Both the position numbers and the translations under genes were made by a program. 64,000 nucleotides of DNA, from the NCBI RefSeq assembly GCF_000482845.1, contig NZ_AXWV01000001.1, forward strand, positions 62,001 through 126,000, given 5' to 3'. The notes beneath the pieces are model-generated. The model saw nothing but the letters and a program-made list of their open reading frames with translations, did no database searches and had not been told where the DNA came from. Below are positions 1 through 64,000 of this stretch, piece by piece. This stretch comes from Anaerobiospirillum succiniciproducens DSM 6400. Its GTDB lineage: Bacteria > Pseudomonadota > Gammaproteobacteria > Enterobacterales > Succinivibrionaceae. Position 1 is the first letter of the stretch; each line of letters opens with the position of its first letter.

Positions 1-130
1 ATAATCTGTGTGAAAATGTGAGCTTTGTTGTATTATGCATACTCTCGTGTATAGATTATTGCGTAATTCACTTATCTCACTTGCTCATGCATCTCTCTAG
101 TAGCCACTAACTTAACCATGCGTGCACGGC

Positions 131-255
131 TAACTTAAGAGCACTTTGAATGCGCCAACTTCAGAGCGCATTGAATGGGCTAACTTAACAGTGCCTTGAA
201 TACGCCAACTTAAGAGCGTATTGGATGGGCTAACTTAATTGCACTTTGAATGGGC
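131..255. repeat. 25-bp imperfect tandem repeat, 5 units
   Basis: Five consecutive units start at 131, 156, 181, 206 and 231, exactly 25 bp apart. Each begins (t/c)aactt(a/c)a and ends ttg(a/g)atg.gc or close to it. Together they fill most of the spacer upstream of folE. A degenerate sixth copy may follow at 256. I see no gene in 1-372. Confidence 0.85.
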
Positions 256-372
256 TTAGTTAAACGGCGGCGAATTAGAGAGCGTTTTGAGCAAAATACA
301 ATCAAGCTATATAAGCGAGTCTAAACAGGCCAACTCCATGCTGGCCATTTTGTTAACAAGAGGTGGCAGGTA

Positions 373-1029
373 ATGAGTAATGAGCTGTTAAATGAGCACG
401 CTATCAAGGTTAGACAAGCACTGACTGAGCATGGTCTTGAGACACCACTTAAAGATAACGGTCTTAGCGATGACGAGAAAAGAGCGCGTATCGCTCAGTG
501 CATGACAACCATGATGGAGACTTTAGGCCTTGATTTAAGCGATGACAGCTTAATTAAGACCCCAAAGCGTGTGGGCAAGCTCTTTGTAGATGAGATCTTC
601 TCTGGTCTTGATTACTCTAAATTCCCTGACATCACTGTGATTGAAAACAAGATGCAGGTCGATGAGATGATCAAGGTTAAGGATATTTCCTTTACCTCAA
701 CTTGCGAGCATCACTTTATGGTTATCGATGGCATGGCTAAAGTAGCCTACATGCCAAAGACTAAGATTATTGGTCTGTCTAAGATTAACCGTATTGTGCG
801 TTTCTTTGCTCAGCGTCCTCAAGTGCAAGAACGTCTTACTCAACAAATTCTAGTGGCCCTGCAAACCCTGCTTGATACTCAGAACGTGGCAGTAACCATT
901 ACTGCAACTCACTACTGTGTGAAAGCCCGTGGTGTACAAGATCCAACTTCATCTACCACCACCACTGCACTCGGTGGCCACTTTAAGAACAATCCATCAT
1001 CTCGTCATGAGTTCTTAACTGACGACTAG
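373..1029 (+). CDS. folE: GTP cyclohydrolase I
   Basis: Converts GTP to 7,8-dihydroneopterin triphosphate, the first step of tetrahydrofolate and pterin synthesis, in the cytosol. The 218-residue length matches the E. coli enzyme. The family signature CEHHF lies at residues 111-115, and the expected zinc ligands are Cys111, His114 and Cys182. The block [22 protein letters not shown] (split here only in description) and the [10 protein letters not shown] segment near the C-terminus are typical. An AGAGG-type ribosome binding site precedes the ATG. The glycosyltransferase gene follows 111 bp downstream with its own AAGGAGAG site, so co-transcription is possible. No frameshift or missing residue is visible. 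Confidence 0.96.
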
Positions 1030-1140
1030 CAACAAATCTTTAACTCATCGCCAAGGAGGCTGCAGTTAAGTTATATGCAGCTAAAGGCAGATGATTAAAG
1101 CTAGGTCTAAAGATCAAAGATTAATAGCAAGGAGAGTCGT

Positions 1141-2316
1141 ATGGCTCGCTATGATAATGATTACAAGGTTGCTTTGATTGTACCTGTCTACAATGAAGAA
1201 GAGACAGTAGCTACCTTCGTATCCACTGTAGAAGAAAAGCTCCACGATGTGCTGGAGCATATTGAGATTGTCTTTGTGGATGACGGCTCAAAGGATAATT
1301 CAGCTGCGATCATCGAGCAAATGATGCAGAGCAATGAGCGTATTGCGCTTATCAAGCTGTCACGTAATTTTGGCAAAGAGGCTGCTATGACTGCAGCTTT
1401 AGACCTGTGCGATGCTGATGCTGTTGTGCCGATTGATGTTGATCTGCAAGACCCTCCTGAGCTTATCTTAGATTTCATTAAGATTTGGCGTAGTGAGGAT
1501 GTGGATACTGTTTATGGTATTCGTGCAGATCGCTCCTCTGACTCTGATACTAAGCGTATCTCCTCAGGAGGCTTCTATTACGTCTTTAACAAGCTTTCTG
1601 GCAAGGTAAAGATCCCTGAGAATGTTGGCGACTTCCGTCTTATTGACTCCAAGGTCATTATGACTGTGCGTAACTTAAACGAGAGCAATCGTTTTATGAA
1701 GGGGTTATACGCATGGCCTGGCTTTAAGTCTAAAGGCGTACCATATGTTCGTCCTGAGCGTTCTGCAGGTACCACTAAGTGGAACTACTGGAAGCTGTGG
1801 AACTTTGCTCTCGATGGCATCGTATCTTTTAGTTCTCTGCCAATTCGCGTTTGGTCATATATTGGCAGCTTAGTTGGCGTAGTAGCATTTGTCTACATGG
1901 CATACATTCTTCTTGAGACTCTGATCTTTGGTGTTAGGGTCCCAGGCTATGCCTCTTTAATGTGTGTCGTGCTCTTCTTAGGCTCGATTCAGCTTATCTC
2001 TATTGGCGTTTTAGGCGAGTATTTAGGCCGCGTCAGTGAAGAGGTTAAGCGCCGTCCTGTATATGTAGTCTCAAAGATTGAGGGCAAGCTTTCAAATCGT
2101 CTCAATGAGGGCTATAACCGCGTTAACTCTGGTATCTACTTCAATGACAGGGCTCGCAATACCGTCGCTACCACTGCCTCAACACCAAAGAGCGATGTAG
2201 CAGCTTCTGAAGCCACACCACCAAAGAGCGATGCAGCAGCTTCTGAAGCCACACCACCAAAGAGCGATGCAGCAGCTACTAAAGCCACACCATCTAAAGC
2301 TAATGACCAAGATTAG
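1141..2316 (+). CDS. GT2 family glycosyltransferase, membrane-anchored (GtrB/DPM1-like)
   Basis: Probably transfers a sugar from a nucleotide donor to a polyprenyl phosphate at the inner membrane; this is inferred from family architecture. The N-terminus has the GT-A start (VALIVPVYNEEETV), the FVDDGSKDNS nucleotide-binding segment and a DVDLQDPPE motif. Two transmembrane helices follow, near residues 238-265 and 271-296, ending in GVLGEYLGRVSEE, as in GtrB-type enzymes. An AAGGAGAG ribosome binding site lies before the ATG. The C-terminus carries an unusual tail of three 12-residue repeats of the form ATPPKSDAAASE, encoded by a 36-bp DNA repeat. The acceptor and donor cannot be read from the sequence. 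Confidence 0.88.
   Translation: MARYDNDYKVALIVPVYNEEETVATFVSTVEEKLHDVLEHIEIVFVDDGSKDNSAAIIEQMMQSNERIALIKLSRNFGKEAAMTAALDLCDADAVVPIDVDLQDPPELILDFIKIWRSEDVDTVYGIRADRSSDSDTKRISSGGFYYVFNKLSGKVKIPENVGDFRLIDSKVIMTVRNLNESNRFMKGLYAWPGFKSKGVPYVRPERSAGTTKWNYWKLWNFALDGIVSFSSLPIRVWSYIGSLVGVVAFVYMAYILLETLIFGVRVPGYASLMCVVLFLGSIQLISIGVLGEYLGRVSEEVKRRPVYVVSKIEGKLSNRLNEGYNRVNSGIYFNDRARNTVATTASTPKSDVAASEATPPKSDAAASEATPPKSDAAATKATPSKANDQD
2176..2300 (+). repeat. 36-bp tandem repeat inside the glycosyltransferase C-terminus
   Basis: Three full in-frame units start at 2176, 2212 and 2248 and a partial unit at 2284. They encode repeated TPPKSDAAASEA-like blocks. Units two and three are almost identical at the DNA level, which suggests recent expansion or exchange. 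Confidence 0.9.
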
Positions 2317-2409
2317 GCCACTTTAGACAAGAGCAGCGCGGTTAACCTTGAGTCTATAGGCGATCATACCGTCGACTAAAGCACTCAACATCAAGCTGTT
2401 ATTAAAAGA

Positions 2410-2466
2410 ACGCCTGCATCGATGCTACATCAGCTACTAATGCTTATAAGCTGATGCGGGTGTTTT
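2410..2466 (+). terminator. Terminator-like hairpin after the GT2 gene
   Basis: The arm CGCCTGCATC (2411-2420) can pair with GATGCGGGTG (2453-2462), followed by TTTT. The loop is about 32 nt and contains further short complementarity. It lies about 95 bp after the glycosyltransferase stop. Confidence 0.55.
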
Positions 2467-2492
2467 AGATAGCTTTTGCAAAGCGCTTATTT

Positions 2493-2502
2493 TTGCGATA
2501 AT
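2493..2502 (+). promoter_or_regulatory. Extended -10 promoter upstream of truA
   Basis: The sequence TTTGCGATAAT contains a TGn extension plus GATAAT at 2497-2502. It resembles other TTTGCTAnAAT sites in the window (12543, 30500, 52686). No convincing -35 box is seen. Confidence 0.45.
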
Positions 2503-2601
2503 GTGCCGCCGTCAGATTCTTTGCAGACAGTTTTCGATTACTTAAGTCTCGATTACTTGATGCAATCAGGTGGCATGGCCATGAGCGCTTAGAGACATTT
2601 A

Positions 2602-2624
2602 AGAGCGGCTAAGGCCGCTTTTTT
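2602..2624 (+). terminator. Intrinsic terminator or attenuator just before truA
   Basis: The stem AGCGGC (2604-2609) pairs with GCCGCT (2614-2619) across a TAAG loop, followed by TTTTT. It sits only 28 bp before the truA start and downstream of the putative truA promoter. It could attenuate truA or end a short upstream transcript. Confidence 0.65.
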
Positions 2625-2651
2625 CGTATTTGCAGCAGGAGAACAATAGTA

Positions 2652-3437
2652 ATGCGCATTGCAATGGGAATTGAGTATTCAGGTTGGAAGTATTCAGGCT
2701 TTCAACGTCAATATCATGCACCGGCTATTCAAAATGAGCTTGAAAAGGCCCTCTCCATCATCGCTGCAGAGCCAATTGAGATTAAGTGTGCAGGACGCAC
2801 TGATGCGGGCGTGAGCGCTACAGGTCAGGTGATTCACTTTGATGTGAACAATGAGCGTAATGATAGAGCTTGGCTCTTAGGCACTAACACTAAATTGCCT
2901 AATGATATTGCCGTTACTTGGGTGCGTCATGTACCTGATGATTTCCATGCGCGTTTCTCTGCTCGTGCTCGTCGCTATCGCTATATATTGCAAAACTCTG
3001 ATTATCGCCCAGGTATTTTACGCGCCGGTGTCTCTTTATATCGTGGAGAGTATGATGTTCAGGCGATGGAAGATGCAGCGCAAATCCTCTTAGGCGAAAA
3101 CGACTTCTCTTCATTCAAGTCTGCTCAGGATGAAAATCCTCATGCCCGCCGTAATGTACACTTTGTGAAAGTCATGCGCCGTGGCCGTTATATCATATTT
3201 GATATTCAGGCCAATGCTTTCTTGCATCACATGGTACGCAATATCGTAGGCTCCTTACTTTTAGTGGGTAATGGCGAAAAGGACAAGCAGTGGCTGCAAG
3301 ACGTATTTGATGCACGCAACCGCGATCTTGCCGGACCAACAGCCCAAGCCGAGGGTCTGTACTTAGTTAAGGTAACTTACGAAGATCACTGGAACTTACC
3401 AATCCACGATGAGGACATGGGCCCACTGTGGATCTAG
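2652..3437 (+). CDS. truA: tRNA pseudouridine(38-40) synthase
   Basis: Isomerises uridines 38-40 in the anticodon arm of many tRNAs. The catalytic aspartate is Asp51 in the motif AGRTDAGVSATGQ. The downstream motifs FHARFSA.ARRYRYIL and the ANAFLHHMVRNIVGSLLLVG segment are characteristic of TruA. The length of 261 residues is normal. A GGAG ribosome binding site ends about 8 nt before the ATG. A terminator-like hairpin lies directly upstream, so expression may be attenuated. Downstream, a 31-bp repeat array separates it from the convergent argE. Confidence 0.96.
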   Translation: MRIAMGIEYSGWKYSGFQRQYHAPAIQNELEKALSIIAAEPIEIKCAGRTDAGVSATGQVIHFDVNNERNDRAWLLGTNTKLPNDIAVTWVRHVPDDFHARFSARARRYRYILQNSDYRPGILRAGVSLYRGEYDVQAMEDAAQILLGENDFSSFKSAQDENPHARRNVHFVKVMRRGRYIIFDIQANAFLHHMVRNIVGSLLLVGNGEKDKQWLQDVFDARNRDLAGPTAQAEGLYLVKVTYEDHWNLPIHDEDMGPLWI

Positions 3438-3565
3438 CCCCAAGCTAAATCACCATCATATCCATCTCGTATCTATCAAGCTACCCGCAAAGCGCATCAC
3501 CAGCAAGCAGCCATGCATGCTAAAGCACATTTGTATGCATTGCCTTTGTCATGGCCACACAATTA

Positions 3566-3750
3566 GCGCAACGCTCTAAGCATGCCTACACAACTAGCAC
3601 AAGGCAGTTAGCACGGCCATTCTCCAAGCACAAGGCAGTTAGCGCGGCCGCACTGCTAACACAAGGCTATAAGCACGGCCGCACTGCTAACACAAGGATA
3701 TAGGCGGGCCACACAACTAGCACAATGCAGTTAGCCCGGCCGTACTGTTA
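3566..3750. repeat. 31-bp imperfect tandem repeat, 6 units, between truA and argE
   Basis: Units start at 3566, 3597, 3628, 3659, 3690 and 3720, spaced 31, 31, 31, 31 and 30 bp. The core reads gcacaaggcagttagc.cgg, followed by ccgcactgcta in the middle units. The last unit ends at 3750 and supplies the argE stop codon (TAA on the minus strand, 3750-3748). The array fills most of the spacer between two convergent genes. Confidence 0.85.
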
Positions 3751-5151
3751 GAGAAAGTCATCAACGAGGGCGCTGAGGAAAGTATCGTAGCGATCAAGCT
3801 CGCTAAGAGCGACATACTCATCGACACCATGAGCCTGATCGATAGAGCCAGGGCCAATGATGACTACAGGGCCAAGGTCTTGTAAGAAAGAGGCCTCGGT
3901 ACAGTAATTGACGTAGTCAAAGGTAACATCCTCAGGTAGATGTCGACGCAAAATGCTCAGGCTGTGCTCATCATTATTGGCAAAGGATGGAATGTCAGCA
4001 AAAGGAATGTTCATGGAAATGAACTGTCCGCTAAGATCTCCATCTGTAGCGCTAATTGCCTGAGCCTTGGCAGTTCCTACAAACTCACTCTTGCAAGCAT
4101 TTACATTGGCGCTAGGAATCTTGGCGCGAATGGATGGTGTGCTTAACTTAGATGCAAAAAGCTCTTGAGCCTTGTCATTAAGCTTAGCGTAGAGTGCATC
4201 TGTTTGTTCATTGAGCTTGGCAATGCTATGAGTTGGCATTGGGCGCATATCAAAGCCAATTACTACCTCATCACATACTGAGTTTAAGCTATGACCGCCT
4301 CTGACGTAGCCAAGATTTAAGGTGGCATAAGGCACGAGGAAGTTAGAGTCGCAATTGGTCTTGCTAAGCTCGTTTGCATAAGCACTGAGCTCTTGAATCA
4401 CTGTAGATGAGAACTCGAGGGCATTAATGCCTAAAGATGGATTAGATGAGTGGGTGGACACACCTTTAATGCAAATTTCTCTAGCGATATAGCCTTTGTG
4501 AGCTACTACAGGCTGCAGTAGTGTTGGCTCACCAATGATAATGAGCTCAAAACTCTTATTAACAAAAGCATCAGCAAGGTCATCGGCACTTAAATCTAGG
4601 CCATCAGGAATAGACACTTCAAGCTTGCTAAAGTTATTGTCAGTTAAAGGAGTATGCTTGAGGCGTTTGAGGTCAATAGCGCCACACATGGAGTTTTCTT
4701 CATCGCAAGTGGCCATGAGACAAACACGAGGATAGGCAGCATAGTCATTACCAAACTTAGCATGCATATCTTCAATCACTTGCATCGAGCAAGCTAAGAA
4801 TGCCTTCATATCGCAAGAGCCACGACCATAGGCTTTACCATCACGCACGGTAAGGTCAGTGGCATCATTAGTCCATTTGTTGTTATCAAAAGGCACAGTA
4901 TCAGAGTGGCCTGAGAGTAAGAGGCCAAGCTTGTCGCTAGTGTGCAGTGTTTTCTTATCAAAGGCAGGACTTAAAGCAATGAGATTGTACTTGCCTGCCT
5001 GAACCTCATACAAAGCTGTAGTAAAACAGCATCGTTTTAGATGAGCTGCCATATGTTCAAGCATAGCTAAGTTTGACTGGTCGAGCTCAGCTTTAGTTGC
5101 TGAGACAGTATTAAAACCAACCAATGCTTTTAAATGCTCCAATGTGCTCAT
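3748..5151 (-). CDS. argE: Acetylornithine deacetylase (M20 family)
   Basis: Hydrolyses N-acetylornithine to ornithine and acetate with a di-metal centre in the cytosol. Metal-ligand motifs are visible as GHSDTVP (His82), GRGSCDMK (Asp114) and the catalytic/ligand pair TCDEEN (Glu151-Glu152). The C-terminal GPGSIDQAHGVDEY block is typical of ArgE. I place the start at the ATG at 5151 because AGGAGAG sits 7 nt upstream; a GTG 21 nt further upstream lacks that support. At 467 residues it is longer than E. coli ArgE (383), with additions near residues 160-210 and 340-360. It is divergent from argC, with a small membrane-protein gene between. Confidence 0.92.
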   Translation of the reverse strand: MSTLEHLKALVGFNTVSATKAELDQSNLAMLEHMAAHLKRCCFTTALYEVQAGKYNLIALSPAFDKKTLHTSDKLGLLLSGHSDTVPFDNNKWTNDATDLTVRDGKAYGRGSCDMKAFLACSMQVIEDMHAKFGNDYAAYPRVCLMATCDEENSMCGAIDLKRLKHTPLTDNNFSKLEVSIPDGLDLSADDLADAFVNKSFELIIIGEPTLLQPVVAHKGYIAREICIKGVSTHSSNPSLGINALEFSSTVIQELSAYANELSKTNCDSNFLVPYATLNLGYVRGGHSLNSVCDEVVIGFDMRPMPTHSIAKLNEQTDALYAKLNDKAQELFASKLSTPSIRAKIPSANVNACKSEFVGTAKAQAISATDGDLSGQFISMNIPFADIPSFANNDEHSLSILRRHLPEDVTFDYVNYCTEASFLQDLGPVVIIGPGSIDQAHGVDEYVALSELDRYDTFLSALVDDFL

Positions 5152-5282
5152 CAAATCTCTCCTAGCAGACACAATTTCTAAACATTACATAGCGCAGCCT
5201 AAAGCAGCGTCCATACAGTGTAGCTGCAAGATCATCAAGATTTGTCTATGAGCAAAATGTGATCAGCTCACGCCCAATTTAG

Positions 5283-5412
5283 GCACACTAGGCAATTGAC
5301 CAATTTAGTCACACTAATAGACACACCAAAATAAGCACATTAAGCTATTGAGCGATATAGGCACACTAAGAGAGCAGCCAAAATAAGCACGTTAAGCCAT
5401 TGGCCAATATGG
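5283..5412. repeat. 26-bp imperfect tandem repeat, 5 units
   Basis: Units start at 5283, 5309, 5335, 5361 and 5387, exactly 26 bp apart, each beginning with a (g/t)cac..ta core. Alternate units are more alike (a 52-bp higher-order pattern). The array occupies the spacer between the argE 5' end and the 120-residue gene. I see no gene in 5152-5623. Confidence 0.82.
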
Positions 5413-5579
5413 ACTCACGAGCATGGGCTGCAGTAAAACTCAGGCGTGTACTACTGTTTAGCAAAGTGAACTGATAGTGCCAAAATCGCATACGCTGAAT
5501 GAAGGGGAGGCTGAGATCAGTACAGATAGTGCTTAGGTTTGGGCAAGGGAGAAAGGATTTATGAGAGAGGTTTTTGTGG

Positions 5580-5604
5580 AGCGCTACGGCGATAGCGTAG
5601 CGCT
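5580..5604. other. Perfect 9-bp hairpin at the 3' end of the small membrane-protein gene
   Basis: AGCGCTACG (5580-5588) pairs with CGTAGCGCT (5596-5604) across a 7-nt loop. It lies 20 bp beyond the stop of the minus-strand gene at 5624. There is no U-tract on the minus strand, so it may stabilise or process the 3' end rather than terminate. Confidence 0.5.
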
Positions 5605-5623
5605 AGAAAGGAATGAAGCTTAC

Positions 5624-5986
5624 TTAGTCTTGGTCAAAGGTGCTTGACTGATATTCGCGCTCGCGCTGGCGCTTATCCCAAAACTCTTTGCGGCGCTTTT
5701 GGTTTGCAATAAAAGCGATTTCAACTAAGAGCCACAGAGCGGAGACGGAGTAAACCACAATCCACAATACATTACTCATCTCAATTGGATAGAACGGCTG
5801 GTACACACCTGCAAGTGCTAGGCATAAGAAGACGCCGATGATGTTGCCTGACTTGATATCTGTAGCTGCAATGAGGACAAAGAGCATGGATACTGTATAG
5901 CCCATCACTGCATAGTAGATATCAGGCATTGGAGCGATGCCTAGCAAAATTAAGATGGTTGTAGAGTAGCGTAGAATGTTGCCCAT
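5624..5986 (-). CDS. Small four-helix membrane protein of unknown function
   Basis: A 120-residue protein with about four hydrophobic segments (near residues 7-25, 28-43, 46-64 and 71-92). It ends in a basic and polar tail (KRRKEFWDKRQREREYQ). The pattern recalls small DUF-type inner-membrane proteins such as DUF6804, but I cannot confirm membership. An AGGACA-like ribosome binding site lies about 8 nt upstream of the ATG. It lies between argE (same strand, about 470 bp away) and argC (opposite strand), with no sign that it belongs to the arginine pathway. Confidence 0.6.
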   Translation of the reverse strand: MGNILRYSTTILILLGIAPMPDIYYAVMGYTVSMLFVLIAATDIKSGNIIGVFLCLALAGVYQPFYPIEMSNVLWIVVYSVSALWLLVEIAFIANQKRRKEFWDKRQREREYQSSTFDQD

Positions 5987-6700
5987 CTGTAATGTCCTAG
6001 TTTAGTTAGCCTTAATACCAAGCATCTAACAAGATGCGTCACAAACACATAAGCGCTATACAGCTGCTTGAAGAGTGTTGTGAAGTCATTCAAGATCAAA
6101 GAGCACGTAATTGAGGTCTTGTTTATCTTAGAGGCATTCGATTGAAGCGAAAGTGAAAAATAATATCAATATGATAATCGATCCAGCAGTTTTTGCCTAA
6201 TGATCTTGTCGATCAGTATCTAGTTTGTTAACTGTGTTTTGTTTTCAATCAATAGTTAGCCCAAAAGCTATAGATATTTGTGATTGTCTCTCTTATCCAC
6301 AACTTACGATCGTTTTGGCAAACAACAAAGAGCCCCGCCTGATTAGTTAGATCTAACTCAATTCTTTTAACAACAAGGTGAATCAAAGTTAGCGCATTGA
6401 CAGATTTCACCGATAAGTTAATTGATGGTGGCAAAGTAGTTCTAGCAGTTTGTCAGTAAGCTACTTAGATTCCAAAATTTAAAGGCAATGCAGCGTGGTG
6501 GCGGCAGAAGGGGCCGTTTTTGATGTGTTTAGGGTGATGGGCTGCTAGGTAGGGGTTATAGTGCATCAATTGCGATATATATCGGATTTGAGTGGGGTTT
6601 GTGCACTTTTTGTGGGCATTTTAGAAAAATTTAGCTGATTATGCCTTGTTTTGATGCATCTAGCGGGTGACTAGGGATTTTTAGTATAAGCTGATTTGCA
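5987..6700. other. Non-coding spacer upstream of the argC leader
   Basis: No convincing gene. A 61-codon minus-strand open frame at 6249-6434 has no ribosome binding site or recognisable content. A perfect DnaA-box 9-mer, TTATCCACA, occurs at 6293-6301, but no cluster of boxes accompanies it. Several GATC sites lie at 6178-6213. Confidence 0.5.
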
Positions 6701-6714
6701 GACAATAGAAGCCT

Positions 6715-6810
6715 CGAAGTGCTGGGTTCACATTGAAATTGGTTAAACACTACTTGTGTTTGCTCATAAGTGCATGAGTTTCCATACAAGCTTTCCTAGC
6801 ACTTCGTTTT
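6715..6810 (+). ncRNA. Structured leader or attenuator upstream of argC (candidate)
   Basis: A closing stem pairs 6715-6726 with 6795-6806 (12 bp, one G.U) and is followed by TTTT at 6807-6810. Inside it are two hairpins: AAACAC/GTGTTT (6745-6750 with 6756-6761) and CTCAT/ATGAG (6763-6767 with 6774-6778). The result is a three-way-junction shape ending in a U-tract, about 55 nt before the argC ATG. It could be a transcription attenuator. I recognise no known riboswitch. Confidence 0.55.
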
Positions 6811-6864
6811 GAGCTGATTGTTGAATGTTTAAACCCTTGTAGATTGCCTTGTGGATATTATCTG

Positions 6865-7911
6865 ATGATTAAAGTTGCCATTGCAGGAGCAAGCGGCTAC
6901 GCAGGTGGTGAATTAGTTCGCTTACTGTCAAATCACCCTGACGTAGTCATTACTCATTTGTTCGTATCAGCTCAGAGTGTTGATGCAAACAAAGCTATCT
7001 GTGAGTTATATGGCAACCTGCGACGAAAGTGTGCGCTGTCATTAGAGCCTTTAGATGAACAAGTAGCTCAGGGCTTAAGCAAAGACGAGTGTGACGTAAT
7101 TTTCCTTGCTACTGACCACAAGGTAAGTCACGATTTAGCACCACTTTTTATTGATAACGGTATTGTAGTTATTGACCTTTCTGGTGCTTTCCGTCTGTCT
7201 GATAAAGATACTTTCGCAAAATACTACGGTTTTGAGTATGGTCAAAGACAAGCTCAGCTTTTACAAGAGCGTGTTTATGGCCTTGTCGATTGGGTAGATG
7301 CAAAAAAGATTGAGGAGGCATCCTTAATCTCCATGCCAGGTTGTTACCCAACTGCCTCAGAGCTTGCGATCAAACCATTAACTGCCAATGGTCTTTTAGA
7401 TGAGTCCATGGTGGTGGTAATTAACGCAGTTTCAGGCGTTTCAGGTGCTGGTAGAAAAGCAAAGCTCAACAACTCATTTTGTGAGGTGAGCTTAAATGCC
7501 TACGGTATTTTCAATCACCGTCATATGCCGGAGATCGCTGAGTACGCTCAAACCAAAGTGATTTTCAATCCTCACTTAGGCAATTTCAAAAGAGGCATTC
7601 TTGCCACCATTACCGCTAAACTTGTAAGCGGTGTATCTGATGAGCAGCTTAAAAATGCCTATGAGAGCGCCTATGGTCAGATGGACAGTGCTAACTGTGA
7701 TGAGCTTACTTCCTTAGTCCGTTTTAAGAGCGGTACAGTAAAGCTTCAGGATGTGCAGCAAGAGCCATTTTGTGATATCTCATACACACGCGATGGTGAT
7801 TACATCGTAATCACATCAGCTATTGATAACCTCTTGAAAGGAGCAGCCTCTCAGGCTATTGAAGCTATGAACATTCACTTTAAACTTCCGCGATGCCGAT
7901 GCCTGTTGTAA
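6865..7911 (+). CDS. argC: N-acetyl-gamma-glutamyl-phosphate reductase
   Basis: NADPH-dependent reduction of N-acetylglutamyl phosphate to the semialdehyde in arginine synthesis. The nucleotide-binding loop GASGYAG is at residues 8-14 and the catalytic cysteine is Cys150 in SMPGCYPTA. The downstream FNHRHMPEI and LLKGAASQAIEAMN blocks are typical. I use the ATG at 6865 because the MIKVAIAGASGYAG start matches the family; an in-frame TTG at 6844 would add seven residues with no homology. The last residues (LPRCRCLL) differ from the usual GLPE...GL ending. A structured, terminator-like leader precedes the gene, and argB follows after 220 bp. Confidence 0.94.
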   Translation: MIKVAIAGASGYAGGELVRLLSNHPDVVITHLFVSAQSVDANKAICELYGNLRRKCALSLEPLDEQVAQGLSKDECDVIFLATDHKVSHDLAPLFIDNGIVVIDLSGAFRLSDKDTFAKYYGFEYGQRQAQLLQERVYGLVDWVDAKKIEEASLISMPGCYPTASELAIKPLTANGLLDESMVVVINAVSGVSGAGRKAKLNNSFCEVSLNAYGIFNHRHMPEIAEYAQTKVIFNPHLGNFKRGILATITAKLVSGVSDEQLKNAYESAYGQMDSANCDELTSLVRFKSGTVKLQDVQQEPFCDISYTRDGDYIVITSAIDNLLKGAASQAIEAMNIHFKLPRCRCLL

Positions 7912-7929
7912 TCAAACTCAGTGCTAGGC

Positions 7930-8070
7930 AAGGTATTTGATGGCTCCACCTTAGGCCAATCTAAGGCCATACTAAAAGTCCAACGTTGGCCATACTAAAT
8001 GGCCTACTTAGGCTAAATAAAGGTTTTAACTTAGGCCATCTTAATTACGCCATGCTCTAGTTGTACAAAT
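7930..8070. repeat. Weak short repeats between argC and argB
   Basis: GGCCATACTAAA occurs at about 7965 and again at 7988 (23 bp apart), with related ggcct.cttagg and ttaggccat.tta variants around them. This is a degenerate version of the repeat pattern seen in other spacers, with no clear period. Confidence 0.45.
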
Positions 8071-8131
8071 GCTTAGACACAATAGATAGCTAGTTGTTAC
8101 TTATCGCTAGCTGGCGTAGGAAGATTTAAAG

Positions 8132-8887
8132 ATGTTAATTGTTAAGCTTTCAGGCAAGGCTCTAAATGACTCTCAGGCATTAGGCGCTCTTTTTGAGGAA
8201 CTTAAGACTAATAATGAGCAAGCTATCATCGTGCATGGTGGCGGCGTTGAGGTCGACAAAATTCTCGGTGCATTTGACCTTCAATCAAACAAGATCGATG
8301 GCATTAGAGTAAGCCCATCTGAGCACATGCCATACATCACTGCAGCTTTAGCTGGTCAGTGCAATAAGGTATTGCAAGCTCAGGCTATTGCACATGGTCT
8401 TAATGCAGTGGGTTTGTTGTGTACTGACTTTAATCTATGTGCCTTAACCCCATACGAGGCTAAATTTGGTCAAGTTGCTTCATGCACCGTTAAAGATAGC
8501 TCCTTAGTAAAGTCTCTTCTTAATGAGGGCGTTACTCCGGTCATTTGCTCAATTGGTATTAATGAGCAAGGCCAGCTGTACAACATCAATGCAGATGAAG
8601 TAGCAGCGGCTATTGCTATTGCTTTTAAAGCCCCGCTCGTCTTCTTCTCTGACGTAAAAGGCGTACTCGACCAAAACGGTCAGGTAATCGAATTGATTGA
8701 CTCTAAGAACATTGAAGAGTTGATTGCCGCTAAGGTTATTACTGATGGCATGGCAGTCAAGGTTAAAAATGCACTAGCTGTTGCCGAGCAAAGCAACAAC
8801 AGCGTTTTCATTGCCTCCATCTTTGATGAACAAGCTCGCCACAATCTCTCCAAGCTCCGACGAATCGGAACCTCAGTTCAGGTCTGA
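8132..8887 (+). CDS. argB: Acetylglutamate kinase
   Basis: Phosphorylates N-acetylglutamate with ATP, the second step of arginine synthesis. The amino-acid-kinase fold is clear from MLIVKLSGKAL at the start, the IIVHGGGVEVDKIL glycine-rich loop (residues 33-46) and NADEVAAAIAIAFKAPLVFFSDVKGVLD near residues 154-181. The 251-residue length fits the short E. coli-type enzyme. An AGGAAG ribosome binding site precedes the ATG. It sits in the argC-argB-argA-argD direction but has long spacers on both sides, so it may have its own promoter. Confidence 0.95.
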   Translation: MLIVKLSGKALNDSQALGALFEELKTNNEQAIIVHGGGVEVDKILGAFDLQSNKIDGIRVSPSEHMPYITAALAGQCNKVLQAQAIAHGLNAVGLLCTDFNLCALTPYEAKFGQVASCTVKDSSLVKSLLNEGVTPVICSIGINEQGQLYNINADEVAAAIAIAFKAPLVFFSDVKGVLDQNGQVIELIDSKNIEELIAAKVITDGMAVKVKNALAVAEQSNNSVFIASIFDEQARHNLSKLRRIGTSVQV

Positions 8888-9611
8888 TAGCTCTACATTA
8901 TCTAAAGATGCAAGAGCTCTAATGACGATAACAGCCAAGAATTTACATCGCATTAGACATCTTGCCTCAAACATAGATTTTAGCTGCAGCTTCACACTCA
9001 CAAGCAAACAGCTTAAGTAAGAAAAATCAGACTCACTTCAGCCTAATGAACAAGGCAGCAGCTAAGGCATTAGGTTTATAGAGCTACCAAAGCTCCAAAA
9101 CATTTTTTTACCCAAAACCATAGACTCAAAGCACCTTTTGAGCATCTCGTGCCAACGACAGCATGATCTTAAGACAGCTTAACTATTAAGAGCCGATGGC
9201 TTTATCTAGATGGGCTTTCACAAGCACAAAGCCAATCATCAAATAAGCGTCATTAAGGATAAGGGCAAGTCAAATATGGCACTGCTTAGATCTAAGCTCA
9301 TGATGCAAGCTTGTATACCAGTGTCAGTGCCACTAAGGCATGGCAGTACTCTTTATAGCATGGCCACAGAACGCGCCCTGTTAAGAGTAGCTACATAAGA
9401 TAGGCATTATAAGCAGCACATAGATGTCTAAGTTACATGAGAACAGGGACAAGAAAAGTAGCTAAGAGCAAGGGAGCATGAGCAGCAAGTAGCTAGCACA
9501 TAAGAAAGCAACACAGTGCAGCTACTTTTGGCAGTAAGTTCTTAGCAAGCTCTCTGTTGATGCAAGTATGGTTTTGAAGTGGGTAACAATCAAACAAACA
9601 GGATTTTAAGA
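8888..9611. other. Long spacer between argB and argA
   Basis: No gene is supported. A 62-codon plus-strand frame at 9210-9398 has no ribosome binding site or recognisable content. A weak terminator-like hairpin, GAGCT/AGCTC at 9081-9095, is followed by a run of seven T at 9103-9109. It could end argB transcripts. Confidence 0.4.
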
Positions 9612-10289
9612 ATGAGCAACCACTTAAGCGCAGTGTCTACTATGGCAAATAATAAGAACATGGAAGCGATCCCTTTTGTCTATCGCGATGAGTTTCATGG
9701 TGCAAGCATTGATGAGCTCTATCAATACGCCACCAAGCTTAATGCAAGCAACAGCCTTTCTGATGAGAAGCTGCAGCATATTGCTGCTGCTTTAAATGAG
9801 GTGCAGGACATTCTTGCAACTCACAATACCGCTAGATTCACAGTACGTCAGGCCAGACTTTCTGACATCGATTCACTGCAGAAGATGGTCAACTACTGGG
9901 CTCAAAAGGGTGAGAATCTGCCTCGTTCTAGAGAAGATCTCATTAGAAACATTCAGTCTTTTGCCGTATGCGTAAAAGACGGTGAGGTCTTAGGCTGTGC
10001 CTGTTTATACGTTTACGATACTGGTCTTGCTGAGATCCGTTCATTAGGCGTTAGCCCAGATATTCAGCGCATGGGTCAAGGCAGAGCCATTGTAGAGTTC
10101 CTCATTCATAAAGCTCAGCTCTTTGAGCTCAAGAAGGTCTTTGCTCTGACTAGAAATCCAAACTTCTTTAGCAAGGTAGGTTTTACCAAAACCACCATTG
10201 ATGCTCTGCCAGAGAAGATTTTAAAAGACTGCGACAAATGTCCAAAGCGACATTGCTGTGATGAAGTTGCATATGAGTTCAACTTCTAA
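9612..10289 (+). CDS. argA: Single-domain N-acetylglutamate synthase (GNAT type)
   Basis: Likely acetylates glutamate with acetyl-CoA, the first step of arginine synthesis. The GNAT core is visible from FTVRQARLSDIDSL to the acetyl-CoA loop SPDIQRMGQGRAIVEFLI. The ending LPEKILKDCDKCPKRHCCDEVA matches the C-terminal cysteine block of ArgA and ArgH-A synthase domains. Classical E. coli ArgA has an additional amino-acid-kinase domain, which is absent here. In its place is an N-terminal region of about 85 residues that looks helical. I choose the ATG at 9612 (AGGA 8 nt upstream) over the GTG at 9579. Genomic position between argB and argD supports the call. Confidence 0.85.
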   Translation: MSNHLSAVSTMANNKNMEAIPFVYRDEFHGASIDELYQYATKLNASNSLSDEKLQHIAAALNEVQDILATHNTARFTVRQARLSDIDSLQKMVNYWAQKGENLPRSREDLIRNIQSFAVCVKDGEVLGCACLYVYDTGLAEIRSLGVSPDIQRMGQGRAIVEFLIHKAQLFELKKVFALTRNPNFFSKVGFTKTTIDALPEKILKDCDKCPKRHCCDEVAYEFNF

Positions 10290-10644
10290 AGAAAAGCTCA
10301 AAACAAACATCAAGAGCTAATACATTTAACCTATGAGCTATAGACTAAGCCAAACAAACAGCAAAGCTAACACATACAACTCCGCCCCTCACAGATGTAG
10401 CCTAAGAACTGCGCAGCTGCATGAGTATGAGTGTGCATGCAGCCAAGCGATGAGTGCAGTGGATGAGCTAATCCATAAAGCCAAGACTAGCAAATAAAGC
10501 GTGTTGGTGCGGCCGGAGCAATTAACCGCTAAAGAAGATACATGCGACTACGTCAAGTAAGGCGTATAGCTAGCCTCGTGTGGCGGTGGCTGATAGTTTG
10601 ATGAGTATGTCTATGGCTAGTGCGCAGCTAAGAAGAGAATACCG
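10290..10644. other. Spacer between argA and argD
   Basis: 355 bp with no supported gene, strong terminator or clear tandem repeat. argD has its own AGAAGAG ribosome binding site at the end of this stretch. Confidence 0.4.
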
Positions 10645-11865
10645 ATGAAAGTTACAAGAAAGACATTTGATGAGGTCATGATTCCTTGTTATAGCCCATT
10701 ACCAATGGTGCTTGAGAAGGGTAAAGGTTGCTATCTTTACGATACTGATGGCAATAAGTATTTAGACATGACTGCAGGTATTGCAGTTAATTGCTTAGGC
10801 CATAATCACAAGGGCGTTACCAAGGTCATCAAGAAGCAATGCAGCAAGCTTATTCATGCTTGTAATATCTTTGTAAACGATCAGACCTTAACCTTAGCTA
10901 AAAAGCTCACTGCCATTAGTGGCTTTGACAGAGCGTTCTTTACTAACTCTGGTGCAGAGGCAAATGAGGCAGCTCTCAAGCTTGCTCGTCGTGTTGCTTA
11001 CGATAACTATGGTGAAGAGAAAGATCAGATTATATCCTTTTACCACTCTTTCCACGGCCGTACTCTCTTTTCTGTATCCGTTGGTGGTCAGGAGAAATAC
11101 TCTAAAGGTTTTGGTCCAGTCCCTGGTGGCATTACCCATATTCCATACAATGATATCGATACCTTTACGTCAACCATTAGCGATAAGACCTGTGCCGTTA
11201 TCTTAGAGACTATTCAAGGTGAGGGCGGCATTATTGAGGGCAATATCGACTTTATCAAAAAGGTTAGAGAGCTGTGCGACAAATACCATGCTGTGCTGAT
11301 TTTTGATGAGGTACAGACCGGTGTGGGTAGAACTGGATCCTTCTACTCTTTTGAGCAAGTTGGCGTGCGTCCTGATATTCTCTCCACAGCTAAGGGTTTA
11401 GCTGCAGGTTTGCCAATCGGTGCGATCTTAACTAGCGATGAACTTGCCAAGCACTTTACCCCTGGTACTCACGGTACTACCTTCGGTGGTAATGCACTTG
11501 CCTGTTCTGTTGGCTCATATGTAGTCGATACCGTAAGCGATGAAAAGTTTTTACAGTCAGTAAGAGAAAAGGGCGAGCTTATTCATAAGCTCCTAACCAA
11601 GCTTGGCAAAAAGTATGGTGTCTTTGATGAGATCCGTGGCAAAGGCTTAATGGTGGGAGCTCACCTTAGCAAGGATTATTTAGGCAAGTCTGGTGCTATT
11701 CAGAAGCTGTGTGCCAAATACGGCCTCTTTGTCTTAGTTGCCAATCCTGATGTGGTTAGACTTACTCCACCACTCATCATTAGCAATAGACAAATCCATC
11801 AGGGCATGAAGATGCTCGAAAAGGCCTTATCAGAGTTTGTCAAAACCGAGTCCAAATCAAATTAA
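10645..11865 (+). CDS. argD: Acetylornithine aminotransferase
   Basis: PLP-dependent transamination of N-acetylglutamate semialdehyde to N-acetylornithine. Class III aminotransferase features are clear: the NSGAEANEAALKLAR phosphate-binding segment, LIFDEVQTGVGRTG with Asp221, and the Schiff-base lysine Lys250 in STAKGLAAGLPIGA. The length of 406 residues is standard. In enterobacteria the same enzyme also serves lysine synthesis as succinyl-diaminopimelate aminotransferase; that is family knowledge only. A GATC-bearing terminator follows at 12041-12102. Confidence 0.94.
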   Translation: MKVTRKTFDEVMIPCYSPLPMVLEKGKGCYLYDTDGNKYLDMTAGIAVNCLGHNHKGVTKVIKKQCSKLIHACNIFVNDQTLTLAKKLTAISGFDRAFFTNSGAEANEAALKLARRVAYDNYGEEKDQIISFYHSFHGRTLFSVSVGGQEKYSKGFGPVPGGITHIPYNDIDTFTSTISDKTCAVILETIQGEGGIIEGNIDFIKKVRELCDKYHAVLIFDEVQTGVGRTGSFYSFEQVGVRPDILSTAKGLAAGLPIGAILTSDELAKHFTPGTHGTTFGGNALACSVGSYVVDTVSDEKFLQSVREKGELIHKLLTKLGKKYGVFDEIRGKGLMVGAHLSKDYLGKSGAIQKLCAKYGLFVLVANPDVVRLTPPLIISNRQIHQGMKMLEKALSEFVKTESKSN

Positions 11866-12040
11866 AAATCCAAATCCAAGTAGCAAGCATCAAGCTACCC
11901 ATAAAGCAAGTACCAGGCTAGCCATAAAGCAAGCGCAAGCAGTACCTTAAGCTAGTGTAAGTGCGCCTCTTAGGCCCTTAGCCAGGCTACGCTCCTTTGC
12001 AATTGGCGATGCTATGCCTGCGATTCAGGCAAAGAATATT

Positions 12041-12102
12041 AAAAGCGATCAGAGGCTAAGACTATGGATTGCATGATCCTAGTACAAGCGCTGATCGCTT
12101 TT
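12041..12102 (+). terminator. Terminator downstream of argD
   Basis: AAAAGCGATCAG (12041-12052) is perfectly complementary to CTGATCGCTTTT (12091-12102), with TTGTTGTTTT after it. The loop of 38 nt is long. A small hairpin GCCTG/CAGGC lies just before it at 12016-12030. Confidence 0.7.
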
Positions 12103-12543
12103 GTTGTTTTGGGGCACGATGCAGTGCCTCTGATCTCGCTTGTAGTAGCTGCAGGTGTGTGCGGGCGCTCTTGCGTTTATGCCTCGTGTTTAGATAATGG
12201 TATGAGAGCGTGATCGCTGAGAGCATTATGTCTTAAGAAGTCGGTGGCATATCGGTACGCTTATGATGCTTATGTGATGCTTAAGCGATGCATATTTACG
12301 TGGCGTGGGATCAGAACGTTTGCACGGAAAGATGCTGCTTATTGGGATCGCGGGGCGGCTCTGAGCGGCTTAGGCTTGTGGAGATTACGTAGGATCATGG
12401 GGTATATGTGGTGTTGGCAGGATCGTAAGGACTGATCCTGGTATGGTTAGGATCATGGGGACTGATCCTAGGCGTTAATTAGCTGAAGTTCACAAAAATT
12501 TTGCGTCGATGGTATGTGCATTTCCTGTGATCGGTTATCTTTT

Positions 12544-12551
12544 GCTATAAT
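12544..12551 (+). promoter_or_regulatory. Extended -10 promoter for the candidate sRNA
   Basis: TTTGCTATAAT gives a consensus TGn extension followed by TATAAT (12546-12551). The expected start is near 12558. A 13-bp palindrome, AGATCAGTGATCT (12561-12573), lies just after that point and could be an operator. Confidence 0.6.
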
Positions 12552-12557
12552 CAGCCC

Positions 12558-12716
12558 ATGAGATCAGTGATCTTGATGATCTTTAAGCTGTTTTTGAAGA
12601 TCAGATCTTTGATCTTGAATACGTAAAAACCGCTTGTATATGCGGTTAAGATGTTATCAGTGCAACGATAACGACTTTGGCTAAGCCATATATGGATCTT
12701 AGCGATCCTGGCTTTT
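12558..12716 (+). ncRNA. Candidate small RNA, about 160 nt, GATC-rich
   Basis: Between an extended -10 promoter and a terminator I can pair four stems. AAGATCA/TGATCTT is at 12597-12616, AACCGC/GCGGTT at 12628-12647 and GTTATC/GATAAC at 12653-12672. The terminator stem AAGCCA..GGATC/GATCC.TGGCTT spans 12683-12714 and has a 5-nt bulge; the TTTT at 12713-12716 follows. No open frame with a ribosome binding site is present. It could instead be an untranslated segment upstream of dgkA, whose start lies about 245 bp beyond the terminator. Confidence 0.55.
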
Positions 12717-12960
12717 GTATATAGCGCTTAGATTTAGCTATTTTAGATGGTGTGAGTGATGATCGCGCCTTAATTTTAGGTATCTAAGGTGCTGTATATA
12801 CATGAGTATGCACTCAGTTTGTATTTAAACTTTGCTGCCTTGAATAGCCTTTGTGCGCTATTTAAATGACAATTTACTCTTGCTTGAAGTTGTAAGACTA
12901 ACTTTAGTTTTCGTGTGCCTGATGCAATATTGATTTTCGATTGATACAGGATTACATCAA

Positions 12961-13323
12961 ATGGCAAAACCTGGTGCTACAGGACTTACTCGTATTTTTA
13001 ATGCAGGTAAGTATAGTATGCAGGGCTTTAAAGCAGGACTTAAGAACGAGGCAGCGCTGCGCCAAGAGCTGGCACTTTCTATAGTATTAACCATCCTTGC
13101 TTTTGTCTTCGCTGATAGTGCAGTAGAGTTTTTGCTTTTAGTAATCATGCCTTGGCTTACCTTTACTGTGGAGTTATTAAACTCTGCAATTGAGGCTGTG
13201 GTTGATCGCATTGGCGATGAGTACCATGAGCTTTCTGGTAGAGCTAAAGACATCGGTTCAGCAGCTGTCTTTGTGATGCTGTGTTTAACCGCTTTAACTT
13301 GGATTGCAATCTTATTCTTCTAA
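12961..13323 (+). CDS. dgkA: Diacylglycerol kinase
   Basis: Inner-membrane enzyme that phosphorylates diacylglycerol to phosphatidic acid, recycling lipid from membrane-derived oligosaccharide or LPS modification. The 120-residue length and three hydrophobic helices are standard. The signature ELLNSAIEAVVDRIGDEYHE includes Glu71 and Glu78, matching E. coli Glu69 and Glu76, followed by LSGRAKDIGSAAV. An AGGA ribosome binding site lies 9 nt before the ATG. The gene stands alone between two long spacers. Confidence 0.96.
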   Translation: MAKPGATGLTRIFNAGKYSMQGFKAGLKNEAALRQELALSIVLTILAFVFADSAVEFLLLVIMPWLTFTVELLNSAIEAVVDRIGDEYHELSGRAKDIGSAAVFVMLCLTALTWIAILFF

Positions 13324-13503
13324 GTTTTTATCAATTTACAAGTCTTAATCTAGTGAGCTTAAGTGCTACTAGAAAAAGCAATAACCTGGTATGAGTTGCT
13401 AGAACACATTAAAGCCTTTGAGGCTATTTGTTTAACTAGCACTAAGCCGTAAACCCTTCACTAAAGTATGAGTAGCTTTCTAAGCTCTCATCACACTACC
13501 TCA

Positions 13504-13534
13504 GACAGGGTATTTACCGTAAATAACGCCTGTC
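13504..13534. promoter_or_regulatory. Nested palindrome just upstream of the tadA fusion gene
   Basis: GACAGG (13504-13509) and CCTGTC (13529-13534) flank a near-perfect inner palindrome, TATTTAC-c-GTAAATA (13511-13525). As RNA it forms a two-step hairpin with no U-tract, ending about 38 nt before the ATG. It could be an operator or a translation-control hairpin. Confidence 0.45.
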
Positions 13535-13571
13535 CGCAGAACAAGGAACAAGTCAGTTGGGAAGAAAAGTT

Positions 13572-15254
13572 ATGGATGAACAACAATTCAGAGAACTGAT
13601 CGGAACCGATAGGCGTCTAAAATTCAATCGTCAACCAGGCAATGGCGGTGAGGGCGGTTTTGTATACACTGTCCTTTCATTTATCTGCGAGACTGTGGGC
13701 GGTAAAGTTCGTACCCACGATGGTTACCGTATTGGCGAGATTCGTACTGGTGCTTACGGTCAGGTCATCCCATCAAAGAAGTTTGTTGAGATGTTCCCTC
13801 AGTTCCGTACTATCAAGATCATTCGCACCGCGACTGGTCTTGTCTTTGAGGAATCACAGACCCCAATTATTGCTGTTGGTGAAGATGGCGATTCCTCTTT
13901 AGCCGCTGGCCGCGCTATCAAGGCTGCAGCTCACGCTAAGCAGACTTCAAAGAGCGGCAATGCCAAGATCGAAAGAAAGCCACGCGGCAAGAACCAGACA
14001 GTCAAGAAGACTGAGACTAAGGCAAAGGCAGATACCGTAGCTGAGAGCAAGGCAGCTCCAAAGCCAGCAGCACCAAAGGCCGCCGCAGAAAAGACAACTG
14101 CAGCTAAGAGCACTGCCACTAAGGCAGCTCCAAAGGCACCTGCAGCCAAGGCAACTGCCACTAAGGCAGCTACAAAGGCAACTGCAGCCAAGGCAACTGC
14201 CACCAAGGCAGCTCCAAAGACTGCCGCTGCAAATGCAACTGCAGCTAAGGCCACTCCAAAGGCTGCCGCTGCAAAGGCTGCTGCTAAGACCACTGCTGCT
14301 AAGGATGCACCAAAGGCCGCCGCTGCAACTGCAACTAAGGCTGCTCCAAAGGCCGCCGCAGCAAAGAGCACAGCAGCTAAGGCAGCTCCAAAGGCTGCTG
14401 CCAAGACCACTGCTGCAAAGGCAACTGCTAAGAGCACTGCAACCAAGGCTACTGCTAAGAGCACTGCAAGCAAGGCTACTGCTGCAAAGAAGAGCACCAC
14501 TAAGAGTGCTGCAGCTAAGGTGGTAAAGGCTCCTAAGGTAGTAGATCAAGCTACCCACGAAAAGTACATGGCCATGGCTCTTGAAGAGGCTAACAAGGCC
14601 AAAGAGTTAGGTGAAGTACCAGTAGGCGCAATTATCGTCGCTAGCGACGGTACTATTGTCTCTCGTGGTTGCAACCGTACGATCGTTGACCATGATGCTA
14701 CTGCACACGCTGAGATCGTGGCTTTACGTCGTGCCGGTATTGCCATGGGAAACTATCGTTTAAACGATCTGACCATGTACGTGACCTTAGAGCCATGCTG
14801 CATGTGTGTCATGGCATGTATTCACGCACGTATCAAGGCTATCGTTTACGGTGCTGAGGATCCAAAGACTGGTGCTTGCAACTCAGTATTTGACTTAGCT
14901 GATGACGATCGTCACAACCACCGTGTTGAGATCATGGGCGGTATCTTAGAGTCTGAGTGTGGTCAAATCTTAACTGATTTCTTCAAGACCCGTCGTGCTG
15001 AGCAAAAGAGCTCTAAGATGGCTGCCTCTGCTAAGCGTACTTGTGCGAAGACCACTAAAGCATGTGCCTCAAAAAGCCCAGCTAAGAGTGTAACTAAGAG
15101 CGCAAGCAAGGCTGCTCCTAAGAGTGCTGCCAAGAGTGCCGCTAAGAGCACTAAGAGCGCTGCTAAGAGCACCGCTAAGCGCACTGCAGCTAAGAAAACT
15201 GCAAAGAAAACAACTGCAAAAAGCAGAACTAGCAAGACCACTAAGGCAAGCTAA
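13572..15254 (+). CDS. tadA: tRNA adenosine(34) deaminase TadA within a large Ala/Lys-rich fusion protein
   Basis: Deaminates the wobble adenosine to inosine in tRNA-Arg(ACG). The deaminase domain (roughly residues 325-480) carries the zinc motifs HAE (His379, Glu381) and EPCCMC (Cys409, Cys412), then the NHRVEIMGGIL and FFKTRR elements seen in E. coli TadA. E. coli TadA is about 167 residues; this protein is 560. It adds an unrecognised N-terminal domain of about 110 residues, a roughly 200-residue Ala/Lys/Thr-rich linker like histone H1 or AlgP, and a second basic tail of about 75 residues. I use the ATG at 13572 (GGAAG 8 nt upstream) rather than the TTG at 13557. A strong terminator follows. 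Confidence 0.9.
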   Translation: MDEQQFRELIGTDRRLKFNRQPGNGGEGGFVYTVLSFICETVGGKVRTHDGYRIGEIRTGAYGQVIPSKKFVEMFPQFRTIKIIRTATGLVFEESQTPIIAVGEDGDSSLAAGRAIKAAAHAKQTSKSGNAKIERKPRGKNQTVKKTETKAKADTVAESKAAPKPAAPKAAAEKTTAAKSTATKAAPKAPAAKATATKAATKATAAKATATKAAPKTAAANATAAKATPKAAAAKAAAKTTAAKDAPKAAAATATKAAPKAAAAKSTAAKAAPKAAAKTTAAKATAKSTATKATAKSTASKATAAKKSTTKSAAAKVVKAPKVVDQATHEKYMAMALEEANKAKELGEVPVGAIIVASDGTIVSRGCNRTIVDHDATAHAEIVALRRAGIAMGNYRLNDLTMYVTLEPCCMCVMACIHARIKAIVYGAEDPKTGACNSVFDLADDDRHNHRVEIMGGILESECGQILTDFFKTRRAEQKSSKMAASAKRTCAKTTKACASKSPAKSVTKSASKAAPKSAAKSAAKSTKSAAKSTAKRTAAKKTAKKTTAKSRTSKTTKAS

Positions 15255-15281
15255 TTAGTTTAATTTGCTGCGTTTTCGCTT

Positions 15282-15314
15282 AAAAAGGCCGTATCGTTTG
15301 ATGCGGCTTTTTTT
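15282..15314 (+). terminator. Intrinsic terminator after tadA
   Basis: GCCGTATC (15288-15295) pairs with GATGCGGC (15300-15307), one G.U, across a GTTT loop, followed by seven T. Confidence 0.9.
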
Positions 15315-15555
15315 ATTGGTGAAAAAGATAGTGAGCAAAGGTTAGATTGTGCGTCAAAAGCTAGGTAAAATAAGGCTTGATGCAATTTGTTTACATCTAG
15401 CAACTATTTAATGAACTCATAGGTTAATATGAGTACCTGTGCATGCAGTGTGTGGTGAGCTAAAAGCTTTTTCTTTAGCTACTGAGAGCATAGTGCAAGG
15501 TAAAGATTCATCGCTGTGATGGATCTAGCGGTCAAAACAGTCGTAGGCGGAAAAA
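15315..15555. other. Spacer upstream of the AAA-like giant gene
   Basis: About 240 bp with no supported gene or repeat. A purine-rich AGGCGG lies about 5 nt before the GTG start at 15556. Confidence 0.35.
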
Positions 15556-18500
15556 GTGAGCAAGGAAGATTTAGCAGTACAGGTTGATGAACTCATGGCC
15601 ACTGATAAGGCTCAGGAGGAGACTGTACATGATCCTTTAACTAAGCTAATAACTGAAGGTCTGTTTATAGATAAGACCTTGCTCATTAAAGAGTTTTTAA
15701 AGGACGAAGAGTCCCATAAGACTTATATCTTGCGCCCACATGGCTTTGGTAAGAGCACCTTGCTCGACATCATTGAGGCAATGTATACCGATATGGAGCG
15801 CCTCAAGGGCACTAAAGTTTATGAAGAGGGCTTTGATGAGTCTTTGCCTGTCATTCGTATTGACATGCAAAAGCTCATTGGTGCTTTTCCATTCCCAGTA
15901 AAGCTCGATTTTAACGCCAAGACCGCCGCCTGCGTTAAGAATCTCAAGCTTCTTTCTGCCCCAAATAATAAAGAAAAAGACGACTTTGGCTCTGCTCTTT
16001 TTGCTGCCTTCTACGAGCAAATTGCCTCTGGCAAGCAAGCTATCAAACCAAGCCGCACCACTAGCTCAGAGCACAACAATTCAGAGTCCCAAGCTAATGT
16101 AGATCGCCAGGCTGATGTAGAACGCCATGGTGCAGCTGCAGACAGCACAGCTAATGGAACTAACTTATCTGAGTCTACTGCAGATGATTCATCCTTAGCA
16201 TCAGGCAACGATAAGCACAGCGTGGGCGCACACAGTGCTGCTGATCGCTATGAAGAGGATTTAATTGCCTCTTTAGAGGCGCTCTCTACTCTTAGCGCAG
16301 ATGCTAAGACTAATGGCGACAAGAGCCAGGCTAGTGCTCAACGTGATGCTAGTTATCAAGATGAGTCTAGTGCTCGAGATGATGCTAGCCATGATGCTGA
16401 TAATAGTGAGACTGACGTTTACTATCAGAGCATTGATGAGCTTGGTAGAGGCGAGGCTAAAGCTTCTTTTATCAGCACTGAGCATGCGCTTAAAGGTGGT
16501 TCATTCCATAGTGCTAATCAAGCACATAAGTCTAGCAAGCGTGGCAAAGACCATGGTGCTGTGCAAGATAAGGTTAATGGTTCTTTTGAGCAGCAAGATG
16601 CGCTTAGTGATGGTGGTGTGGCTTTATTAGACTCAATCAACGAGAACTTTTCCTATATCCCAAGCCAGACCTCTGAAAAGTCATCGCTGTTTTATATTGC
16701 GCACTTACTCTCACGCTGTGAACACCGCTCCCGTGTGCTGCTCATCGATAACTTTGATGCGCCACTATTAGCTACTGCCTATGAGCCAGCCCTTTACAAT
16801 CGTAGAAGCCAGGTGATGCATTATCTGTTCACCATCTTAGGCACATATGCTCATGTCTTTAGACATATCATCATTACTAGCACCATGCCGTATGAATCTT
16901 ATGGCCCAGGCATGCGCGAGCGCAATCAAAATGATTTAGAGCTGGACATGAAGTTTAGCTACTCAGCTAAATGTGCCCAAATGATTGGTGTGTCTGAAGA
17001 GGATTTACTCTCTCCTCAGCTGTCCAAATACATGTCTAAGGCACTTTCCTATATGCAGGCTATTCATGCTAAGTACAAGGACAAAGACCTTGCAACTATG
17101 CATGATGATGCGCGTAGTAGCTTTAGACACATTTCCTTATCCATGCTAGAGCTCTTTGTCTCAGGCCCTTGTCCTCAGAGCACTAAAGAGCTTGCTAGCT
17201 TGCTGTCATCTTTTTACGGCAACTTTAGCTTTGACCGTATGACTCGTACTATGGCAGCCGTGTCGGTGGTGAATTTCCTGCGCCATCCTGAGTATGGCTT
17301 TGCTCCATATCGCTATGGTGCAGCTCCGCTTGATGTACGCTATGCCTTTGATATTAGCGGCAGCAGCATTGCTGATTTTATGCAAGTACTCTCTAATATC
17401 TTCAAGGGTGAGGAGCGCGTCTTACTAGAGAACGCCACACTGCCAAATGCATTGCGTCCAAATTCAGTAATTGACCGCATTGTTAAGCTGCAGCGCAATT
17501 TATATCGCCTCAAAGAGCTCAAAGAGCAAATAATCAAGGCCAAAGGAAAAGGCTACAAGGGCGAAGAGATTGAGCTCATTAACGAGCGTCTGATCTATAT
17601 TAGAGATCGCCTCAACGAAATCAAAAAGCAAATGCCTACTGAGCGCAGTGTCTCTAAGGCATTAGCCGCTAAGGTATTGCCACAAAAGAACGCCTCCAAC
17701 TCAGGTGGCTCTGTCATTTATGAAAGTGCCGCTGATACTGCAGCACCAAACGCTGCAAGCTCACAAGGTGCAGCAAGCGCACAGGATGCAGCAGCTGCCG
17801 CTAAGTCATCATCACAAGCAAGCAAAGAGAGCGAGTCAAAGAGCGCCCCGCGCCACAAGAGCCCATTTGCCATCATCGATGATGAGGATGAACTTGAACA
17901 GGCAACAGAAAATCAAGAGAGCTCGCCATCTAATACCAATAGTCCTAGCAACACTATCCAAGCCTATCTAGATGAGGTTGGCGAAAGCATTGAGGCAATC
18001 GAGCAACAAGCCGCTGCAGCCATGGCCAATGCAAATTTAGACGTGCAAGAGGCCAATGCTATCGATGAGGGTAACGGCACAGCTGCTACCAACAATACCG
18101 ATGAGCCAAGTGACTCAAACGCTAACGGTCAAGATGCAGCTGCTGCTCCATCTGCTAGCGGTAATGCACAAAATAGCGGTATCAATAGTGCCAAGTCACA
18201 AGATGGCCAAGCAGCCGCTAGCAATTATGCCATGTCTAATGCATCCGTAAAGGATGATGGTAATGCTGCTCAAAGCGATTTTAGCGAAGAGACCATGGGT
18301 GTTATCACCGATGAGCTTGCTGATGGCAAAATCGATTTAATTGCGCCAGTACGTGGCCGCAATGGCCAGAATATGGAGTCTCCAGAAGAGCGCGAGATGA
18401 TGCGTCGTATGCCTTTAGGCATGACGCTAAGCCATTTGATGGTAGCTTTTGGTTATTTGACCACTTGTCGCTACGAAAACTACGAGCTCTTATCCACCAT

Positions 18501-21500
18501 GCCTAATTACGAAAGCTATATGTCGTTAAAGCATGCGGTATTAGAGACTTTATATGCTCATAGTGATTACAAGCGACTGCCAAAGATTGCAGATAATGAC
18601 ACTGTCTTTAATGGCAATCTCAAGGCTTTCTTAAACAATCTGCGTACTGTGGTGCATAGCTTTAGCTATAGACGTTCTGACTTTGTAGATTCTCAGGCCA
18701 TCACTGCCTGTTTAAATCTCTATTACGCCATGAACCACGCTACTGCACCAAGTGTTGCTACTGGTGCTAATGTGCCATTCTTAGCCGATAGCGTCTCTAC
18801 TACTGCCAAGAAAGCAGCCGATCGCATCTTAAATGATGACGAGGAGATTCAGCGTAAGCTCAATGACCGCTTAGGCAAAAATAAAGCTGCAGCTGATACT
18901 AAAGACTCAGCAGATGCTCAAGACTCAACCGATGACAAGAGCGATGATCGCTCCTTAAAGATTGAGCTTGCTGCTAATGCCAAGCTGGAGTTTTATGATG
19001 CTTGCCGTCAAGAGCGTGCCTTAGCAAAGCGTGCGGCCAATGGTGATGCTAAAGCCGCCAAAATGCTTGAGTCAGCGCGTGAAGATATTAAGGCTTATGA
19101 TCAGCGTGCCCAAGAAATTATCGCAGCTGTGGATAATCCAAAGATCAAAGCAAGCGATATCGTCTTACTCAGCGAACAAAGAGCTAAGCAAAACGCTAAT
19201 GCCGCCAAGCAAGATGATGAAGCCTTAGAGCAAGATAGCAAATTTAAGACTAGCTCTGCTAACTCCAAGAGAGCAATGGCGCATGCTGCTATTGGTAACG
19301 AGCACTCTAGCTTAAGCAAGGATGAAGAGATTTTACTTGCCAAAGAGCAAGAGGCCCAGGCTTTTGCTGATGTTATCAAGGCAGGTCATGAGGTCGTTTG
19401 TCCTGTAGTCTTTGAACTTGATGAATTATCAGATGGCGAGGCAGAAGAGAGCTTAGGTAAGGATAGTGACGATAAGTCAGATATGCCTGTAGGCTATATG
19501 TCTAAGCAAGAGCTACTAGCTGAAGAGCAAGAGATTAAAGAGCTTTTAAAGAAGGCTTATTCCAACTTAAAAGACTCAGGTAAGGTTAATGTCTCTGATG
19601 AGCAAGACGCCATTTTAGAGAGGCTGATTAGCAGCATTGGTATTGCCTTTGAAACGCGCAATGCTGAAGAAGAGCGTAGCGATATTGCCGGTGCTTCTCG
19701 TGTCGTCGATGTACCTGAAGATGGTGTAATTGAGACCTTTAAAGACCGTGCTCAAGAACGTGTTCGTAGCGCTAAGCGTAAGTCTAAGAAGGCTCGTAGT
19801 GCCGATGATGCTATTCAGTTAGATGCATTAGAGCAATTAGGCGAGCTCGTGGCTAGCGGCGATAACTTTGCAGACTATGTCAGTGAGCACGATAAGTTTG
19901 TAAAAGCTTCAAGCTTTACCCTTGAGCAATTTAACAAGAACCATGAGGAATTCCAAAAGGTTCTCAAGGTTGAAGAAGAGCTTAATGGCAAGAGCGACAA
20001 TGAAAAAGAGGCCATAGTTGAAGAGGGTGTTAACACCATTAATGAACTAGGCAATATCATTGTTTCACGCCTCAAGCGCGGTGCCGATTACGCTAAGGAC
20101 ATTGATACCCCTGCAGTAGATAACAACACAGCAGCACAGAGCGCAAACAGCCCTGACCAGCCATCAGCCGATAGCAACAGCAATAGCAACAGCAATAGCA
20201 ATGCAAAGCAGCCTCAGCGCCAGCATCAGCATGATCATCAGCAACAGCGCCAGCATGAGCAGACAGCCTCCAAGGGCGTCGCTTCGGCACATATGGAGAT
20301 TAGTGCTGATCCTGACATGCAAGATACCATCTTGCGTGCATCTGCTAGCGCCATGTCTGAAGAGGACGATGCTAAAGAGCGCGATGAGGCCCATGAAGCT
20401 CATATGCGCAGCATTGCTATGTCTGAAAAGATCGTCAATCTGCGTGAGGCTATCACTGTTCTTAAAGACTTTGCTGAGCAAATTAGTTCCTCTAGAAAGA
20501 ATGATGGCGTTGCCTTTGACCAAAGCGAGGCGCTCAATACCCAAGAGTCCGATGCGGACAATGCCATAGCATCAAACGCTCCAAACAATCAGGTAGCAGC
20601 ATCAGCAAATGCCACTGACAAGGTCAATGCGCAAGCAAAGAATAGTGCAAGCGACAAAGATAAAGATACGGTTTATCAAAAGGCCGTGGATGACACTGCT
20701 GTAGCTCTGCTTAAAGATTTTATCAAGGGCGATAATCAGGAGACTGCCGCACCAACCGACAGTGGCGATAATGGCCACTCAGTTGAGGTAAGTGAGGTTC
20801 AGTCCAATAACTCACTTAAAGAGGCAGCATCAGGTCAATCAAGTAACGTTAACCCAGTTAATGAGTACAGCAATCTGACTATTTGTCGTGTGCGTGTACA
20901 GCGTGGTAGCTCCTTTAACAGCGCCGCAAATCTACAGGCACAGACAGAAGCTCAAAGCACTGCCATCGCTGCCTCTACTCAGATGGCATTAGAGAGTAGG
21001 GATTTAGCAAGTTCCGATACTAGCTTAGCTGCTGCTCCATCAGCACTGCCTGAGGCAGCAAAGAGCTCTACTACAGTCAATGCTCATCCATCTACAGCAC
21101 CAAGTACTGGTATTGCTGCAAACTCGATTCGTAAGTGCCGCAATTTAGGTATTAGATCTGAATATGAGTATGTGAACTTAGAAGCTGAGGTGAATAAAGA
21201 GCAAGAAGATGTTGATGCTCAGTTTGAGATTATCGATCATGCACGCAATGATGAAGAAAGACTTATCATCGATTATGCTCCATTCTTAGGTTTGCGTCGT
21301 CAGGCTAAGTATCTGTTTGAGAACTTTAAGTCATATGAGCTCTTGTACTATGAGTTAAATCGTCTTAAGACCTTAGCTCAGGAGACAGAACAGCTCTCAT
21401 TAGTTCACTATCTAGATTTCATGCTAGATAAGATCGCCCATACCATCGACGTGGATGCATTCTTAGACATGTCTAAGCGTCAGGTTGAAATTGAGGTGTT

Positions 21501-21507
21501 CTTATAG
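15556..21507 (+). CDS. Giant AAA-ATPase-like protein, upstream part of an amber-divided gene
   Basis: A 1983-residue protein with a GTG start and a weak GGCGG site. The N-terminus matches the AAA-ATPase-like family that usually precedes a PD-(D/E)XK nuclease domain: FIDKTLLI (37-44), then a Walker A-like RPHGFGKST (60-68) in place of the family's RPRRFGKT. A Walker B-like RVLLIDNFDAPLL follows near residue 395, with Asn where the family has Glu. Between these lies a long Ser/Asp/Ala-rich insertion (about 160-350). Further Ala/Gln/Asn-rich disordered stretches occupy about 690-930 and 1480-1900. The stop is a single TAG, after which the same frame continues open into the next feature. Function is unknown. 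Confidence 0.7.
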   Translation: MSKEDLAVQVDELMATDKAQEETVHDPLTKLITEGLFIDKTLLIKEFLKDEESHKTYILRPHGFGKSTLLDIIEAMYTDMERLKGTKVYEEGFDESLPVIRIDMQKLIGAFPFPVKLDFNAKTAACVKNLKLLSAPNNKEKDDFGSALFAAFYEQIASGKQAIKPSRTTSSEHNNSESQANVDRQADVERHGAAADSTANGTNLSESTADDSSLASGNDKHSVGAHSAADRYEEDLIASLEALSTLSADAKTNGDKSQASAQRDASYQDESSARDDASHDADNSETDVYYQSIDELGRGEAKASFISTEHALKGGSFHSANQAHKSSKRGKDHGAVQDKVNGSFEQQDALSDGGVALLDSINENFSYIPSQTSEKSSLFYIAHLLSRCEHRSRVLLIDNFDAPLLATAYEPALYNRRSQVMHYLFTILGTYAHVFRHIIITSTMPYESYGPGMRERNQNDLELDMKFSYSAKCAQMIGVSEEDLLSPQLSKYMSKALSYMQAIHAKYKDKDLATMHDDARSSFRHISLSMLELFVSGPCPQSTKELASLLSSFYGNFSFDRMTRTMAAVSVVNFLRHPEYGFAPYRYGAAPLDVRYAFDISGSSIADFMQVLSNIFKGEERVLLENATLPNALRPNSVIDRIVKLQRNLYRLKELKEQIIKAKGKGYKGEEIELINERLIYIRDRLNEIKKQMPTERSVSKALAAKVLPQKNASNSGGSVIYESAADTAAPNAASSQGAASAQDAAAAAKSSSQASKESESKSAPRHKSPFAIIDDEDELEQATENQESSPSNTNSPSNTIQAYLDEVGESIEAIEQQAAAAMANANLDVQEANAIDEGNGTAATNNTDEPSDSNANGQDAAAAPSASGNAQNSGINSAKSQDGQAAASNYAMSNASVKDDGNAAQSDFSEETMGVITDELADGKIDLIAPVRGRNGQNMESPEEREMMRRMPLGMTLSHLMVAFGYLTTCRYENYELLSTMPNYESYMSLKHAVLETLYAHSDYKRLPKIADNDTVFNGNLKAFLNNLRTVVHSFSYRRSDFVDSQAITACLNLYYAMNHATAPSVATGANVPFLADSVSTTAKKAADRILNDDEEIQRKLNDRLGKNKAAADTKDSADAQDSTDDKSDDRSLKIELAANAKLEFYDACRQERALAKRAANGDAKAAKMLESAREDIKAYDQRAQEIIAAVDNPKIKASDIVLLSEQRAKQNANAAKQDDEALEQDSKFKTSSANSKRAMAHAAIGNEHSSLSKDEEILLAKEQEAQAFADVIKAGHEVVCPVVFELDELSDGEAEESLGKDSDDKSDMPVGYMSKQELLAEEQEIKELLKKAYSNLKDSGKVNVSDEQDAILERLISSIGIAFETRNAEEERSDIAGASRVVDVPEDGVIETFKDRAQERVRSAKRKSKKARSADDAIQLDALEQLGELVASGDNFADYVSEHDKFVKASSFTLEQFNKNHEEFQKVLKVEEELNGKSDNEKEAIVEEGVNTINELGNIIVSRLKRGADYAKDIDTPAVDNNTAAQSANSPDQPSADSNSNSNSNSNAKQPQRQHQHDHQQQRQHEQTASKGVASAHMEISADPDMQDTILRASASAMSEEDDAKERDEAHEAHMRSIAMSEKIVNLREAITVLKDFAEQISSSRKNDGVAFDQSEALNTQESDADNAIASNAPNNQVAASANATDKVNAQAKNSASDKDKDTVYQKAVDDTAVALLKDFIKGDNQETAAPTDSGDNGHSVEVSEVQSNNSLKEAASGQSSNVNPVNEYSNLTICRVRVQRGSSFNSAANLQAQTEAQSTAIAASTQMALESRDLASSDTSLAAAPSALPEAAKSSTTVNAHPSTAPSTGIAANSIRKCRNLGIRSEYEYVNLEAEVNKEQEDVDAQFEIIDHARNDEERLIIDYAPFLGLRRQAKYLFENFKSYELLYYELNRLKTLAQETEQLSLVHYLDFMLDKIAHTIDVDAFLDMSKRQVEIEVFL
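21505..21507 (+). other. In-frame amber codon dividing the AAA-like gene
   Basis: The frame reads TTC TTA TAG CGT GAT AGA, then open codons through the TTG at 21544 to the stop at 23229. No other stop or frameshift lies between the halves. Confidence 0.9.
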
Positions 21508-21543
21508 CGTGATAGAAATCCTGATTGGTGTGATCGAGGTGAC

Positions 21544-23229
21544 TTGTACTCAGTTATTGAGGATCAAGTGCATCTGATCGTCGGCTCTAAGAGCATTAAA
21601 GATAAGTACTTTAGACTGCAAAACCTCGCTGATATTGCTACCAATCAAGGCTTACTCTTCTTAAGTGGCTGGATTTGGAACCATCAGCAAGAGTACGTCA
21701 AGTTCTCAGATCAAAGCGCCAAGGCCCAGCAAGCTGAGCAAGGCAAAGCCTCTGCGCAAATCCAAGCTGAGGCCCAAGCTCTTGCATCCCAAGCAACTAA
21801 GCCTGCACAATCGGCTAATCCAGCCCAAGCTGCACAGGCAGCCGCTGATCCCACAGCTGATGCGAAAACAGCTCATGCTGCTGCAGCATCCTCAGCTATA
21901 GCTTCAGCCATAACTGCCGCTGCACGCAATAGCGCAATGTCAGATGACACTGATGATAATGTCATGGGTCTGCCAAGCGAGATTGCAATTGCTCAAGATG
22001 AGGCTATTGCTAAGGCCAATGATCGCTCACAAAAGGCAGCATCTATGGCTATCTCAGCTAACAATCTGCGTATTGTTGGAGTGCCAGGCGCTGACTATGA
22101 GTTTGATGATATTTATGCCGATGAAGATCTCGTAGAAGAGTTCTATGATGACTATTTTGAAAGCACCTTTGAACTCATTTTAGAGGCCGTCTATGCCATC
22201 GTAGGCTATAAGACTCATTATGATGATATAAATGGTCTTACTTACGAGGACTTATCTCCTCTTGAGCGTCAAAATGAGCAAGAGATGAAATGGGTTACAC
22301 CTGAGTCGATTGCTAGAATTGCTAAGACTTGGCGCATCATAAAGGCAGCAAGTGTAGCTGGTGAGCCTTTAACTGACAGCCATTTAGCTTTCTTAAGCAC
22401 GATTGAGGCTGAGTACCATCTGTCGCAAGCTGTTAAGTACGCTATTACCGAGGCTAGAAGCAATAAGCCACAAGAAGATATTGATATCGACACCATCTTG
22501 AAGGATGCGCAATTAATATCTAAGTCGATGTTCAACGCACGACAAGAAGAGCTCAAAGAGCGTCGTCGTATGCAAGATCTCTTAGTGAAGTCTGTGGTTG
22601 AGGCATTGCTTAAAAAGCGTATGCCAACTATGAACCTTGAGGCTGAGTTTGAGCACTTAAACTCTTTACCATTGTCGGTCGATAAGATTTTGAATTTACG
22701 CCGTTACATGATGTTAGCGCGTAAATACAATCGCCGCGATTGCTTTGATAAGGCAGCTACCGTACTTAAGCGAGCTATTGAGAAGATCGATATCGAGCAG
22801 CCAGGAGCACTCCAAGAGCGTATTAGCTCAGTGAAGATTAACTCACTAAACTTCTCAAATAAGCCTGTTGAGCATGCTGATGATAGTAAACAACAATCAC
22901 TGCGCAAGCTCGACTCTCAAGGATTATTAGGACAGTTAGCAGTCTTCTCTGGGCCTAAGACAGGTAAGATGCGCCATAGCAACTTTACGGTATGGAATAA
23001 CGATAGTGCCATCATCTTAGAGATTCAGACAATTAAGAATCTCTCTGAAGTGCAAGATGCAGTAAAAAGAGCGATGTCGCTGATTATGACTGTCAATAAT
23101 CCTCTTGCCGAGGTCTTAGGTCGTTCAGCCGAGCTCGTTGCCAACTACAAGGTACGCCGCATTGCCGTGGTCGCATTACTCACTGAAAACGGCATCAAGC
23201 TCGTCAAAGCCATGAACCTCGACATCTAA
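21544..23229 (+). CDS. Downstream part of the amber-divided gene, degenerate PD-(D/E)XK-like C-terminus
   Basis: 561 residues starting at a TTG. The reading frame is the same as that of the upstream part and is open from the codon after its TAG (21505-21507), so the two parts are separated by one stop codon. The upstream family normally ends in a PD-(D/E)XK nuclease-like domain. Here the C-terminal 110 residues (from GLLGQLAVFSGPKTGK) have that outline, but the expected D..ExK reads NNDSAIILEIQ, with Gln for the catalytic Lys. A short GAGG lies 4 nt before the TTG. An Ala/Gln-rich stretch covers residues about 55-135. It may be a separate subunit, a readthrough product or part of a pseudogene. 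Confidence 0.65.
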   Translation: MYSVIEDQVHLIVGSKSIKDKYFRLQNLADIATNQGLLFLSGWIWNHQQEYVKFSDQSAKAQQAEQGKASAQIQAEAQALASQATKPAQSANPAQAAQAAADPTADAKTAHAAAASSAIASAITAAARNSAMSDDTDDNVMGLPSEIAIAQDEAIAKANDRSQKAASMAISANNLRIVGVPGADYEFDDIYADEDLVEEFYDDYFESTFELILEAVYAIVGYKTHYDDINGLTYEDLSPLERQNEQEMKWVTPESIARIAKTWRIIKAASVAGEPLTDSHLAFLSTIEAEYHLSQAVKYAITEARSNKPQEDIDIDTILKDAQLISKSMFNARQEELKERRRMQDLLVKSVVEALLKKRMPTMNLEAEFEHLNSLPLSVDKILNLRRYMMLARKYNRRDCFDKAATVLKRAIEKIDIEQPGALQERISSVKINSLNFSNKPVEHADDSKQQSLRKLDSQGLLGQLAVFSGPKTGKMRHSNFTVWNNDSAIILEIQTIKNLSEVQDAVKRAMSLIMTVNNPLAEVLGRSAELVANYKVRRIAVVALLTENGIKLVKAMNLDI

Positions 23230-23980
23230 AACAATTGGCCAAAATCACGCAGCACTTAAAAGCACTACACTGCGTTAAGCGGCTTATAACACAGCAGTGT
23301 TGTACTCAAATACATTAGCTTTAGACATCCATGTGTCTAAGGCTAGTGTCGTGTACAGCTGCAGCAAACAAGTCAGATACTGCAAGTACAAGTACAAGGG
23401 CATTGGAAAGGTAGCTATTGCAGTAGGCGAGCAAGCTAAGAAGCGTAAGAGCCAATAGATAGGCAAAGAGATAGGCTCTACGATAGATAAGGGATTAGGC
23501 AGAATAGGGGCTATTAAAGAAGCCTGCTACAGCTGTACATCGGTCGGATAGCTACAAAGATGAGTTGCTCTTAGTTTCAGGAGAGCATATGTTGCTATCA
23601 ATATGGATTTAGTCACCTGGAGTCGTTTTAATCCATACCGCCTATGTTCGCAATGTCAGTCTGTTTAGCTGTAGCAGGTTAGCGACGTTTGCTAAGGCTA
23701 ATTTAAGTTAGCTGTAGCTAACAATGACAATGTAACAAAGCCTTTGGTACTTTGCAAACAAAAGTTGTAAATTTTTTAAAAGCTCCCGACGAGAGGTATT
23801 TCCACACAATGATGTGCACTAGCATGGAACACTATCAATAAAATACAGTGTGCTTAAATTTAGAATATTGTTGCACATGATGGCCTAAGAATTTGTAAAA
23901 ATTATTGCCGGTACATCCATTAAATCGCTTAGATATAGGATTTTGCTAGATGGATACATAATGATTGTATCTGTATGCAA
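23230..23980. other. Spacer upstream of the sialidase gene
   Basis: No gene is supported. A hairpin GTTAGC/GCTAAC lies at 23707-23722, with related TTAGCTGTAGC copies near 23665 and 23709. The stretch from 23750 is AT-rich. Confidence 0.4.
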
Positions 23981-23984
23981 ATTG

Positions 23985-23994
23985 GAAACGTTTC
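23985..23994. promoter_or_regulatory. LacI/GalR-type operator-like palindrome
   Basis: GAAACGTTTC is a perfect 10-bp palindrome with a central CG, the hallmark of LacI-family operators. It lies about 200 bp upstream of the sialidase signal-peptide start. No LacI-family regulator is encoded in this window. Confidence 0.45.
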
Positions 23995-24191
23995 ACAAAA
24001 TCCGGTGTTACACTACATTGCACAGAAGTAGGGCGACATAAATATAATCTCAAAATTTAGATCTAGATAACACTTTTGATCGATATGTGTAATGAGCAAG
24101 AGTCAATTAGCATGGCTACATGAAATCTTATGCTAAGTTTTTTGAAAAATTTGGAAAAAATTTCCATCAAGTTTTGCATAAGAGTATTGTC

Positions 24192-26516
24192 ATGAAAAGA
24201 TCACGTTTAGCCTTTGCTTTAGGAGCATCACTTCTTGCTGCTTCATCTGCCCACGCAGCCAATTACTTTGACTCCCAGGACATTTACAATGGAGCTGGTG
24301 CCAAGCTCTATGCAGTCGGTGAGGTAGGCCCTGGTATCGCTTTCCGTATTCCTGCTATGGCATCCATGGGCAATGGCGTACTGATCACAGCAGCTGACGT
24401 CCGTTATGCTGGCTCAACTTGGTCTGATCTTTATTCTGACAATGCTGTACGCGAGACAAAATTATCTACCAAGATCTCCTATGATGGTGGCTTAACTTGG
24501 AGTGACCTGTCTATCCTAGATGCTGAAACAGGTGGTGACGGCTCAAGCAGCAAAAATTATATGTCATTGGCCACTGATCCTGCATTGGTTTATAACAATG
24601 CCACCAATACAGTCTTAATGTTTGGTCTTCGTAACAATGTAAATTTAAACACAGGTAATTTCTCTCAAAGTAATCCAGATAATCTGACAGGCGTAAATAC
24701 CTCTCAGCAGGAATCTGATTTTGTGATGCTTACTTCTAAAGATCAAGGTAAATCCTGGACCTCAAGGAGCATCTATAAAGAGGTTCTTGATCAAATTAAT
24801 GCACACTCTGGCTCAAAGAAGTTCTCTATTGTATTCCAAGGCCCAGGTGGCGGTATGGTCTATAACAATAAGATCTACGTGCCAATCCAAGCTTGGAGTC
24901 ATGCTCGCGATACAGGAACAGCAGGTACAAACAACGTGAAGTATTTTGCAACATCTGGCTTCATGGTATCTGAAGACAATGGAGAAACATGGAAAGTATC
25001 ATCAATGATATCTCCAAACATTGATGATAAGCTTAGTGGTAAAGACAGCAAGATGAACACTTCGGAAAGTAACATCTTCCACTACAAAGGAAAGATTCGC
25101 CTAGCTGTCCGTCATGAAACAACAAAGCCAAATCCAAATGATAGTGGTAATAAAGGTCAGAAGCTTCGTCTGTGCTATGAGTATGACGAGAAGAACGACA
25201 GCTGGACTTTAGTTGATGAGCCATACATTCCAAAGGATGTGGCTATGGTAGAGACTAGTACTCACAACTTATCAGAAGATGTCTATCTGGTTGGATATAC
25301 TTCATATAAGCACGTACCTGGACACCATTCAGGTAATCCAAACCGTCGACAGGGTCAACGATTAGTTACTAATACCGGAATTACGATTGCTTTAGCCGAT
25401 GTGCTGTCTGAGGGCTACACCTCAATCACACATGATGATGCAAACATTTACGTAATGTACGAGGGTCACTTAGATCAGCACGATATTTTCTTCAAGGCAA
25501 TTGATTGGAAGCATCGTGATTATGCAAACTTGAATACCCAGATTCGTAACCGTGCTAATACTGTTAACGGTATTGCTGATAAGTTTGCAAAAGAGACTGG
25601 TTATATCTCTGGCTCCTTTGGATCAGATAGCGCTGGTGGTCAGATCATCGGCTCTGCAGGTGCGCTTAAGGGCGGTATCTTTGTTTATCAGAATGATGAC
25701 TTAGATAGCGAGAATGCTGGTGTAGTTGAGTACGATACCTTTGATGTAGCTTTAGTTGCAGGTATCGATCAGCAGTTTGCCAAAAACATTAAGGGCACTG
25801 CTATGCTTGGCTACATGAACTCCAACATCGACTATGCCAACGGCTCCGAGAACGATGTTTCAAGCTTAATTGCTGGCTACAGATTACAGATTGATACTGA
25901 CTATGTTGGAATTCGCACTGGTGTTGCTGCAGTAGGCTCCGATAACAGCTTCAAGCGTAACAACAAGGAAGGTTTAGGTAAGACCGCTGATTTTGATAGC
26001 TTCTCCTTATCTTTCTCAACCGAACTGTTTAAGGACTTCGACTTAAGCAACTACGGTAATGTTGAAATGACTGGTGGTATGGTTAATACCTTCTTTACTC
26101 ACGAGGACTTCCGTGAAGTAGGCGGTGAGGGTATTGGTGAGAATGGTCAGTTAGGTGCTAACAATGCAACCATTCGTGCATCTAACCTGCAGTCACACGA
26201 ACTATTTGTTAAGGCCGCTTGGAACAGCAAGCCAATTGCTTTAAGTGACTTTGCTAACCTTACTTTCAACGGTGATATGAAGTACGCAATTGATCTTGCT
26301 GATGCTGATGACTGGAATGAGGAATATCGTTCTATGTCTGTAGAGCGTAAGTACGACTCCATTGGTGAGCTCTACTCAGCACGTGATGGCGGTCTGTTCA
26401 CTACTTCCTTAGGCGCTGATGTTGAGATCCTTAAGCAAATTAAGGTAGGTCTCAAGGGCGTAGCTGATAGCCGTGGTGAGTACTCTGCCAAGCTTGAAGG
26501 CCGCATTAGCCTCTAA
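24192..26516 (+). CDS. Secreted sialidase with C-terminal beta-barrel-like (autotransporter-type) region
   Basis: Likely removes terminal sialic acid from host glycoconjugates at the cell surface. From the ATG at 24192 the protein starts with a signal peptide, MKRSRLAFALGASLLAASSAHA. The sialidase FRIP motif follows (GIAFRIPAM), then three Asp-boxes (SYDGGLTW, SKDQGKSW, SEDNGETW). The last roughly 270 residues, from GGIFVYQNDDLD, alternate polar and hydrophobic residues with many Gly and aromatics, like an autotransporter barrel. The chain ends in Leu rather than the usual Phe or Trp. An upstream in-frame ATG at 24120 would add 24 residues; neither start has a strong ribosome binding site. 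A palindrome and terminator follow. Confidence 0.85.
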   Translation: MKRSRLAFALGASLLAASSAHAANYFDSQDIYNGAGAKLYAVGEVGPGIAFRIPAMASMGNGVLITAADVRYAGSTWSDLYSDNAVRETKLSTKISYDGGLTWSDLSILDAETGGDGSSSKNYMSLATDPALVYNNATNTVLMFGLRNNVNLNTGNFSQSNPDNLTGVNTSQQESDFVMLTSKDQGKSWTSRSIYKEVLDQINAHSGSKKFSIVFQGPGGGMVYNNKIYVPIQAWSHARDTGTAGTNNVKYFATSGFMVSEDNGETWKVSSMISPNIDDKLSGKDSKMNTSESNIFHYKGKIRLAVRHETTKPNPNDSGNKGQKLRLCYEYDEKNDSWTLVDEPYIPKDVAMVETSTHNLSEDVYLVGYTSYKHVPGHHSGNPNRRQGQRLVTNTGITIALADVLSEGYTSITHDDANIYVMYEGHLDQHDIFFKAIDWKHRDYANLNTQIRNRANTVNGIADKFAKETGYISGSFGSDSAGGQIIGSAGALKGGIFVYQNDDLDSENAGVVEYDTFDVALVAGIDQQFAKNIKGTAMLGYMNSNIDYANGSENDVSSLIAGYRLQIDTDYVGIRTGVAAVGSDNSFKRNNKEGLGKTADFDSFSLSFSTELFKDFDLSNYGNVEMTGGMVNTFFTHEDFREVGGEGIGENGQLGANNATIRASNLQSHELFVKAAWNSKPIALSDFANLTFNGDMKYAIDLADADDWNEEYRSMSVERKYDSIGELYSARDGGLFTTSLGADVEILKQIKVGLKGVADSRGEYSAKLEGRISL

Positions 26517-26531
26517 TCATAATAATTGCTA

Positions 26532-26584
26532 AGCTCAATTAATTGAGCTCAATACCTTACTTAAGCCTCGCAATTGCGGGGCTT
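26532..26584 (+). terminator. Palindrome plus intrinsic terminator after the sialidase gene
   Basis: The 16-bp perfect palindrome GCTCAATTAATTGAGC (26532-26547) is followed by a 9-bp stem, AAGCCTCGC with GCGGGGCTT (26563-26584), an AATT loop and a T-run to 26586. Confidence 0.88.
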
Positions 26585-26727
26585 TTTAGTTCTTATGCAG
26601 TTTGTGCGGGCGCTGTTTTCCAAGCAAGGTCATAGGATTGCGCAATTGCACATTGATCTTGTAGCTGTGAGAATGGGGCTTTTAGATTAGTGTGTGTATG
26701 CTATTGCTAGATACAACATGAGGGGAT

Positions 26728-26751
26728 AAAAAAAGAGCTTTAACAGCTCTT
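26728..26751 (-). terminator. Terminator of the tRNA-Cys pair
   Basis: On the minus strand AGAGCT pairs with AGCTCT and is followed by six or seven T (26728-26734 read as A on the plus strand). It begins 5 nt after the 3' end of the downstream tRNA. Confidence 0.85.
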
Positions 26752-26754
26752 GGA

Positions 26755-26828
26755 TGGAGGCGACTTCCGGAGTCGAACCGGACTACACGAATTTGCAATC
26801 CGCTGCATAACCGCTTTGCTAAGTCGCC
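26755..26828 (-). tRNA. tRNA-Cys(GCA), copy 1
   Basis: 74 nt on the minus strand, with a GGCGACT/AGTCGCC acceptor stem, anticodon GCA in the loop TTGCAAA, TTCGACT in the T arm, and an encoded CCA end. It is identical to the copy at 26856-26929 and lies second in the transcript. Confidence 0.95.
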
Positions 26829-26855
26829 TTTAAGGCACTCGTAAATGAGTTGTGA

Positions 26856-26929
26856 TGGAGGCGACTTCCGGAGTCGAACCGGACTACACGAATTTGCAAT
26901 CCGCTGCATAACCGCTTTGCTAAGTCGCC
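26856..26929 (-). tRNA. tRNA-Cys(GCA), copy 2
   Basis: 74 nt on the minus strand, identical to the first copy, with an encoded CCA end. It is the promoter-proximal copy; 27 bp separate the two. Confidence 0.95.
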
Positions 26930-26971
26930 AAAAATTACTTACTGCTACTTGGTTCGCTGTAAGTGATGCTC

Positions 26972-26999
26972 ATTATAAGGATTTGCATATAGGTGTCAA
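26972..26999 (-). promoter_or_regulatory. Consensus sigma-70 promoter for the tRNA-Cys operon
   Basis: On the minus strand TTGACA (26999-26994) and TATAAT (26977-26972) are both perfect and separated by 16 bp, about 43 bp upstream of the first tRNA. Confidence 0.92.
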
Positions 27000-27377
27000 C
27001 ATACAATCTTAACTTTTTGCCAAAAACGAGGCAGCAAGCAGACTCATTAATTAGCAATATATGCTTATATTAGGCATGTATATGGGATTTGTTAAAGATA
27101 GAGTGACTAAAATGCCACGCTTTATATTGAGGGCTGTAGCACCATCGTTTGCCACGATGTTATTGCAATTTTCCCATGAGATAGGGCTTGAGGCACTTTT
27201 TGCACACTTTGTATGGAACTAGGCTATTGGGTGCTAAACTTGTGCTATCGCATTTTGCAGATACAAGAGTGACTTTAAAGCTATGGCTTGATGCTGTAGC
27301 CATATATTTTCTCTCTATGCATCCTACTTAACCTTGGTACTGAACAGTAATGGCTTTTGCTATTCGGAGTGTTTTTT
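27000..27377. other. Spacer between the tRNA promoter and xseA
   Basis: No gene supported. A GGAG ribosome binding site for xseA ends 8 nt before the ATG at 27378. Confidence 0.4.
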
Positions 27378-30038
27378 ATGCAAGACGATTTTGAGACTAG
27401 CGCATTCCCAATTGATGAGGACGCCGATCTTGATGAGATCTTGTCAGCCCTTTCTGACGATAGCAACGATACAACAGTATCGCCAAGCCACAGTGAGGAT
27501 GCACCTAAGCGCAAAGGTGTGCGAATGAGCAAGAGCACTAAAGGTTCAAGGTCTACTGCATCTAAAGGTCAAAGTCCACAAGCTAATAATCCGATGGACG
27601 GTGATATTTTTGATGGTGTTGTAGTACCCCCACCACCAAGCGACTTTTACGAAGATCAAGCACCGCTGCCATATGATATGGGTATGGGTGTACCTCCATA
27701 TGATAGAGGTGATGCTCCAAATGGCCCGCAGCATTTTGGGCCGCATGGTCAGCCGGGCTTTGCTCCTCCATTGCAGCAGGGTAGTGCGCCTTATGTTAAG
27801 CAGGGGGCTGTGCCTAATGTTAATCAGGGTATGGCTGGTGCTAATAGCATGGCATCGCGTCATGCTCCGATGATGGCTGAGCAACATGTTCCACCATTTA
27901 ATGATTACGTTGATCCTGTAGAGTCTGCTCGTGCCTTTAGACATCATGCAAGGCAAGGCGGTGCGCCGCGTAATCTGAGCATGGGTCAGCAGGATGGGCC
28001 ATGGCAGCAAGATCGTGGCTTTGCTCATAAAGGTGCGGCTTTTGGCATGCAAGATAGAGCTTTTGGTCAAGGTGGTTTTGCGCCATCAGCACCTCATGTC
28101 TCTCAGCAGCCACCATTTGCACAGCCTGGCCGTAACTTTAATCAGATGAATGGCGCTGTTGCGCCGCAGGGCGGATTAAGCCAGCACAGTGGTTTTAGTC
28201 AGCCTAGTGGTTTTGGCTCGCGCGGTGGGCCTTCTGGGCATGAGGCTATGCCTTCTGGTCGTAACTTTGGTGCGCCGCAAGCTCCATGGCAAGGTAACGA
28301 GCCTGTGGCGTTTAATGGTGGTCAAAGAGGCATGGGGGCTCCTATGCTTGGCAATCAAGTTGCAGCACCAGAGCGCAATGGGGCTAATGGCCTAGATCGT
28401 AATGTATCTGCAGCACAAGAGGCTGAGATCGATGCTCAGATTGTGCGTAATATGGCTGGCCCTCGTGCTAAGGCATTAAGCGTATCTGACTTTGTGGATG
28501 TAACCCATAACTTCCTCACTAATTTAGGTGAGGTAGTTGTCTCTGGTGAAATCTCGCAGATCAGCGATCGCAACCACATGTACTTTGCGCTTAAAGATCA
28601 GAACTCTAAAGTTGACTGCTTGATGTTTAGTCGAGACAGAAGAGCACTGAACTTTATTCCAACTGAAGGTCAAAAGGTCTTTGCTCAAGGCAAGAGCTCT
28701 TTGTACAAGTTAACTGGTCAATTCAAGCTCATTGTTACTAAGATGGCCTTAGCTGGTAGTGGCATGATCTTAGAGCAGTTAAGAGCACTTGAGCGTAAGC
28801 TTGAGTTAGAGGGCGTGTTTAATCGTAAGCTGCCGATGCCGCCGCTCATTCAGCGTGTGGCCATCGTAACTTCGGTGGATGGACGTGTTATTGATGATAT
28901 TGCAACTAATGCATATCGTCGTAATCCTCTAGTAGAACTTATCTTCTTAGATACCAAGGTACAAGGACAAGAGGCAGTACCACAGCTTTTAAATGCACTG
29001 TCATATGCATACGCTAATGCTGCTAAGTGGAAACTCGACGTTATTATCATCGGTCGTGGTGGTGGTTCTTTTGAGGACTTGCTGTGCTTTTCTGATGAGC
29101 GTGTGGTACGTAAGGTGGCCATGTCACCAGTACCAATCATTTCAGCAGTAGGCCACGATGAGGATTGTCCACTGTGCGATAGATCTGCTGACTTACGAGT
29201 AAGTACTCCAACTGCTGCAGCAGAGACTATTACTCCGATTACTCGTGATGATCTCTTAGCTTTCTTAGAAAGCCAGATTAATCGAGCTGAAGACAGTGTG
29301 CTGCGCCGCATTGATAATCTGCAATCACGCTATGAGCACTTAGTTAATCGTTTAGTTAACGCTCCATTAGCAACTGACTTAGATAGACGTAAGGCAAGAC
29401 TCTTTGAGCTCTTAGCTCGCATCGATCATGCTAAAGATAGGTTCTTTAATGCTCGTCGTGAGCGCTTAAATCAATCACAAGTAAGATTAGAACAAGCAGC
29501 AGGTCTTGAGCGTGTACATGATATAAGACTACGTCTTGATAATGCCATGAACGCATTGGAGATGGTGCGCAATCAAATTAACTTTGCTAAGTATCGTGCT
29601 ATCAGTTTTACTAATGTGCTTGAGCAGCATATTGTAAATATCGACCAAAAGCTCAAGAGGGATACTTACACCTTAGATGCTAACTTGCTGCCACGCATGA
29701 GTAACGCAATTACTCATGCTATTAGTGCGCGTGAGGAGAAGATCAATCGTGCCGATAGTGTGCTCAATTCGTACTACGATCGCGAGCTGAGCATCAAGCT
29801 TAATGACTATCAAACTAGAATCACTGCTCTTGAGTCTAAGCTAGTGACATTAGACCCGTTCTATCAGCTCAAATTAGGCCTGTCGTTTACCACTAAAGAT
29901 GGCAAGCACAGCGTCAAAGGTGAAGATCTTGCAATCGGCGATACCATCATCACCTTAATGCAGGGCTACAAAGTTACTTCAAAGGTAACTGATGTACAGC
30001 CGCACAAATTTAGTAGTGAGACCATGCACGCCGAATAG
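27378..30038 (+). CDS. xseA: Exodeoxyribonuclease VII large subunit with a long disordered N-terminal arm
   Basis: Large subunit of the nuclease that degrades single-stranded DNA to oligonucleotides. The recognisable XseA part starts near residue 370 with the OB-fold (FLTNLGEVVVSGEISQI...MYFALKD). It continues with the catalytic-domain blocks RVAIVTS, IIIGRGGGSFEDLLCFSDE, PIISAVGHDED and DLRVSTPTAAAE, then a coiled-coil C-terminus. E. coli XseA has 456 residues; this one has about 886. The extra N-terminal arm of about 370 residues is rich in Gly, Pro, Gln, Ala and Met with no fold I recognise. GGAG lies 8 nt before the ATG at 27378; a TTG at 27357 is the alternative. No xseB is adjacent. Confidence 0.92.
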   Translation: MQDDFETSAFPIDEDADLDEILSALSDDSNDTTVSPSHSEDAPKRKGVRMSKSTKGSRSTASKGQSPQANNPMDGDIFDGVVVPPPPSDFYEDQAPLPYDMGMGVPPYDRGDAPNGPQHFGPHGQPGFAPPLQQGSAPYVKQGAVPNVNQGMAGANSMASRHAPMMAEQHVPPFNDYVDPVESARAFRHHARQGGAPRNLSMGQQDGPWQQDRGFAHKGAAFGMQDRAFGQGGFAPSAPHVSQQPPFAQPGRNFNQMNGAVAPQGGLSQHSGFSQPSGFGSRGGPSGHEAMPSGRNFGAPQAPWQGNEPVAFNGGQRGMGAPMLGNQVAAPERNGANGLDRNVSAAQEAEIDAQIVRNMAGPRAKALSVSDFVDVTHNFLTNLGEVVVSGEISQISDRNHMYFALKDQNSKVDCLMFSRDRRALNFIPTEGQKVFAQGKSSLYKLTGQFKLIVTKMALAGSGMILEQLRALERKLELEGVFNRKLPMPPLIQRVAIVTSVDGRVIDDIATNAYRRNPLVELIFLDTKVQGQEAVPQLLNALSYAYANAAKWKLDVIIIGRGGGSFEDLLCFSDERVVRKVAMSPVPIISAVGHDEDCPLCDRSADLRVSTPTAAAETITPITRDDLLAFLESQINRAEDSVLRRIDNLQSRYEHLVNRLVNAPLATDLDRRKARLFELLARIDHAKDRFFNARRERLNQSQVRLEQAAGLERVHDIRLRLDNAMNALEMVRNQINFAKYRAISFTNVLEQHIVNIDQKLKRDTYTLDANLLPRMSNAITHAISAREEKINRADSVLNSYYDRELSIKLNDYQTRITALESKLVTLDPFYQLKLGLSFTTKDGKHSVKGEDLAIGDTIITLMQGYKVTSKVTDVQPHKFSSETMHAE

Positions 30039-30160
30039 ACCGCATTAGCTCCGCTTTGGCAGTTAGACGCGCACGCCGAATAAACAACAGCAGCTCCGCA
30101 TTAGCAGTGAGACTGTCACGCTGATTAGAGCACAGCAGCTTCGCATAGTGATGCTGTTCG
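30027..30160. repeat. 45-bp imperfect tandem repeat, 3 units, starting inside the xseA 3' end
   Basis: Units start at 30027, 30072 and 30117, exactly 45 bp apart, with the core cacgc(c/t)ga(a/t)ta.a followed by agc.cc.cattagc. The first unit includes the last codons and stop of xseA. Confidence 0.78.
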
Positions 30161-30246
30161 CACGGTAATATTGCGGCTGAGGTTTGCGTCTTTATCGCCT
30201 GTAGTTTGGTGTGGTGTGAGCTTTGATTAGGGTTTTGATTGGCACT

Positions 30247-30337
30247 GCTACTGGTCTCTTGCGAGCACTGTGCTATCTGGTTGAGAGTGTGGTGCTATCT
30301 TGTTGCGAGTGCGATGCAAGCTTATTGAGTGCAGGGC
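30247..30337. repeat. 22-bp imperfect tandem repeat, about 4 units
   Basis: Units start at about 30247, 30271, 30293 and 30315, with the core tgctatct.gttg.gagtg. It is a second, unrelated array in the same spacer (30039-30705). Confidence 0.7.
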
Positions 30338-30500
30338 TCGCGGGTGGATGGCGCTTTATTGTTAGGCTGGGGTCGTTTGGGCAAAAGGTATAACTTTATC
30401 ACAATCTGAGGTGGTAGAGGGTGCGTTGGGGCAAGCTTTTGGATTTTGCTACAAAAAACAGCTAAAAGCTGAGCATGAATCTTAGATAGTGCTATTTCTT

Positions 30501-30509
30501 TGCTACAAT
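30501..30509 (+). promoter_or_regulatory. Extended -10 promoter upstream of the 1776-residue gene
   Basis: TTTGCTACAAT contains a TGn extension and TACAAT (30504-30509). A CCGCT/AGCGG hairpin follows at about 30519-30533. The gene starts about 200 bp downstream. Confidence 0.5.
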
Positions 30510-30705
30510 TTTAAGGATCCGCTTTTTGAGCGGGAGCTGACTTTGCTTGAGAGGTGGCTGTTGCGCTGCTGTTTTGCTAGGTCAGTATGGCTTGTTTTCT
30601 TGTTGGCATAAGCAATAGCGCTCACATGAGCGACTAACTTACGTTGCGAGCTGTAAGTGTAGTAGACGATTTGTACAGTAGTTGTATGCAATAGGATAAG
30701 GCCAT

Positions 30706-33700
30706 GTGGCACTTATCTTAGATCCTATGGATGCAAACTGCTCTATGGACGGGGGTAGAAAGGTGGAGTTTTCTATTGATAATATTCTTGCATTGCTCAA
30801 TCGCAAGGAGCCTCTACCATTTGAGTTTTCTAGAGCACTGCGTACTGTAGTTAATACAGCTCACAATCGTGGTATCTATACCGTACGACTAGGCGATTTA
30901 ATTAAAGCTTTAAAGCTTGAGATGCCTAGCGAAATGGTGGGTGATTACAGCCGCTATTTTGATTGTGAGTATTTATACAAGCTCTTATGGCTTCTAGATA
31001 ACTCTGAGGTCACCATGATTCCACCAAAGGTGCCTCGCAACATTGGTGAGAACAATGTTGTCTACCTCATGCGTAAGCCATCACTGCAGCTTGATTCTGA
31101 TATTTGCAAAGTACAAGAGCTCATTGCGCAAAAGAAAAGTGCACATACCAATCGTGAGCGTGATGCTATTGCCAGAGCTCAACTTAAGCTGCACAACTAC
31201 AATGTAGCTATCCGTATTTTTGAGTATTTAGGTGCTGCACAATTACGTCCGCTTGATGCCAATCAACGCTCAGTATTAAATGAGTACATCTCTAAACTAA
31301 TGCTGCCACATGACTGTGATCGTCATGTGCGCTCTTTATATTCCTATGCTTGTGATTGTGGTTCTTTTAACTACCACTTTGACAATCCTAAGTATGCCTC
31401 CAAGCCTTTAGATCAAACAGCTACTGAGCAAATTCTCACTATTATCGCTAAGACGATTGCACCTTCACATCACTCTATTGATGTGCCTCAGGACTTCCCA
31501 TACAAAGCTCGCCTTGAGCGTTTGTATAATCTGTACTGCCCTGATGTATACGCTGACTCAAGCACTGTAGTGCGCGAAAAGTCAGTGCGTGTACCGCTTT
31601 ACGATCGTCCTTTAAGCGCTCTGACTGCAGCACAACGTCGCACTAGATTACGTAGCAAGATTGCTAGCTTTATTAGTGAGCTTGAGAAAAATGGACAGGG
31701 ACAGACCAATGCTGCCGCTGCCTCTAGTAAGCATCAAGATGTTACTTCAAATCTCTATGATCGCGCTAAGCATTTACAACAGCGCATTGGTTATTCAGAG
31801 CCATTCTTAAACTCGATAAAAGAGCTTTCGATCTCATCATCCGATCGTTTGTCTAAACTCGTACACAAGCTAGATAATCAGCTCAAGAACGATCAAAAGA
31901 CACGTCTGATGCTGCCTGATTTTTCGCAAACACGTCTGGTAGTCTATACCCCAAATCGCTCTCATGCAGATAACGACACACGCAAGAGTGAGTTAGTAGC
32001 TCGCGCATACAATGGATCTACGCGTGTAGCTAATGAGGAAGCCTCATCTTTTGCGGCTATGAATGTAGCTTCTGAGTCTGCAGAGGGACATTTTAAAGGC
32101 GGCAGTAAGTTTGATAGCTCTTCATCAAGCATCAAGGTGAATGATGAGCTCGTTGCCAAGCTTAAAGCTAATTTATCTAGTGAAGAGGAAATTGAAAAGC
32201 GTGGTGAGTACACTGATGCGGCCTTAATCTCTTTTAAAAACACTGTCTCCTTATTAAATGGACGCGCTAAATCAAGCGATGAGCTAGCTTTATCTTTTTT
32301 AGCTGAACTTGCAAAAGTTGATATTTATGAGGGTGGAAGGCCTGAGCATAAGAAGGCAGCTGCCAATAAACATAAATCTAAGAGTACAGTTACTGCCGAG
32401 GTAGAAAACATTATTCTGCCAAGCTTCGGTAATACTAGTAACGATAATCTAGATAGTCTGTCTAAAAGCTCTAAGAAAACTCAAGCATCAAAGCCTAGCC
32501 ATAACTCTAAGGCACGCAAATATCGTATTGTGCCTTTTGTCTTTGATCGCTTAACTCATCTGTACCATAGCTATTTAGTATGGTCGAGCCAAAAGGATGT
32601 GGTGCTCAATAACCCATCTGAGGCTCAGATCAATTTAGATGAAGACTATGGCTATAGTATTGAGCGCTTTTTAAATAATCCAATCTCACAAGAAGAGCGT
32701 TTTAATAAGATTGCTTCTTTTGAGCTTATCTTACGTAACTTCTTTGGTTATGGACGTCTTGCTTGTGCGCTTAATAATGCGGGTGACTCAGATGCTAGTG
32801 AGCTGCAGCGTTTCTTCTCATTAACCAGTCGCGATTTTGCACTGCTTAGTGAAGCTAATCCGCTGCCATATCTGTACTATCACAGCACCATCTACTTTGA
32901 TAAGTATCTGCAGATTCCGCATACGCACTTTAACAATGAGCTTTTCTATATTGCGCTCTTGTCTAAAGAACCGTTTGCCATCAACATGTACTTAAGCCGT
33001 ATTACTCGTAAGTACGGCAATCGTCTTTTGGACATTCCAAAAGAGTTCTACTCATTGCTTGCTCTGTGGCTGTTGCTCTTTCCGCAAGCTGATCAAGTGG
33101 TTGAAGCACAAGACTTACTAAGCCTCTTAAAGACCCGTGGAGTGAGTGAACACACTCAGTTGCACAATGTCTTAGTGCTTAGAGAGTTGGCACATAGACT
33201 GTACATGTGGGTAGAGGAGCATAAGCATGATGATGCTAAGGATTTATGCTTAAACTTAGTTGCCAATGCCTCTCCTCCGGAAAACCCAAATGCTAGCAGT
33301 GAAGATATTGCTGAGGATGCTACATATAGCGAGTATGAAGAGCTTAAGGACAAGTACGCTAAAAAGGTCTTTAACAATGCGCTAAGACTACTGCCTAAGC
33401 CAATGCTTGAGTGCGTACTACATGCTAGTGAGCTAGAAACTCAGCTATTAGATGAGTCTACAAGCTTAGTCTCAGATGTTGTAGATAAGGACAATTCACG
33501 TGTCTATATCTCAGGCTGTGCTCGTTTTGCTGATGAGTTTTTCAAGGGCAATCACTCAGCTGCATTAAAGACTGCAGCAAGCTTTATTACTGATGCGGCA
33601 TCCTTGTTAGCCTCAGTCTTTGCCAAGATGTCCGACGCTCCAAACTTTAATGATTGCTTAGTGAAGTTTGATGAGTCGACACTCAATTTCATCTTCCAAA

Positions 33701-36036
33701 ACAGCGCTAATGAAGAGATCAAATTAGGCGAGGCTTTAGATATTAATAGCCTTGATACCGATCGCTTTGGTACTCAGGATACTGAGTTTATTCAGAACTT
33801 ATGCACTGTAGGCGCAGTTCGTTATCCTGATTTAATTAAGGATATGGCCTTAAGTGCTAGCAATATCCTGAACCGCTTGGTTCCAAATCAAGAGGGTGGT
33901 GCTTTACTTACTTTATTATTGCTCTCAAGCTCTATTAGTAATGCACGTCTATCCTCATCGCCATTAGTCTTAAAGTATGCCCTGAAGTTTATTACTAATG
34001 TGGCGGTAGCACTGCGAGGACTTATGAAAACTAAGTCCTTAGTCATTCCAAAAGACATGACCCGTAAGGCCTCTTTTGAGTACAGTCATGTTAATAATGG
34101 CACCAATAAGATTGAGATAACTTCTGTCAAAGACATCGATGAGCACATTATCTCTAGGCTTACCTCATGCAGCATTTGCTTAAGTCTTTTAAAGTATGTA
34201 GATAAGCTCTCAGAGATTAGCTGCCAAGAAAAGGATGTAGCTGTCATTAAGGATGCGGTGTGCGTGCCAAATCCTACTTTAGTTAATAACTGCTACGATA
34301 GTCATTACGATGATAAGAACTCACCATTTATCGATGAGCATATTGGTCAGCTTTACGATGGCTTTGTTAAGCCAGTGCTGCGTACCATGCTCTGTGATGA
34401 CTACTTAAGCTACTACAGCCTCAGTGCTGGCGTAGATTTATCTGAGGTCTTTGACTTTAAGGAGATTAAACGCAAGTATGCTGATAACTGTGAGTATCAG
34501 CTTGAGGGGCTGTGCTTCAATCGCTTTATTATTGACTCTTATGTCTATCAAAGCGATGAGCAGAGATTTGCTGAGCTCATTGATTTTGCCTTGCATGCTG
34601 AGACTGCCTATGATTTAGGTTTTGCTGATGGCATTGAGATGGAAGGACTTAAAGAGGCAAGTGCTCTTTTTAGGGCTAATCTCAACTTACAGCTCGTACC
34701 ATCCACCACCACTGCTATCTTATGCAGTAAGCTCACCTTCTTAAGAGAAAGATATAACTGCATCAAACTTATCAATATTCCAGCTGAGTTAAGAACGGTT
34801 GATGGCAGTGTTCAGCATATAGACTTATCCTACACTCTTTACTGTGGATATATGGCTTTAGAGATGGTTCAATCCATCATTCCAAAGGCCGATTTAAAGG
34901 GATTAGTGCCTCTGTTAGCAAGTGAGATAGTGCGTATTCACAAAATACAGAGCTCTGATAACTGCATCCGCTTTGTCTATGAGTACTTAGCTGCTTGCTT
35001 TGAGGTGATAAAGCGAGAAGAACCAATTGATTTTAATGCTTGGTTCCAAGTAGAGGGTGATTTACAAGCCATTTTAGTGGGGGGACAAAAGCCTGCTCGT
35101 CTGCGTCACTTGAGCGCTATGGCCTTTGGCTATGAGTGTGCCATCAATCGCTACAGTGAATTAGACGCACGTCGCTTTACCTTACTCATGGCAAAGCTGC
35201 GCTTTATCACTTTCACAAATAGCACATCATCAGGATCTGAGCAGAACTTTAAGTCATTTGATGAGGTCGCCGGCAATATTCCAAAGCCAGTCAAGTTTGA
35301 CATGGATAAGATCCGCGCCAAGATCAAAGAAAGTGAGCAAGTCCAAGCGGTTATCACTACCTTACGAGAAAAGGAAGAAGAGGAAGCTCTACGAGCTGAG
35401 CGTATTAAGCGTGTAATGGATGCCAACCGCGCTGAGGCCGCACTTACCACCGTAAATGACGAGATCAAACAAGATCTCGAGGCCTTATCAAAAGAGCAGA
35501 TTCCTGTTAAGCGAGCATCTGCCCTGGCCATTGCCATTTCTGAGGCCGCCGCTGAAGCTCTCGTCACCAAGCTTGAAATCCTCAACGAACAAGCAGCGGC
35601 AAGCGCCAACGATGACAGTAATTCTGCAAACAATGATGCATCCGCCTCTAATACCCAAGACGCTAAAGGTTCATCAGCAGACGCAAGCGACACAAGTGCA
35701 TCAGCTGCCCAAAGCGCCAGTGGCGCATCTGCTGCAGCAGATAGCGCTGCAGGCGAGCACAAGATCAATCAGATCTTGAATGCAAAGCTGCGTGAAGTGA
35801 TTGGTGCTGTGGCAGTTCAAGGCACTGATGCTATGGTCTTCTCGGAGTTTAACGGTATCTGTGTAAGCCATGGTCTGCTCTCAGGCAATTATGCAATTGA
35901 GGAGATCAATAACTACACATACGATGAGTATGATGTGCCGGTTCTTGAGCTTGAGGGTGAAGGTAACGATGCGATTGTTTATATCGATACCGAACTCATT
36001 GCTCAAATGCATAGCCAATGTTCCAAAGGTAGCTAA
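30706..36036 (+). CDS. Giant 1776-residue protein, possibly a divergent TerB_N/TerB_C-type protein
   Basis: I do not recognise it with certainty. It starts at a GTG with AAGG 4-5 nt upstream. Residues about 615-820 include YHSYLVWSSQ and LILRNFFGYGRLACAL, which resemble the YL.WL and FYGLERR elements of TerB_N domains. The C-terminal 260 residues run from a DMDKIRAKIKESEQVQAVITTL stretch to IEEINNYTYDEYDVPVLELEG and a final short acidic strand. That layout resembles TerB_C, interrupted by an Ala/Ser/Asp-rich insert at about 1630-1685. TerB-type domains are known from tellurite-resistance and stress or defence-linked clusters. No ter gene is near, and no membrane segment is visible. Three identical-layout hairpins follow the stop. 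Confidence 0.6.
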   Translation: MALILDPMDANCSMDGGRKVEFSIDNILALLNRKEPLPFEFSRALRTVVNTAHNRGIYTVRLGDLIKALKLEMPSEMVGDYSRYFDCEYLYKLLWLLDNSEVTMIPPKVPRNIGENNVVYLMRKPSLQLDSDICKVQELIAQKKSAHTNRERDAIARAQLKLHNYNVAIRIFEYLGAAQLRPLDANQRSVLNEYISKLMLPHDCDRHVRSLYSYACDCGSFNYHFDNPKYASKPLDQTATEQILTIIAKTIAPSHHSIDVPQDFPYKARLERLYNLYCPDVYADSSTVVREKSVRVPLYDRPLSALTAAQRRTRLRSKIASFISELEKNGQGQTNAAAASSKHQDVTSNLYDRAKHLQQRIGYSEPFLNSIKELSISSSDRLSKLVHKLDNQLKNDQKTRLMLPDFSQTRLVVYTPNRSHADNDTRKSELVARAYNGSTRVANEEASSFAAMNVASESAEGHFKGGSKFDSSSSSIKVNDELVAKLKANLSSEEEIEKRGEYTDAALISFKNTVSLLNGRAKSSDELALSFLAELAKVDIYEGGRPEHKKAAANKHKSKSTVTAEVENIILPSFGNTSNDNLDSLSKSSKKTQASKPSHNSKARKYRIVPFVFDRLTHLYHSYLVWSSQKDVVLNNPSEAQINLDEDYGYSIERFLNNPISQEERFNKIASFELILRNFFGYGRLACALNNAGDSDASELQRFFSLTSRDFALLSEANPLPYLYYHSTIYFDKYLQIPHTHFNNELFYIALLSKEPFAINMYLSRITRKYGNRLLDIPKEFYSLLALWLLLFPQADQVVEAQDLLSLLKTRGVSEHTQLHNVLVLRELAHRLYMWVEEHKHDDAKDLCLNLVANASPPENPNASSEDIAEDATYSEYEELKDKYAKKVFNNALRLLPKPMLECVLHASELETQLLDESTSLVSDVVDKDNSRVYISGCARFADEFFKGNHSAALKTAASFITDAASLLASVFAKMSDAPNFNDCLVKFDESTLNFIFQNSANEEIKLGEALDINSLDTDRFGTQDTEFIQNLCTVGAVRYPDLIKDMALSASNILNRLVPNQEGGALLTLLLLSSSISNARLSSSPLVLKYALKFITNVAVALRGLMKTKSLVIPKDMTRKASFEYSHVNNGTNKIEITSVKDIDEHIISRLTSCSICLSLLKYVDKLSEISCQEKDVAVIKDAVCVPNPTLVNNCYDSHYDDKNSPFIDEHIGQLYDGFVKPVLRTMLCDDYLSYYSLSAGVDLSEVFDFKEIKRKYADNCEYQLEGLCFNRFIIDSYVYQSDEQRFAELIDFALHAETAYDLGFADGIEMEGLKEASALFRANLNLQLVPSTTTAILCSKLTFLRERYNCIKLINIPAELRTVDGSVQHIDLSYTLYCGYMALEMVQSIIPKADLKGLVPLLASEIVRIHKIQSSDNCIRFVYEYLAACFEVIKREEPIDFNAWFQVEGDLQAILVGGQKPARLRHLSAMAFGYECAINRYSELDARRFTLLMAKLRFITFTNSTSSGSEQNFKSFDEVAGNIPKPVKFDMDKIRAKIKESEQVQAVITTLREKEEEEALRAERIKRVMDANRAEAALTTVNDEIKQDLEALSKEQIPVKRASALAIAISEAAAEALVTKLEILNEQAAASANDDSNSANNDASASNTQDAKGSSADASDTSASAAQSASGASAAADSAAGEHKINQILNAKLREVIGAVAVQGTDAMVFSEFNGICVSHGLLSGNYAIEEINNYTYDEYDVPVLELEGEGNDAIVYIDTELIAQMHSQCSKGS

Positions 36037-36090
36037 GCAAGCGAGCTCATAAAAATAGCTCCGACCATAGCGCCATAAGCACAGCAACAA

Positions 36091-36288
36091 GCAAGCTAGC
36101 GCATTCCCACTTTGAAAGGATGCTAGCTTTTCCTGCATCATCTTAGGCCAAGGAACATGCAAGCTAGCATATACCAACTTTGAAAGAGTGCTAGCTTTGT
36201 TACCACTATCTTAGGCCAAGGAACATGCAAGCTAGCACATACCAACTATGAAATAATGCTAGCTTTGCCACCATCATCTTTGCCCAAC
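36091..36288. repeat. Array of three 68-bp repeats, each holding a hairpin
   Basis: Copies start at 36091, 36159 and 36227, exactly 68 bp apart. Each contains AAGCTAGC and GCTAGCTT arms separated by about 20 nt, with loop text like .ccaactttgaaa. Arms lie at about 36093-36128, 36161-36196 and 36229-36264. The T-runs after the stems are short (TTTT or TT). They could act as repeated terminators or 3'-end stabilisers for the giant gene. Confidence 0.82.
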
Positions 36289-36365
36289 TAATGGGACAAG
36301 TATCAATATAATCACTAAGTTTTTAGCTATATGTGCAAGGATGCGTGATTTTGAATGATGCTTAA

Positions 36366-36374
36366 TGCTAGAAT
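36366..36374 (+). promoter_or_regulatory. Extended -10 promoter upstream of the small secreted protein
   Basis: TGCTAGAAT gives a TGn extension plus TAGAAT (36369-36374), 80 bp before the ATG at 36454. No clear -35 box. Confidence 0.45.
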
Positions 36375-36453
36375 TGTTAGCAATCTAAGCTAGCTCGTGA
36401 GATGTTATGCTTAGTTCCATATTATTAGGTGTGTTTCAAGGGATTTCCTTTAA

Positions 36454-36870
36454 ATGAGTCTGTTAAAGAAGACAGTGGCAGCAGCTGTTTTAACCTGCGC
36501 ATCACTCTTATGTATGCCTTTTGCAGCTGCGGATGTTCGCATTGATGTTAAGAACGATACTTCTGAAGATTGCTCCGTTGCTTTCAATGCTCGCATCGAT
36601 AAAACCAAGTGGCTCACCATTGGCTGGTATGTATTTGTGCCAGGTGAGGAAAGCCCTGTCATCTTAAAAGGCGCTAACGATATTCACGAGGTCTTTGTCT
36701 ATCATGACTGCAGCTTAGAGCCAAGCGATCGTGATGAGGTTAAGCGCGGCTGGGTTAAGACTAACTTAAAGTTCACAGACTACATGCCAAAGGATAGAGA
36801 AAAGGGTTACCAAGAGGTTAACTTTGTACGTCTGTCCTCTCCAGCCTACACCATCTCCCCGCGTAAATAG
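36454..36870 (+). CDS. Small secreted protein, DUF1036-like
   Basis: 138 residues with a clear signal peptide (MSLLKKTVAAAVLTCASLLCMPFAAA, cleavage likely after residue 25 or 26). The mature part, VRIDVKNDTSEDCSVAFNARIDKTKW followed by GWYVFVPGEESPVIL, resembles DUF1036 domains, in which a GW.x.x.PG turn follows a short N-terminal strand. Two cysteines in the mature part (in SEDCSV and YHDCSL) could form a disulfide. An AGGGA site lies about 10 nt before the ATG. The protein is probably periplasmic and its function is unknown. A bidirectional-looking terminator lies about 220 bp downstream. Confidence 0.6.
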   Translation: MSLLKKTVAAAVLTCASLLCMPFAAADVRIDVKNDTSEDCSVAFNARIDKTKWLTIGWYVFVPGEESPVILKGANDIHEVFVYHDCSLEPSDRDEVKRGWVKTNLKFTDYMPKDREKGYQEVNFVRLSSPAYTISPRK

Positions 36871-37091
36871 CCACAGAGCTTAGCAAGACAGTAGGCCAGA
36901 TCGTGCATTTTGAAAGACGCAAGCAGCTACGATGTAGTCAATACAGTGCTGCAGTCTAACGTCTTTGCATGTACGCACGTAGCACAGAAAGCTTCGTAGG
37001 CAGACAGAGCCATGGCCCCAGTAGCCTCAGCAGCTACTTATTGAGCCTATCATGTGCAGCTATCTAGCGCTAAGAGATACGCTACAAGATG

Positions 37092-37119
37092 AAAAGAGCC
37101 CATCATATGATGGGCTTTT
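37092..37119. terminator. Strong palindromic terminator
   Basis: AGCCCATC (37097-37104) pairs with GATGGGCT (37109-37116) across ATAT. It is flanked by AAAA upstream and TTT downstream, so it could work in both directions. Confidence 0.88.
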
Positions 37120-37321
37120 GCGTATCTTGAGGTAGCAAAATACAAAATCCAGCGAGATTTGACGCTTTATCAAGCCTTATATGACAAAGGTCATAAGAGT
37201 ATTTAGAATCCATATGCAACAATAACCATGTCGTTTGAGAAGACACCAGTTAACAAGTGCCCATTAGCTAGCTTGTAAGTCAGCTTCTGAGCTTAGGTTT
37301 AGCACTTCTGAGGTCATGGTT

Positions 37322-38128
37322 ATGGACTATATGCTTATAGCTACTTTAATTGCTTGTGGCGTAGTTACCAATATGATGTCGGCCGTCTTTGGTATTGGCG
37401 GCGGTGTGCTGATGGTGCCGATCTTCTTAACCTTGTTCCCAATGTTTCCAATTCAGATGGTTGCTGCTACTTCACTGTCTATTGTGATTGCAACTGCCTG
37501 TATTAACCTCGTGAACTTTGTAAGACTGCGCATCCCACTTAGCTATAAGAGCCTTGCCTTTTGGTGTATAGCCATGATTGTTGGCGTTCAGGCAGGCTTT
37601 GAGCTGTCTTTTTATGTGCAGCGCGAGTACATCGTAGGCTTCTTTGTGCTTACCATGTTAGTACTCTCCATTAAGACCTTCTTAAAACGACCAGGCCAAG
37701 AAAAGGAGTCTGCAAATCCAACAAAAGGAGAGACTGCTAAGGGTACTTGTTATTGCGCTTTAGGCGGTGCCATAGCTGGCTTCACTGGTATTGGCGGTGG
37801 CTCCATTATGGCTCCACTCATCAATCAGCTTAATTTCGTTACCAAAAAGCAGGTTCCGGTATACACCAATTACATGATGGTAATCGGTGGTCTTGGCTCT
37901 ATGTATGGCTACATCACTAAGCCAATTGATTATGTAGCTGAGGGCATGTGGCAGCTTGGTTATATCAACCTTACCGTAGTGATGACTGTAGTAGCAGCCT
38001 CATTTGTAACCTCATTCTTCTCGATTCGTATCTCGCGCTTATTATCTCCAAAGCTTGCCAATATCATCCTTGGCTGCATTCTCTTATCTATCGGTATCTA
38101 CACTTTTGCCTTAGAGATTCTGTGCTAA
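37322..38128 (+). CDS. TauE/SafE family membrane permease
   Basis: Predicted inner-membrane transporter of the sulfite/organosulfur-anion exporter or permease superfamily. Two homologous halves each begin with the family glycine motif: GIGGGVLMVPIFL near the N-terminus and FTGIGGGSIMAPLI in the second half. Eight hydrophobic segments can be counted. The start at 37322 is preferred because GAGG lies 8 nt upstream; the ATG at 37316 is too close to it. The substrate cannot be read. A possible link to sulfate or sulfite released by the sulfatase at 41.8 kb is speculation. Confidence 0.88.
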   Translation: MDYMLIATLIACGVVTNMMSAVFGIGGGVLMVPIFLTLFPMFPIQMVAATSLSIVIATACINLVNFVRLRIPLSYKSLAFWCIAMIVGVQAGFELSFYVQREYIVGFFVLTMLVLSIKTFLKRPGQEKESANPTKGETAKGTCYCALGGAIAGFTGIGGGSIMAPLINQLNFVTKKQVPVYTNYMMVIGGLGSMYGYITKPIDYVAEGMWQLGYINLTVVMTVVAASFVTSFFSIRISRLLSPKLANIILGCILLSIGIYTFALEILC

Positions 38129-38339
38129 CTTGTAATCAAACAAACAAAGAAAAGAACAGGTTCTCATAATGCCCGTGCTACAAGATACGTATATACAAGG
38201 ACACAGACCAAATAAGCTACTAGCGCTGCAAGCAGACACCAGAGCGCACCGACCAACGTAGCGCACTTAGGGCAATAAGATCAGTAGCGCCGTAGGTAGT
38301 GGCCTACGCAGCAACATACACAGCGCTTTAAGCGCCTAA

Positions 38340-38440
38340 GCAAAGCGATCTAGGCAGTGCAGCAGGTGCATAGGCAAAGCGATCTAGGCAGTGCAGCTTG
38401 AGCCTAAGCAAAGAATCTAGGCAGCGTCAAAGCGATGCAG
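38340..38440. repeat. 34-bp imperfect tandem repeat, 3 units
   Basis: gcaaagcgatctaggcagtg-type units start at 38340, 38374 and 38408, exactly 34 bp apart. The rest of the 737-bp spacer (38129-38865) shows no supported gene. Confidence 0.8.
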
Positions 38441-38865
38441 CATAGTGTGCGCATAAGCAGTATCAAGATGAACGTTGATAGGCATAAGAATATTGCTTTC
38501 ATGCAGCACAAGTCATAGATAATGCTGTGTTAATGCGTGCTAAAAGTAGGTAAGTGCTAAAACAAGCTCAACAGGGTAGATAGCTAACTAGAGCTGGTGT
38601 AGCTAGTTCTTTTGGAAGTGTACAGTACTGTGAGGGAGTCTAAGCTTCAGCTAGATCAAGGTAGGTATGATGTCAGTACAAAATGTTTTTGGATCTTTTG
38701 ATTAATGAGCATGCATGCTTGTTAGATCACTAAATTTACTCTTGCAGCACAGCGCTATGCCTATATACTAATGACAGTCTGTACATAAGACAGTATTTGA
38801 GTGTGAGTGATTACAAGAGCACAAGCTTTGGCTATGTTTTCTTGTCTATGAATGTCGGTTGAACT

Positions 38866-39477
38866 ATGACGCTAGAAAAGAGCGATATTAAAGTTAACGT
38901 TACTACTTTAGACCCCTCATTTTTGCAGTCACTTAAGTCCTGCGATGTAAGTGTTTGTGAAAACTTAACTAAGGGCAGCTATCTTTACCATCAAGGTGAT
39001 ACTGCAGATGCATTTTTCTTTGCTGAGTCAGGACTGATTGGTCTATACCATGTTGTTGACAATGGTAAGGAAAGTCTGATTCGTCTATACGAAAGCGGAC
39101 AGTTCTTTGGCTATAGAACTTGGTTTTCTAGCCAAAAAACTTACCATTGCTCAGCCAAGATGTTAATTCCTGCAAAGGTATGGCGCATTACTCCATATGG
39201 CAGCAATTTTTTAGCTGATAATACCGATCTCATGGAGCATTTCATGGCGGCAATTTCAGATGAGCTTGCTAACGCTGAAAGCCGTCTGGCCCATATGTCA
39301 TACGATAAGAGCTTAACACGTGTCTCTGATGCGCTTAACTTCTTGAAAACTCGTTACCCTCTGTACCCATGGTCATACCGTGAGATAGCAGAGTTTGCCG
39401 GATGCGAAACCGAAACTGCTATTCGTATTGCCCGTAAGCTCATCAAGGAAGGCAAATTACCAGAGCCATCGAAGTAG
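38866..39477 (+). CDS. Crp/Fnr family transcription regulator
   Basis: 203 residues: a cyclic-nucleotide-binding-type beta-roll (residues about 30-120, with KGSYLYHQGDTADAFFFAESGLIGLYH and GQFFGYRTW), a dimerisation helix and a C-terminal winged helix-turn-helix (SYREIAEFAGCETETAIRIARKLIKEG). The phosphate-binding consensus of Crp (GE.S) is replaced by GQFFGYR, so cAMP binding is doubtful. Few cysteines are present, so an Fnr-type iron-sulfur cluster is unlikely. Target genes are not apparent. The ribosome binding site is weak. Confidence 0.85.
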   Translation: MTLEKSDIKVNVTTLDPSFLQSLKSCDVSVCENLTKGSYLYHQGDTADAFFFAESGLIGLYHVVDNGKESLIRLYESGQFFGYRTWFSSQKTYHCSAKMLIPAKVWRITPYGSNFLADNTDLMEHFMAAISDELANAESRLAHMSYDKSLTRVSDALNFLKTRYPLYPWSYREIAEFAGCETETAIRIARKLIKEGKLPEPSK

Positions 39478-39530
39478 TAAACCCCATCAATACTCATATT
39501 GTTATTGCTGTTAATTGCCCTGCAGCGCCG

Positions 39531-39610
39531 CTCTATCGCGTCATCGCGCCGCTCCATTGCGTTGCAGGCTCCCCTCCATTGCGCTGCTTCATTGCGCTGC
39601 AAGCACCCCT
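39531..39610. repeat. GC-rich short imperfect repeats after the Crp-like gene
   Basis: CTC.AT.GCG cores lie at 39531, 39552 and 39574 (21-22 bp apart), followed by attgcgctgc copies at 39579 and 39591. No gene is supported in 39478-39825. Confidence 0.55.
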
Positions 39611-39825
39611 CAGCGACTAAGGCTAATTGCTAACCATCCATGCAAAACCACCTCATAAAGAGCCTTCACAGCCGCATAGGCTCGACACTACGCAGCTTAA
39701 TGCAAAGCAAATCCTTGCAAGCTCATGATTCAAACTAAAGCTCATTAGCTAAACCAAAAAACATGAGTCAGACTAAAGATCATGAGTAAGCTTACGCATT
39801 GCTCCTAAGCATCTGGCTCTTTGTT

Positions 39826-41259
39826 TTAGCCTTGCATACCGCTGAGGATAGCAGCAGCGTGCTGTAGTTTAGGTAGACGAGCAGCAAAGAAATTCTTAAA
39901 GGCAGCGCATCTGATGTTGACGTTGTTTTCTCTTTCACGTACGCAACCGCCACGACAGAGCTTAAAGTAGTCGCACTTGAGGCATGAGCCGTTCTCAATG
40001 CGTGAGGTGTTTACAAATTGCTGTGCCTTTTGACAGTTCATGATCTGAGCAAGAGTATTATCTTTAAGATCGCCGAGCACAAAGTCATCGTGGGCATAGA
40101 AGTCACATGGATAGACCTTGCCTGATGCTTCAATAACATTCTGAATACGGCATACACCCGTCATATTGCAGGCGTTGATCTCCATATTGAGCAAAAGTGC
40201 AATATAGTTTTCGATATGCCTAATAGAGACGTATTCGCCTTTGTTGATGAGATCATCATAGAAGAGGTCAAAGACCTTGACCAAAAACTCACTATAGGCC
40301 TCATCTGACAAGAAGCGCTTGCCATCAGATACAGCTGATGCGTCCTTAGCTGCATCGCTAGCACATGAAGCTGGCGTATTCGAAGCAACTCTAAGAGCGG
40401 TGGCATTATCTGTACAGCCACAAGAGTGGGGTGCATGATCGGCGGCATCGGATGAGCTGTTAATTGCGCAGCTGCAGTCGTGGTAGTGCTCTGCTTGCTC
40501 AACTGCTTTAAATGGGATGGCACTTGGCTTGGGGTCAGTAGTGCATGGATGCGGTGGCATGGCAGCAAATGCGTCAAGACAGGCAATAAACTGAATATTG
40601 TAGAAGCCGTGATCTTTGTAAAAGGCATAGACCTCTGCAATATGTTTAACCACAATATCGGTAACTACACATAAGATGTTGAACTCAGCATGGTAGCGGC
40701 GTAAGAGCTCAATGCCTTTCATGACCTCGTCAAAGGAGCCTCGACCGTTTTTGTAAAAGCGCATGGCATCATGGACATGAGCAGGGCCATCTAAGGATAC
40801 ACCAAAGAAAAAGTGGTTGGCACTGAGCAATGAGACGAGCTCCTCGCTTAAGCGACAGGCATTAGTCTGAATACTATTAAATACCGGAACACGACCATTA
40901 AACTTGGCAAAAGCGCGTTGCTGCTCTTCAATTACCGCCTTAAAAAACTCGACACCAGCTAAAGTAGGTTCACCGCCTTGAAACAAGAAACTTACTGAGT
41001 GCTCACCATCAATGATCTTAATATCAGATCCATTTGCAGCAGTAGCTGCGCCATTGGCAGTAACCTCGGTGCCATCCTTGTCATTGGGATCTTGAATAAA
41101 GTATTCAGCGGCTCTATCCATCAAGAGAGATAACACTTCGCGGGTCATCTTGCGTGGTTTATCGTGCTGATGAGTTGCCAAATCAAGATAGAAGCAATAC
41201 TCACATTCTAAATTGCACAGTGAAGAGACTGGTTTCACTAAAAACTGCAGATGGGCCAT
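39826..41259 (-). CDS. Anaerobic sulfatase-maturating enzyme (radical SAM, SPASM)
   Basis: Oxidises the active-site Cys or Ser of sulfatases to C-alpha-formylglycine without oxygen. The N-terminus has the radical-SAM CNLECEYC motif directly after LVKPVSSL, as in anSMEs. The C-terminal SPASM part has CNMTGVCRI, VYPCDFYAHDDFVLGDL and CLKCDYFKLCRGGCVRE. I choose the ATG at 41259 because GGAG lies 6 nt upstream; a TTG at 41271 is the alternative. An insertion of about 75 residues rich in Cys, His, Ala and Asp (from HPCTTDPK to AVSDGKR) lies between the barrel and SPASM regions. The sulfatase gene upstream on the same strand is the obvious substrate. Confidence 0.92.
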   Translation of the reverse strand: MAHLQFLVKPVSSLCNLECEYCFYLDLATHQHDKPRKMTREVLSLLMDRAAEYFIQDPNDKDGTEVTANGAATAANGSDIKIIDGEHSVSFLFQGGEPTLAGVEFFKAVIEEQQRAFAKFNGRVPVFNSIQTNACRLSEELVSLLSANHFFFGVSLDGPAHVHDAMRFYKNGRGSFDEVMKGIELLRRYHAEFNILCVVTDIVVKHIAEVYAFYKDHGFYNIQFIACLDAFAAMPPHPCTTDPKPSAIPFKAVEQAEHYHDCSCAINSSSDAADHAPHSCGCTDNATALRVASNTPASCASDAAKDASAVSDGKRFLSDEAYSEFLVKVFDLFYDDLINKGEYVSIRHIENYIALLLNMEINACNMTGVCRIQNVIEASGKVYPCDFYAHDDFVLGDLKDNTLAQIMNCQKAQQFVNTSRIENGSCLKCDYFKLCRGGCVRERENNVNIRCAAFKNFFAARLPKLQHAAAILSGMQG

Positions 41260-41504
41260 GAGTATCTCCAATGGTCAAAATGACAAAAATGGTCACGAAA
41301 AAGCGACCTTAAAGGCGACAACAGCAATGCTGTGGCAATGCAGGGGCAATGTCTGTGCGGCAAAGGCGTGCAGCTATTAAATCACAGATAGCGCCTATTA
41401 TTAAGGGTCATCGCCGACAAATACAACCCCATCTCCCTTTGTGAAGTCATTTCAAAGCCAAGATCATTGGCTCAGTTAGTGTGGCGATGTGATGAGCCAA
41501 GACC

Positions 41505-41640
41505 GATTACTGACCCTAGCAGAGTACTGATCCTGACTGATTACTGTGCCTAGGCAGACTCCTGAGTCTTGTCGATTACTGTGCCTGAGTAGACTGTTGT
41601 GTAAGGGCAGATTGCCGGGCCTTGCCGATTAGTGTGCCTT
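41505..41640. repeat. About 35-bp degenerate tandem repeat between maturase and sulfatase genes
   Basis: GATTACTG/GATT.c.g cores start at 41505, 41539, 41574 and 41610 (34, 35 and 36 bp apart), with a shorter copy at 41627. Spacing drifts, unlike the exact arrays elsewhere. Confidence 0.65.
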
Positions 41641-41675
41641 GCTGATTGCTGTTGCTGTGGTGGTGTCTAGATAAG

Positions 41676-41707
41676 AAAGCCCAGAGCGATTAATCGATCT
41701 GGGCTTT
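41676..41707 (-). terminator. Terminator of the sulfatase gene
   Basis: AAAGCCCAGA (41676-41685) pairs with TCTGGGCTTT (41698-41707). The loop itself contains the palindrome CGATTAATCG. It lies 50 bp beyond the sulfatase stop, so the maturase downstream probably has its own promoter or relies on readthrough. Confidence 0.75.
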
Positions 41708-41757
41708 GGGTAGTTGCACTGAGTAAGAGGTCTACTCAGGGTTATTAAGAAAAGGAA

Positions 41758-43122
41758 TTAGTCCTCGATGGTTGGGCGAGTGTGCTCAGCCTTCTCAATC
41801 CATGCAAGCAGACGCTCACGCATCTCAAGCTTAATGTCCTTATAAGCTGGATCTGCAATGAGGTTATTGAGCTGATATGGATCCTTCTCGAGGTCGTAGA
41901 GGAAGTCATCACGGTAAAGATCAGAAGATCCCTTCTCACCTCCGTTAACGCCTGGAGCGTAGACTGAGTAAGTGTACTTGTCTGTACGTAGACAACGGCC
42001 GATACGGCTTTCAGAGATCTGAGCAAAAGCTTCTTGCTTACGGCTTGGATCCTTGTGCTCAACTACGTCGATGAGGTCTTCACCAATCATCTTGTCGCCA
42101 ACCTTAACACCAGCTAAGGATAAGATGGTCTTTGGCAGAGAGTCGGTTGAAACTACGTCATCTAAGCTAATGCCACCCTTGTATGGGCCGCCAGCGATAA
42201 CTAAAGGTACGCGCAGGCAAGCATCGTGGCAGGAGCGCTTGTAATCATCGTAGCCATTTAAGTGAGCGTCGGTGTTACGGGTCTTGAAGTGTGAGCCGTG
42301 GTCAGAGGCAAAGATGATGACGGTGTTATCGTAGATACCCTCATCCTTTAATTTTTGAATTAGACGGCCTAAGTTCTCATCTAATGATGCGCACTGGCCT
42401 AAGTAATCTGGGTATTCCTCAGCAGCATTGCCCTTTAATACTTCAAGATCGTGTGGCAATGTGAAGTTCTTGTATTTCTCTTTAGAACCATTTGGACCTT
42501 CGTAGTGAGCGTGATCGTTCTGGTGATGTGGCTCAATTTGAGAAATGGTCATGAAGAAAGGCTTGGACTTGTCACGCACTGCAAAGAAGTCTAAGGCCAT
42601 GTCGGTGATGCAATCTGGACGGTAGCCCTTAAAGTCGATCTTATTGTTGTTCTCGTCGAACACAAAGCCATCATAGCCGTGAGAGGTAAACTCTAATACG
42701 TCAGCGGCACGCCAGAAACCAGTATAGCCACCACGGTACTCCTTAGGAATTGCAGTAACAGTGTGGTCTACAGTAGGCTTTTGCTCAAGCTCGCCTTCAG
42801 AGGCTAAGTGCCACTTACCGATGTAGGCTGTCTCATAACCGGCCTCTTCGATGTAGTTAGCCAGGGTCTTAACGTCATGAGGCAGCATCTTGTTGTTTCT
42901 AAAGCAGTTGGTGTCGGTGGCGTACTTACCGGTTTGGAACAGAGCACGGCATGGGCCACAAACTGGCTGTGGGGAGAAAGCCTTGTTGAACTTTACACCC
43001 TCAGATGCAAGCTTATCTAAGTTTGGGGTGATGTTAAGAGGTTGACCAAAGCATCCGCAGGTGTCGGCACGCTGCTGATCGGTGAAGTAGAAAATAATGT
43101 TTGGACGAGTTACCTGGCTCAT
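41758..43122 (-). CDS. Cys-type sulfatase
   Basis: Hydrolyses a sulfate ester, using a formylglycine made from Cys55 in the motif VCGPCRALFQTG (CxPxR). The N-terminal NIIFYFTDQQRADT supplies the metal-binding Asp residues, and FASDHGSHF carries the downstream DH ligands. No signal peptide is visible, so the protein is probably cytoplasmic or exported by another route. I place the start at 43122, where AGGG lies 7 nt upstream; the ATG at 43128 is too close to that site. The maturase gene lies downstream and the TctCBA genes upstream, on the same strand. The substrate is unknown. Confidence 0.92.
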   Translation of the reverse strand: MSQVTRPNIIFYFTDQQRADTCGCFGQPLNITPNLDKLASEGVKFNKAFSPQPVCGPCRALFQTGKYATDTNCFRNNKMLPHDVKTLANYIEEAGYETAYIGKWHLASEGELEQKPTVDHTVTAIPKEYRGGYTGFWRAADVLEFTSHGYDGFVFDENNNKIDFKGYRPDCITDMALDFFAVRDKSKPFFMTISQIEPHHQNDHAHYEGPNGSKEKYKNFTLPHDLEVLKGNAAEEYPDYLGQCASLDENLGRLIQKLKDEGIYDNTVIIFASDHGSHFKTRNTDAHLNGYDDYKRSCHDACLRVPLVIAGGPYKGGISLDDVVSTDSLPKTILSLAGVKVGDKMIGEDLIDVVEHKDPSRKQEAFAQISESRIGRCLRTDKYTYSVYAPGVNGGEKGSSDLYRDDFLYDLEKDPYQLNNLIADPAYKDIKLEMRERLLAWIEKAEHTRPTIED

Positions 43123-43251
43123 AGTCATTCCCTTTGCAATGCCTTACTTACGCACCTTTAAACCTAGACTTGATTGTCTTATACGATACGTCGTGGCATT
43201 GTCAGTTAAAAAATCGTCTTTATTGCTAGCTTATACACAATAAAGAGGCCT

Positions 43252-43274
43252 TAAGGCCTCTTGTTGATAAGTGC
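43252..43274 (-). terminator. Perfect palindromic terminator downstream of tctA
   Basis: AAGAGGCC (43253-43260) pairs with GGCCTCTT (43265-43272) across TTAA. On the minus strand TATTGT follows. It lies about 210 bp after the tctA stop and before the sulfatase gene. Confidence 0.8.
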
Positions 43275-43393
43275 ATAAACTAGGGCAGCTATGCGCAATA
43301 AGCTTAGGTGGTAATGGCATATGTTCGGAGATACCTAAGCCGTACTGTTTGTCGAGTAGGACTGCTAAAACTTACAGCGCACAGCTTGCTTGG

Positions 43394-43444
43394 CCTAGGA
43401 CTGCAGTAAACGGAGGAACTTAAGGTTAATAACTGCAGTCTAGG
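43394..43444 (-). other. Hairpin in the tctA 3' region
   Basis: CCTAGG plus ACTGCAGT (43394-43407) pairs with ACTGCAGT plus CTAGG (43432-43444), with one bulged base and a 24-nt loop. A second small hairpin, GGAACG/CGTTCC, lies at 43451-43465. Both are in the stretch between the tctA stop and its terminator. Confidence 0.55.
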
Positions 43445-43481
43445 ATGGTTTAGGAACGTATCGTTCCGTGTCTGTTAGTGG

Positions 43482-45188
43482 CTATTTGCCACTCTTATTA
43501 CTATCGGCTGCATCTTGAGCCTCAGCTCTTGAGGTGTTGTCAGCACTTGCTGCGTCAGCTGCTACATCAGAGCCTGCTGCGTTAGCTGAGACATCTGCAC
43601 TTGCAGCGGCAGTTGCGGTTGCGGTAGCGGCTGCTGCTGCAGTGGCTACGCCTGCCTGAGCCTCTGCTGCAGCTTCAGCTTCCATTTCTTTATGTAGAGC
43701 ACGCATCTTGCGCTCTTCTGAGATCTTGCCCTTGATGATGGCAGCTAAGGCCAGAACGATGAGGGCGATGAAGATCCAGCAGTAAACTGAGCTAAAGAAG
43801 ATGGAGATGTTGCCATCAGAGAGCATCAGTGCACGACGGAAGTTAGTTTCAGTCATGTTGCCAAGTACCAAGCCTAATAAGATTGGGATGGCTGGCAGAT
43901 CAAGCTTACGTAACAGCCATGCTGCGATACCAAAGTACAGAGCTACAGATACGTCAAAGTAGTTCTTGTTAATGGAGTAAGCGCCTGCATAGCAGAAGAT
44001 TACGATGATCGGAGTTAAGATTTCCTGAGGAACAGCAACCACCTTAGCAAAGAGCTGAGTTAAGTAACGACCTTGGATTAACATGAAGATGTTAACTAAG
44101 ATCAGACCTAACATGATGGCGTACATAATGTCGCCGTCAGTGGTGAATAAAGATAAACCAGGGTTGAGGCCGTTAATCATTAAGGCTGAGAGCATGATAG
44201 CTACGGTACCGTCACCAGGAATACCTAAGGTGAGCAGCGGAATTAAAGTAGCACCAGTAACAGCGTTATTAGCAGACTCAGCTGCAGCAATACCCTCGAC
44301 AGAACCATGACCGAACTCTTCTTTGTGCTTGGACATGTTCTTAGCTTGGTTGTATGAGAACCAAGAAGCCTCAGCAGCACCAGTACCAGGGATAATACCC
44401 ACCATACAGCCGATGAAGGAGGACATTAAGATTGGGCGCACCATGCGCTTCTTCTCATCCTTGGTGATAACACCGTCATCAAGCTTCTTACGCTCAGAGA
44501 GCTTAAGCTGCTGAATAGTACCGTCAGCCTTAGCAATAATTTCAATTAAGGCGAACAGACCGATGAGGCAGATAGCTAAGTCTAAACCTAAGTAGAGGCG
44601 GTCAACATTAAAGGTTAAACGGTCATAGCCAGTCATTGGGTCAGAGCCGATGCAAGAGATCACAAGACCAATACAGGCAGAAATAATACCCTTGATGATG
44701 GACTTGCCAGATACACCAGCGATGATGGTTAAACCAAAGACGCACACCATGAAGTACTCAGCGGTGCCTAATTGAGCTGCCACCTTAGCCACCTGAGGGC
44801 CTAAGAAGAGCAGCATGAAAGCTGAGATGGTACCACCGATGGTAGATGCGTAAAGTGCAACCTTCAGAGCAACGCGGGAGCGACCTTTCTTAGACAGCGG
44901 GTGGCCATCGAGCATAGTTGCTGCAGCATGAGGTGTTCCTGGCGTGTTGATTAAGATCGCCGATACCGATCCACCATACGATCCAGCGCAGTAAATACCG
45001 AGCAAGAACATCATGCCTGGAATGGCGGTAAGTTGATAGGTTAAAGGTAAGAACAGAATCACGCACAGGATTACGCTCAGACCAGGAATACAAGCGAATA
45101 CAGCGCCGATGAAAACACCTAAGTTAATCCACATGATGTTTTCAAAGGTAAATAGAAGCGCCGATGCTGGAATAATAAACTCTGACAT
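43482..45188 (-). CDS. tctA: Tripartite tricarboxylate transporter, large membrane subunit TctA
   Basis: Main membrane subunit of a periplasmic-binding-protein-dependent carboxylate importer. The family signature GSYGGSVSAILINTPGTPHAAATMLDGHP is present (positions about 69-98), as are PGTGAAEASWFSYNQAK and the repeated LGIPGDGTVAIMLSALMINGL. About 11-12 hydrophobic segments fill the rest. It carries an unusual C-terminal tail of about 65 residues rich in Ala, Asp and Ser. AGGAG lies 6 nt before the ATG. tctB ends 9 bp upstream, so the two are co-transcribed. Confidence 0.94.
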   Translation of the reverse strand: MSEFIIPASALLFTFENIMWINLGVFIGAVFACIPGLSVILCVILFLPLTYQLTAIPGMMFLLGIYCAGSYGGSVSAILINTPGTPHAAATMLDGHPLSKKGRSRVALKVALYASTIGGTISAFMLLFLGPQVAKVAAQLGTAEYFMVCVFGLTIIAGVSGKSIIKGIISACIGLVISCIGSDPMTGYDRLTFNVDRLYLGLDLAICLIGLFALIEIIAKADGTIQQLKLSERKKLDDGVITKDEKKRMVRPILMSSFIGCMVGIIPGTGAAEASWFSYNQAKNMSKHKEEFGHGSVEGIAAAESANNAVTGATLIPLLTLGIPGDGTVAIMLSALMINGLNPGLSLFTTDGDIMYAIMLGLILVNIFMLIQGRYLTQLFAKVVAVPQEILTPIIVIFCYAGAYSINKNYFDVSVALYFGIAAWLLRKLDLPAIPILLGLVLGNMTETNFRRALMLSDGNISIFFSSVYCWIFIALIVLALAAIIKGKISEERKMRALHKEMEAEAAAEAQAGVATAAAAATATATAAASADVSANAAGSDVAADAASADNTSRAEAQDAADSNKSGK

Positions 45189-45197
45189 GGACTACTC

Positions 45198-45713
45198 CTA
45201 GAAATTAACGCCAAGACCGAAACGGAATGCAACCCAAATTAAGACTGCAAGAGTTAAGGTAATCGCATAGTAAAGTGGCTTGCGGCAGTTAAAGAAGATT
45301 AAAAACGCTAGCACGCAGAAAAGTGAACCTAAGATGAACATCTCACTCAGGCTTGAGATGAGGTAGGTACCAACTAAGATACCGATAATCACTAAAGCCT
45401 TAACTTCTGTGTACAGATTGATTGTTTTCATCTCGAGTGGCTGCTTGGTCATGATGCGGTAGAGATCTTTTAAGATCAGTACAGCTGAGCAAATGAGCAT
45501 CAGATACATCAGAAGATTAGGGAAGTCACGACCGGAGACCACATCCTTTTCTGAGATTTCGATCTGGCCTGGAATCATTACCAGCATGAGTCCGGCTAGC
45601 AAAATACATATGATACCTGCAGTCAGATTTGACGGATATGAGAACGTTTTGTGCTCAAGTCCGTTGCGCGTTGCGTTTCGCAACACGTCAATTTTGTCGA
45701 AGATAAAGTTCAT
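45198..45713 (-). CDS. tctB: Tripartite tricarboxylate transporter, small membrane subunit TctB
   Basis: 171 residues with four hydrophobic segments, the standard TctB layout. It has the conserved SGRDFPNLLMYLMLICSAVLIL segment after the first loop. GAGG lies about 5-8 nt before the ATG. It is followed by tctA after a 9-bp gap and preceded by two terminator hairpins that separate it from tctC. Confidence 0.9.
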   Translation of the reverse strand: MNFIFDKIDVLRNATRNGLEHKTFSYPSNLTAGIICILLAGLMLVMIPGQIEISEKDVVSGRDFPNLLMYLMLICSAVLILKDLYRIMTKQPLEMKTINLYTEVKALVIIGILVGTYLISSLSEMFILGSLFCVLAFLIFFNCRKPLYYAITLTLAVLIWVAFRFGLGVNF

Positions 45714-45859
45714 AGACCCTCACAAAAACTAAGATGCATAAGCAAATTAGTTACGTACCAGCTTTAACGCGACCGTAGTCGCCACTTAGGCAATTTTGCG
45801 TTGATGCTTAAGCACAACTAAGCTCGCGTTAAACCTGCAAAAAACAGCTAATTTTAATG

Positions 45860-45884
45860 AAAAGCCTGATGCTATAAGGCTTTT
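45860..45884. terminator. Hairpin between tctC and tctB (proximal to tctB)
   Basis: AAAAGCCT (45860-45867) pairs with AGGCTTTT (45877-45884). The A and T flanks would let it act in either direction. A 12-bp palindrome GTGCACGTGCAC follows at 45885-45896. Confidence 0.7.
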
Positions 45885-45913
45885 GTGCACGTGCACGGGG
45901 CTTTATTTTGGGT

Positions 45914-45958
45914 AAAAAAAGGGCACGGCATACTCAAGAAAGTATTGGGCCGTGCCCT
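45914..45958 (-). terminator. Strong terminator directly after tctC
   Basis: On the minus strand GGGCACGGC (45957-45949) pairs with GCCGTGCCC (45929-45921) and is followed by seven T (45920-45914). It should sharply reduce readthrough from tctC into tctB-tctA. Confidence 0.9.
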
Positions 45959-46022
45959 CTGAGTGTGTGTGATAGGATTATTGACAGTCTTTAGAGACTG
46001 TTATGTCTTGGAAAGCTTATGG

Positions 46023-46988
46023 TTAGCCTAATACCTTATCCTTGTAGGTATTAACCAGCTCGCGTACTGACTCAAGGTGAGCCTTGAATGCTGCTGCATC
46101 CATTGGACGCATTTCGATGAGCATGGTGTCCTGAGCCCACTTTACGAAGTCAGGGTCAGTGGTAATGGAGTTGTAGAGCTCCTGGAGCTTCTTAACATCA
46201 GCATCGGAGGTGCCAGCACGAGCAGCAACGATACAGGTGTTGATGATGTATGGGTAGCCGTACTCGCCAACGCCCTTAACACCAGTGAATGGACCGTATT
46301 CGATGGTCTTGTCAGAGAAGGCAGCTAATACGTTAACCTTGCCCTGCTGAGCAGTTTCCATGATCTGAGTCTGGTGAGAGATAGCAAAGTTGGTCTCGCC
46401 CTTAGCTACAGCCTGAGCAGCTTCAGCAGCAGAGGTGTATGGGGTAACCTTGAAGTCCTTAGCACCCATGTCGCTAAATAAAGCGGTAGCTAAGAAAGCT
46501 TCAGCAGAGGTAGCACCGTTAACAGCAACGTTGATCTTGCCGCCATCCTTAACGTACTTCTGTAGGTCTTCGATGGACTTAACGCCTAAGGAGTTTTCAG
46601 CAGAGAGAACGAATACAGCAGAGTAGAGGTTCTGAATAACGATGAAGTCATCTTCCTTATACTTGGCCTTCTTAGCATCAATGATTGGGGTAATTGCAAG
46701 CAGACCCTCATTGATGAAGGTTAAGGCAGGATCACCACCCTTCTTATCCATAACCCAAGTATTGATGGTAGCGGTGTCACCCTTAACAGCCTCAGCAACT
46801 AAGGTGGTGTCCTTTACGTACTTGGTAGATAAGGAAGCAGCCTTCTGAGAAACCATGGCAGCTACACCAGATGGAGCCCATGGGCAGGTAACGGTCCAGG
46901 TCTTGTTATCTGAACCGCCGCAACCAGCAGCGATGAAGGCTGAAGCGCATAAAACTGCGCCGGTCTTTAATAAAGAAGAAAATTTCAT
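46023..46988 (-). CDS. tctC: Tripartite tricarboxylate transporter, substrate-binding lipoprotein TctC
   Basis: Extracytoplasmic binding protein of the transporter. It begins with a lipoprotein signal peptide (MKFSSLLKTGAVLCASAFI, then AAGC with Cys23), placing it at a membrane face in the periplasm. The body has Bug-family features: TVTCPWAPSGVAAMVSQKA near the N-terminus and a GGKINVAVNGATSAEAFLATALF segment near residues 155-180. I choose the ATG at 46988, with AGGAG 8 nt upstream; an in-frame upstream start would place 16 extra residues before the signal peptide. The carboxylate substrate cannot be deduced. Confidence 0.92.
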   Translation of the reverse strand: MKFSSLLKTGAVLCASAFIAAGCGGSDNKTWTVTCPWAPSGVAAMVSQKAASLSTKYVKDTTLVAEAVKGDTATINTWVMDKKGGDPALTFINEGLLAITPIIDAKKAKYKEDDFIVIQNLYSAVFVLSAENSLGVKSIEDLQKYVKDGGKINVAVNGATSAEAFLATALFSDMGAKDFKVTPYTSAAEAAQAVAKGETNFAISHQTQIMETAQQGKVNVLAAFSDKTIEYGPFTGVKGVGEYGYPYIINTCIVAARAGTSDADVKKLQELYNSITTDPDFVKWAQDTMLIEMRPMDAAAFKAHLESVRELVNTYKDKVLG

Positions 46989-47042
46989 AGACGTAACTCC
47001 TAGTCCAACTTTCGAAAATCTAAGGTTGGTGTGCAAACTACA

Positions 47043-47081
47043 GGGTAGATTGTCTACCCAACTGTTTTTCTATCATATGAT
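47043..47081. promoter_or_regulatory. Two palindromes upstream of tctC
   Basis: GGGTAGA-TTG-TCTACCC (47043-47059) is a perfect 7-bp inverted repeat, 55 nt before the tctC ATG. ATCATATGAT follows at 47072-47081 and overlaps a possible minus-strand -10 (TATGAT). They could be operators or a 5' UTR hairpin. Confidence 0.5.
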
Positions 47082-47149
47082 TTTTGTCATAAGAACCTCC
47101 CAACTCCCCCTCATTAGAGATGATTTTGTTTAAAAGTGTGAACAAGCTA

Positions 47150-47470
47150 AAACTTTTAGCTACCCAATCACCTCTCAAAAACCATCATAAAAGCTCCATC
47201 TAGCTACAACGTCGACCAAAAATACCTCACCTCCCCGCAAAAGCCCATATTTACGCCATTTTCACGCTAAAAACCAAACATTACCTCAACAAAATCTACT
47301 GACGCACCAAAGCACAAACCGACCACTAGCCACAAACTAACCTAAACCACTACAATGACGACCAAACTAAAATCTACAAATTAATGAAATATCTCACCAA
47401 TACCATCCCCAGCATAACCACCACACAACGCAGCCCAATCAAAAAAAAGCTCCACGCCTGCAAAAGCCTA
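47150..47470. other. Strand-biased C-rich, G-poor spacer
   Basis: The plus strand is strikingly C over G: 47221-47280 has 22 C and 4 G, and 47281-47340 has 21 C and 5 G. No gene is supported. Such C>G bubbles fit Rho-utilisation sites in a plus-strand transcript, which here would be antisense to the surrounding minus-strand genes. Confidence 0.55.
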
Positions 47471-47705
47471 AAGCGCAAGCGCTATGCAGCAAGGCCGAGA
47501 TCAGCAAAGCACCAGCACCAGCAGCAAATGCATCGCCGCCACATGCCCAAGCAAAAGCAGTAACCGTAACGCCAGCACATGCCAAAGGAATATGACCCAA
47601 GCTACTAGTGGAAATGAGACCATGCCGTCATTCAAAAAGAATCTTGATAACCCCAAAGGCAGCACGTCACAACCGAGCATGTTGTGGCAGTCTTTACCCA
47701 TAACA

Positions 47706-47742
47706 AAACAGCCTGACTAAGACTTGCTTAATCAGGCTGTTT
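47706..47742 (-). terminator. Terminator of the 509-residue gene
   Basis: AAACAGCCTGA (47706-47716) pairs with TCAGGCTGTTT (47732-47742). On the minus strand TTTTGTT overlaps and follows the stem. It lies 25 bp beyond the stop. Confidence 0.88.
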
Positions 47743-47766
47743 GAAGAGCAATTAACAGTTGGTGGA

Positions 47767-49296
47767 CTATTCTTGTAAGTACTCGTGCCAGTGCTCATCG
47801 ATTTGGAACTTTAAGATCACGGCGGTGAGATCAAAGACCTGCTTAGCGCCGAACTCTAAAGTAATGAGCTGCTGTTCCTCAACTTGCTTTTGCTCTTGAG
47901 GAACTCCCATTAAAATTTCTTTTTGCACTTGGCGCTGCTTTAAAGATGCGGCTCTAAACTTGCGCTTATCAATATAAGATCCATATAAAGCGGCATCAGC
48001 ATAGGTAACCTCTAAAGGCGCACCCACGCCCTCAGGCACAATGCTATAGTCGATCTTGCCATCTGCTCTTAATACTGGCTCCTTAACGCCACTACTCTGA
48101 GCGGCAGGAGCATTTGCAGCACTATCTTGAGCTGCTGCAGCATCTGAAGATGCATCAGCATTATCTGGTGCAGTTGCAGCTGCATTTGCATCAGCGTTGG
48201 TAGCTACAGTAGCGGTAGCGTCTGCATTTGCATTTACGTTTGCAGCAGCCTCAGCCTCTGTGTGAGGCTGATTAGCAGCTGCATTGGTATCGTTGGCGGC
48301 TGCAGGGGCCTCGGTTGCAGATGGAGCAGCGCCATTAGTATCTGCCGGAGTTGCCTGAGCTGGAGTGGCATCAGCTGCGGTGCTTTGAGCTGGCGCTGCA
48401 GGATCTTGGGTGGCTGCTTTATCAAGAGAGGCCATCTCTTGGGCGTCATTGGCAGAGCTTGCCTCTGCCTCGGCATTTTCTTGAGCAGGGGTCTTTGCCT
48501 CGTTATCTTGGTTTAGAGTTGGTAAGTTGCCCTCAGCGTGAATAAGACCAGATAGACCGTTAATTGTGGTACCTGACTTATTTTGTTCCTCCATGGCATC
48601 ACGAGCGGCAATCATTTGATTGGTGTTATCAAAAGCGCTGTATTGAGCAGGGGTATTCATCTGTGATGGATACGGGGCCTTGATATTGTCATTTACTGGG
48701 TAAATGATGGACAGCACGTGCTCACGTGAGGTGATGATATTTGGGTTTAAGCCATGGGTCTTGGTGAAGGTCAGCAAGAGCTCAATAAAGTACTCTCGAA
48801 GCTCGTTAGAGCTAAAGAGTGGAGTAATGCACTTTAAGGCACACAGGCCAAGATAGGTACAGTCTTCTTTTAAAGAAGCAAGGTTGAGTGCAAAGTCGAG
48901 ATTTTTAATGAGATAGCCGTAATCAAGCGCAAAGTTATAGGCATCACGACCAATTTGCTCGTAGATCTGATCTTTTTCATCTTGAATCATCACACCGGCT
49001 AAAGCGCGGGAGTTAATGCAAGCACCGATATAGACGAGCAAAGTCTCAAGTTCAGCTTGTCGAATTAAACACAGACGATCAATATTGTTCTCAAAGTAGT
49101 ATGAGATATTGTTCTCTTCATGAAAGCGTGCCAGCTCTGGATGAACAGTATATAAGCTGTCTTTAATCTGCTCAGGATGACTTTGGGCTCGCTGACGATA
49201 TTGTCTAGCCGAGAAGTCAGCATTAAATGCGAGAATACGGTTGAGCAAATCACCTTGAGTAAGAAGGTAGTGCACGTAGTGAGGAGTCATAGCCAT
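47767..49296 (-). CDS. Unknown 509-residue protein, N-terminal region faintly SctK-like
   Basis: I do not recognise the protein with confidence. Residues about 75-180 are helical, and LLVYIGACINSRALAGVMIQDEKDQIYEQIGRDAYNFAL resembles the core pattern of YscK/OrgA (SctK) type III secretion accessory proteins. No other secretion gene is nearby. Residues about 255-405 are a low-complexity Ala/Asn/Asp/Thr-rich stretch. The C-terminal 100 residues return to ordinary composition (VPEGVGAPLEVTYADAALYGSYIDKRKF; LEFGAKQVFDLTAVILKFQ). No membrane segment or signal peptide is seen. The start has only a weak ribosome binding site. It ends in a clear terminator. Confidence 0.6.
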   Translation of the reverse strand: MAMTPHYVHYLLTQGDLLNRILAFNADFSARQYRQRAQSHPEQIKDSLYTVHPELARFHEENNISYYFENNIDRLCLIRQAELETLLVYIGACINSRALAGVMIQDEKDQIYEQIGRDAYNFALDYGYLIKNLDFALNLASLKEDCTYLGLCALKCITPLFSSNELREYFIELLLTFTKTHGLNPNIITSREHVLSIIYPVNDNIKAPYPSQMNTPAQYSAFDNTNQMIAARDAMEEQNKSGTTINGLSGLIHAEGNLPTLNQDNEAKTPAQENAEAEASSANDAQEMASLDKAATQDPAAPAQSTAADATPAQATPADTNGAAPSATEAPAAANDTNAAANQPHTEAEAAANVNANADATATVATNADANAAATAPDNADASSDAAAAQDSAANAPAAQSSGVKEPVLRADGKIDYSIVPEGVGAPLEVTYADAALYGSYIDKRKFRAASLKQRQVQKEILMGVPQEQKQVEEQQLITLEFGAKQVFDLTAVILKFQIDEHWHEYLQE

Positions 49297-49554
49297 TTTG
49301 TGGATAGCTCTATTAACTTTTGATCTACTATCGGATTAGCCTAACAATTAGCGTAAGACAAGAAAAGCTATTTACGCCAGTGATGAGCTCACAAGATATC
49401 ACAGTTTGCTCAAAGTGCTAATAAACAGCGAACTTAACATGATTTGTTTGTGACGTTAACGGCGCTTTTGACTGTTCTATTCATTCTATTGGTATGTAAA
49501 AGTGCGATCTTGCACAGCCGACTAGCAATCAAGTCAAGCCACCATGAAAAACGC

Positions 49555-50073
49555 ACTAACAGTCTTCAGCAAGAGAAGAATCAACACTTAACTCATATGT
49601 AGCAAAGATTGCTGAAGAGCTAAAAACTGATGATGGACTAAGATTTGAGCTCAAAGAGAAGCATTACTCAGAGCTTTTAGAAATATGCGGCTGTTTTGCT
49701 TTGTTCTGTACTAGGACAGACTTATCACCTAACGAAGTGCTAGATATTTACCGAGCTAAAGACTGTGTTGAGAAGTCATTTGGCATCTTCAAGAATGACA
49801 TTTTAGATGAAAGAGTACAGGTTAAGAATCAATGGAAAACTGTCTCTAGCAATCATTGGACTGATATTGCGTAAAACTCTTGAAAACAAGCTGAGAGGGT
49901 ATCTGACGAAGTCTCGTAAAGGCTTGGATAGCGCAATAGCTAGGCTTGGAGACATAACATGCTGGAAACAGAATGATGGATGGGTATTAACTTCGGCTCT
50001 TTCAAAACAACAAAAAGAATTAGTAAAGGCACTCGATCTGCCAATAAGCCGATTAGATATTAAGCGAGGATAG
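49555..50073 (+). pseudogene. Transposase remnant, IS4/IS1634-like, frameshifted and 5'-truncated
   Basis: One frame from about 49555 reads an EELKTDDGLRFELK stretch, then CGCFALFCTRTDLSPNEVLDIYRAKDCVEKSFGIFKNDIL, typical of the C-terminal third of DDE transposases (Y..K..VE..F...K). The reading continues in another frame from about 49810 as RLRINGKLSLAIIGLILRKTLENKL...LSKQQKELVKALDLPISRLDIKRG to 50073. A frameshift near 49805-49820 and the missing N-terminal two thirds make it non-functional. A long hairpin follows at 50070-50113. I found no matching left end. Confidence 0.72.
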
Positions 50074-50113
50074 ACCTGATTCGTACACAGTCTCTAGGTA
50101 CGAACAGGCCTAT
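50070..50113. other. Long hairpin after the transposase remnant
   Basis: ATAGaCCTGaTTCGTAC (50070-50086) pairs with GTACGAACAGGcCTAT (50098-50113) in 15 bp, with one mismatch and one bulge. It may be the end structure of the lost element or a terminator; TTT follows on the plus strand. Confidence 0.6.
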
Positions 50114-50178
50114 TTGTGATGCCCTATATTTATTTAAGGGAGCTAGGTTATTACATAGAATTAAAGAGAAAAAAAGGT

Positions 50179-50487
50179 TTAGTCGTCAAAATCCAGACTT
50201 ATAACACATTCTTTTACGTCTACTTCTTTTTCCTCTAAATTTCCCCACCCTTGTTCCATAGCTTTACTAACTAAATAAAGTATATCTGACATTTTAGGGA
50301 TTCTAGCTTGTCCCATTGCAGGTAGTAAATCTCCATTAGGTTGTCTCCAAATAAATCTATACCCTGTTTCAGAAGTATTAGCATCATAGACATAATTACA
50401 ATATTGGAAACAAAGTACCCATTTATTGTCAATCTCATGTCTTTTGACTTCGTGAATAACCTTTACATGAGTCTTAGCCTTAGCCAT
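50179..50487 (-). CDS. AT-rich accessory gene, 102-residue protein of unknown function
   Basis: I recognise no family. The protein starts MAKAKTHVKVIHEVKRHEIDN, has a central RFIWRQPNGDLLPAMGQARIPKMSDILYLVSKAMEQGW stretch, and ends in an acidic DVKECVISLDFDD. A strong AAGGAG lies 8 nt before the ATG, so it is likely translated. It is visibly more AT-rich than its neighbours, and the 500 bp upstream are richer still. It lies next to a transposase remnant, which suggests horizontal acquisition. No signal peptide or membrane segment. Confidence 0.65.
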   Translation of the reverse strand: MAKAKTHVKVIHEVKRHEIDNKWVLCFQYCNYVYDANTSETGYRFIWRQPNGDLLPAMGQARIPKMSDILYLVSKAMEQGWGNLEEKEVDVKECVISLDFDD

Positions 50488-50992
50488 TCAAACAACTCCT
50501 TTATTTTATTTCTACAACTATTTGTTTTAAGCTAAAAAATAAATTCCCAAATAGAGAATTTTCTTCAAAAAAAATTAATAAAATTAAATATAAAGGGGAA
50601 TTTTAAGATCAAAGATCTTATGTTCCCAAAATGTCATAATTATTCTATAAAAGAGCAGCAAAGAGGAATCTTTGCCATTTCTTTTGAAGCTTAATTTTTT
50701 TGAGTAAACTTATTATAGTATTAGGACACTATATTATCAGTGATTTAATTCACATTTTTATCTTTAAAAATTAACCCCCAACAAAATCAATTTTTATGAA
50801 ATCTATAGATGAATATGGGGGGCGTTTTTTAGGGGGTCCGATGCGACTAGCTTAGTTGCCTTAGATGGTGGATTTGCCTAGAAACTTGCACCAATATGTT
50901 AGAACTTGCGACGGATCTAACGGACAAAGCTGTGCTTATGGATATAATGTGAGCCTCTTAGTACTGATGCTAAATGTTTTGGTGAGTAATTA
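50488..50992. other. AT-rich spacer with minus-strand promoter candidate
   Basis: Very AT-rich from about 50500 to 50800. On the minus strand TATAAT lies at about 50712-50717, inside the inverted repeat TATAGT/ACTATA. This could drive the 102-residue gene. From about 50840 the composition returns to the local norm; GGTGAG precedes the metallophosphoesterase gene. Confidence 0.5.
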
Positions 50993-52339
50993 ATGTCCGC
51001 GCTACATATATCTGCAGCGATCTTTGTAATCTATGCCATTGCCTCGCTCTTGCTTCCTTTAAAGCTCAAGCTTGTCTATAAGCTTGTATTGTCCTTGGTG
51101 CTCGCTTTTTGTGGCAGCAAGTACCTTATCTATATGTATAGCGGCGGTGTTTTAACGCCGAAGCTGCCAAGCAATGTCATCTTGTGTTTAGAGGTTCTCT
51201 ACAGCTTCTTAATGCTAAGTGTAGTCTGTGCTCTCATTAAAGATCTCGTGTTGCTCGGTCGTAGCGTGGCACGCTACATTGAAAAAAGATCCTCAGGCCG
51301 TCGTGGCGTGGGTAAGGGCTCCAAGAGCGCCTCAGCTACAGGTACCGTTGCCTTTAAGCCATGGCCTTTAGGTCGCATTAATACCGTTATTGTAGTTGTG
51401 GCATTTATTAGCGCGTTAACTGGTACTCTCTCACAATTACGCACCCCAAATGTAGTTGAGCACACTGTCTATGTCCGTGGTCTGCCACAGGCATTTGATG
51501 GCTACACCATTGTGCAGCTTACTGACTTGCATATTGGCCCAGTTCTAAAGCGTGATTTTCTTGAGGGCGTAGTTACTAAGACTAATTCATTAGATCCAGA
51601 TCTGGTCTTAATCACTGGTGATCTTGTGGATGGATCAGTAGCTGCACTAAAAGATGAGTTTAAACCTTTTGAAGATCTGCGTGCTACCAACGGTGTCTTA
51701 GCCGTAACTGGCAATCATGAGTATTACTCTGGCGCAAACTCTTGGGTCAAGACCTGGGAGCAAATGGGCGTTAAATTCCTGCGCAATGAAAGCGTTCTCA
51801 TTAGCAAGGGCGCATTCTCTATTCAGGTGGCCGGTATTCCTGATATTCGTGGTGTAAATTTAGGTGAAGTTAAGGCTGATCCTGAGGCGGCTTTAAAGAA
51901 CGTTATACCATACAAGTACGGCAGCTACACAGCCATTAGCGCACCTGCAGCAAGCTCCCATGGCACTGAGCAAGCCTTTAACGAAGAGAGTTTAGATGGC
52001 GCTGGTGCTACCTTTAGCATTAAGTCACGCCCAATTTCCGGCATCGCTTCCGAGCTTAACAAGGCCGTAGCCACTATCTTTATGGCCCATCAGCCTAATG
52101 CTGTAGCCGATCTTGATATCAAGGCCAATCTTATCTTAAGTGGTCACACTCATGGCGGCACTATGTTTTTCTTAAAGCCACTCATTGCCCACTTCAATGC
52201 AGGCTATGTGTCTGGCATGTATGATCTTGGTAGAGGCTCAAGCCTTTATGTAAGCAATGGCACTGGTATTTGGTCAGGCTTCTCTTGCCGTCTCTTAGTG
52301 CCATCAGAGATCACCAAATTCACCTTACGCCGCAACTAA
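50993..52339 (+). CDS. Membrane-anchored calcineurin-like metallophosphoesterase (YaeI/YkuE-like)
   Basis: 448 residues. Four hydrophobic segments in the first 150 residues anchor it in the inner membrane, and the rest is a metallophosphoesterase domain with all core motifs: TDLHIG, GDLVDG, GNHEYY, and GHTHGG near the end. The domain begins after VYVRGLPQAFDGYTIVQL. Members of this group act on phospholipid- or lipid A-type phosphates in some bacteria; the substrate here is not known. GGTGAG lies 8 nt before the ATG. A 46-residue insert rich in Ala and Ser (about residues 310-355) separates the NHE and HTH parts. A 23-bp repeat array begins 6 bp after the stop. Confidence 0.9.
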   Translation: MSALHISAAIFVIYAIASLLLPLKLKLVYKLVLSLVLAFCGSKYLIYMYSGGVLTPKLPSNVILCLEVLYSFLMLSVVCALIKDLVLLGRSVARYIEKRSSGRRGVGKGSKSASATGTVAFKPWPLGRINTVIVVVAFISALTGTLSQLRTPNVVEHTVYVRGLPQAFDGYTIVQLTDLHIGPVLKRDFLEGVVTKTNSLDPDLVLITGDLVDGSVAALKDEFKPFEDLRATNGVLAVTGNHEYYSGANSWVKTWEQMGVKFLRNESVLISKGAFSIQVAGIPDIRGVNLGEVKADPEAALKNVIPYKYGSYTAISAPAASSHGTEQAFNEESLDGAGATFSIKSRPISGIASELNKAVATIFMAHQPNAVADLDIKANLILSGHTHGGTMFFLKPLIAHFNAGYVSGMYDLGRGSSLYVSNGTGIWSGFSCRLLVPSEITKFTLRRN

Positions 52340-52344
52340 ACAGC

Positions 52345-52482
52345 AATACAACAGCTTGCAAGCGAGTAATACAGCAGCTATCAAGCTAGCAATCAAGCTG
52401 CTTGCAGGCGTGAAATACAGCTGCTCGCAAACGAGCGATACATCAGCTCTCAAGCGAGTAATAAAGCTGCTTGCAAGCTAGC
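52345..52482. repeat. 23-bp imperfect tandem repeat, 6 units
   Basis: Units start at 52345, 52368, 52391, 52414, 52437 and 52460, exactly 23 bp apart. The consensus is close to aatacagctgct.gcaagcgagc, and each unit carries internal AGCT/GCTTGC complementarity. The array starts 6 bp after the metallophosphoesterase stop. Confidence 0.88.
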
Positions 52483-52685
52483 GAAGCTGCAGAAGATCAA
52501 GAGCGTAAGGCAGCAAGAGATCAGAGTACAGGCACATAAGAGCAAGTGGCGGCAAAAGATAAAATGCAGCATGCTCATGCCTTAGATTACGGCGTAAATT
52601 CAAGTCGCAGCGGGATCGCTGCGAGAGTATTTAGCTTGATTAATTGATCTCTTTATCATCATAGCTGTAATGCTATGGCTGAAGT

Positions 52686-52694
52686 TTGCTAAAA
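52686..52694 (+). promoter_or_regulatory. Extended -10 promoter for the GT4 transcript
   Basis: TTTGCTAAAAT gives a TGn extension and TAAAAT (about 52689-52694), so transcription should start near 52700 and leave a leader of about 355 nt before the GT4 start. Confidence 0.5.
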
Positions 52695-52699
52695 TAAAT

Positions 52700-52871
52700 A
52701 GATTAGTGCCTGATGAACAGGCGTAATTATCACGCCGCTGTCAGGATAAGATTAATTTTTGACCCATGGCAAAGATATAAAGAACCTAAGTAACAACAAG
52801 CTCTAGAGTATTGCTTGCGGCTGTAGCTGCAGCTTAGCTTGAGTTACTTAGACTTTAAGATCTTTGACATG
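52700..52871 (+). ncRNA. Highly structured leader upstream of the GT4 gene (candidate regulatory RNA)
   Basis: The 5' part (52708-52745) can form either GCCTG/CAGGC (52708-52722) or CCTGA/TCAGG (52709-52745) enclosing GGCG/CGCC; the two are mutually exclusive. A very long hairpin follows at 52765-52871. Its stems are CATG/CATG, CAAAGAT/ATCTTTG, AAAG/CTTT, CTAAGTAAC/GTTACTTAG, CAAGCT/AGCTTG and an apical GCGGC/GCTGC, more than 34 pairs over 107 nt. There is no U-tract at its end. I recognise no known riboswitch. Confidence 0.65.
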
Positions 52872-53055
52872 CTACTTTGGAAAGAGAGCGCACCTTGTGT
52901 GTTTGCCTTAGGCTTGAAGCGCCAACAGTACTGTGATGTCCTAGTTTTAGGTTGCAACAGCTACAGCTAGGCTGCTTGAATGCGCTGAGCATGGCCTAGC
53001 AATGAGCGTTGTTAAGGACAACAGTGAGCTGTCTTTCATCATCTGCGAGGAAAAA

Positions 53056-54570
53056 ATGTCCTATAAGATTCTGTGGTACTCATTACCTTCCTTACATGAC
53101 AACAGCAACGGTGCAGCAATTCATAACAAGGTTATGCTTGAGGCTTTAGCTGCACGTGGTTTCCAAGTAAAGGCTTTAAATGCTTTAGTTGCTGATGATC
53201 CACAGGGTCTAAACGTATTTGAGCGTATTGCCAAGCAGGTAAATGCACAGCCTGATGCTAACTACATTCAGTTTACTGATACTGGTGTTGAGTACATCGT
53301 AGCTCGTACCAAGGGTCACGTATCTAACGACGTTACTGCAGAGGACCAAGGCAAGGTCTTTGATCTGTTTGTACAGTTCTTAGAGAAGTTCAATCCTGAT
53401 GTACTTATCGGTTACTCAGGCGACTGCTTCTCTGCTTTAGTGCGTCATGAGGCTAAGGCTCGTGGTATTCCTGTAGTCTATGCTTTATGCAATGGCCTGC
53501 ACCGCTCCTTTGCTTTCCCAGATTGCGACTTAGTCTTCACTCCATCTGAGGCTACTGCCAATATGTACCGTGAGGTAGACGGTATTGATGTTAAGGCTGT
53601 GGGTCAGTTCATCTACAAAGAGCGCGTCACTGTACCAAATCGTGATGTAGCTAAGGCTAAGTATGTAACCTTAGTAAACCCAACTCCTGAAAAGGGTTTA
53701 GCTATCTTTGCTAAGATCGCTGAGGTATTTGCCCGCAAGCATCCTGAGCAGAAGTTCTTAGTAGTTAAGAGCGTAGGCGATTACTACAAGATCTTTAACC
53801 ACATGCACAATGACGACGGCTCACGCTTCTTACCAGCTGGCATGGTCAACCTGCCAAACATCGATGTTGCTGAGCACACTGATGACATTCGCTTAGTTTA
53901 CGATGTTACTAAGGTCTTAGTAACTCCATCTGTATGGCACGAGGCTTGGGGCTGTGTAGCTACTGAGGCTACTTTCAATGGCATTCCAGTGCTCTCATCA
54001 AAGAGCGGTGGTTTACCTGAGGCTGTAGGCGAGGGTGGTATTTTACTTGAGGCCCCAGAGAAGACCTTAAAAGACTTTTATCGTGTGCCTACCGATGAAG
54101 AAATTGCTCCATGGGTTGAGGCATTAGAGCGCTTACTGAGCGAGGATTGGTCAGAGCAGTGCAAGAAGGCATCAGAGCGTAACGATTTAAACCGCAGCAT
54201 CGATCGCTTACTTGAGTACTTAAACCCAATCATGGAAAAGGGCTCTAAGGAAAAGGCTCCACTTGAGCGTTCATTCTTCTTCTCAGCAGAGACCATGAAG
54301 AAGCGTAAGGCATACTACATTGCCGAGGCTAAGAAGAACGGTGTTGAGCTTGAGACCAATACTCAAGAAGAGCCAAAGGCTCAAGAACCAGCCAAGGATG
54401 CCCCAAAGAAGGCAGCAGCCAAGAAGACTACTGCAGCAAAGACCACCAAGGCCAAGTCTGATAGCACCAGCGAGACCAAGGCTCCAGCTAAGAAGGCAAG
54501 CACTGCTAAAAAGACTGTAGCTAAGAAGCCAGCAGCTAAGAAGACCACAGCTGCCGCTGATAAGAAGTAA
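53056..54570 (+). CDS. GT4 family glycosyltransferase with a basic Ala/Lys tail
   Basis: Transfers a sugar from an activated nucleotide donor; probably acts in surface polysaccharide or glycoconjugate synthesis (inference). The GT-B fold has an N-terminal half starting YKILWYSLPSLHDNSNGAAIHNKVMLEAL and a C-terminal half with LVNPTPEKGLAIFAKIAEVF and the donor-binding PSVWHEAWGCVATEATFNGIPVLSS. I choose the ATG at 53056, with GAGG 5 nt upstream; an upstream ATG at 53002 has no such site. The last 65 residues are an Ala/Lys/Thr tail like the TadA tails at 13.6-15.2 kb. A structured leader and a clear terminator frame the gene. Confidence 0.88.
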   Translation: MSYKILWYSLPSLHDNSNGAAIHNKVMLEALAARGFQVKALNALVADDPQGLNVFERIAKQVNAQPDANYIQFTDTGVEYIVARTKGHVSNDVTAEDQGKVFDLFVQFLEKFNPDVLIGYSGDCFSALVRHEAKARGIPVVYALCNGLHRSFAFPDCDLVFTPSEATANMYREVDGIDVKAVGQFIYKERVTVPNRDVAKAKYVTLVNPTPEKGLAIFAKIAEVFARKHPEQKFLVVKSVGDYYKIFNHMHNDDGSRFLPAGMVNLPNIDVAEHTDDIRLVYDVTKVLVTPSVWHEAWGCVATEATFNGIPVLSSKSGGLPEAVGEGGILLEAPEKTLKDFYRVPTDEEIAPWVEALERLLSEDWSEQCKKASERNDLNRSIDRLLEYLNPIMEKGSKEKAPLERSFFFSAETMKKRKAYYIAEAKKNGVELETNTQEEPKAQEPAKDAPKKAAAKKTTAAKTTKAKSDSTSETKAPAKKASTAKKTVAKKPAAKKTTAAADKK

Positions 54571-54790
54571 TTAAGCAAGCAGCAAGCTAGCAACCTTTCA
54601 AGCGAGCATGCTTGCAAGTTCAGCAAGCACCAAGCAGCTAGCTAAATTAGCCTGCTAGGCTAACTTAGCAATTATGCTGCGTCACATGCCTGAGCAGTGC
54701 CATTCATGGCAGACATGGCAGATCAGTTGCCATGCACACGATGCGCTCTATAGCTAGCAGTAGCATCTAGCTCAAGGCTAAATAATAAAG

Positions 54791-54823
54791 AGGCTCCACC
54801 AATTGAATTGGCGGGGCCTTTTG
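54791..54823 (+). terminator. Terminator after the GT4 gene
   Basis: AGGCTCC-a-CCAAT (54791-54803) pairs with ATTGG-c-GGGGCCT (54807-54819), with one mismatch and one G.U, and is followed by TTTT. It lies about 220 bp after the stop. The spacer 54571-55036 otherwise shows scattered AGCAAGC/CAAGCTAGC repeats and no supported gene. Confidence 0.82.
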
Positions 54824-55036
54824 CATTCTTAGGCATCAAAAGCATTGAATGCCTCGACCAGTCCTCATTAAGGCTGCGCATCAAAATGCAGCTGCACAAC
54901 GCTTAACGGCTAAGCTACAGCTCTTAGCCGAGTTAAACTGCAGATATAGGCATTTAGTATCCGCTATGCTGGGTGCAAAGCTATGGTGGCTTACTCCATG
55001 ATAGCTATCGTAGTGAGCATGGTATAGTGCAGAACG

Positions 55037-56119
55037 ATGGTCATCTCCATCAGAAACTTTATGAAAATGATTTCATTAGCTCAAGACACTCAAATGCATA
55101 AGAACAACACTTCTGCATTACGCACATCTGCTAAGAAGATCCGCTTAAATGATGATAAAAAGATGGAGCGCGATCTTATTACTGATGAGTTAGAGCGTTG
55201 CACGGCAGCAAGCATCAGCAAAAGAGATAGGTTTAGCGTAGTGTCTTTATTTTCTGGTGCTGGCGGCATGGACTTAGGATTTATTGGCGGATTCGACTTT
55301 CTGAGTAAGCACTATGCGCAATTGCCGTTCGATATCATTTATGCAAATGAGCTTAGCCCTCATGCTTGCAAAACTTACCGCATGAATTTTGAACATCCAA
55401 TTATCGAGGGTGACATCTATGAGCACTTGGACGAACTGCCAGATCAGGCAGATGTCGTGATCGGTGGTTTCCCATGCCAAGATATATCGATCAATGGCAA
55501 GATGGCCGGTATTCAAGGCAAGCGTTCAGGTCTTTACAGCGCTATCGTCGAGGCAGTACGTAGAGTTAAGCCAAAAGTCTTAGTGGTTGAAAATGTTGGC
55601 AGCTTGCTGATGAAGAAGCACAAATCATCCTTAGATAAGATCATTGCTGATTTCTCTTCATTAGGCTATCAAGTCTCATATCAGCTCTATAGCGCTGAAC
55701 AATATGCTGTACCGCAAACACGCGAGCGAGTTTTTATTGTGGGAGTTCGCCATAATGTTGCTCCATTTTGTCCGCCTCAACCTTTAGCCTCTAAACCCAT
55801 CACAGCTCAAGAGGCTCTTTATGACCTAGAAAACAAAGCAGAAGATAAGGCGTTTTCGCACGTGTGGAGTAAGGCTAAGGTGAGTGGTGAGCAAGGCTAT
55901 ACCATTCGAGCTGAGTGCCATGGCAATATTCAGTTTCATTACAGCCTCTCTAGGCGTATATCCATGCGCGAAGCAGCGCGTCTTCAATCCTTTCCTGACT
56001 CATTTACTTTTGCTTGCGGCATTCGTGAAACTGAGCGCCAAATCGGTAATGCCGTCCCGCCAGTGCTAGCTTGGTATATTGCACGCTCAGTTTTAAATAC
56101 TCTTACTGCCTCCAAATAA
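55037..56119 (+). CDS. DNA (cytosine-5) methyltransferase
   Basis: Methylates cytosine in a specific DNA sequence using S-adenosylmethionine. The ordered motifs are visible: I (VVSLFSGAGGMDLGF, about 68-82), IV (GGFPCQDIS, catalytic Cys147), VI (VVENVGS), VIII (QTRERVFIVGVR) and the C-terminal X-type IGNAVPPVLAWYIA. The target-recognition region between VIII and IX is short (about 70 residues), so the recognition site is probably short; it cannot be read from sequence. The N-terminal 60 residues before motif I are extra and the exact start is uncertain; no good ribosome binding site is seen. No restriction endonuclease gene is recognisable beside it, and a GATC-rich island follows directly. 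Confidence 0.93.
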   Translation: MVISIRNFMKMISLAQDTQMHKNNTSALRTSAKKIRLNDDKKMERDLITDELERCTAASISKRDRFSVVSLFSGAGGMDLGFIGGFDFLSKHYAQLPFDIIYANELSPHACKTYRMNFEHPIIEGDIYEHLDELPDQADVVIGGFPCQDISINGKMAGIQGKRSGLYSAIVEAVRRVKPKVLVVENVGSLLMKKHKSSLDKIIADFSSLGYQVSYQLYSAEQYAVPQTRERVFIVGVRHNVAPFCPPQPLASKPITAQEALYDLENKAEDKAFSHVWSKAKVSGEQGYTIRAECHGNIQFHYSLSRRISMREAARLQSFPDSFTFACGIRETERQIGNAVPPVLAWYIARSVLNTLTASK

Positions 56120-56141
56120 TGAAGAGGGGAGTTCCCTTAGC

Positions 56142-56640
56142 TTGATCTTTTGCCATGATCTTGGTGATCCAATCTCAAGGGACCTGACTTATGCTCGTTC
56201 TTAAAAGCTCTAATCTAAATGCCCGGGGGTGTGAATTGGTTGAGCTGTGATCTTAACTAGCCAATCTAAAAGCTCTGATCTCAATGATCTAGTCTGAAAG
56301 CTATGATCTTGATGGCATGATCTTGTTACATACGCTTGCAGCGATCTTGATCGAATAACTTGAGATCTAGCTCACCTTGTGATCTTTGAGGGCGGTGATC
56401 TTATTTCTTTTGCCATGAGGCGGCAACAGCGGCAAGGTGGTGGCAAGGTAAATTATGGGGCGGCAAAGATTGCAAAGAGGCTTTTTTATCTACGTTTTGT
56501 TGGTGCTAGCGCTGATAGGCTATGGCTTTGAGGCGATCATAAAGGATGGCAAGGGCGCTTATGCGGCGCTGTGATCTTTAGGTATTTTAGTTGTTTAGCG
56601 GCAAAGAATGCCGTTAAAGACGCGTGATCTTATGATCTTG
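56142..56640. repeat. GATC-dense island downstream of the methyltransferase gene
   Basis: Seventeen GATC sites lie in about 500 bp, ten of them in the larger context TGATCTT. The phrase CTTTTGCCATGA occurs near 56149 and again near 56406. No gene is supported in 56120-56771. A comparable density, 22 sites in 720 bp, occurs at 12040-12760. Confidence 0.75.
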
Positions 56641-56703
56641 GTATGTGATGGCAAAGGGCATAAATATCAGCTTTGCACAAAAAGATTAAGTTGTTTTGTA
56701 AAT

Positions 56704-56754
56704 GGCACGTCATGTGCAAAACCTAGAGTACTTCTGCTTCCCTCAGAAGTATTT
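56704..56754 (+). other. Two hairpins upstream of the 147-residue gene
   Basis: GCAC/GTGC pairs at about 56705-56717, and TACTTCTG/CAGAAGTA (56729-56736 with 56744-56751) is followed by TTT. They lie directly before the ribosome binding site and could form a 5' UTR or terminate an upstream transcript. Confidence 0.5.
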
Positions 56755-56771
56755 AAAATTAGGAGACAACT

Positions 56772-57215
56772 ATGTCAAGCGCCCTTATCAATGCGGTTGG
56801 CTCACCAAATGTCAGGGAAAATTGGTGGGACAAGAGTAATAAGATTGATGGGTTTGCACAATCACCAATCTCCGAGGTGTTCGGTACCGAGGCAAGCAGT
56901 GGAACTTCTTTCTCTGCTAGTCTTGAGAACATCTTAGCCCGTGCTGAGGATATTTCTGCTGCCGACGGTATGAATATCAGTCGTGCTGCACCAACCACAG
57001 TAACTGGTGAGGCTGTAACCTTTGAAGAACTTATCAACTCAGAAAATGCGCAGATAAGAGAATTTGCAGTCTTAGATCAGCAACCGCTGTCACCAGATTG
57101 GTCTGTCTTAAAAGCTCAGAATCCAGTAACTCCGAGCAACTTTAAGGCACTCAATGGTTTATCAGATGGCTTAATGCTATCGCAGCGCTTTGCTAATGCT
57201 TTGTACGCCGTTTAG
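56772..57215 (+). CDS. 147-residue protein of unknown function
   Basis: I recognise no family. AGGAGA lies 5-6 nt before the ATG, so it is a well-formed gene. The protein is soluble, with no signal peptide or membrane helix. The first 30 residues (SSALINAVGSPNVRENWWDKSNKIDG) and a central Ala/Ser/Thr-rich region look flexible, and the last 25 residues (FKALNGLSDGLMLSQRFANALYAV) could form an amphipathic helix. Its 3' neighbour is a dense structured-RNA region that begins within 15 bp of the stop. The pair lies between the GATC island and the nitroreductase gene. Confidence 0.6.
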   Translation: MSSALINAVGSPNVRENWWDKSNKIDGFAQSPISEVFGTEASSGTSFSASLENILARAEDISAADGMNISRAAPTTVTGEAVTFEELINSENAQIREFAVLDQQPLSPDWSVLKAQNPVTPSNFKALNGLSDGLMLSQRFANALYAV

Positions 57216-57389
57216 CGAATGAAGTAGCTTAATAAGCTATGCCATTTGCTTGTATAAAGTAAAGATGGCAATGCTTTTACGCTGATCGGGCAAATATTCT
57301 CTTTGACGGCATTTACATGCTGTAAAGAGTGTTCATAGTTTTCTACTGCAGGCAAATATACAGACACTAAAGATCTATCTATCTTACGA

Positions 57390-57417
57390 TTGAGAAGGTC
57401 TTTGGGGTTTATATAAG
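57390..57417 (+). promoter_or_regulatory. Promoter-like sequence inside the structured-RNA region
   Basis: TTGAGA (57390-57395) and TATAAG (57412-57417) are separated by 16 bp. It would start an RNA of about 420 nt ending at the terminator at 57791-57841. Confidence 0.45.
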
Positions 57418-57790
57418 TTGCCAACAGAATCGACTTTATCTGACAGAAAATGGCAGTGAAAGCTGTCCCTGGGCAATTGCTGTCAGACTAAGGTGCCTTG
57501 TGGCACTTTAGCTGTCGAATAAAGCCATTAAACTATGCACGCAGCAAATGCTCTTACTGCGCATGGTGTCTTTTGGCACTTTGCGCAGCAAGAACTTTGC
57601 ACTCCAAAGCGCTGCTTTTGTGCCTGCATTTAGCAATGCTCAAAAGCAGTAGCCTTGCTTTCGTGTATGTTTTGATTCTGCGAGATCTTTGAAGCTAAAG
57701 ATCCTTGCCAAGCCATTTTAGGCAAGCCTTGCAACATCTTGTTACACATGCAATGAGATGTTTTGGCAAGGCTCTTAAGCTTACTCAATA

Positions 57791-57841
57791 CCCCACCAAA
57801 AAGGTTGCTTAGCAGCCTTTGCCGTGGGGTTTTGTATTTTT
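57791..57841 (+). terminator. Bipartite intrinsic terminator of the structured RNA
   Basis: CCCCAC (57791-57796) pairs with GTGGGG (57824-57829). Inside, AAAGGTTGC pairs with GCAGCCTTT (57800-57820), one G.U. TTTTGTATTTTT follows. Confidence 0.9.
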
Positions 57842-58060
57842 ATCCCACCACTTTTTCACGCAAGCCACATCACGCAAGCCAGATCCCACTGCCACGAGCC
57901 GGCCAAGACCGCAAACACAACGAGCCAGCTACGCAAGCTCCAACCAGACCAATCAATTCAAAACTCGTTAAATTCCCGCAAAATTGAACAAACTCGACTA
58001 AAATCGGTCAAAAAGTCGCTAAAACACGTCCAAAACGACCAAACAACTGCACATCACAAT
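57842..58060. other. C-rich, G-poor stretch after the structured-RNA terminator
   Basis: The plus strand is strongly C over G (for example 57842-57960), with repeated ACGCAAGCCA and AACGACCAAA-type text. No gene is supported. It could act as a Rho-utilisation region backing up the intrinsic terminator. Confidence 0.5.
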
Positions 58061-58371
58061 TGACGCGTTTAACAGCTAGCACTGCAGCTGTTAAACAGAT
58101 GCAGACGAGTTCATTCAAGCAATGGCTTATTGCTAATCCTTGAACTATGCATGAGCTGCATCCCAAAGCCCAAGCTATATCCTAGCTATCGAAAGTCCTA
58201 GTCATTACCAAAGCCTAGCTAGTGTCCAAATTACCACGAGCAACTGGATCTCTCATCAACAGAGCTAGTCTTTTCCAAGCCACTAAAGAGCCATGCTTGT
58301 TACTTTCCTGTTAAGGCAAACTTTAAAGTGCGTAACGGATGCAAAGTGCCAAAACAGGGAAATACCGTCTT

Positions 58372-58458
58372 CACAGCACAGCACAGCACAGCACAGCACA
58401 GCACAGCAAAGCTGGACACTAAACTGCACTGCACTGCACTGCACTGCTCTGCACTGTC
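58372..58458. repeat. Two adjacent pentanucleotide microsatellites
   Basis: CACAG is repeated seven times without interruption at 58372-58406. After a 17-bp gap, CTGCA-type pentamers run from 58424 to 58458 (four perfect, then variants). Small open frames cross them on both strands but have no ribosome binding site. Confidence 0.92.
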
Positions 58459-58612
58459 TTGCATGCAGTGCATGCTGTAGTCCGTCTGGAGATGGAGAGT
58501 TTTGCTCTAGCCCATGCACTCTAGTGCTTAATGACGGTTCAGGGCTGCTTCTATAGATGGTTTATGCGGCGAGCTCAAGGGCGTGAGGGAGCTTGTATGA
58601 GGCTCCTCATTA

Positions 58613-58628
58613 CAATGCAAATGCATTG
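58613..58628. promoter_or_regulatory. 16-bp palindrome upstream of the nitroreductase gene
   Basis: CAATGCA-AA-TGCATTG is a perfect 7-bp inverted repeat with a 2-bp centre, about 105 bp before the nitroreductase start. It is a possible operator. Confidence 0.4.
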
Positions 58629-58734
58629 AGGATAGGTAATTGAGGCTACATTGTGATAGGCTGATGTATATGTGTTGCTGCAGAGTCTATTGCTAGGCGG
58701 CACACTATGAGTTTTTTGTACTGAGGGTGAAAAG

Positions 58735-59382
58735 ATGGACTTGCTTGAGCTTTTACAAACAAGATATACCACCAAGCATTACGATGCCTCTAAGAAAGTA
58801 GATGAGGCGCTGATGGATAAGATCATGGAGTGCGTACGCTTAACTCCAACCTCAACTAACCATCAGCCATACCACTTCTTTGTTTTAAGTGGTGAAGCAA
58901 AGGATGCACTGCGTCCTGGCATTAAAGACTTCAACATGTCTCGCTATGACGATAGCACTTACGCTGTGGTTATCGCCAATTTAAAGAGCCTCTCTGAGAG
59001 CCATTTAGAGGCCGTACTTGAGGCAGACGAGAAGGCTGGCAGATTACCAACAGCCGAGCTTAAAGAAGCTCAGGCTAAGTCCCGTATGTTCTTTGCCAAC
59101 TTACATATGGAAAACGGCGACTTTAATGCGTGGGCTTGCAAGCAAGCCTACATGGCCATGACCACTATGGTCTATGCTGCAGCAGCCTATGGTGTAGATA
59201 GCACCATGATGGAAGGCATCGACTATGGTAAGGTAGATGAGATCTTAGAGCTCTCTAAGAAAAATCTCACCACCTCCTGCGTCGTAACCTTTGGCTACCG
59301 TGCTGAGAATGACTCTAATCAGGTTAACATTCGTCCAAAGTCCCGTCTGACTATAGAGCAGCTGGTCACCAAGCTCAAATAA
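58735..59382 (+). CDS. Oxygen-insensitive nitroreductase family flavoprotein (NfsB-like)
   Basis: 215-residue FMN-dependent NAD(P)H oxidoreductase that may reduce nitro compounds, quinones or flavins. The family start LLELLQTRYTTKHYDASKKV and the PTSTNHQPYHFFVLSG segment (FMN-phosphate binding) are clear. The DAWACKQAYMAMTTMVYAAAAYG-like region, here FNAWACKQAYMAMT, and the C-terminal GYR....N..RPKSRL match NfsB. GAGG lies 8 nt before the ATG. It stands alone, with a palindrome upstream and a shared terminator downstream. Confidence 0.92.
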   Translation: MDLLELLQTRYTTKHYDASKKVDEALMDKIMECVRLTPTSTNHQPYHFFVLSGEAKDALRPGIKDFNMSRYDDSTYAVVIANLKSLSESHLEAVLEADEKAGRLPTAELKEAQAKSRMFFANLHMENGDFNAWACKQAYMAMTTMVYAAAAYGVDSTMMEGIDYGKVDEILELSKKNLTTSCVVTFGYRAENDSNQVNIRPKSRLTIEQLVTKLK

Positions 59383-59722
59383 GCAATCTATAGCCACCTC
59401 AGCTTGCGATCTAAAGGCAAGCTACAGCCACTTAAGCACCTTGAGTTATGAGCCCATGGGCCTTTAGCTATGCATTATGAGCGAGCCTAGCACTCATAGC
59501 TAGCAGCTTAGATGCAAGCTCAAAGGGCTAGCATGCTGATGCTAGGTAAAGAGCCCATTGCTGCGTGAGTAGCTCCAATAAGCTGCGTATGTAGAGAGCT
59601 TAGCTGAGTAGCTTAATGAGAGCTATCTTGCAGAGGCATTGCATGAGTCTTTGCTCTGATCTTTGCTAAGAGCGTGCTTGCGCCTTAGAGCTAAGGTGCA
59701 GTTAGGTAAAGTAGGCAGCAGA

Positions 59723-59789
59723 GCTGCTTAGATATACGCTGGATAGGCTGTGCTGCTTAGATATATGCTGGATAGGATGTGCTGTTAGC
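59723..59789. repeat. 29-bp tandem repeat, 2 full units plus a partial
   Basis: gctgcttagatata.gctgg-type units start at 59723 and 59752, with a partial unit at 59781. The spacer 59383-60029 also holds scattered AGCTTAG/GCTAG words and no supported gene. Confidence 0.78.
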
Positions 59790-59868
59790 ATTGGCATGGG
59801 AATGCCGTGGCAGTGTAATGGCTATGCAGGCGGCTTAGAGCTCGTGGGCTTATGATTAGCTAGATAAG

Positions 59869-59904
59869 AAAAAAGCAGATTGTTTGGGGACGATCTGCTT
59901 TTTT
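59869..59904. terminator. Bidirectional terminator between the nitroreductase and MATE genes
   Basis: AAAAAAGCAGAT (59869-59880) pairs perfectly with ATCTGCTTTTTT (59893-59904) across 12 nt. It lies between convergent genes and can serve both. Confidence 0.9.
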
Positions 59905-60029
59905 GATGCCTACTAATTAACTAGAGGGCTTAGACATAAGGCCTTTGCTAGCTTTTGCTATTGTGGTGGCCTCATGGCTGATTCTGATTGGATTTTGTGG
60001 CATTGGCTTTTGCCTTTAGCTTTGGCTTA

Positions 60030-61358
60030 TTAGATAGCGTGCAGTTTGTGGACATTGTTGCGCTTAGAAAAGAGCTTATGGTCGTATTTGTACTTGAGGC
60101 CTAAGGCAACTAAAGCTGCAGCAAACTGACTTGCAAAGACAGCCCACCACACGCCATATTGTCCTAAGAATGGAGGTAAGATCTGCAAGAAGATAAGCAG
60201 CATAATGGCCTCCATATATGTGAGCACGTATGAGTACTTATTAAACTCGGTAGCATAGAAGCACTCAGTAGTCACACGAATAATGGCGATAAAAGGTAGG
60301 CCGAGAACAAAGATCGGCATGACGTTGGCAACTTCAATACTTACTTCATATGAAGCACCAAACAATGGGCCGCAATAGTCACGCAAGAAAAAGAGCGCAC
60401 CACCGCCAATGAGGGCAAAGAGCAGGGCATTTTTATAGGCAAGATTGCGGGTAAAGAACAAAGCAGTAAGCTTATGGGCACCAAAATAGTGGCTAAAGAG
60501 CGGCTGTGCACCTTCACCCACGGCCTGCAGGATCATCGTAATCACACAGATGATATAGGCAAGTACTGCATACACAGCAATAGCTGTATTACCACCATAG
60601 ATACCCGAGTAATTGTTGATGATAATGAGGATGACACAAGGGCTAATGGTAAGACCAAAAGGTGCTATTGAGATGCGTACTATAGGCGCATAGAGCTTAA
60701 GCTGCTTAATGATATTGAAGTTTAAGTAGAGATCTCTTTTGTAGATCATGTAGCCAAGGGCAAAGACAAAAGCACTACTCTCACCAACGATAGTTGCTAA
60801 GGCTGCACCTGTAAGGCCCCAATCAAAGACAAAGATAAAGAGCCAATCGAGCAGAATATTAGTGATAAAGCCGGTGATCATAGCCCACATAGCGATCTTG
60901 GCATAACCAAAGTTTCGCACTAAAGGTATTACGCCTGTACTAAACACAGGTATAAAGGCGGCATAGGCGATCACTATAAGATACTCATAGCACATGCTAG
61001 CTAAAGTATCCCGAGCGCCTAAGATGAAAATAACTTCATCCAAGAAAGCCATGATTACAATAGTGTAGAAAACACTAAAGGCTAAGAGCAGATTAAAGGT
61101 GGCAGCAACATTGAGCTTAGCATTACTCTTATCACCGGCACCTGAGCAAATAGAGTAGCGAACAGCACCACCCATGCCTATGCCAGTACCAATGGCAAGA
61201 AACAGGGCAGTAATGGGGTAGGCAACATTGATTGCAGCTAAACCTGCATCGCCAACTGCGTGTCCTACGAAGATGCCGTCCACAATTGCGTACATGCCGC
61301 AGAGCATGAGGGCAAAGAGTGATGGGATGACATATGAGTAGAACCTACGCCTTAACAT
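60030..61358 (-). CDS. MATE family multidrug efflux transporter
   Basis: 442-residue inner-membrane antiporter with about 12 hydrophobic segments. The first helix block (YVIPSLFALMLCGMYAIVDGIFVGHAVGDAGLAAINVAYPI) and the G.G.AVRYSICSGAGDK..A loop are typical of MATE proteins, as is the repeated pattern in the second half (LQAVGEGAQPLFSHYFGAHK). I choose the ATG at 61358, where AAGGAG lies 6 nt upstream; an upstream in-frame start would add 27 residues. A MarR-type regulator lies upstream on the same strand and is the likely controller. Substrates are unknown. Confidence 0.92.
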   Translation of the reverse strand: MLRRRFYSYVIPSLFALMLCGMYAIVDGIFVGHAVGDAGLAAINVAYPITALFLAIGTGIGMGGAVRYSICSGAGDKSNAKLNVAATFNLLLAFSVFYTIVIMAFLDEVIFILGARDTLASMCYEYLIVIAYAAFIPVFSTGVIPLVRNFGYAKIAMWAMITGFITNILLDWLFIFVFDWGLTGAALATIVGESSAFVFALGYMIYKRDLYLNFNIIKQLKLYAPIVRISIAPFGLTISPCVILIIINNYSGIYGGNTAIAVYAVLAYIICVITMILQAVGEGAQPLFSHYFGAHKLTALFFTRNLAYKNALLFALIGGGALFFLRDYCGPLFGASYEVSIEVANVMPIFVLGLPFIAIIRVTTECFYATEFNKYSYVLTYMEAIMLLIFLQILPPFLGQYGVWWAVFASQFAAALVALGLKYKYDHKLFSKRNNVHKLHAI

Positions 61359-61902
61359 TTTGATCTCCTTGTGCCGACGTCTATTCTGAGTGAGGGGAGA
61401 AATAGTAAGATGGGGCGTAGATGATGGAGACTTACGCAAGCAATAAGCTATGTAAGACCTTTAGATGCAAGCAAGAGCATCGCTGCTTATGCATATGCTT
61501 GTAAGGACTCTTAGCATCAAAGCAAAAGTGCTGCAGCTAAGTTAAAGGTATGAGCTTACTTACAAGCCTAGAGCCAAAGAATAGTCCACAGTGCGCTAAA
61601 GAGACAGTGCATCGCATTAAGCCACACTTGAGCATGCCTAGTTTTAGCGTGCACTCTTGTAAGAGCGCTGCTGCACCGTGCAAGGTTGCTTACAAGCTTA
61701 TGTCCGTAAACTAAGCAGGCTTGTCATTATGCTCAGGCATCGTGTGGCTGCTTGTCACTCTAAAGATAAGCGCATGGCTATGCTTTGGAGCAAGGAGTAG
61801 TGATGCCCCGCTTAGGAGCATGGTCTAGTGACGCCCCAAAGTGCTATGGATAATTGTAGCTAGAGTTAAGGTACTTAACAGCTTGGCTGATCTTAAGAGT
61901 GC
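61359..61902. other. Spacer between the MarR and MATE genes
   Basis: No gene is supported. A weak two-unit repeat (ggagca.gg.(c)tagtga.gcccc) lies at about 61790-61845, and GCAAGC/CTTGTAAG words recur. No palindromic MarR site could be defined with confidence. Confidence 0.4.
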
Positions 61903-62454
61903 TTAAGCTTCTTTATTGGAGCCCTTGGCTTTAGTCTTAGTAGTTTGCGTAGACTTCTTCATATGACGCAGACGTTCGGAGAGCAAGATGTTGAACTGTT
62001 TTTGGATCTGAACAAAGATATTGAGCTGTTCAGGATTGAATGAACCAAAGATTTCGCGTTCAGCAGTCAATAGCGGACCTAACGTATCTTGTGCGTATTT
62101 CTCACCTGTTTTAGTGAAATGCAGTGTCTTAGATCTACCATCGAGCTTTGATGGGCGGGTGGTTAAGACACCTTGAGATATTAAGTCTCTAATCACACCA
62201 TTAACTGTCTGTTTAGACATGCCTAGGCCTTCTGCAATGTCCTTTTGACAAAACTCAGAGGTCTTATCACTTGAGGCATCACGAGAGGCTGGCAAACGAA
62301 TCATGGCATAGAGCACCATCATATGACATGGTGTAATGCCGAGCATGTTAGCCCAGGTATCGTAAATTGAGTTATTGCGACACCAACAAGCGGTTACATC
62401 GCCAAGAACTTCTTCAAGTGATGAAGTGTGATTATCTTTAAGTTCAGAGGTCAT
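61903..62454 (-). CDS. MarR family transcription regulator
   Basis: 183 residues. The winged helix-turn-helix is clear: FCQKDIAEGLGMSKQTVNGVIRDLISQGVLTTRPSKLDGRSKTLHFTKTGEKYA. Dimerisation helices are on both sides, and the C-terminus is Lys/Thr-rich. I choose the ATG at 62454, where AGGA lies 9 nt upstream; the longer in-frame version would add 25 residues of unlikely sequence. It lies upstream of the MATE pump on the same strand and probably represses it or a linked gene in response to a small ligand. Confidence 0.9.
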   Translation of the reverse strand: MTSELKDNHTSSLEEVLGDVTACWCRNNSIYDTWANMLGITPCHMMVLYAMIRLPASRDASSDKTSEFCQKDIAEGLGMSKQTVNGVIRDLISQGVLTTRPSKLDGRSKTLHFTKTGEKYAQDTLGPLLTAEREIFGSFNPEQLNIFVQIQKQFNILLSERLRHMKKSTQTTKTKAKGSNKEA

Positions 62455-63159
62455 CCAATATCGTCCTGAGCTAATGCAAAGAAACCTACACATATTAAGC
62501 AAGCAAGATTGCAGCTTTATACTTGCCACAGAACTATATCTTACTTAGTAATTCGGGCCCTTGTTGTTATCGGATGCAAAGCTAGAGGGTAGAGCAGCTT
62601 GTATGCTTACCATAAGGCCGTACCATTGCTTTTGCCATAGTGCCCTGAGCTAAGACAAGTCAAAAAATATTGTCTAAGCTCGAAGTAGGTTCATTGTACA
62701 CCACACGATTAGCCTAAATCTAAGAGATTTACATACGTGTGACAAATCAGAGAAATATAGGGATCTTTCTGAACCGCTGTGCATGATAGTACTAAATTAT
62801 ACTAAATTCAATCTCTATTCTGACTAAAAATATCTACTACACTTACTAAACTAGATCGAAACTTTGCAAGTTTGTAACTTTCGCTCTAATACATAGCAAA
62901 AAAGCCATGTAAAACCCGCTAAAAGCACCCAAATAAGTCATCTACCCAAAAAGTGCACCTGCCCATGCAAAGCCATCGCTAATCAAACTCAGCACGTAAG
63001 TTAGGTGTAATGGGCCACTCAAGATACGCGCCTCCACAGAAATGCCAATCATCAGCAGCTACAGCCGCTGCCCCGGCCGCTGTCGCCATTAAGCTAACTG
63101 AATCTAGAAAGCTGAGCTCTTACTGCAGCTAAGGCTTATGCAGAATAGCAGTACAAACG
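62455..63159. other. Non-coding stretch upstream of the MarR gene
   Basis: No gene is supported. A G-poor, A/C-rich segment lies at about 62880-62990. The region from 62700 to 62860 is AT-rich and may hold the MarR promoter on the minus strand. Confidence 0.4.
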
Positions 63160-63292
63160 ATGATTATTGACCGTCCGGAGTGGCGTACAAAAATGATTAG
63201 TGGCCGTCAGGTGCGGCGTACCAAGGATGATTAGTGATCGTAAGGAGTGGCGTACAACTATGATTAATGTTCGCTAGGAGCGGTGTGCAGCT
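63160..63292. repeat. 33-bp imperfect tandem repeat, 4 units
   Basis: atgatta.tg..cgt..gg..(t/c)gg(c/t)gt units start at 63160, 63193, 63227 and 63260 (33, 34 and 33 bp apart). Confidence 0.85.
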
Positions 63293-64000
63293 AAGACATA
63301 GCCAAGGCTAAAAAACAAAGACAAAGCCATAGCAGGTAGCAATCTGCACTGTCACTGATGTTGGTCTTGGGCAAGGCCTAACGTAGGCATAGACGTAACT
63401 AAGCAACTGCAAAGCGCAATGGCCTAAGGAAGATTAGCCTGCTTAAAACGAGCAAGCTTATGGCTTTGGAAAGAAGGTGAGTAGCTGCAGTTGCTTAATC
63501 ATGTGCTTTATCATGAGTGGATTAGGATAGTAAGATCTGAGCATAGCCTTTGGGCACATACATGGGTCTTAGCAAAGTGATGGCTGTTACTTGCTGCAAG
63601 GATGGTGGCTAGGCAAGATGAAGTGGCCATGACTTAATACATGGATGCGCCACATGTGTTTTGCCTCTGTGGTATGAACTGCTCCACAGCTTGGTCATGC
63701 GATATGAGAGATCGTAGATCGCCGAGTCAAAGAAGTAAGAATTAGCGCGTAAAGTGTGAGGTGGCGTATAGTTTGAACAGGCAAACGCTCATTGCAAGCA
63801 CTCAAGCAAGATCATTGATTAGATCAAAGCTGTATAATGTGCACTGCAAAAAAAGCCTGGGGACTAGTTAAGATTTGGTCGTAGGCTTAGCCTTTAGTAG
63901 CACGCAAGCGTCAGTCTAAGCTAGGCACTAAAGGCAAGGATGCAGTATCAAGCTGCATAATTAATTGCTAAAGGGCATTGTGCTTTTTAGGCAAATTATC
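63293..64000. other. Non-coding end of the window
   Basis: No gene is supported. A promoter-like TATAAT lies at about 63834-63839, directly after the small palindrome TTGAT-TAG-ATCAA. It may drive a gene or RNA beyond the window. Confidence 0.4.

Follow-up and report, generated by a model that had tools for sequence, protein, structure and literature searches.

The window, that is, the whole stretch of 64,000 nucleotides of Anaerobiospirillum succiniciproducens DSM 6400 that was analysed, carries a gene for an orphan protein of 147 residues, and directly behind it lies a strongly folded interval that runs up to a terminator (Table 1). Upstream of this locus, the gap 3' of a cytosine methyltransferase gene (56120-56600) contains many repeated GATCTT words. 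Downstream, nitroreductase is the next gene in most species of the genus with flank sequence, and the gap ahead of it (58375-58470) contains CAGCA and CTGCA as short units arranged in runs.

Table 1. Features of the locus, in window coordinates.
Feature	Position	Strand	Remarks
Sigma-54 (-24/-12) promoter TGGCACGTCATGTGC of the 147-residue gene	56703-56717	+	conserved element
Ribosome-binding site and start codon AGGAGACAACTATG	56761-56774	+	AACTATG (56768-56774) complementary to CATAGTT of the 3' region
147-residue orphan protein gene	56772-57215	+	genus-wide, weakly conserved in the family
Large structured RNA region, proposed 3' UTR	57216-57841	+	fold z -10.7, outlier among gaps, Rfam empty
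5' domain, species-variable	57226-57296	+	folds locally, no alignable counterpart in NML120448 and NML120449
Hairpin PA	57299-57329	+	CTCTTT:AAAGAG in the window and NML120448, CTTGT:ACAAG in NML120449
Conserved word CATAGTTT, 5' strand of helix PK, candidate anti-start	57334-57341	+	core of seven letters shared by all three species
Hairpin at the insertion point	57351-57422	+	60-70 nt in the window and NML120448, ~720 nt in NML120449
Three-way junction	57434-57524	+	stem 57434-57446/57512-57524, hairpins 57451-57485 and 57488-57511
AAACTATG, 3' strand of helix PK, putative mimic of the gene start	57530-57537	+	pairs with 57334-57341
Hairpin PD, GCTCTTACTGCGCA..TGCGCAGCAAGAAC	57550-57595	+	invariant stem in the three species, covarying tip
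Hairpin PE, CTGCTTTTG..CAAAAGCAG	57612-57649	+	conserved hairpin
Stem PF	57692-57711 with 57763-57782	+	52/60 cells paired, slid controls 15-26
Bipartite intrinsic terminator, then TTTTGTATTTTT	57786-57841	+	-27.2 kcal/mol, z -5.5

The upstream gene and its promoter

The 147-residue gene is present in all Anaerobiospirillum genomes (10/10), and weak homologues occur in other genera of the Succinivibrionaceae. In one relative from another genus (L016), two tandem paralogues of the family are followed by what appear to be ybaB and recR. Searches of Pfam, NCBIfam and the PDB gave no match for the protein, and its AlphaFold model is poor (pLDDT 52). A possible likeness to a type III secretion rod, read from the C-terminus, is backed neither by these databases nor by the model. 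In the C-terminus (57060-57212), a short motif [FW].[VA]L...P appears to be repeated three times (EFAVLDQQPLSPD, WSVLKAQNPVTPSN and FKALNGLSDGL); the repeats are seen in the homologues too.

Upstream of the gene, all 16 homologues carry the pattern GGCAYN6TGC 64-98 nt 5' of their start codon, and shuffled sequences would yield 0.15 occurrences in total. This corresponds to the GG-N10-GC -24/-12 element of sigma-54 (RpoN) promoters, and its conservation is that expected of a sigma-54-dependent gene. Furthermore, the gene for sigma-54 itself is present in the genome.

Folding, conservation and architecture of the interval

The initial annotation described 57226-57841 as a stretch without a supportable gene but with many stems, and both descriptions hold. 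On the + strand the 616-nt interval reaches a minimum free energy of -238.5 kcal/mol, whereas dinucleotide shuffles average -170.2 (sd 6.4), which corresponds to a z of -10.7; the reverse strand gives a z of -10.0. Since the genome has many long, repeat-rich gaps, all gaps of the window and a sample of coding stretches were folded as 300-nt pieces to serve as background. Here, most other gaps lie between z +2 and -4, and the four pieces over 57216-57965 stand out as outliers on either strand (z -3.9 to -5.8 on +, -2.9 to -8.0 on -), with a signal that ceases at the terminator. The sole comparable gap of the window is the 309 nt between two minus-strand genes at 45714-46022 (z -5.4 on +, -7.2 on -); a long gap at 11866-12960 goes down to z -5.1 on the minus strand.

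Homologous gaps were found in Anaerobiospirillum NML120448 (G005) and NML120449 (G006), giving three distinct sequences in all. Both gaps are strongly folded as well, with z down to -9.4 and -7.0, respectively, and their DNA similarity to the window is restricted to short blocks. The core alignment was made with MAFFT from the sequences alone (A1, A2). Applied to it, RNAalifold returned 61 pairs, 13 of which are doubly changed in some sequence. Within the 47-pair structure, 11 pairs are doubly changed versus 5.0 (sd 1.6) in shuffles and 0-2 with slid partners, and 89% of the cells pair compared with 34-48% after sliding. Column shuffles keeping the conservation pattern gave z values of -7.8 (+) and -10.4 (-), and the two most distant species pairs reached -7.8 and -3.2 on the + strand. 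Stem PF was aligned manually on the basis of conserved words and contributes 4 further doubly changed pairs versus 0-1 after sliding. Compensatory changes that preserve helices, as expected of a new family, are present in three distinct sequences. The lack of a homologous interval, or stems that do not covary, had been named beforehand as arguments against an RNA; both were looked for, and the relatives possess the interval and its stems covary. A conserved structure as such is very probable.

A protein-coding gene inside the interval was rejected, as frames are not conserved between the species: frameshifts occur at the beginning and in the tips of hairpins, and the open reading frame after AACTATG extends over 32, 29 and 11 codons with unlike peptides (judged by eye for NML120449).

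In the three species, the stop codon is followed by the variable 5' domain, PA, CATAGTT, the expandable hairpin, the three-way junction, AACTATG, PD, PE and PF, and in the window the terminator closes this architecture; an obvious terminator at the RNA end was looked for in NML120448 and NML120449 and none was found. Several elements of the initial annotation recur in the two other species, namely the hairpins 57488-57511, 57550-57595 and 57612-57649 and the three-way junction, whose helices contain 4, 4 and 2 doubly changed pairs. The loop text GGTG.C.TT.TGGCACTTT, reported for two hairpins, is indeed common to both in the window, but the corresponding tips in NML120448 and NML120449 are unrelated. 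It had also been proposed that CTTGCC can choose its partner, and this is the case: the pairing kept across species joins CCTTGCCAA (57703-57711) to TTGGCAAGG (57763-57771) within stem PF, and in the window it is 2.3 kcal/mol costlier than the 8+7 hairpin described earlier. Likewise, AACTATG can alternatively pair 3' with CGTGTATGTT (57662-57671) in the window. Imposing all conserved helices carries no energetic penalty in NML120448, where the architecture is the minimum-energy fold; in the window the penalty is at most 5 out of 241 kcal/mol, and in NML120449 it is about 11 out of 519. In the latter (L018, 660-1400), a domain of about 720 nt is inserted at one hairpin of the RNA and is itself strongly folded. 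A further helix beside PD, termed PD0, occurs in each species at positions that are not homologous and is not claimed.

At gathering level, Rfam reports two tRNAs in the window and nothing else; these tRNA genes (26758-26828 and 26859-26929, minus strand) have equal scores and are probably a tandem copy. With the threshold relaxed to E 10, only chance-level matches were obtained for the three homologues, and none of the covariance models of ROOL, GOLLD, OLE, HEARO, RNase P, tmRNA and 6S matched. A known RNA family was rejected on these grounds, and the label "undescribed" given to the interval at the outset is upheld. On the level of the sequences compared, a shape kept in three species while its letters changed marks the interval as an apparently new, uncatalogued RNA.

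Transcript, strand and distribution

The bipartite terminator proposed in the initial annotation is real (Table 1). It is the first convincing one 3' of the stop codon of the 147-residue gene; a + strand scan reported no terminator-like site between this stop codon and 57786. Because the sigma-54 promoter lies at one end and this terminator at the other, the transcript would be about 1.1 kb long with a structured 3' end of 620 nt. The promoter-like TTGAGA/TATAAG at 57390 did not survive: it sits inside a hairpin of the conserved fold (57351-57422), is not kept in the relatives and was not reported by a consensus promoter scan, in which promoter-like sites were no commoner than in shuffles. The original proposal of an RNA gene is thereby divided. 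A large uncatalogued structured RNA beside the 147-residue gene stands, on account of the covariation and the empty Rfam search, whereas a free-standing gene of 420 nt is unsupported because its promoter would lie within the conserved fold. Transcription together with the upstream gene is the better fit.

We consider that the interval is a large structured 3' UTR of a sigma-54-driven mRNA, perhaps processed, with a probability of roughly 0.6. The RNA would either stay attached to the mRNA or be cut from it.

A stand-alone or processed non-coding RNA, acting in trans or as a scaffold in the manner of the large ornate RNAs, with the gene as a mere neighbour or transcript source, appears rather unlikely. 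Size and complexity, the terminator with its T-rich tail and the 720-nt domain inserted at one hairpin of NML120449 with retention of the core, as in modular RNAs, would suit such an RNA. Nevertheless, no conserved promoter was found between the stop codon and the fold in the three species, no more than about 10 nt separate the stop codon from the first structured element, and the known large RNAs do not match.

The strand cannot be told from folding alone. The core-alignment consensus energy and the column-shuffle z favour the - strand, on which the invariant A.C mismatch of hairpin PD becomes a G.U pair and helix PK reaches a probability of 0.88-0.97 in three species, its prediction being firmer there than on + in the window and NML120449. 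This would be in line with an antisense RNA, or with hairpins acting as DNA (cruciform or single-strand sites). Against this, G.U pairs outnumber A.C mismatches on the + strand by 28 to 13, hairpin PCb has a G.U pair on + in all three species, and the element lies directly behind a co-directional gene. Since this gene has a conserved promoter, the terminator is on the + strand and none of the three species shows a promoter-like site on the - strand beyond the right-hand end of the structure, + is the better reading and would be the functional strand; a functional - strand or a role as DNA is quite unlikely.

The distribution of the RNA is narrow. The core covariance model, searched against 57 genomes from the family and 395 from the order, matches three species only, and a pattern scan of 85,000 species returned NML120448, NML120449 and one Burkholderiales match with unrelated-looking flanks. 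The gene is retained in seven further species of the genus that lack the large structure, and their gaps show little or no excess structure. In a fourth species (G004), the covariance model detects a reduced form at the corresponding site (E 0.0086 in 127 kb): the PD hairpin alone, no more than 180 nt from the gene stop and followed by CCTTTTCTC. Because of this directly adjoining sequence, the hairpin may be a plain terminator of the gene there. The history would likely be that of a large domain grown around an older 3' hairpin. A REP-like repeat was rejected, as the CTGCGCA/TGCGCAG motif of PD occurs once in the genome of the window and once in that of G004, both at this locus. Likewise, a repeat or mobile element was rejected, as the interval is single-copy in the genome and plasmids, phages and viral contigs gave no match.

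That functionless hairpins simply accumulated in a loosely constrained 3' gap is very unlikely: the restriction to three close species, the other structured gap at 45714-46022 and the species that manage without the structure are compatible with it, but the covariation and the invariant loops and joining words (AAATGCTCTTACTGCGCA, CCCTG, CATAGTT) in an otherwise unalignable gap speak against it.

Relation to known RNAs and a possible mechanism

Few large bacterial RNAs have elaborate conserved folds, and the majority of these were discovered as free-standing RNAs in Gram-positives, phages or metagenomes. The likening of the interval to ROOL, GOLLD and OLE in the initial annotation is apt for size and complexity but not for sequence or structure, in which it matches none of them. 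These RNAs also span several hundred nucleotides with many junctions and stems, variable peripheral domains and an unknown function (PMC12286853); in contrast, the RNA described here is found in three species of one genus and is tied to one chromosomal gene. A literature search pairing Anaerobiospirillum or Succinivibrio with structured RNA, whose scope did not include the microbiome candidate lists of PMC8040213, found none.

For the 3' UTR reading, closer counterparts exist. The 3' UTR of icaR from Staphylococcus aureus is autoregulatory and uses UCCCCUG against the Shine-Dalgarno sequence (PMC3868564). Here as well, a long 3' UTR would carry a short word complementary to the translation start region of its own message. 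In contrast to icaR, the candidate word would target the start codon, and a matching decoy is placed inside a large covarying fold. OppZ and CarZ of Vibrio cholerae, also a gammaproteobacterium, are autoregulatory small RNAs that derive from 3' UTRs and pair with their own message (PMC7398697). The element of Anaerobiospirillum would likewise come from a transcript end, but at about 620 to 1310 nt it greatly exceeds them in size and in degree of structure. By analogy with these systems, translation might be autoregulated through the 3' UTR, a proposal that we regard as tentative.

In such a mechanism, RNA polymerase would start just downstream of the -24/-12 promoter, the 147 codons would be translated and transcription would continue to the terminator. 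The 3' region would form a hub, in which helix PK encloses the expandable hairpin and the three-way junction, with two tall hairpins and then the terminal stem beyond it. Two alternative partners would be open to CATAGTT, the AACTATG mimic within the fold and the AACTATG at the start of the gene itself, and the state of the fold would set the translation of the 147-residue gene. With the fold intact, CATAGTT would be held by the internal AACTATG; once the fold is opened, it would mask the real start. This toggle by start-codon mimicry, with the large folded domain as sensor, is quite doubtful.

AACTATG is the only seven-letter word that occurs in every one of the three starts as well as in all three 3' regions, where it is identical and has its complement, and the chance of such a coincidence from a shuffled start is about 0.11. 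All three RNA-bearing species, and no others, have AACTATG at the start; species lacking the RNA have other letters before the ATG. The core of helix PK never varies while its neighbours do, which would be expected if the start codon fixes the core. The complementarity of CATAGTT to the start region is found in three species and in NML120448 reaches into the ribosome-binding site. In two of the three, the window and NML120449, the duplex energy is unexceptional, the best duplex of the 3' region with the start region being no better than in shuffles.

If the start-mimic pairing is real, the 3' end of a message would control the translation of its own gene through a large fold. The RNA accompanies a gene under sigma-54 control in a gut gammaproteobacterium that can be cultivated, and it occurs in only one clade of the genus. 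With a domain of about 720 nt gained in one species and a simple hairpin present elsewhere, this locus may allow a large RNA to be watched while it is being built.
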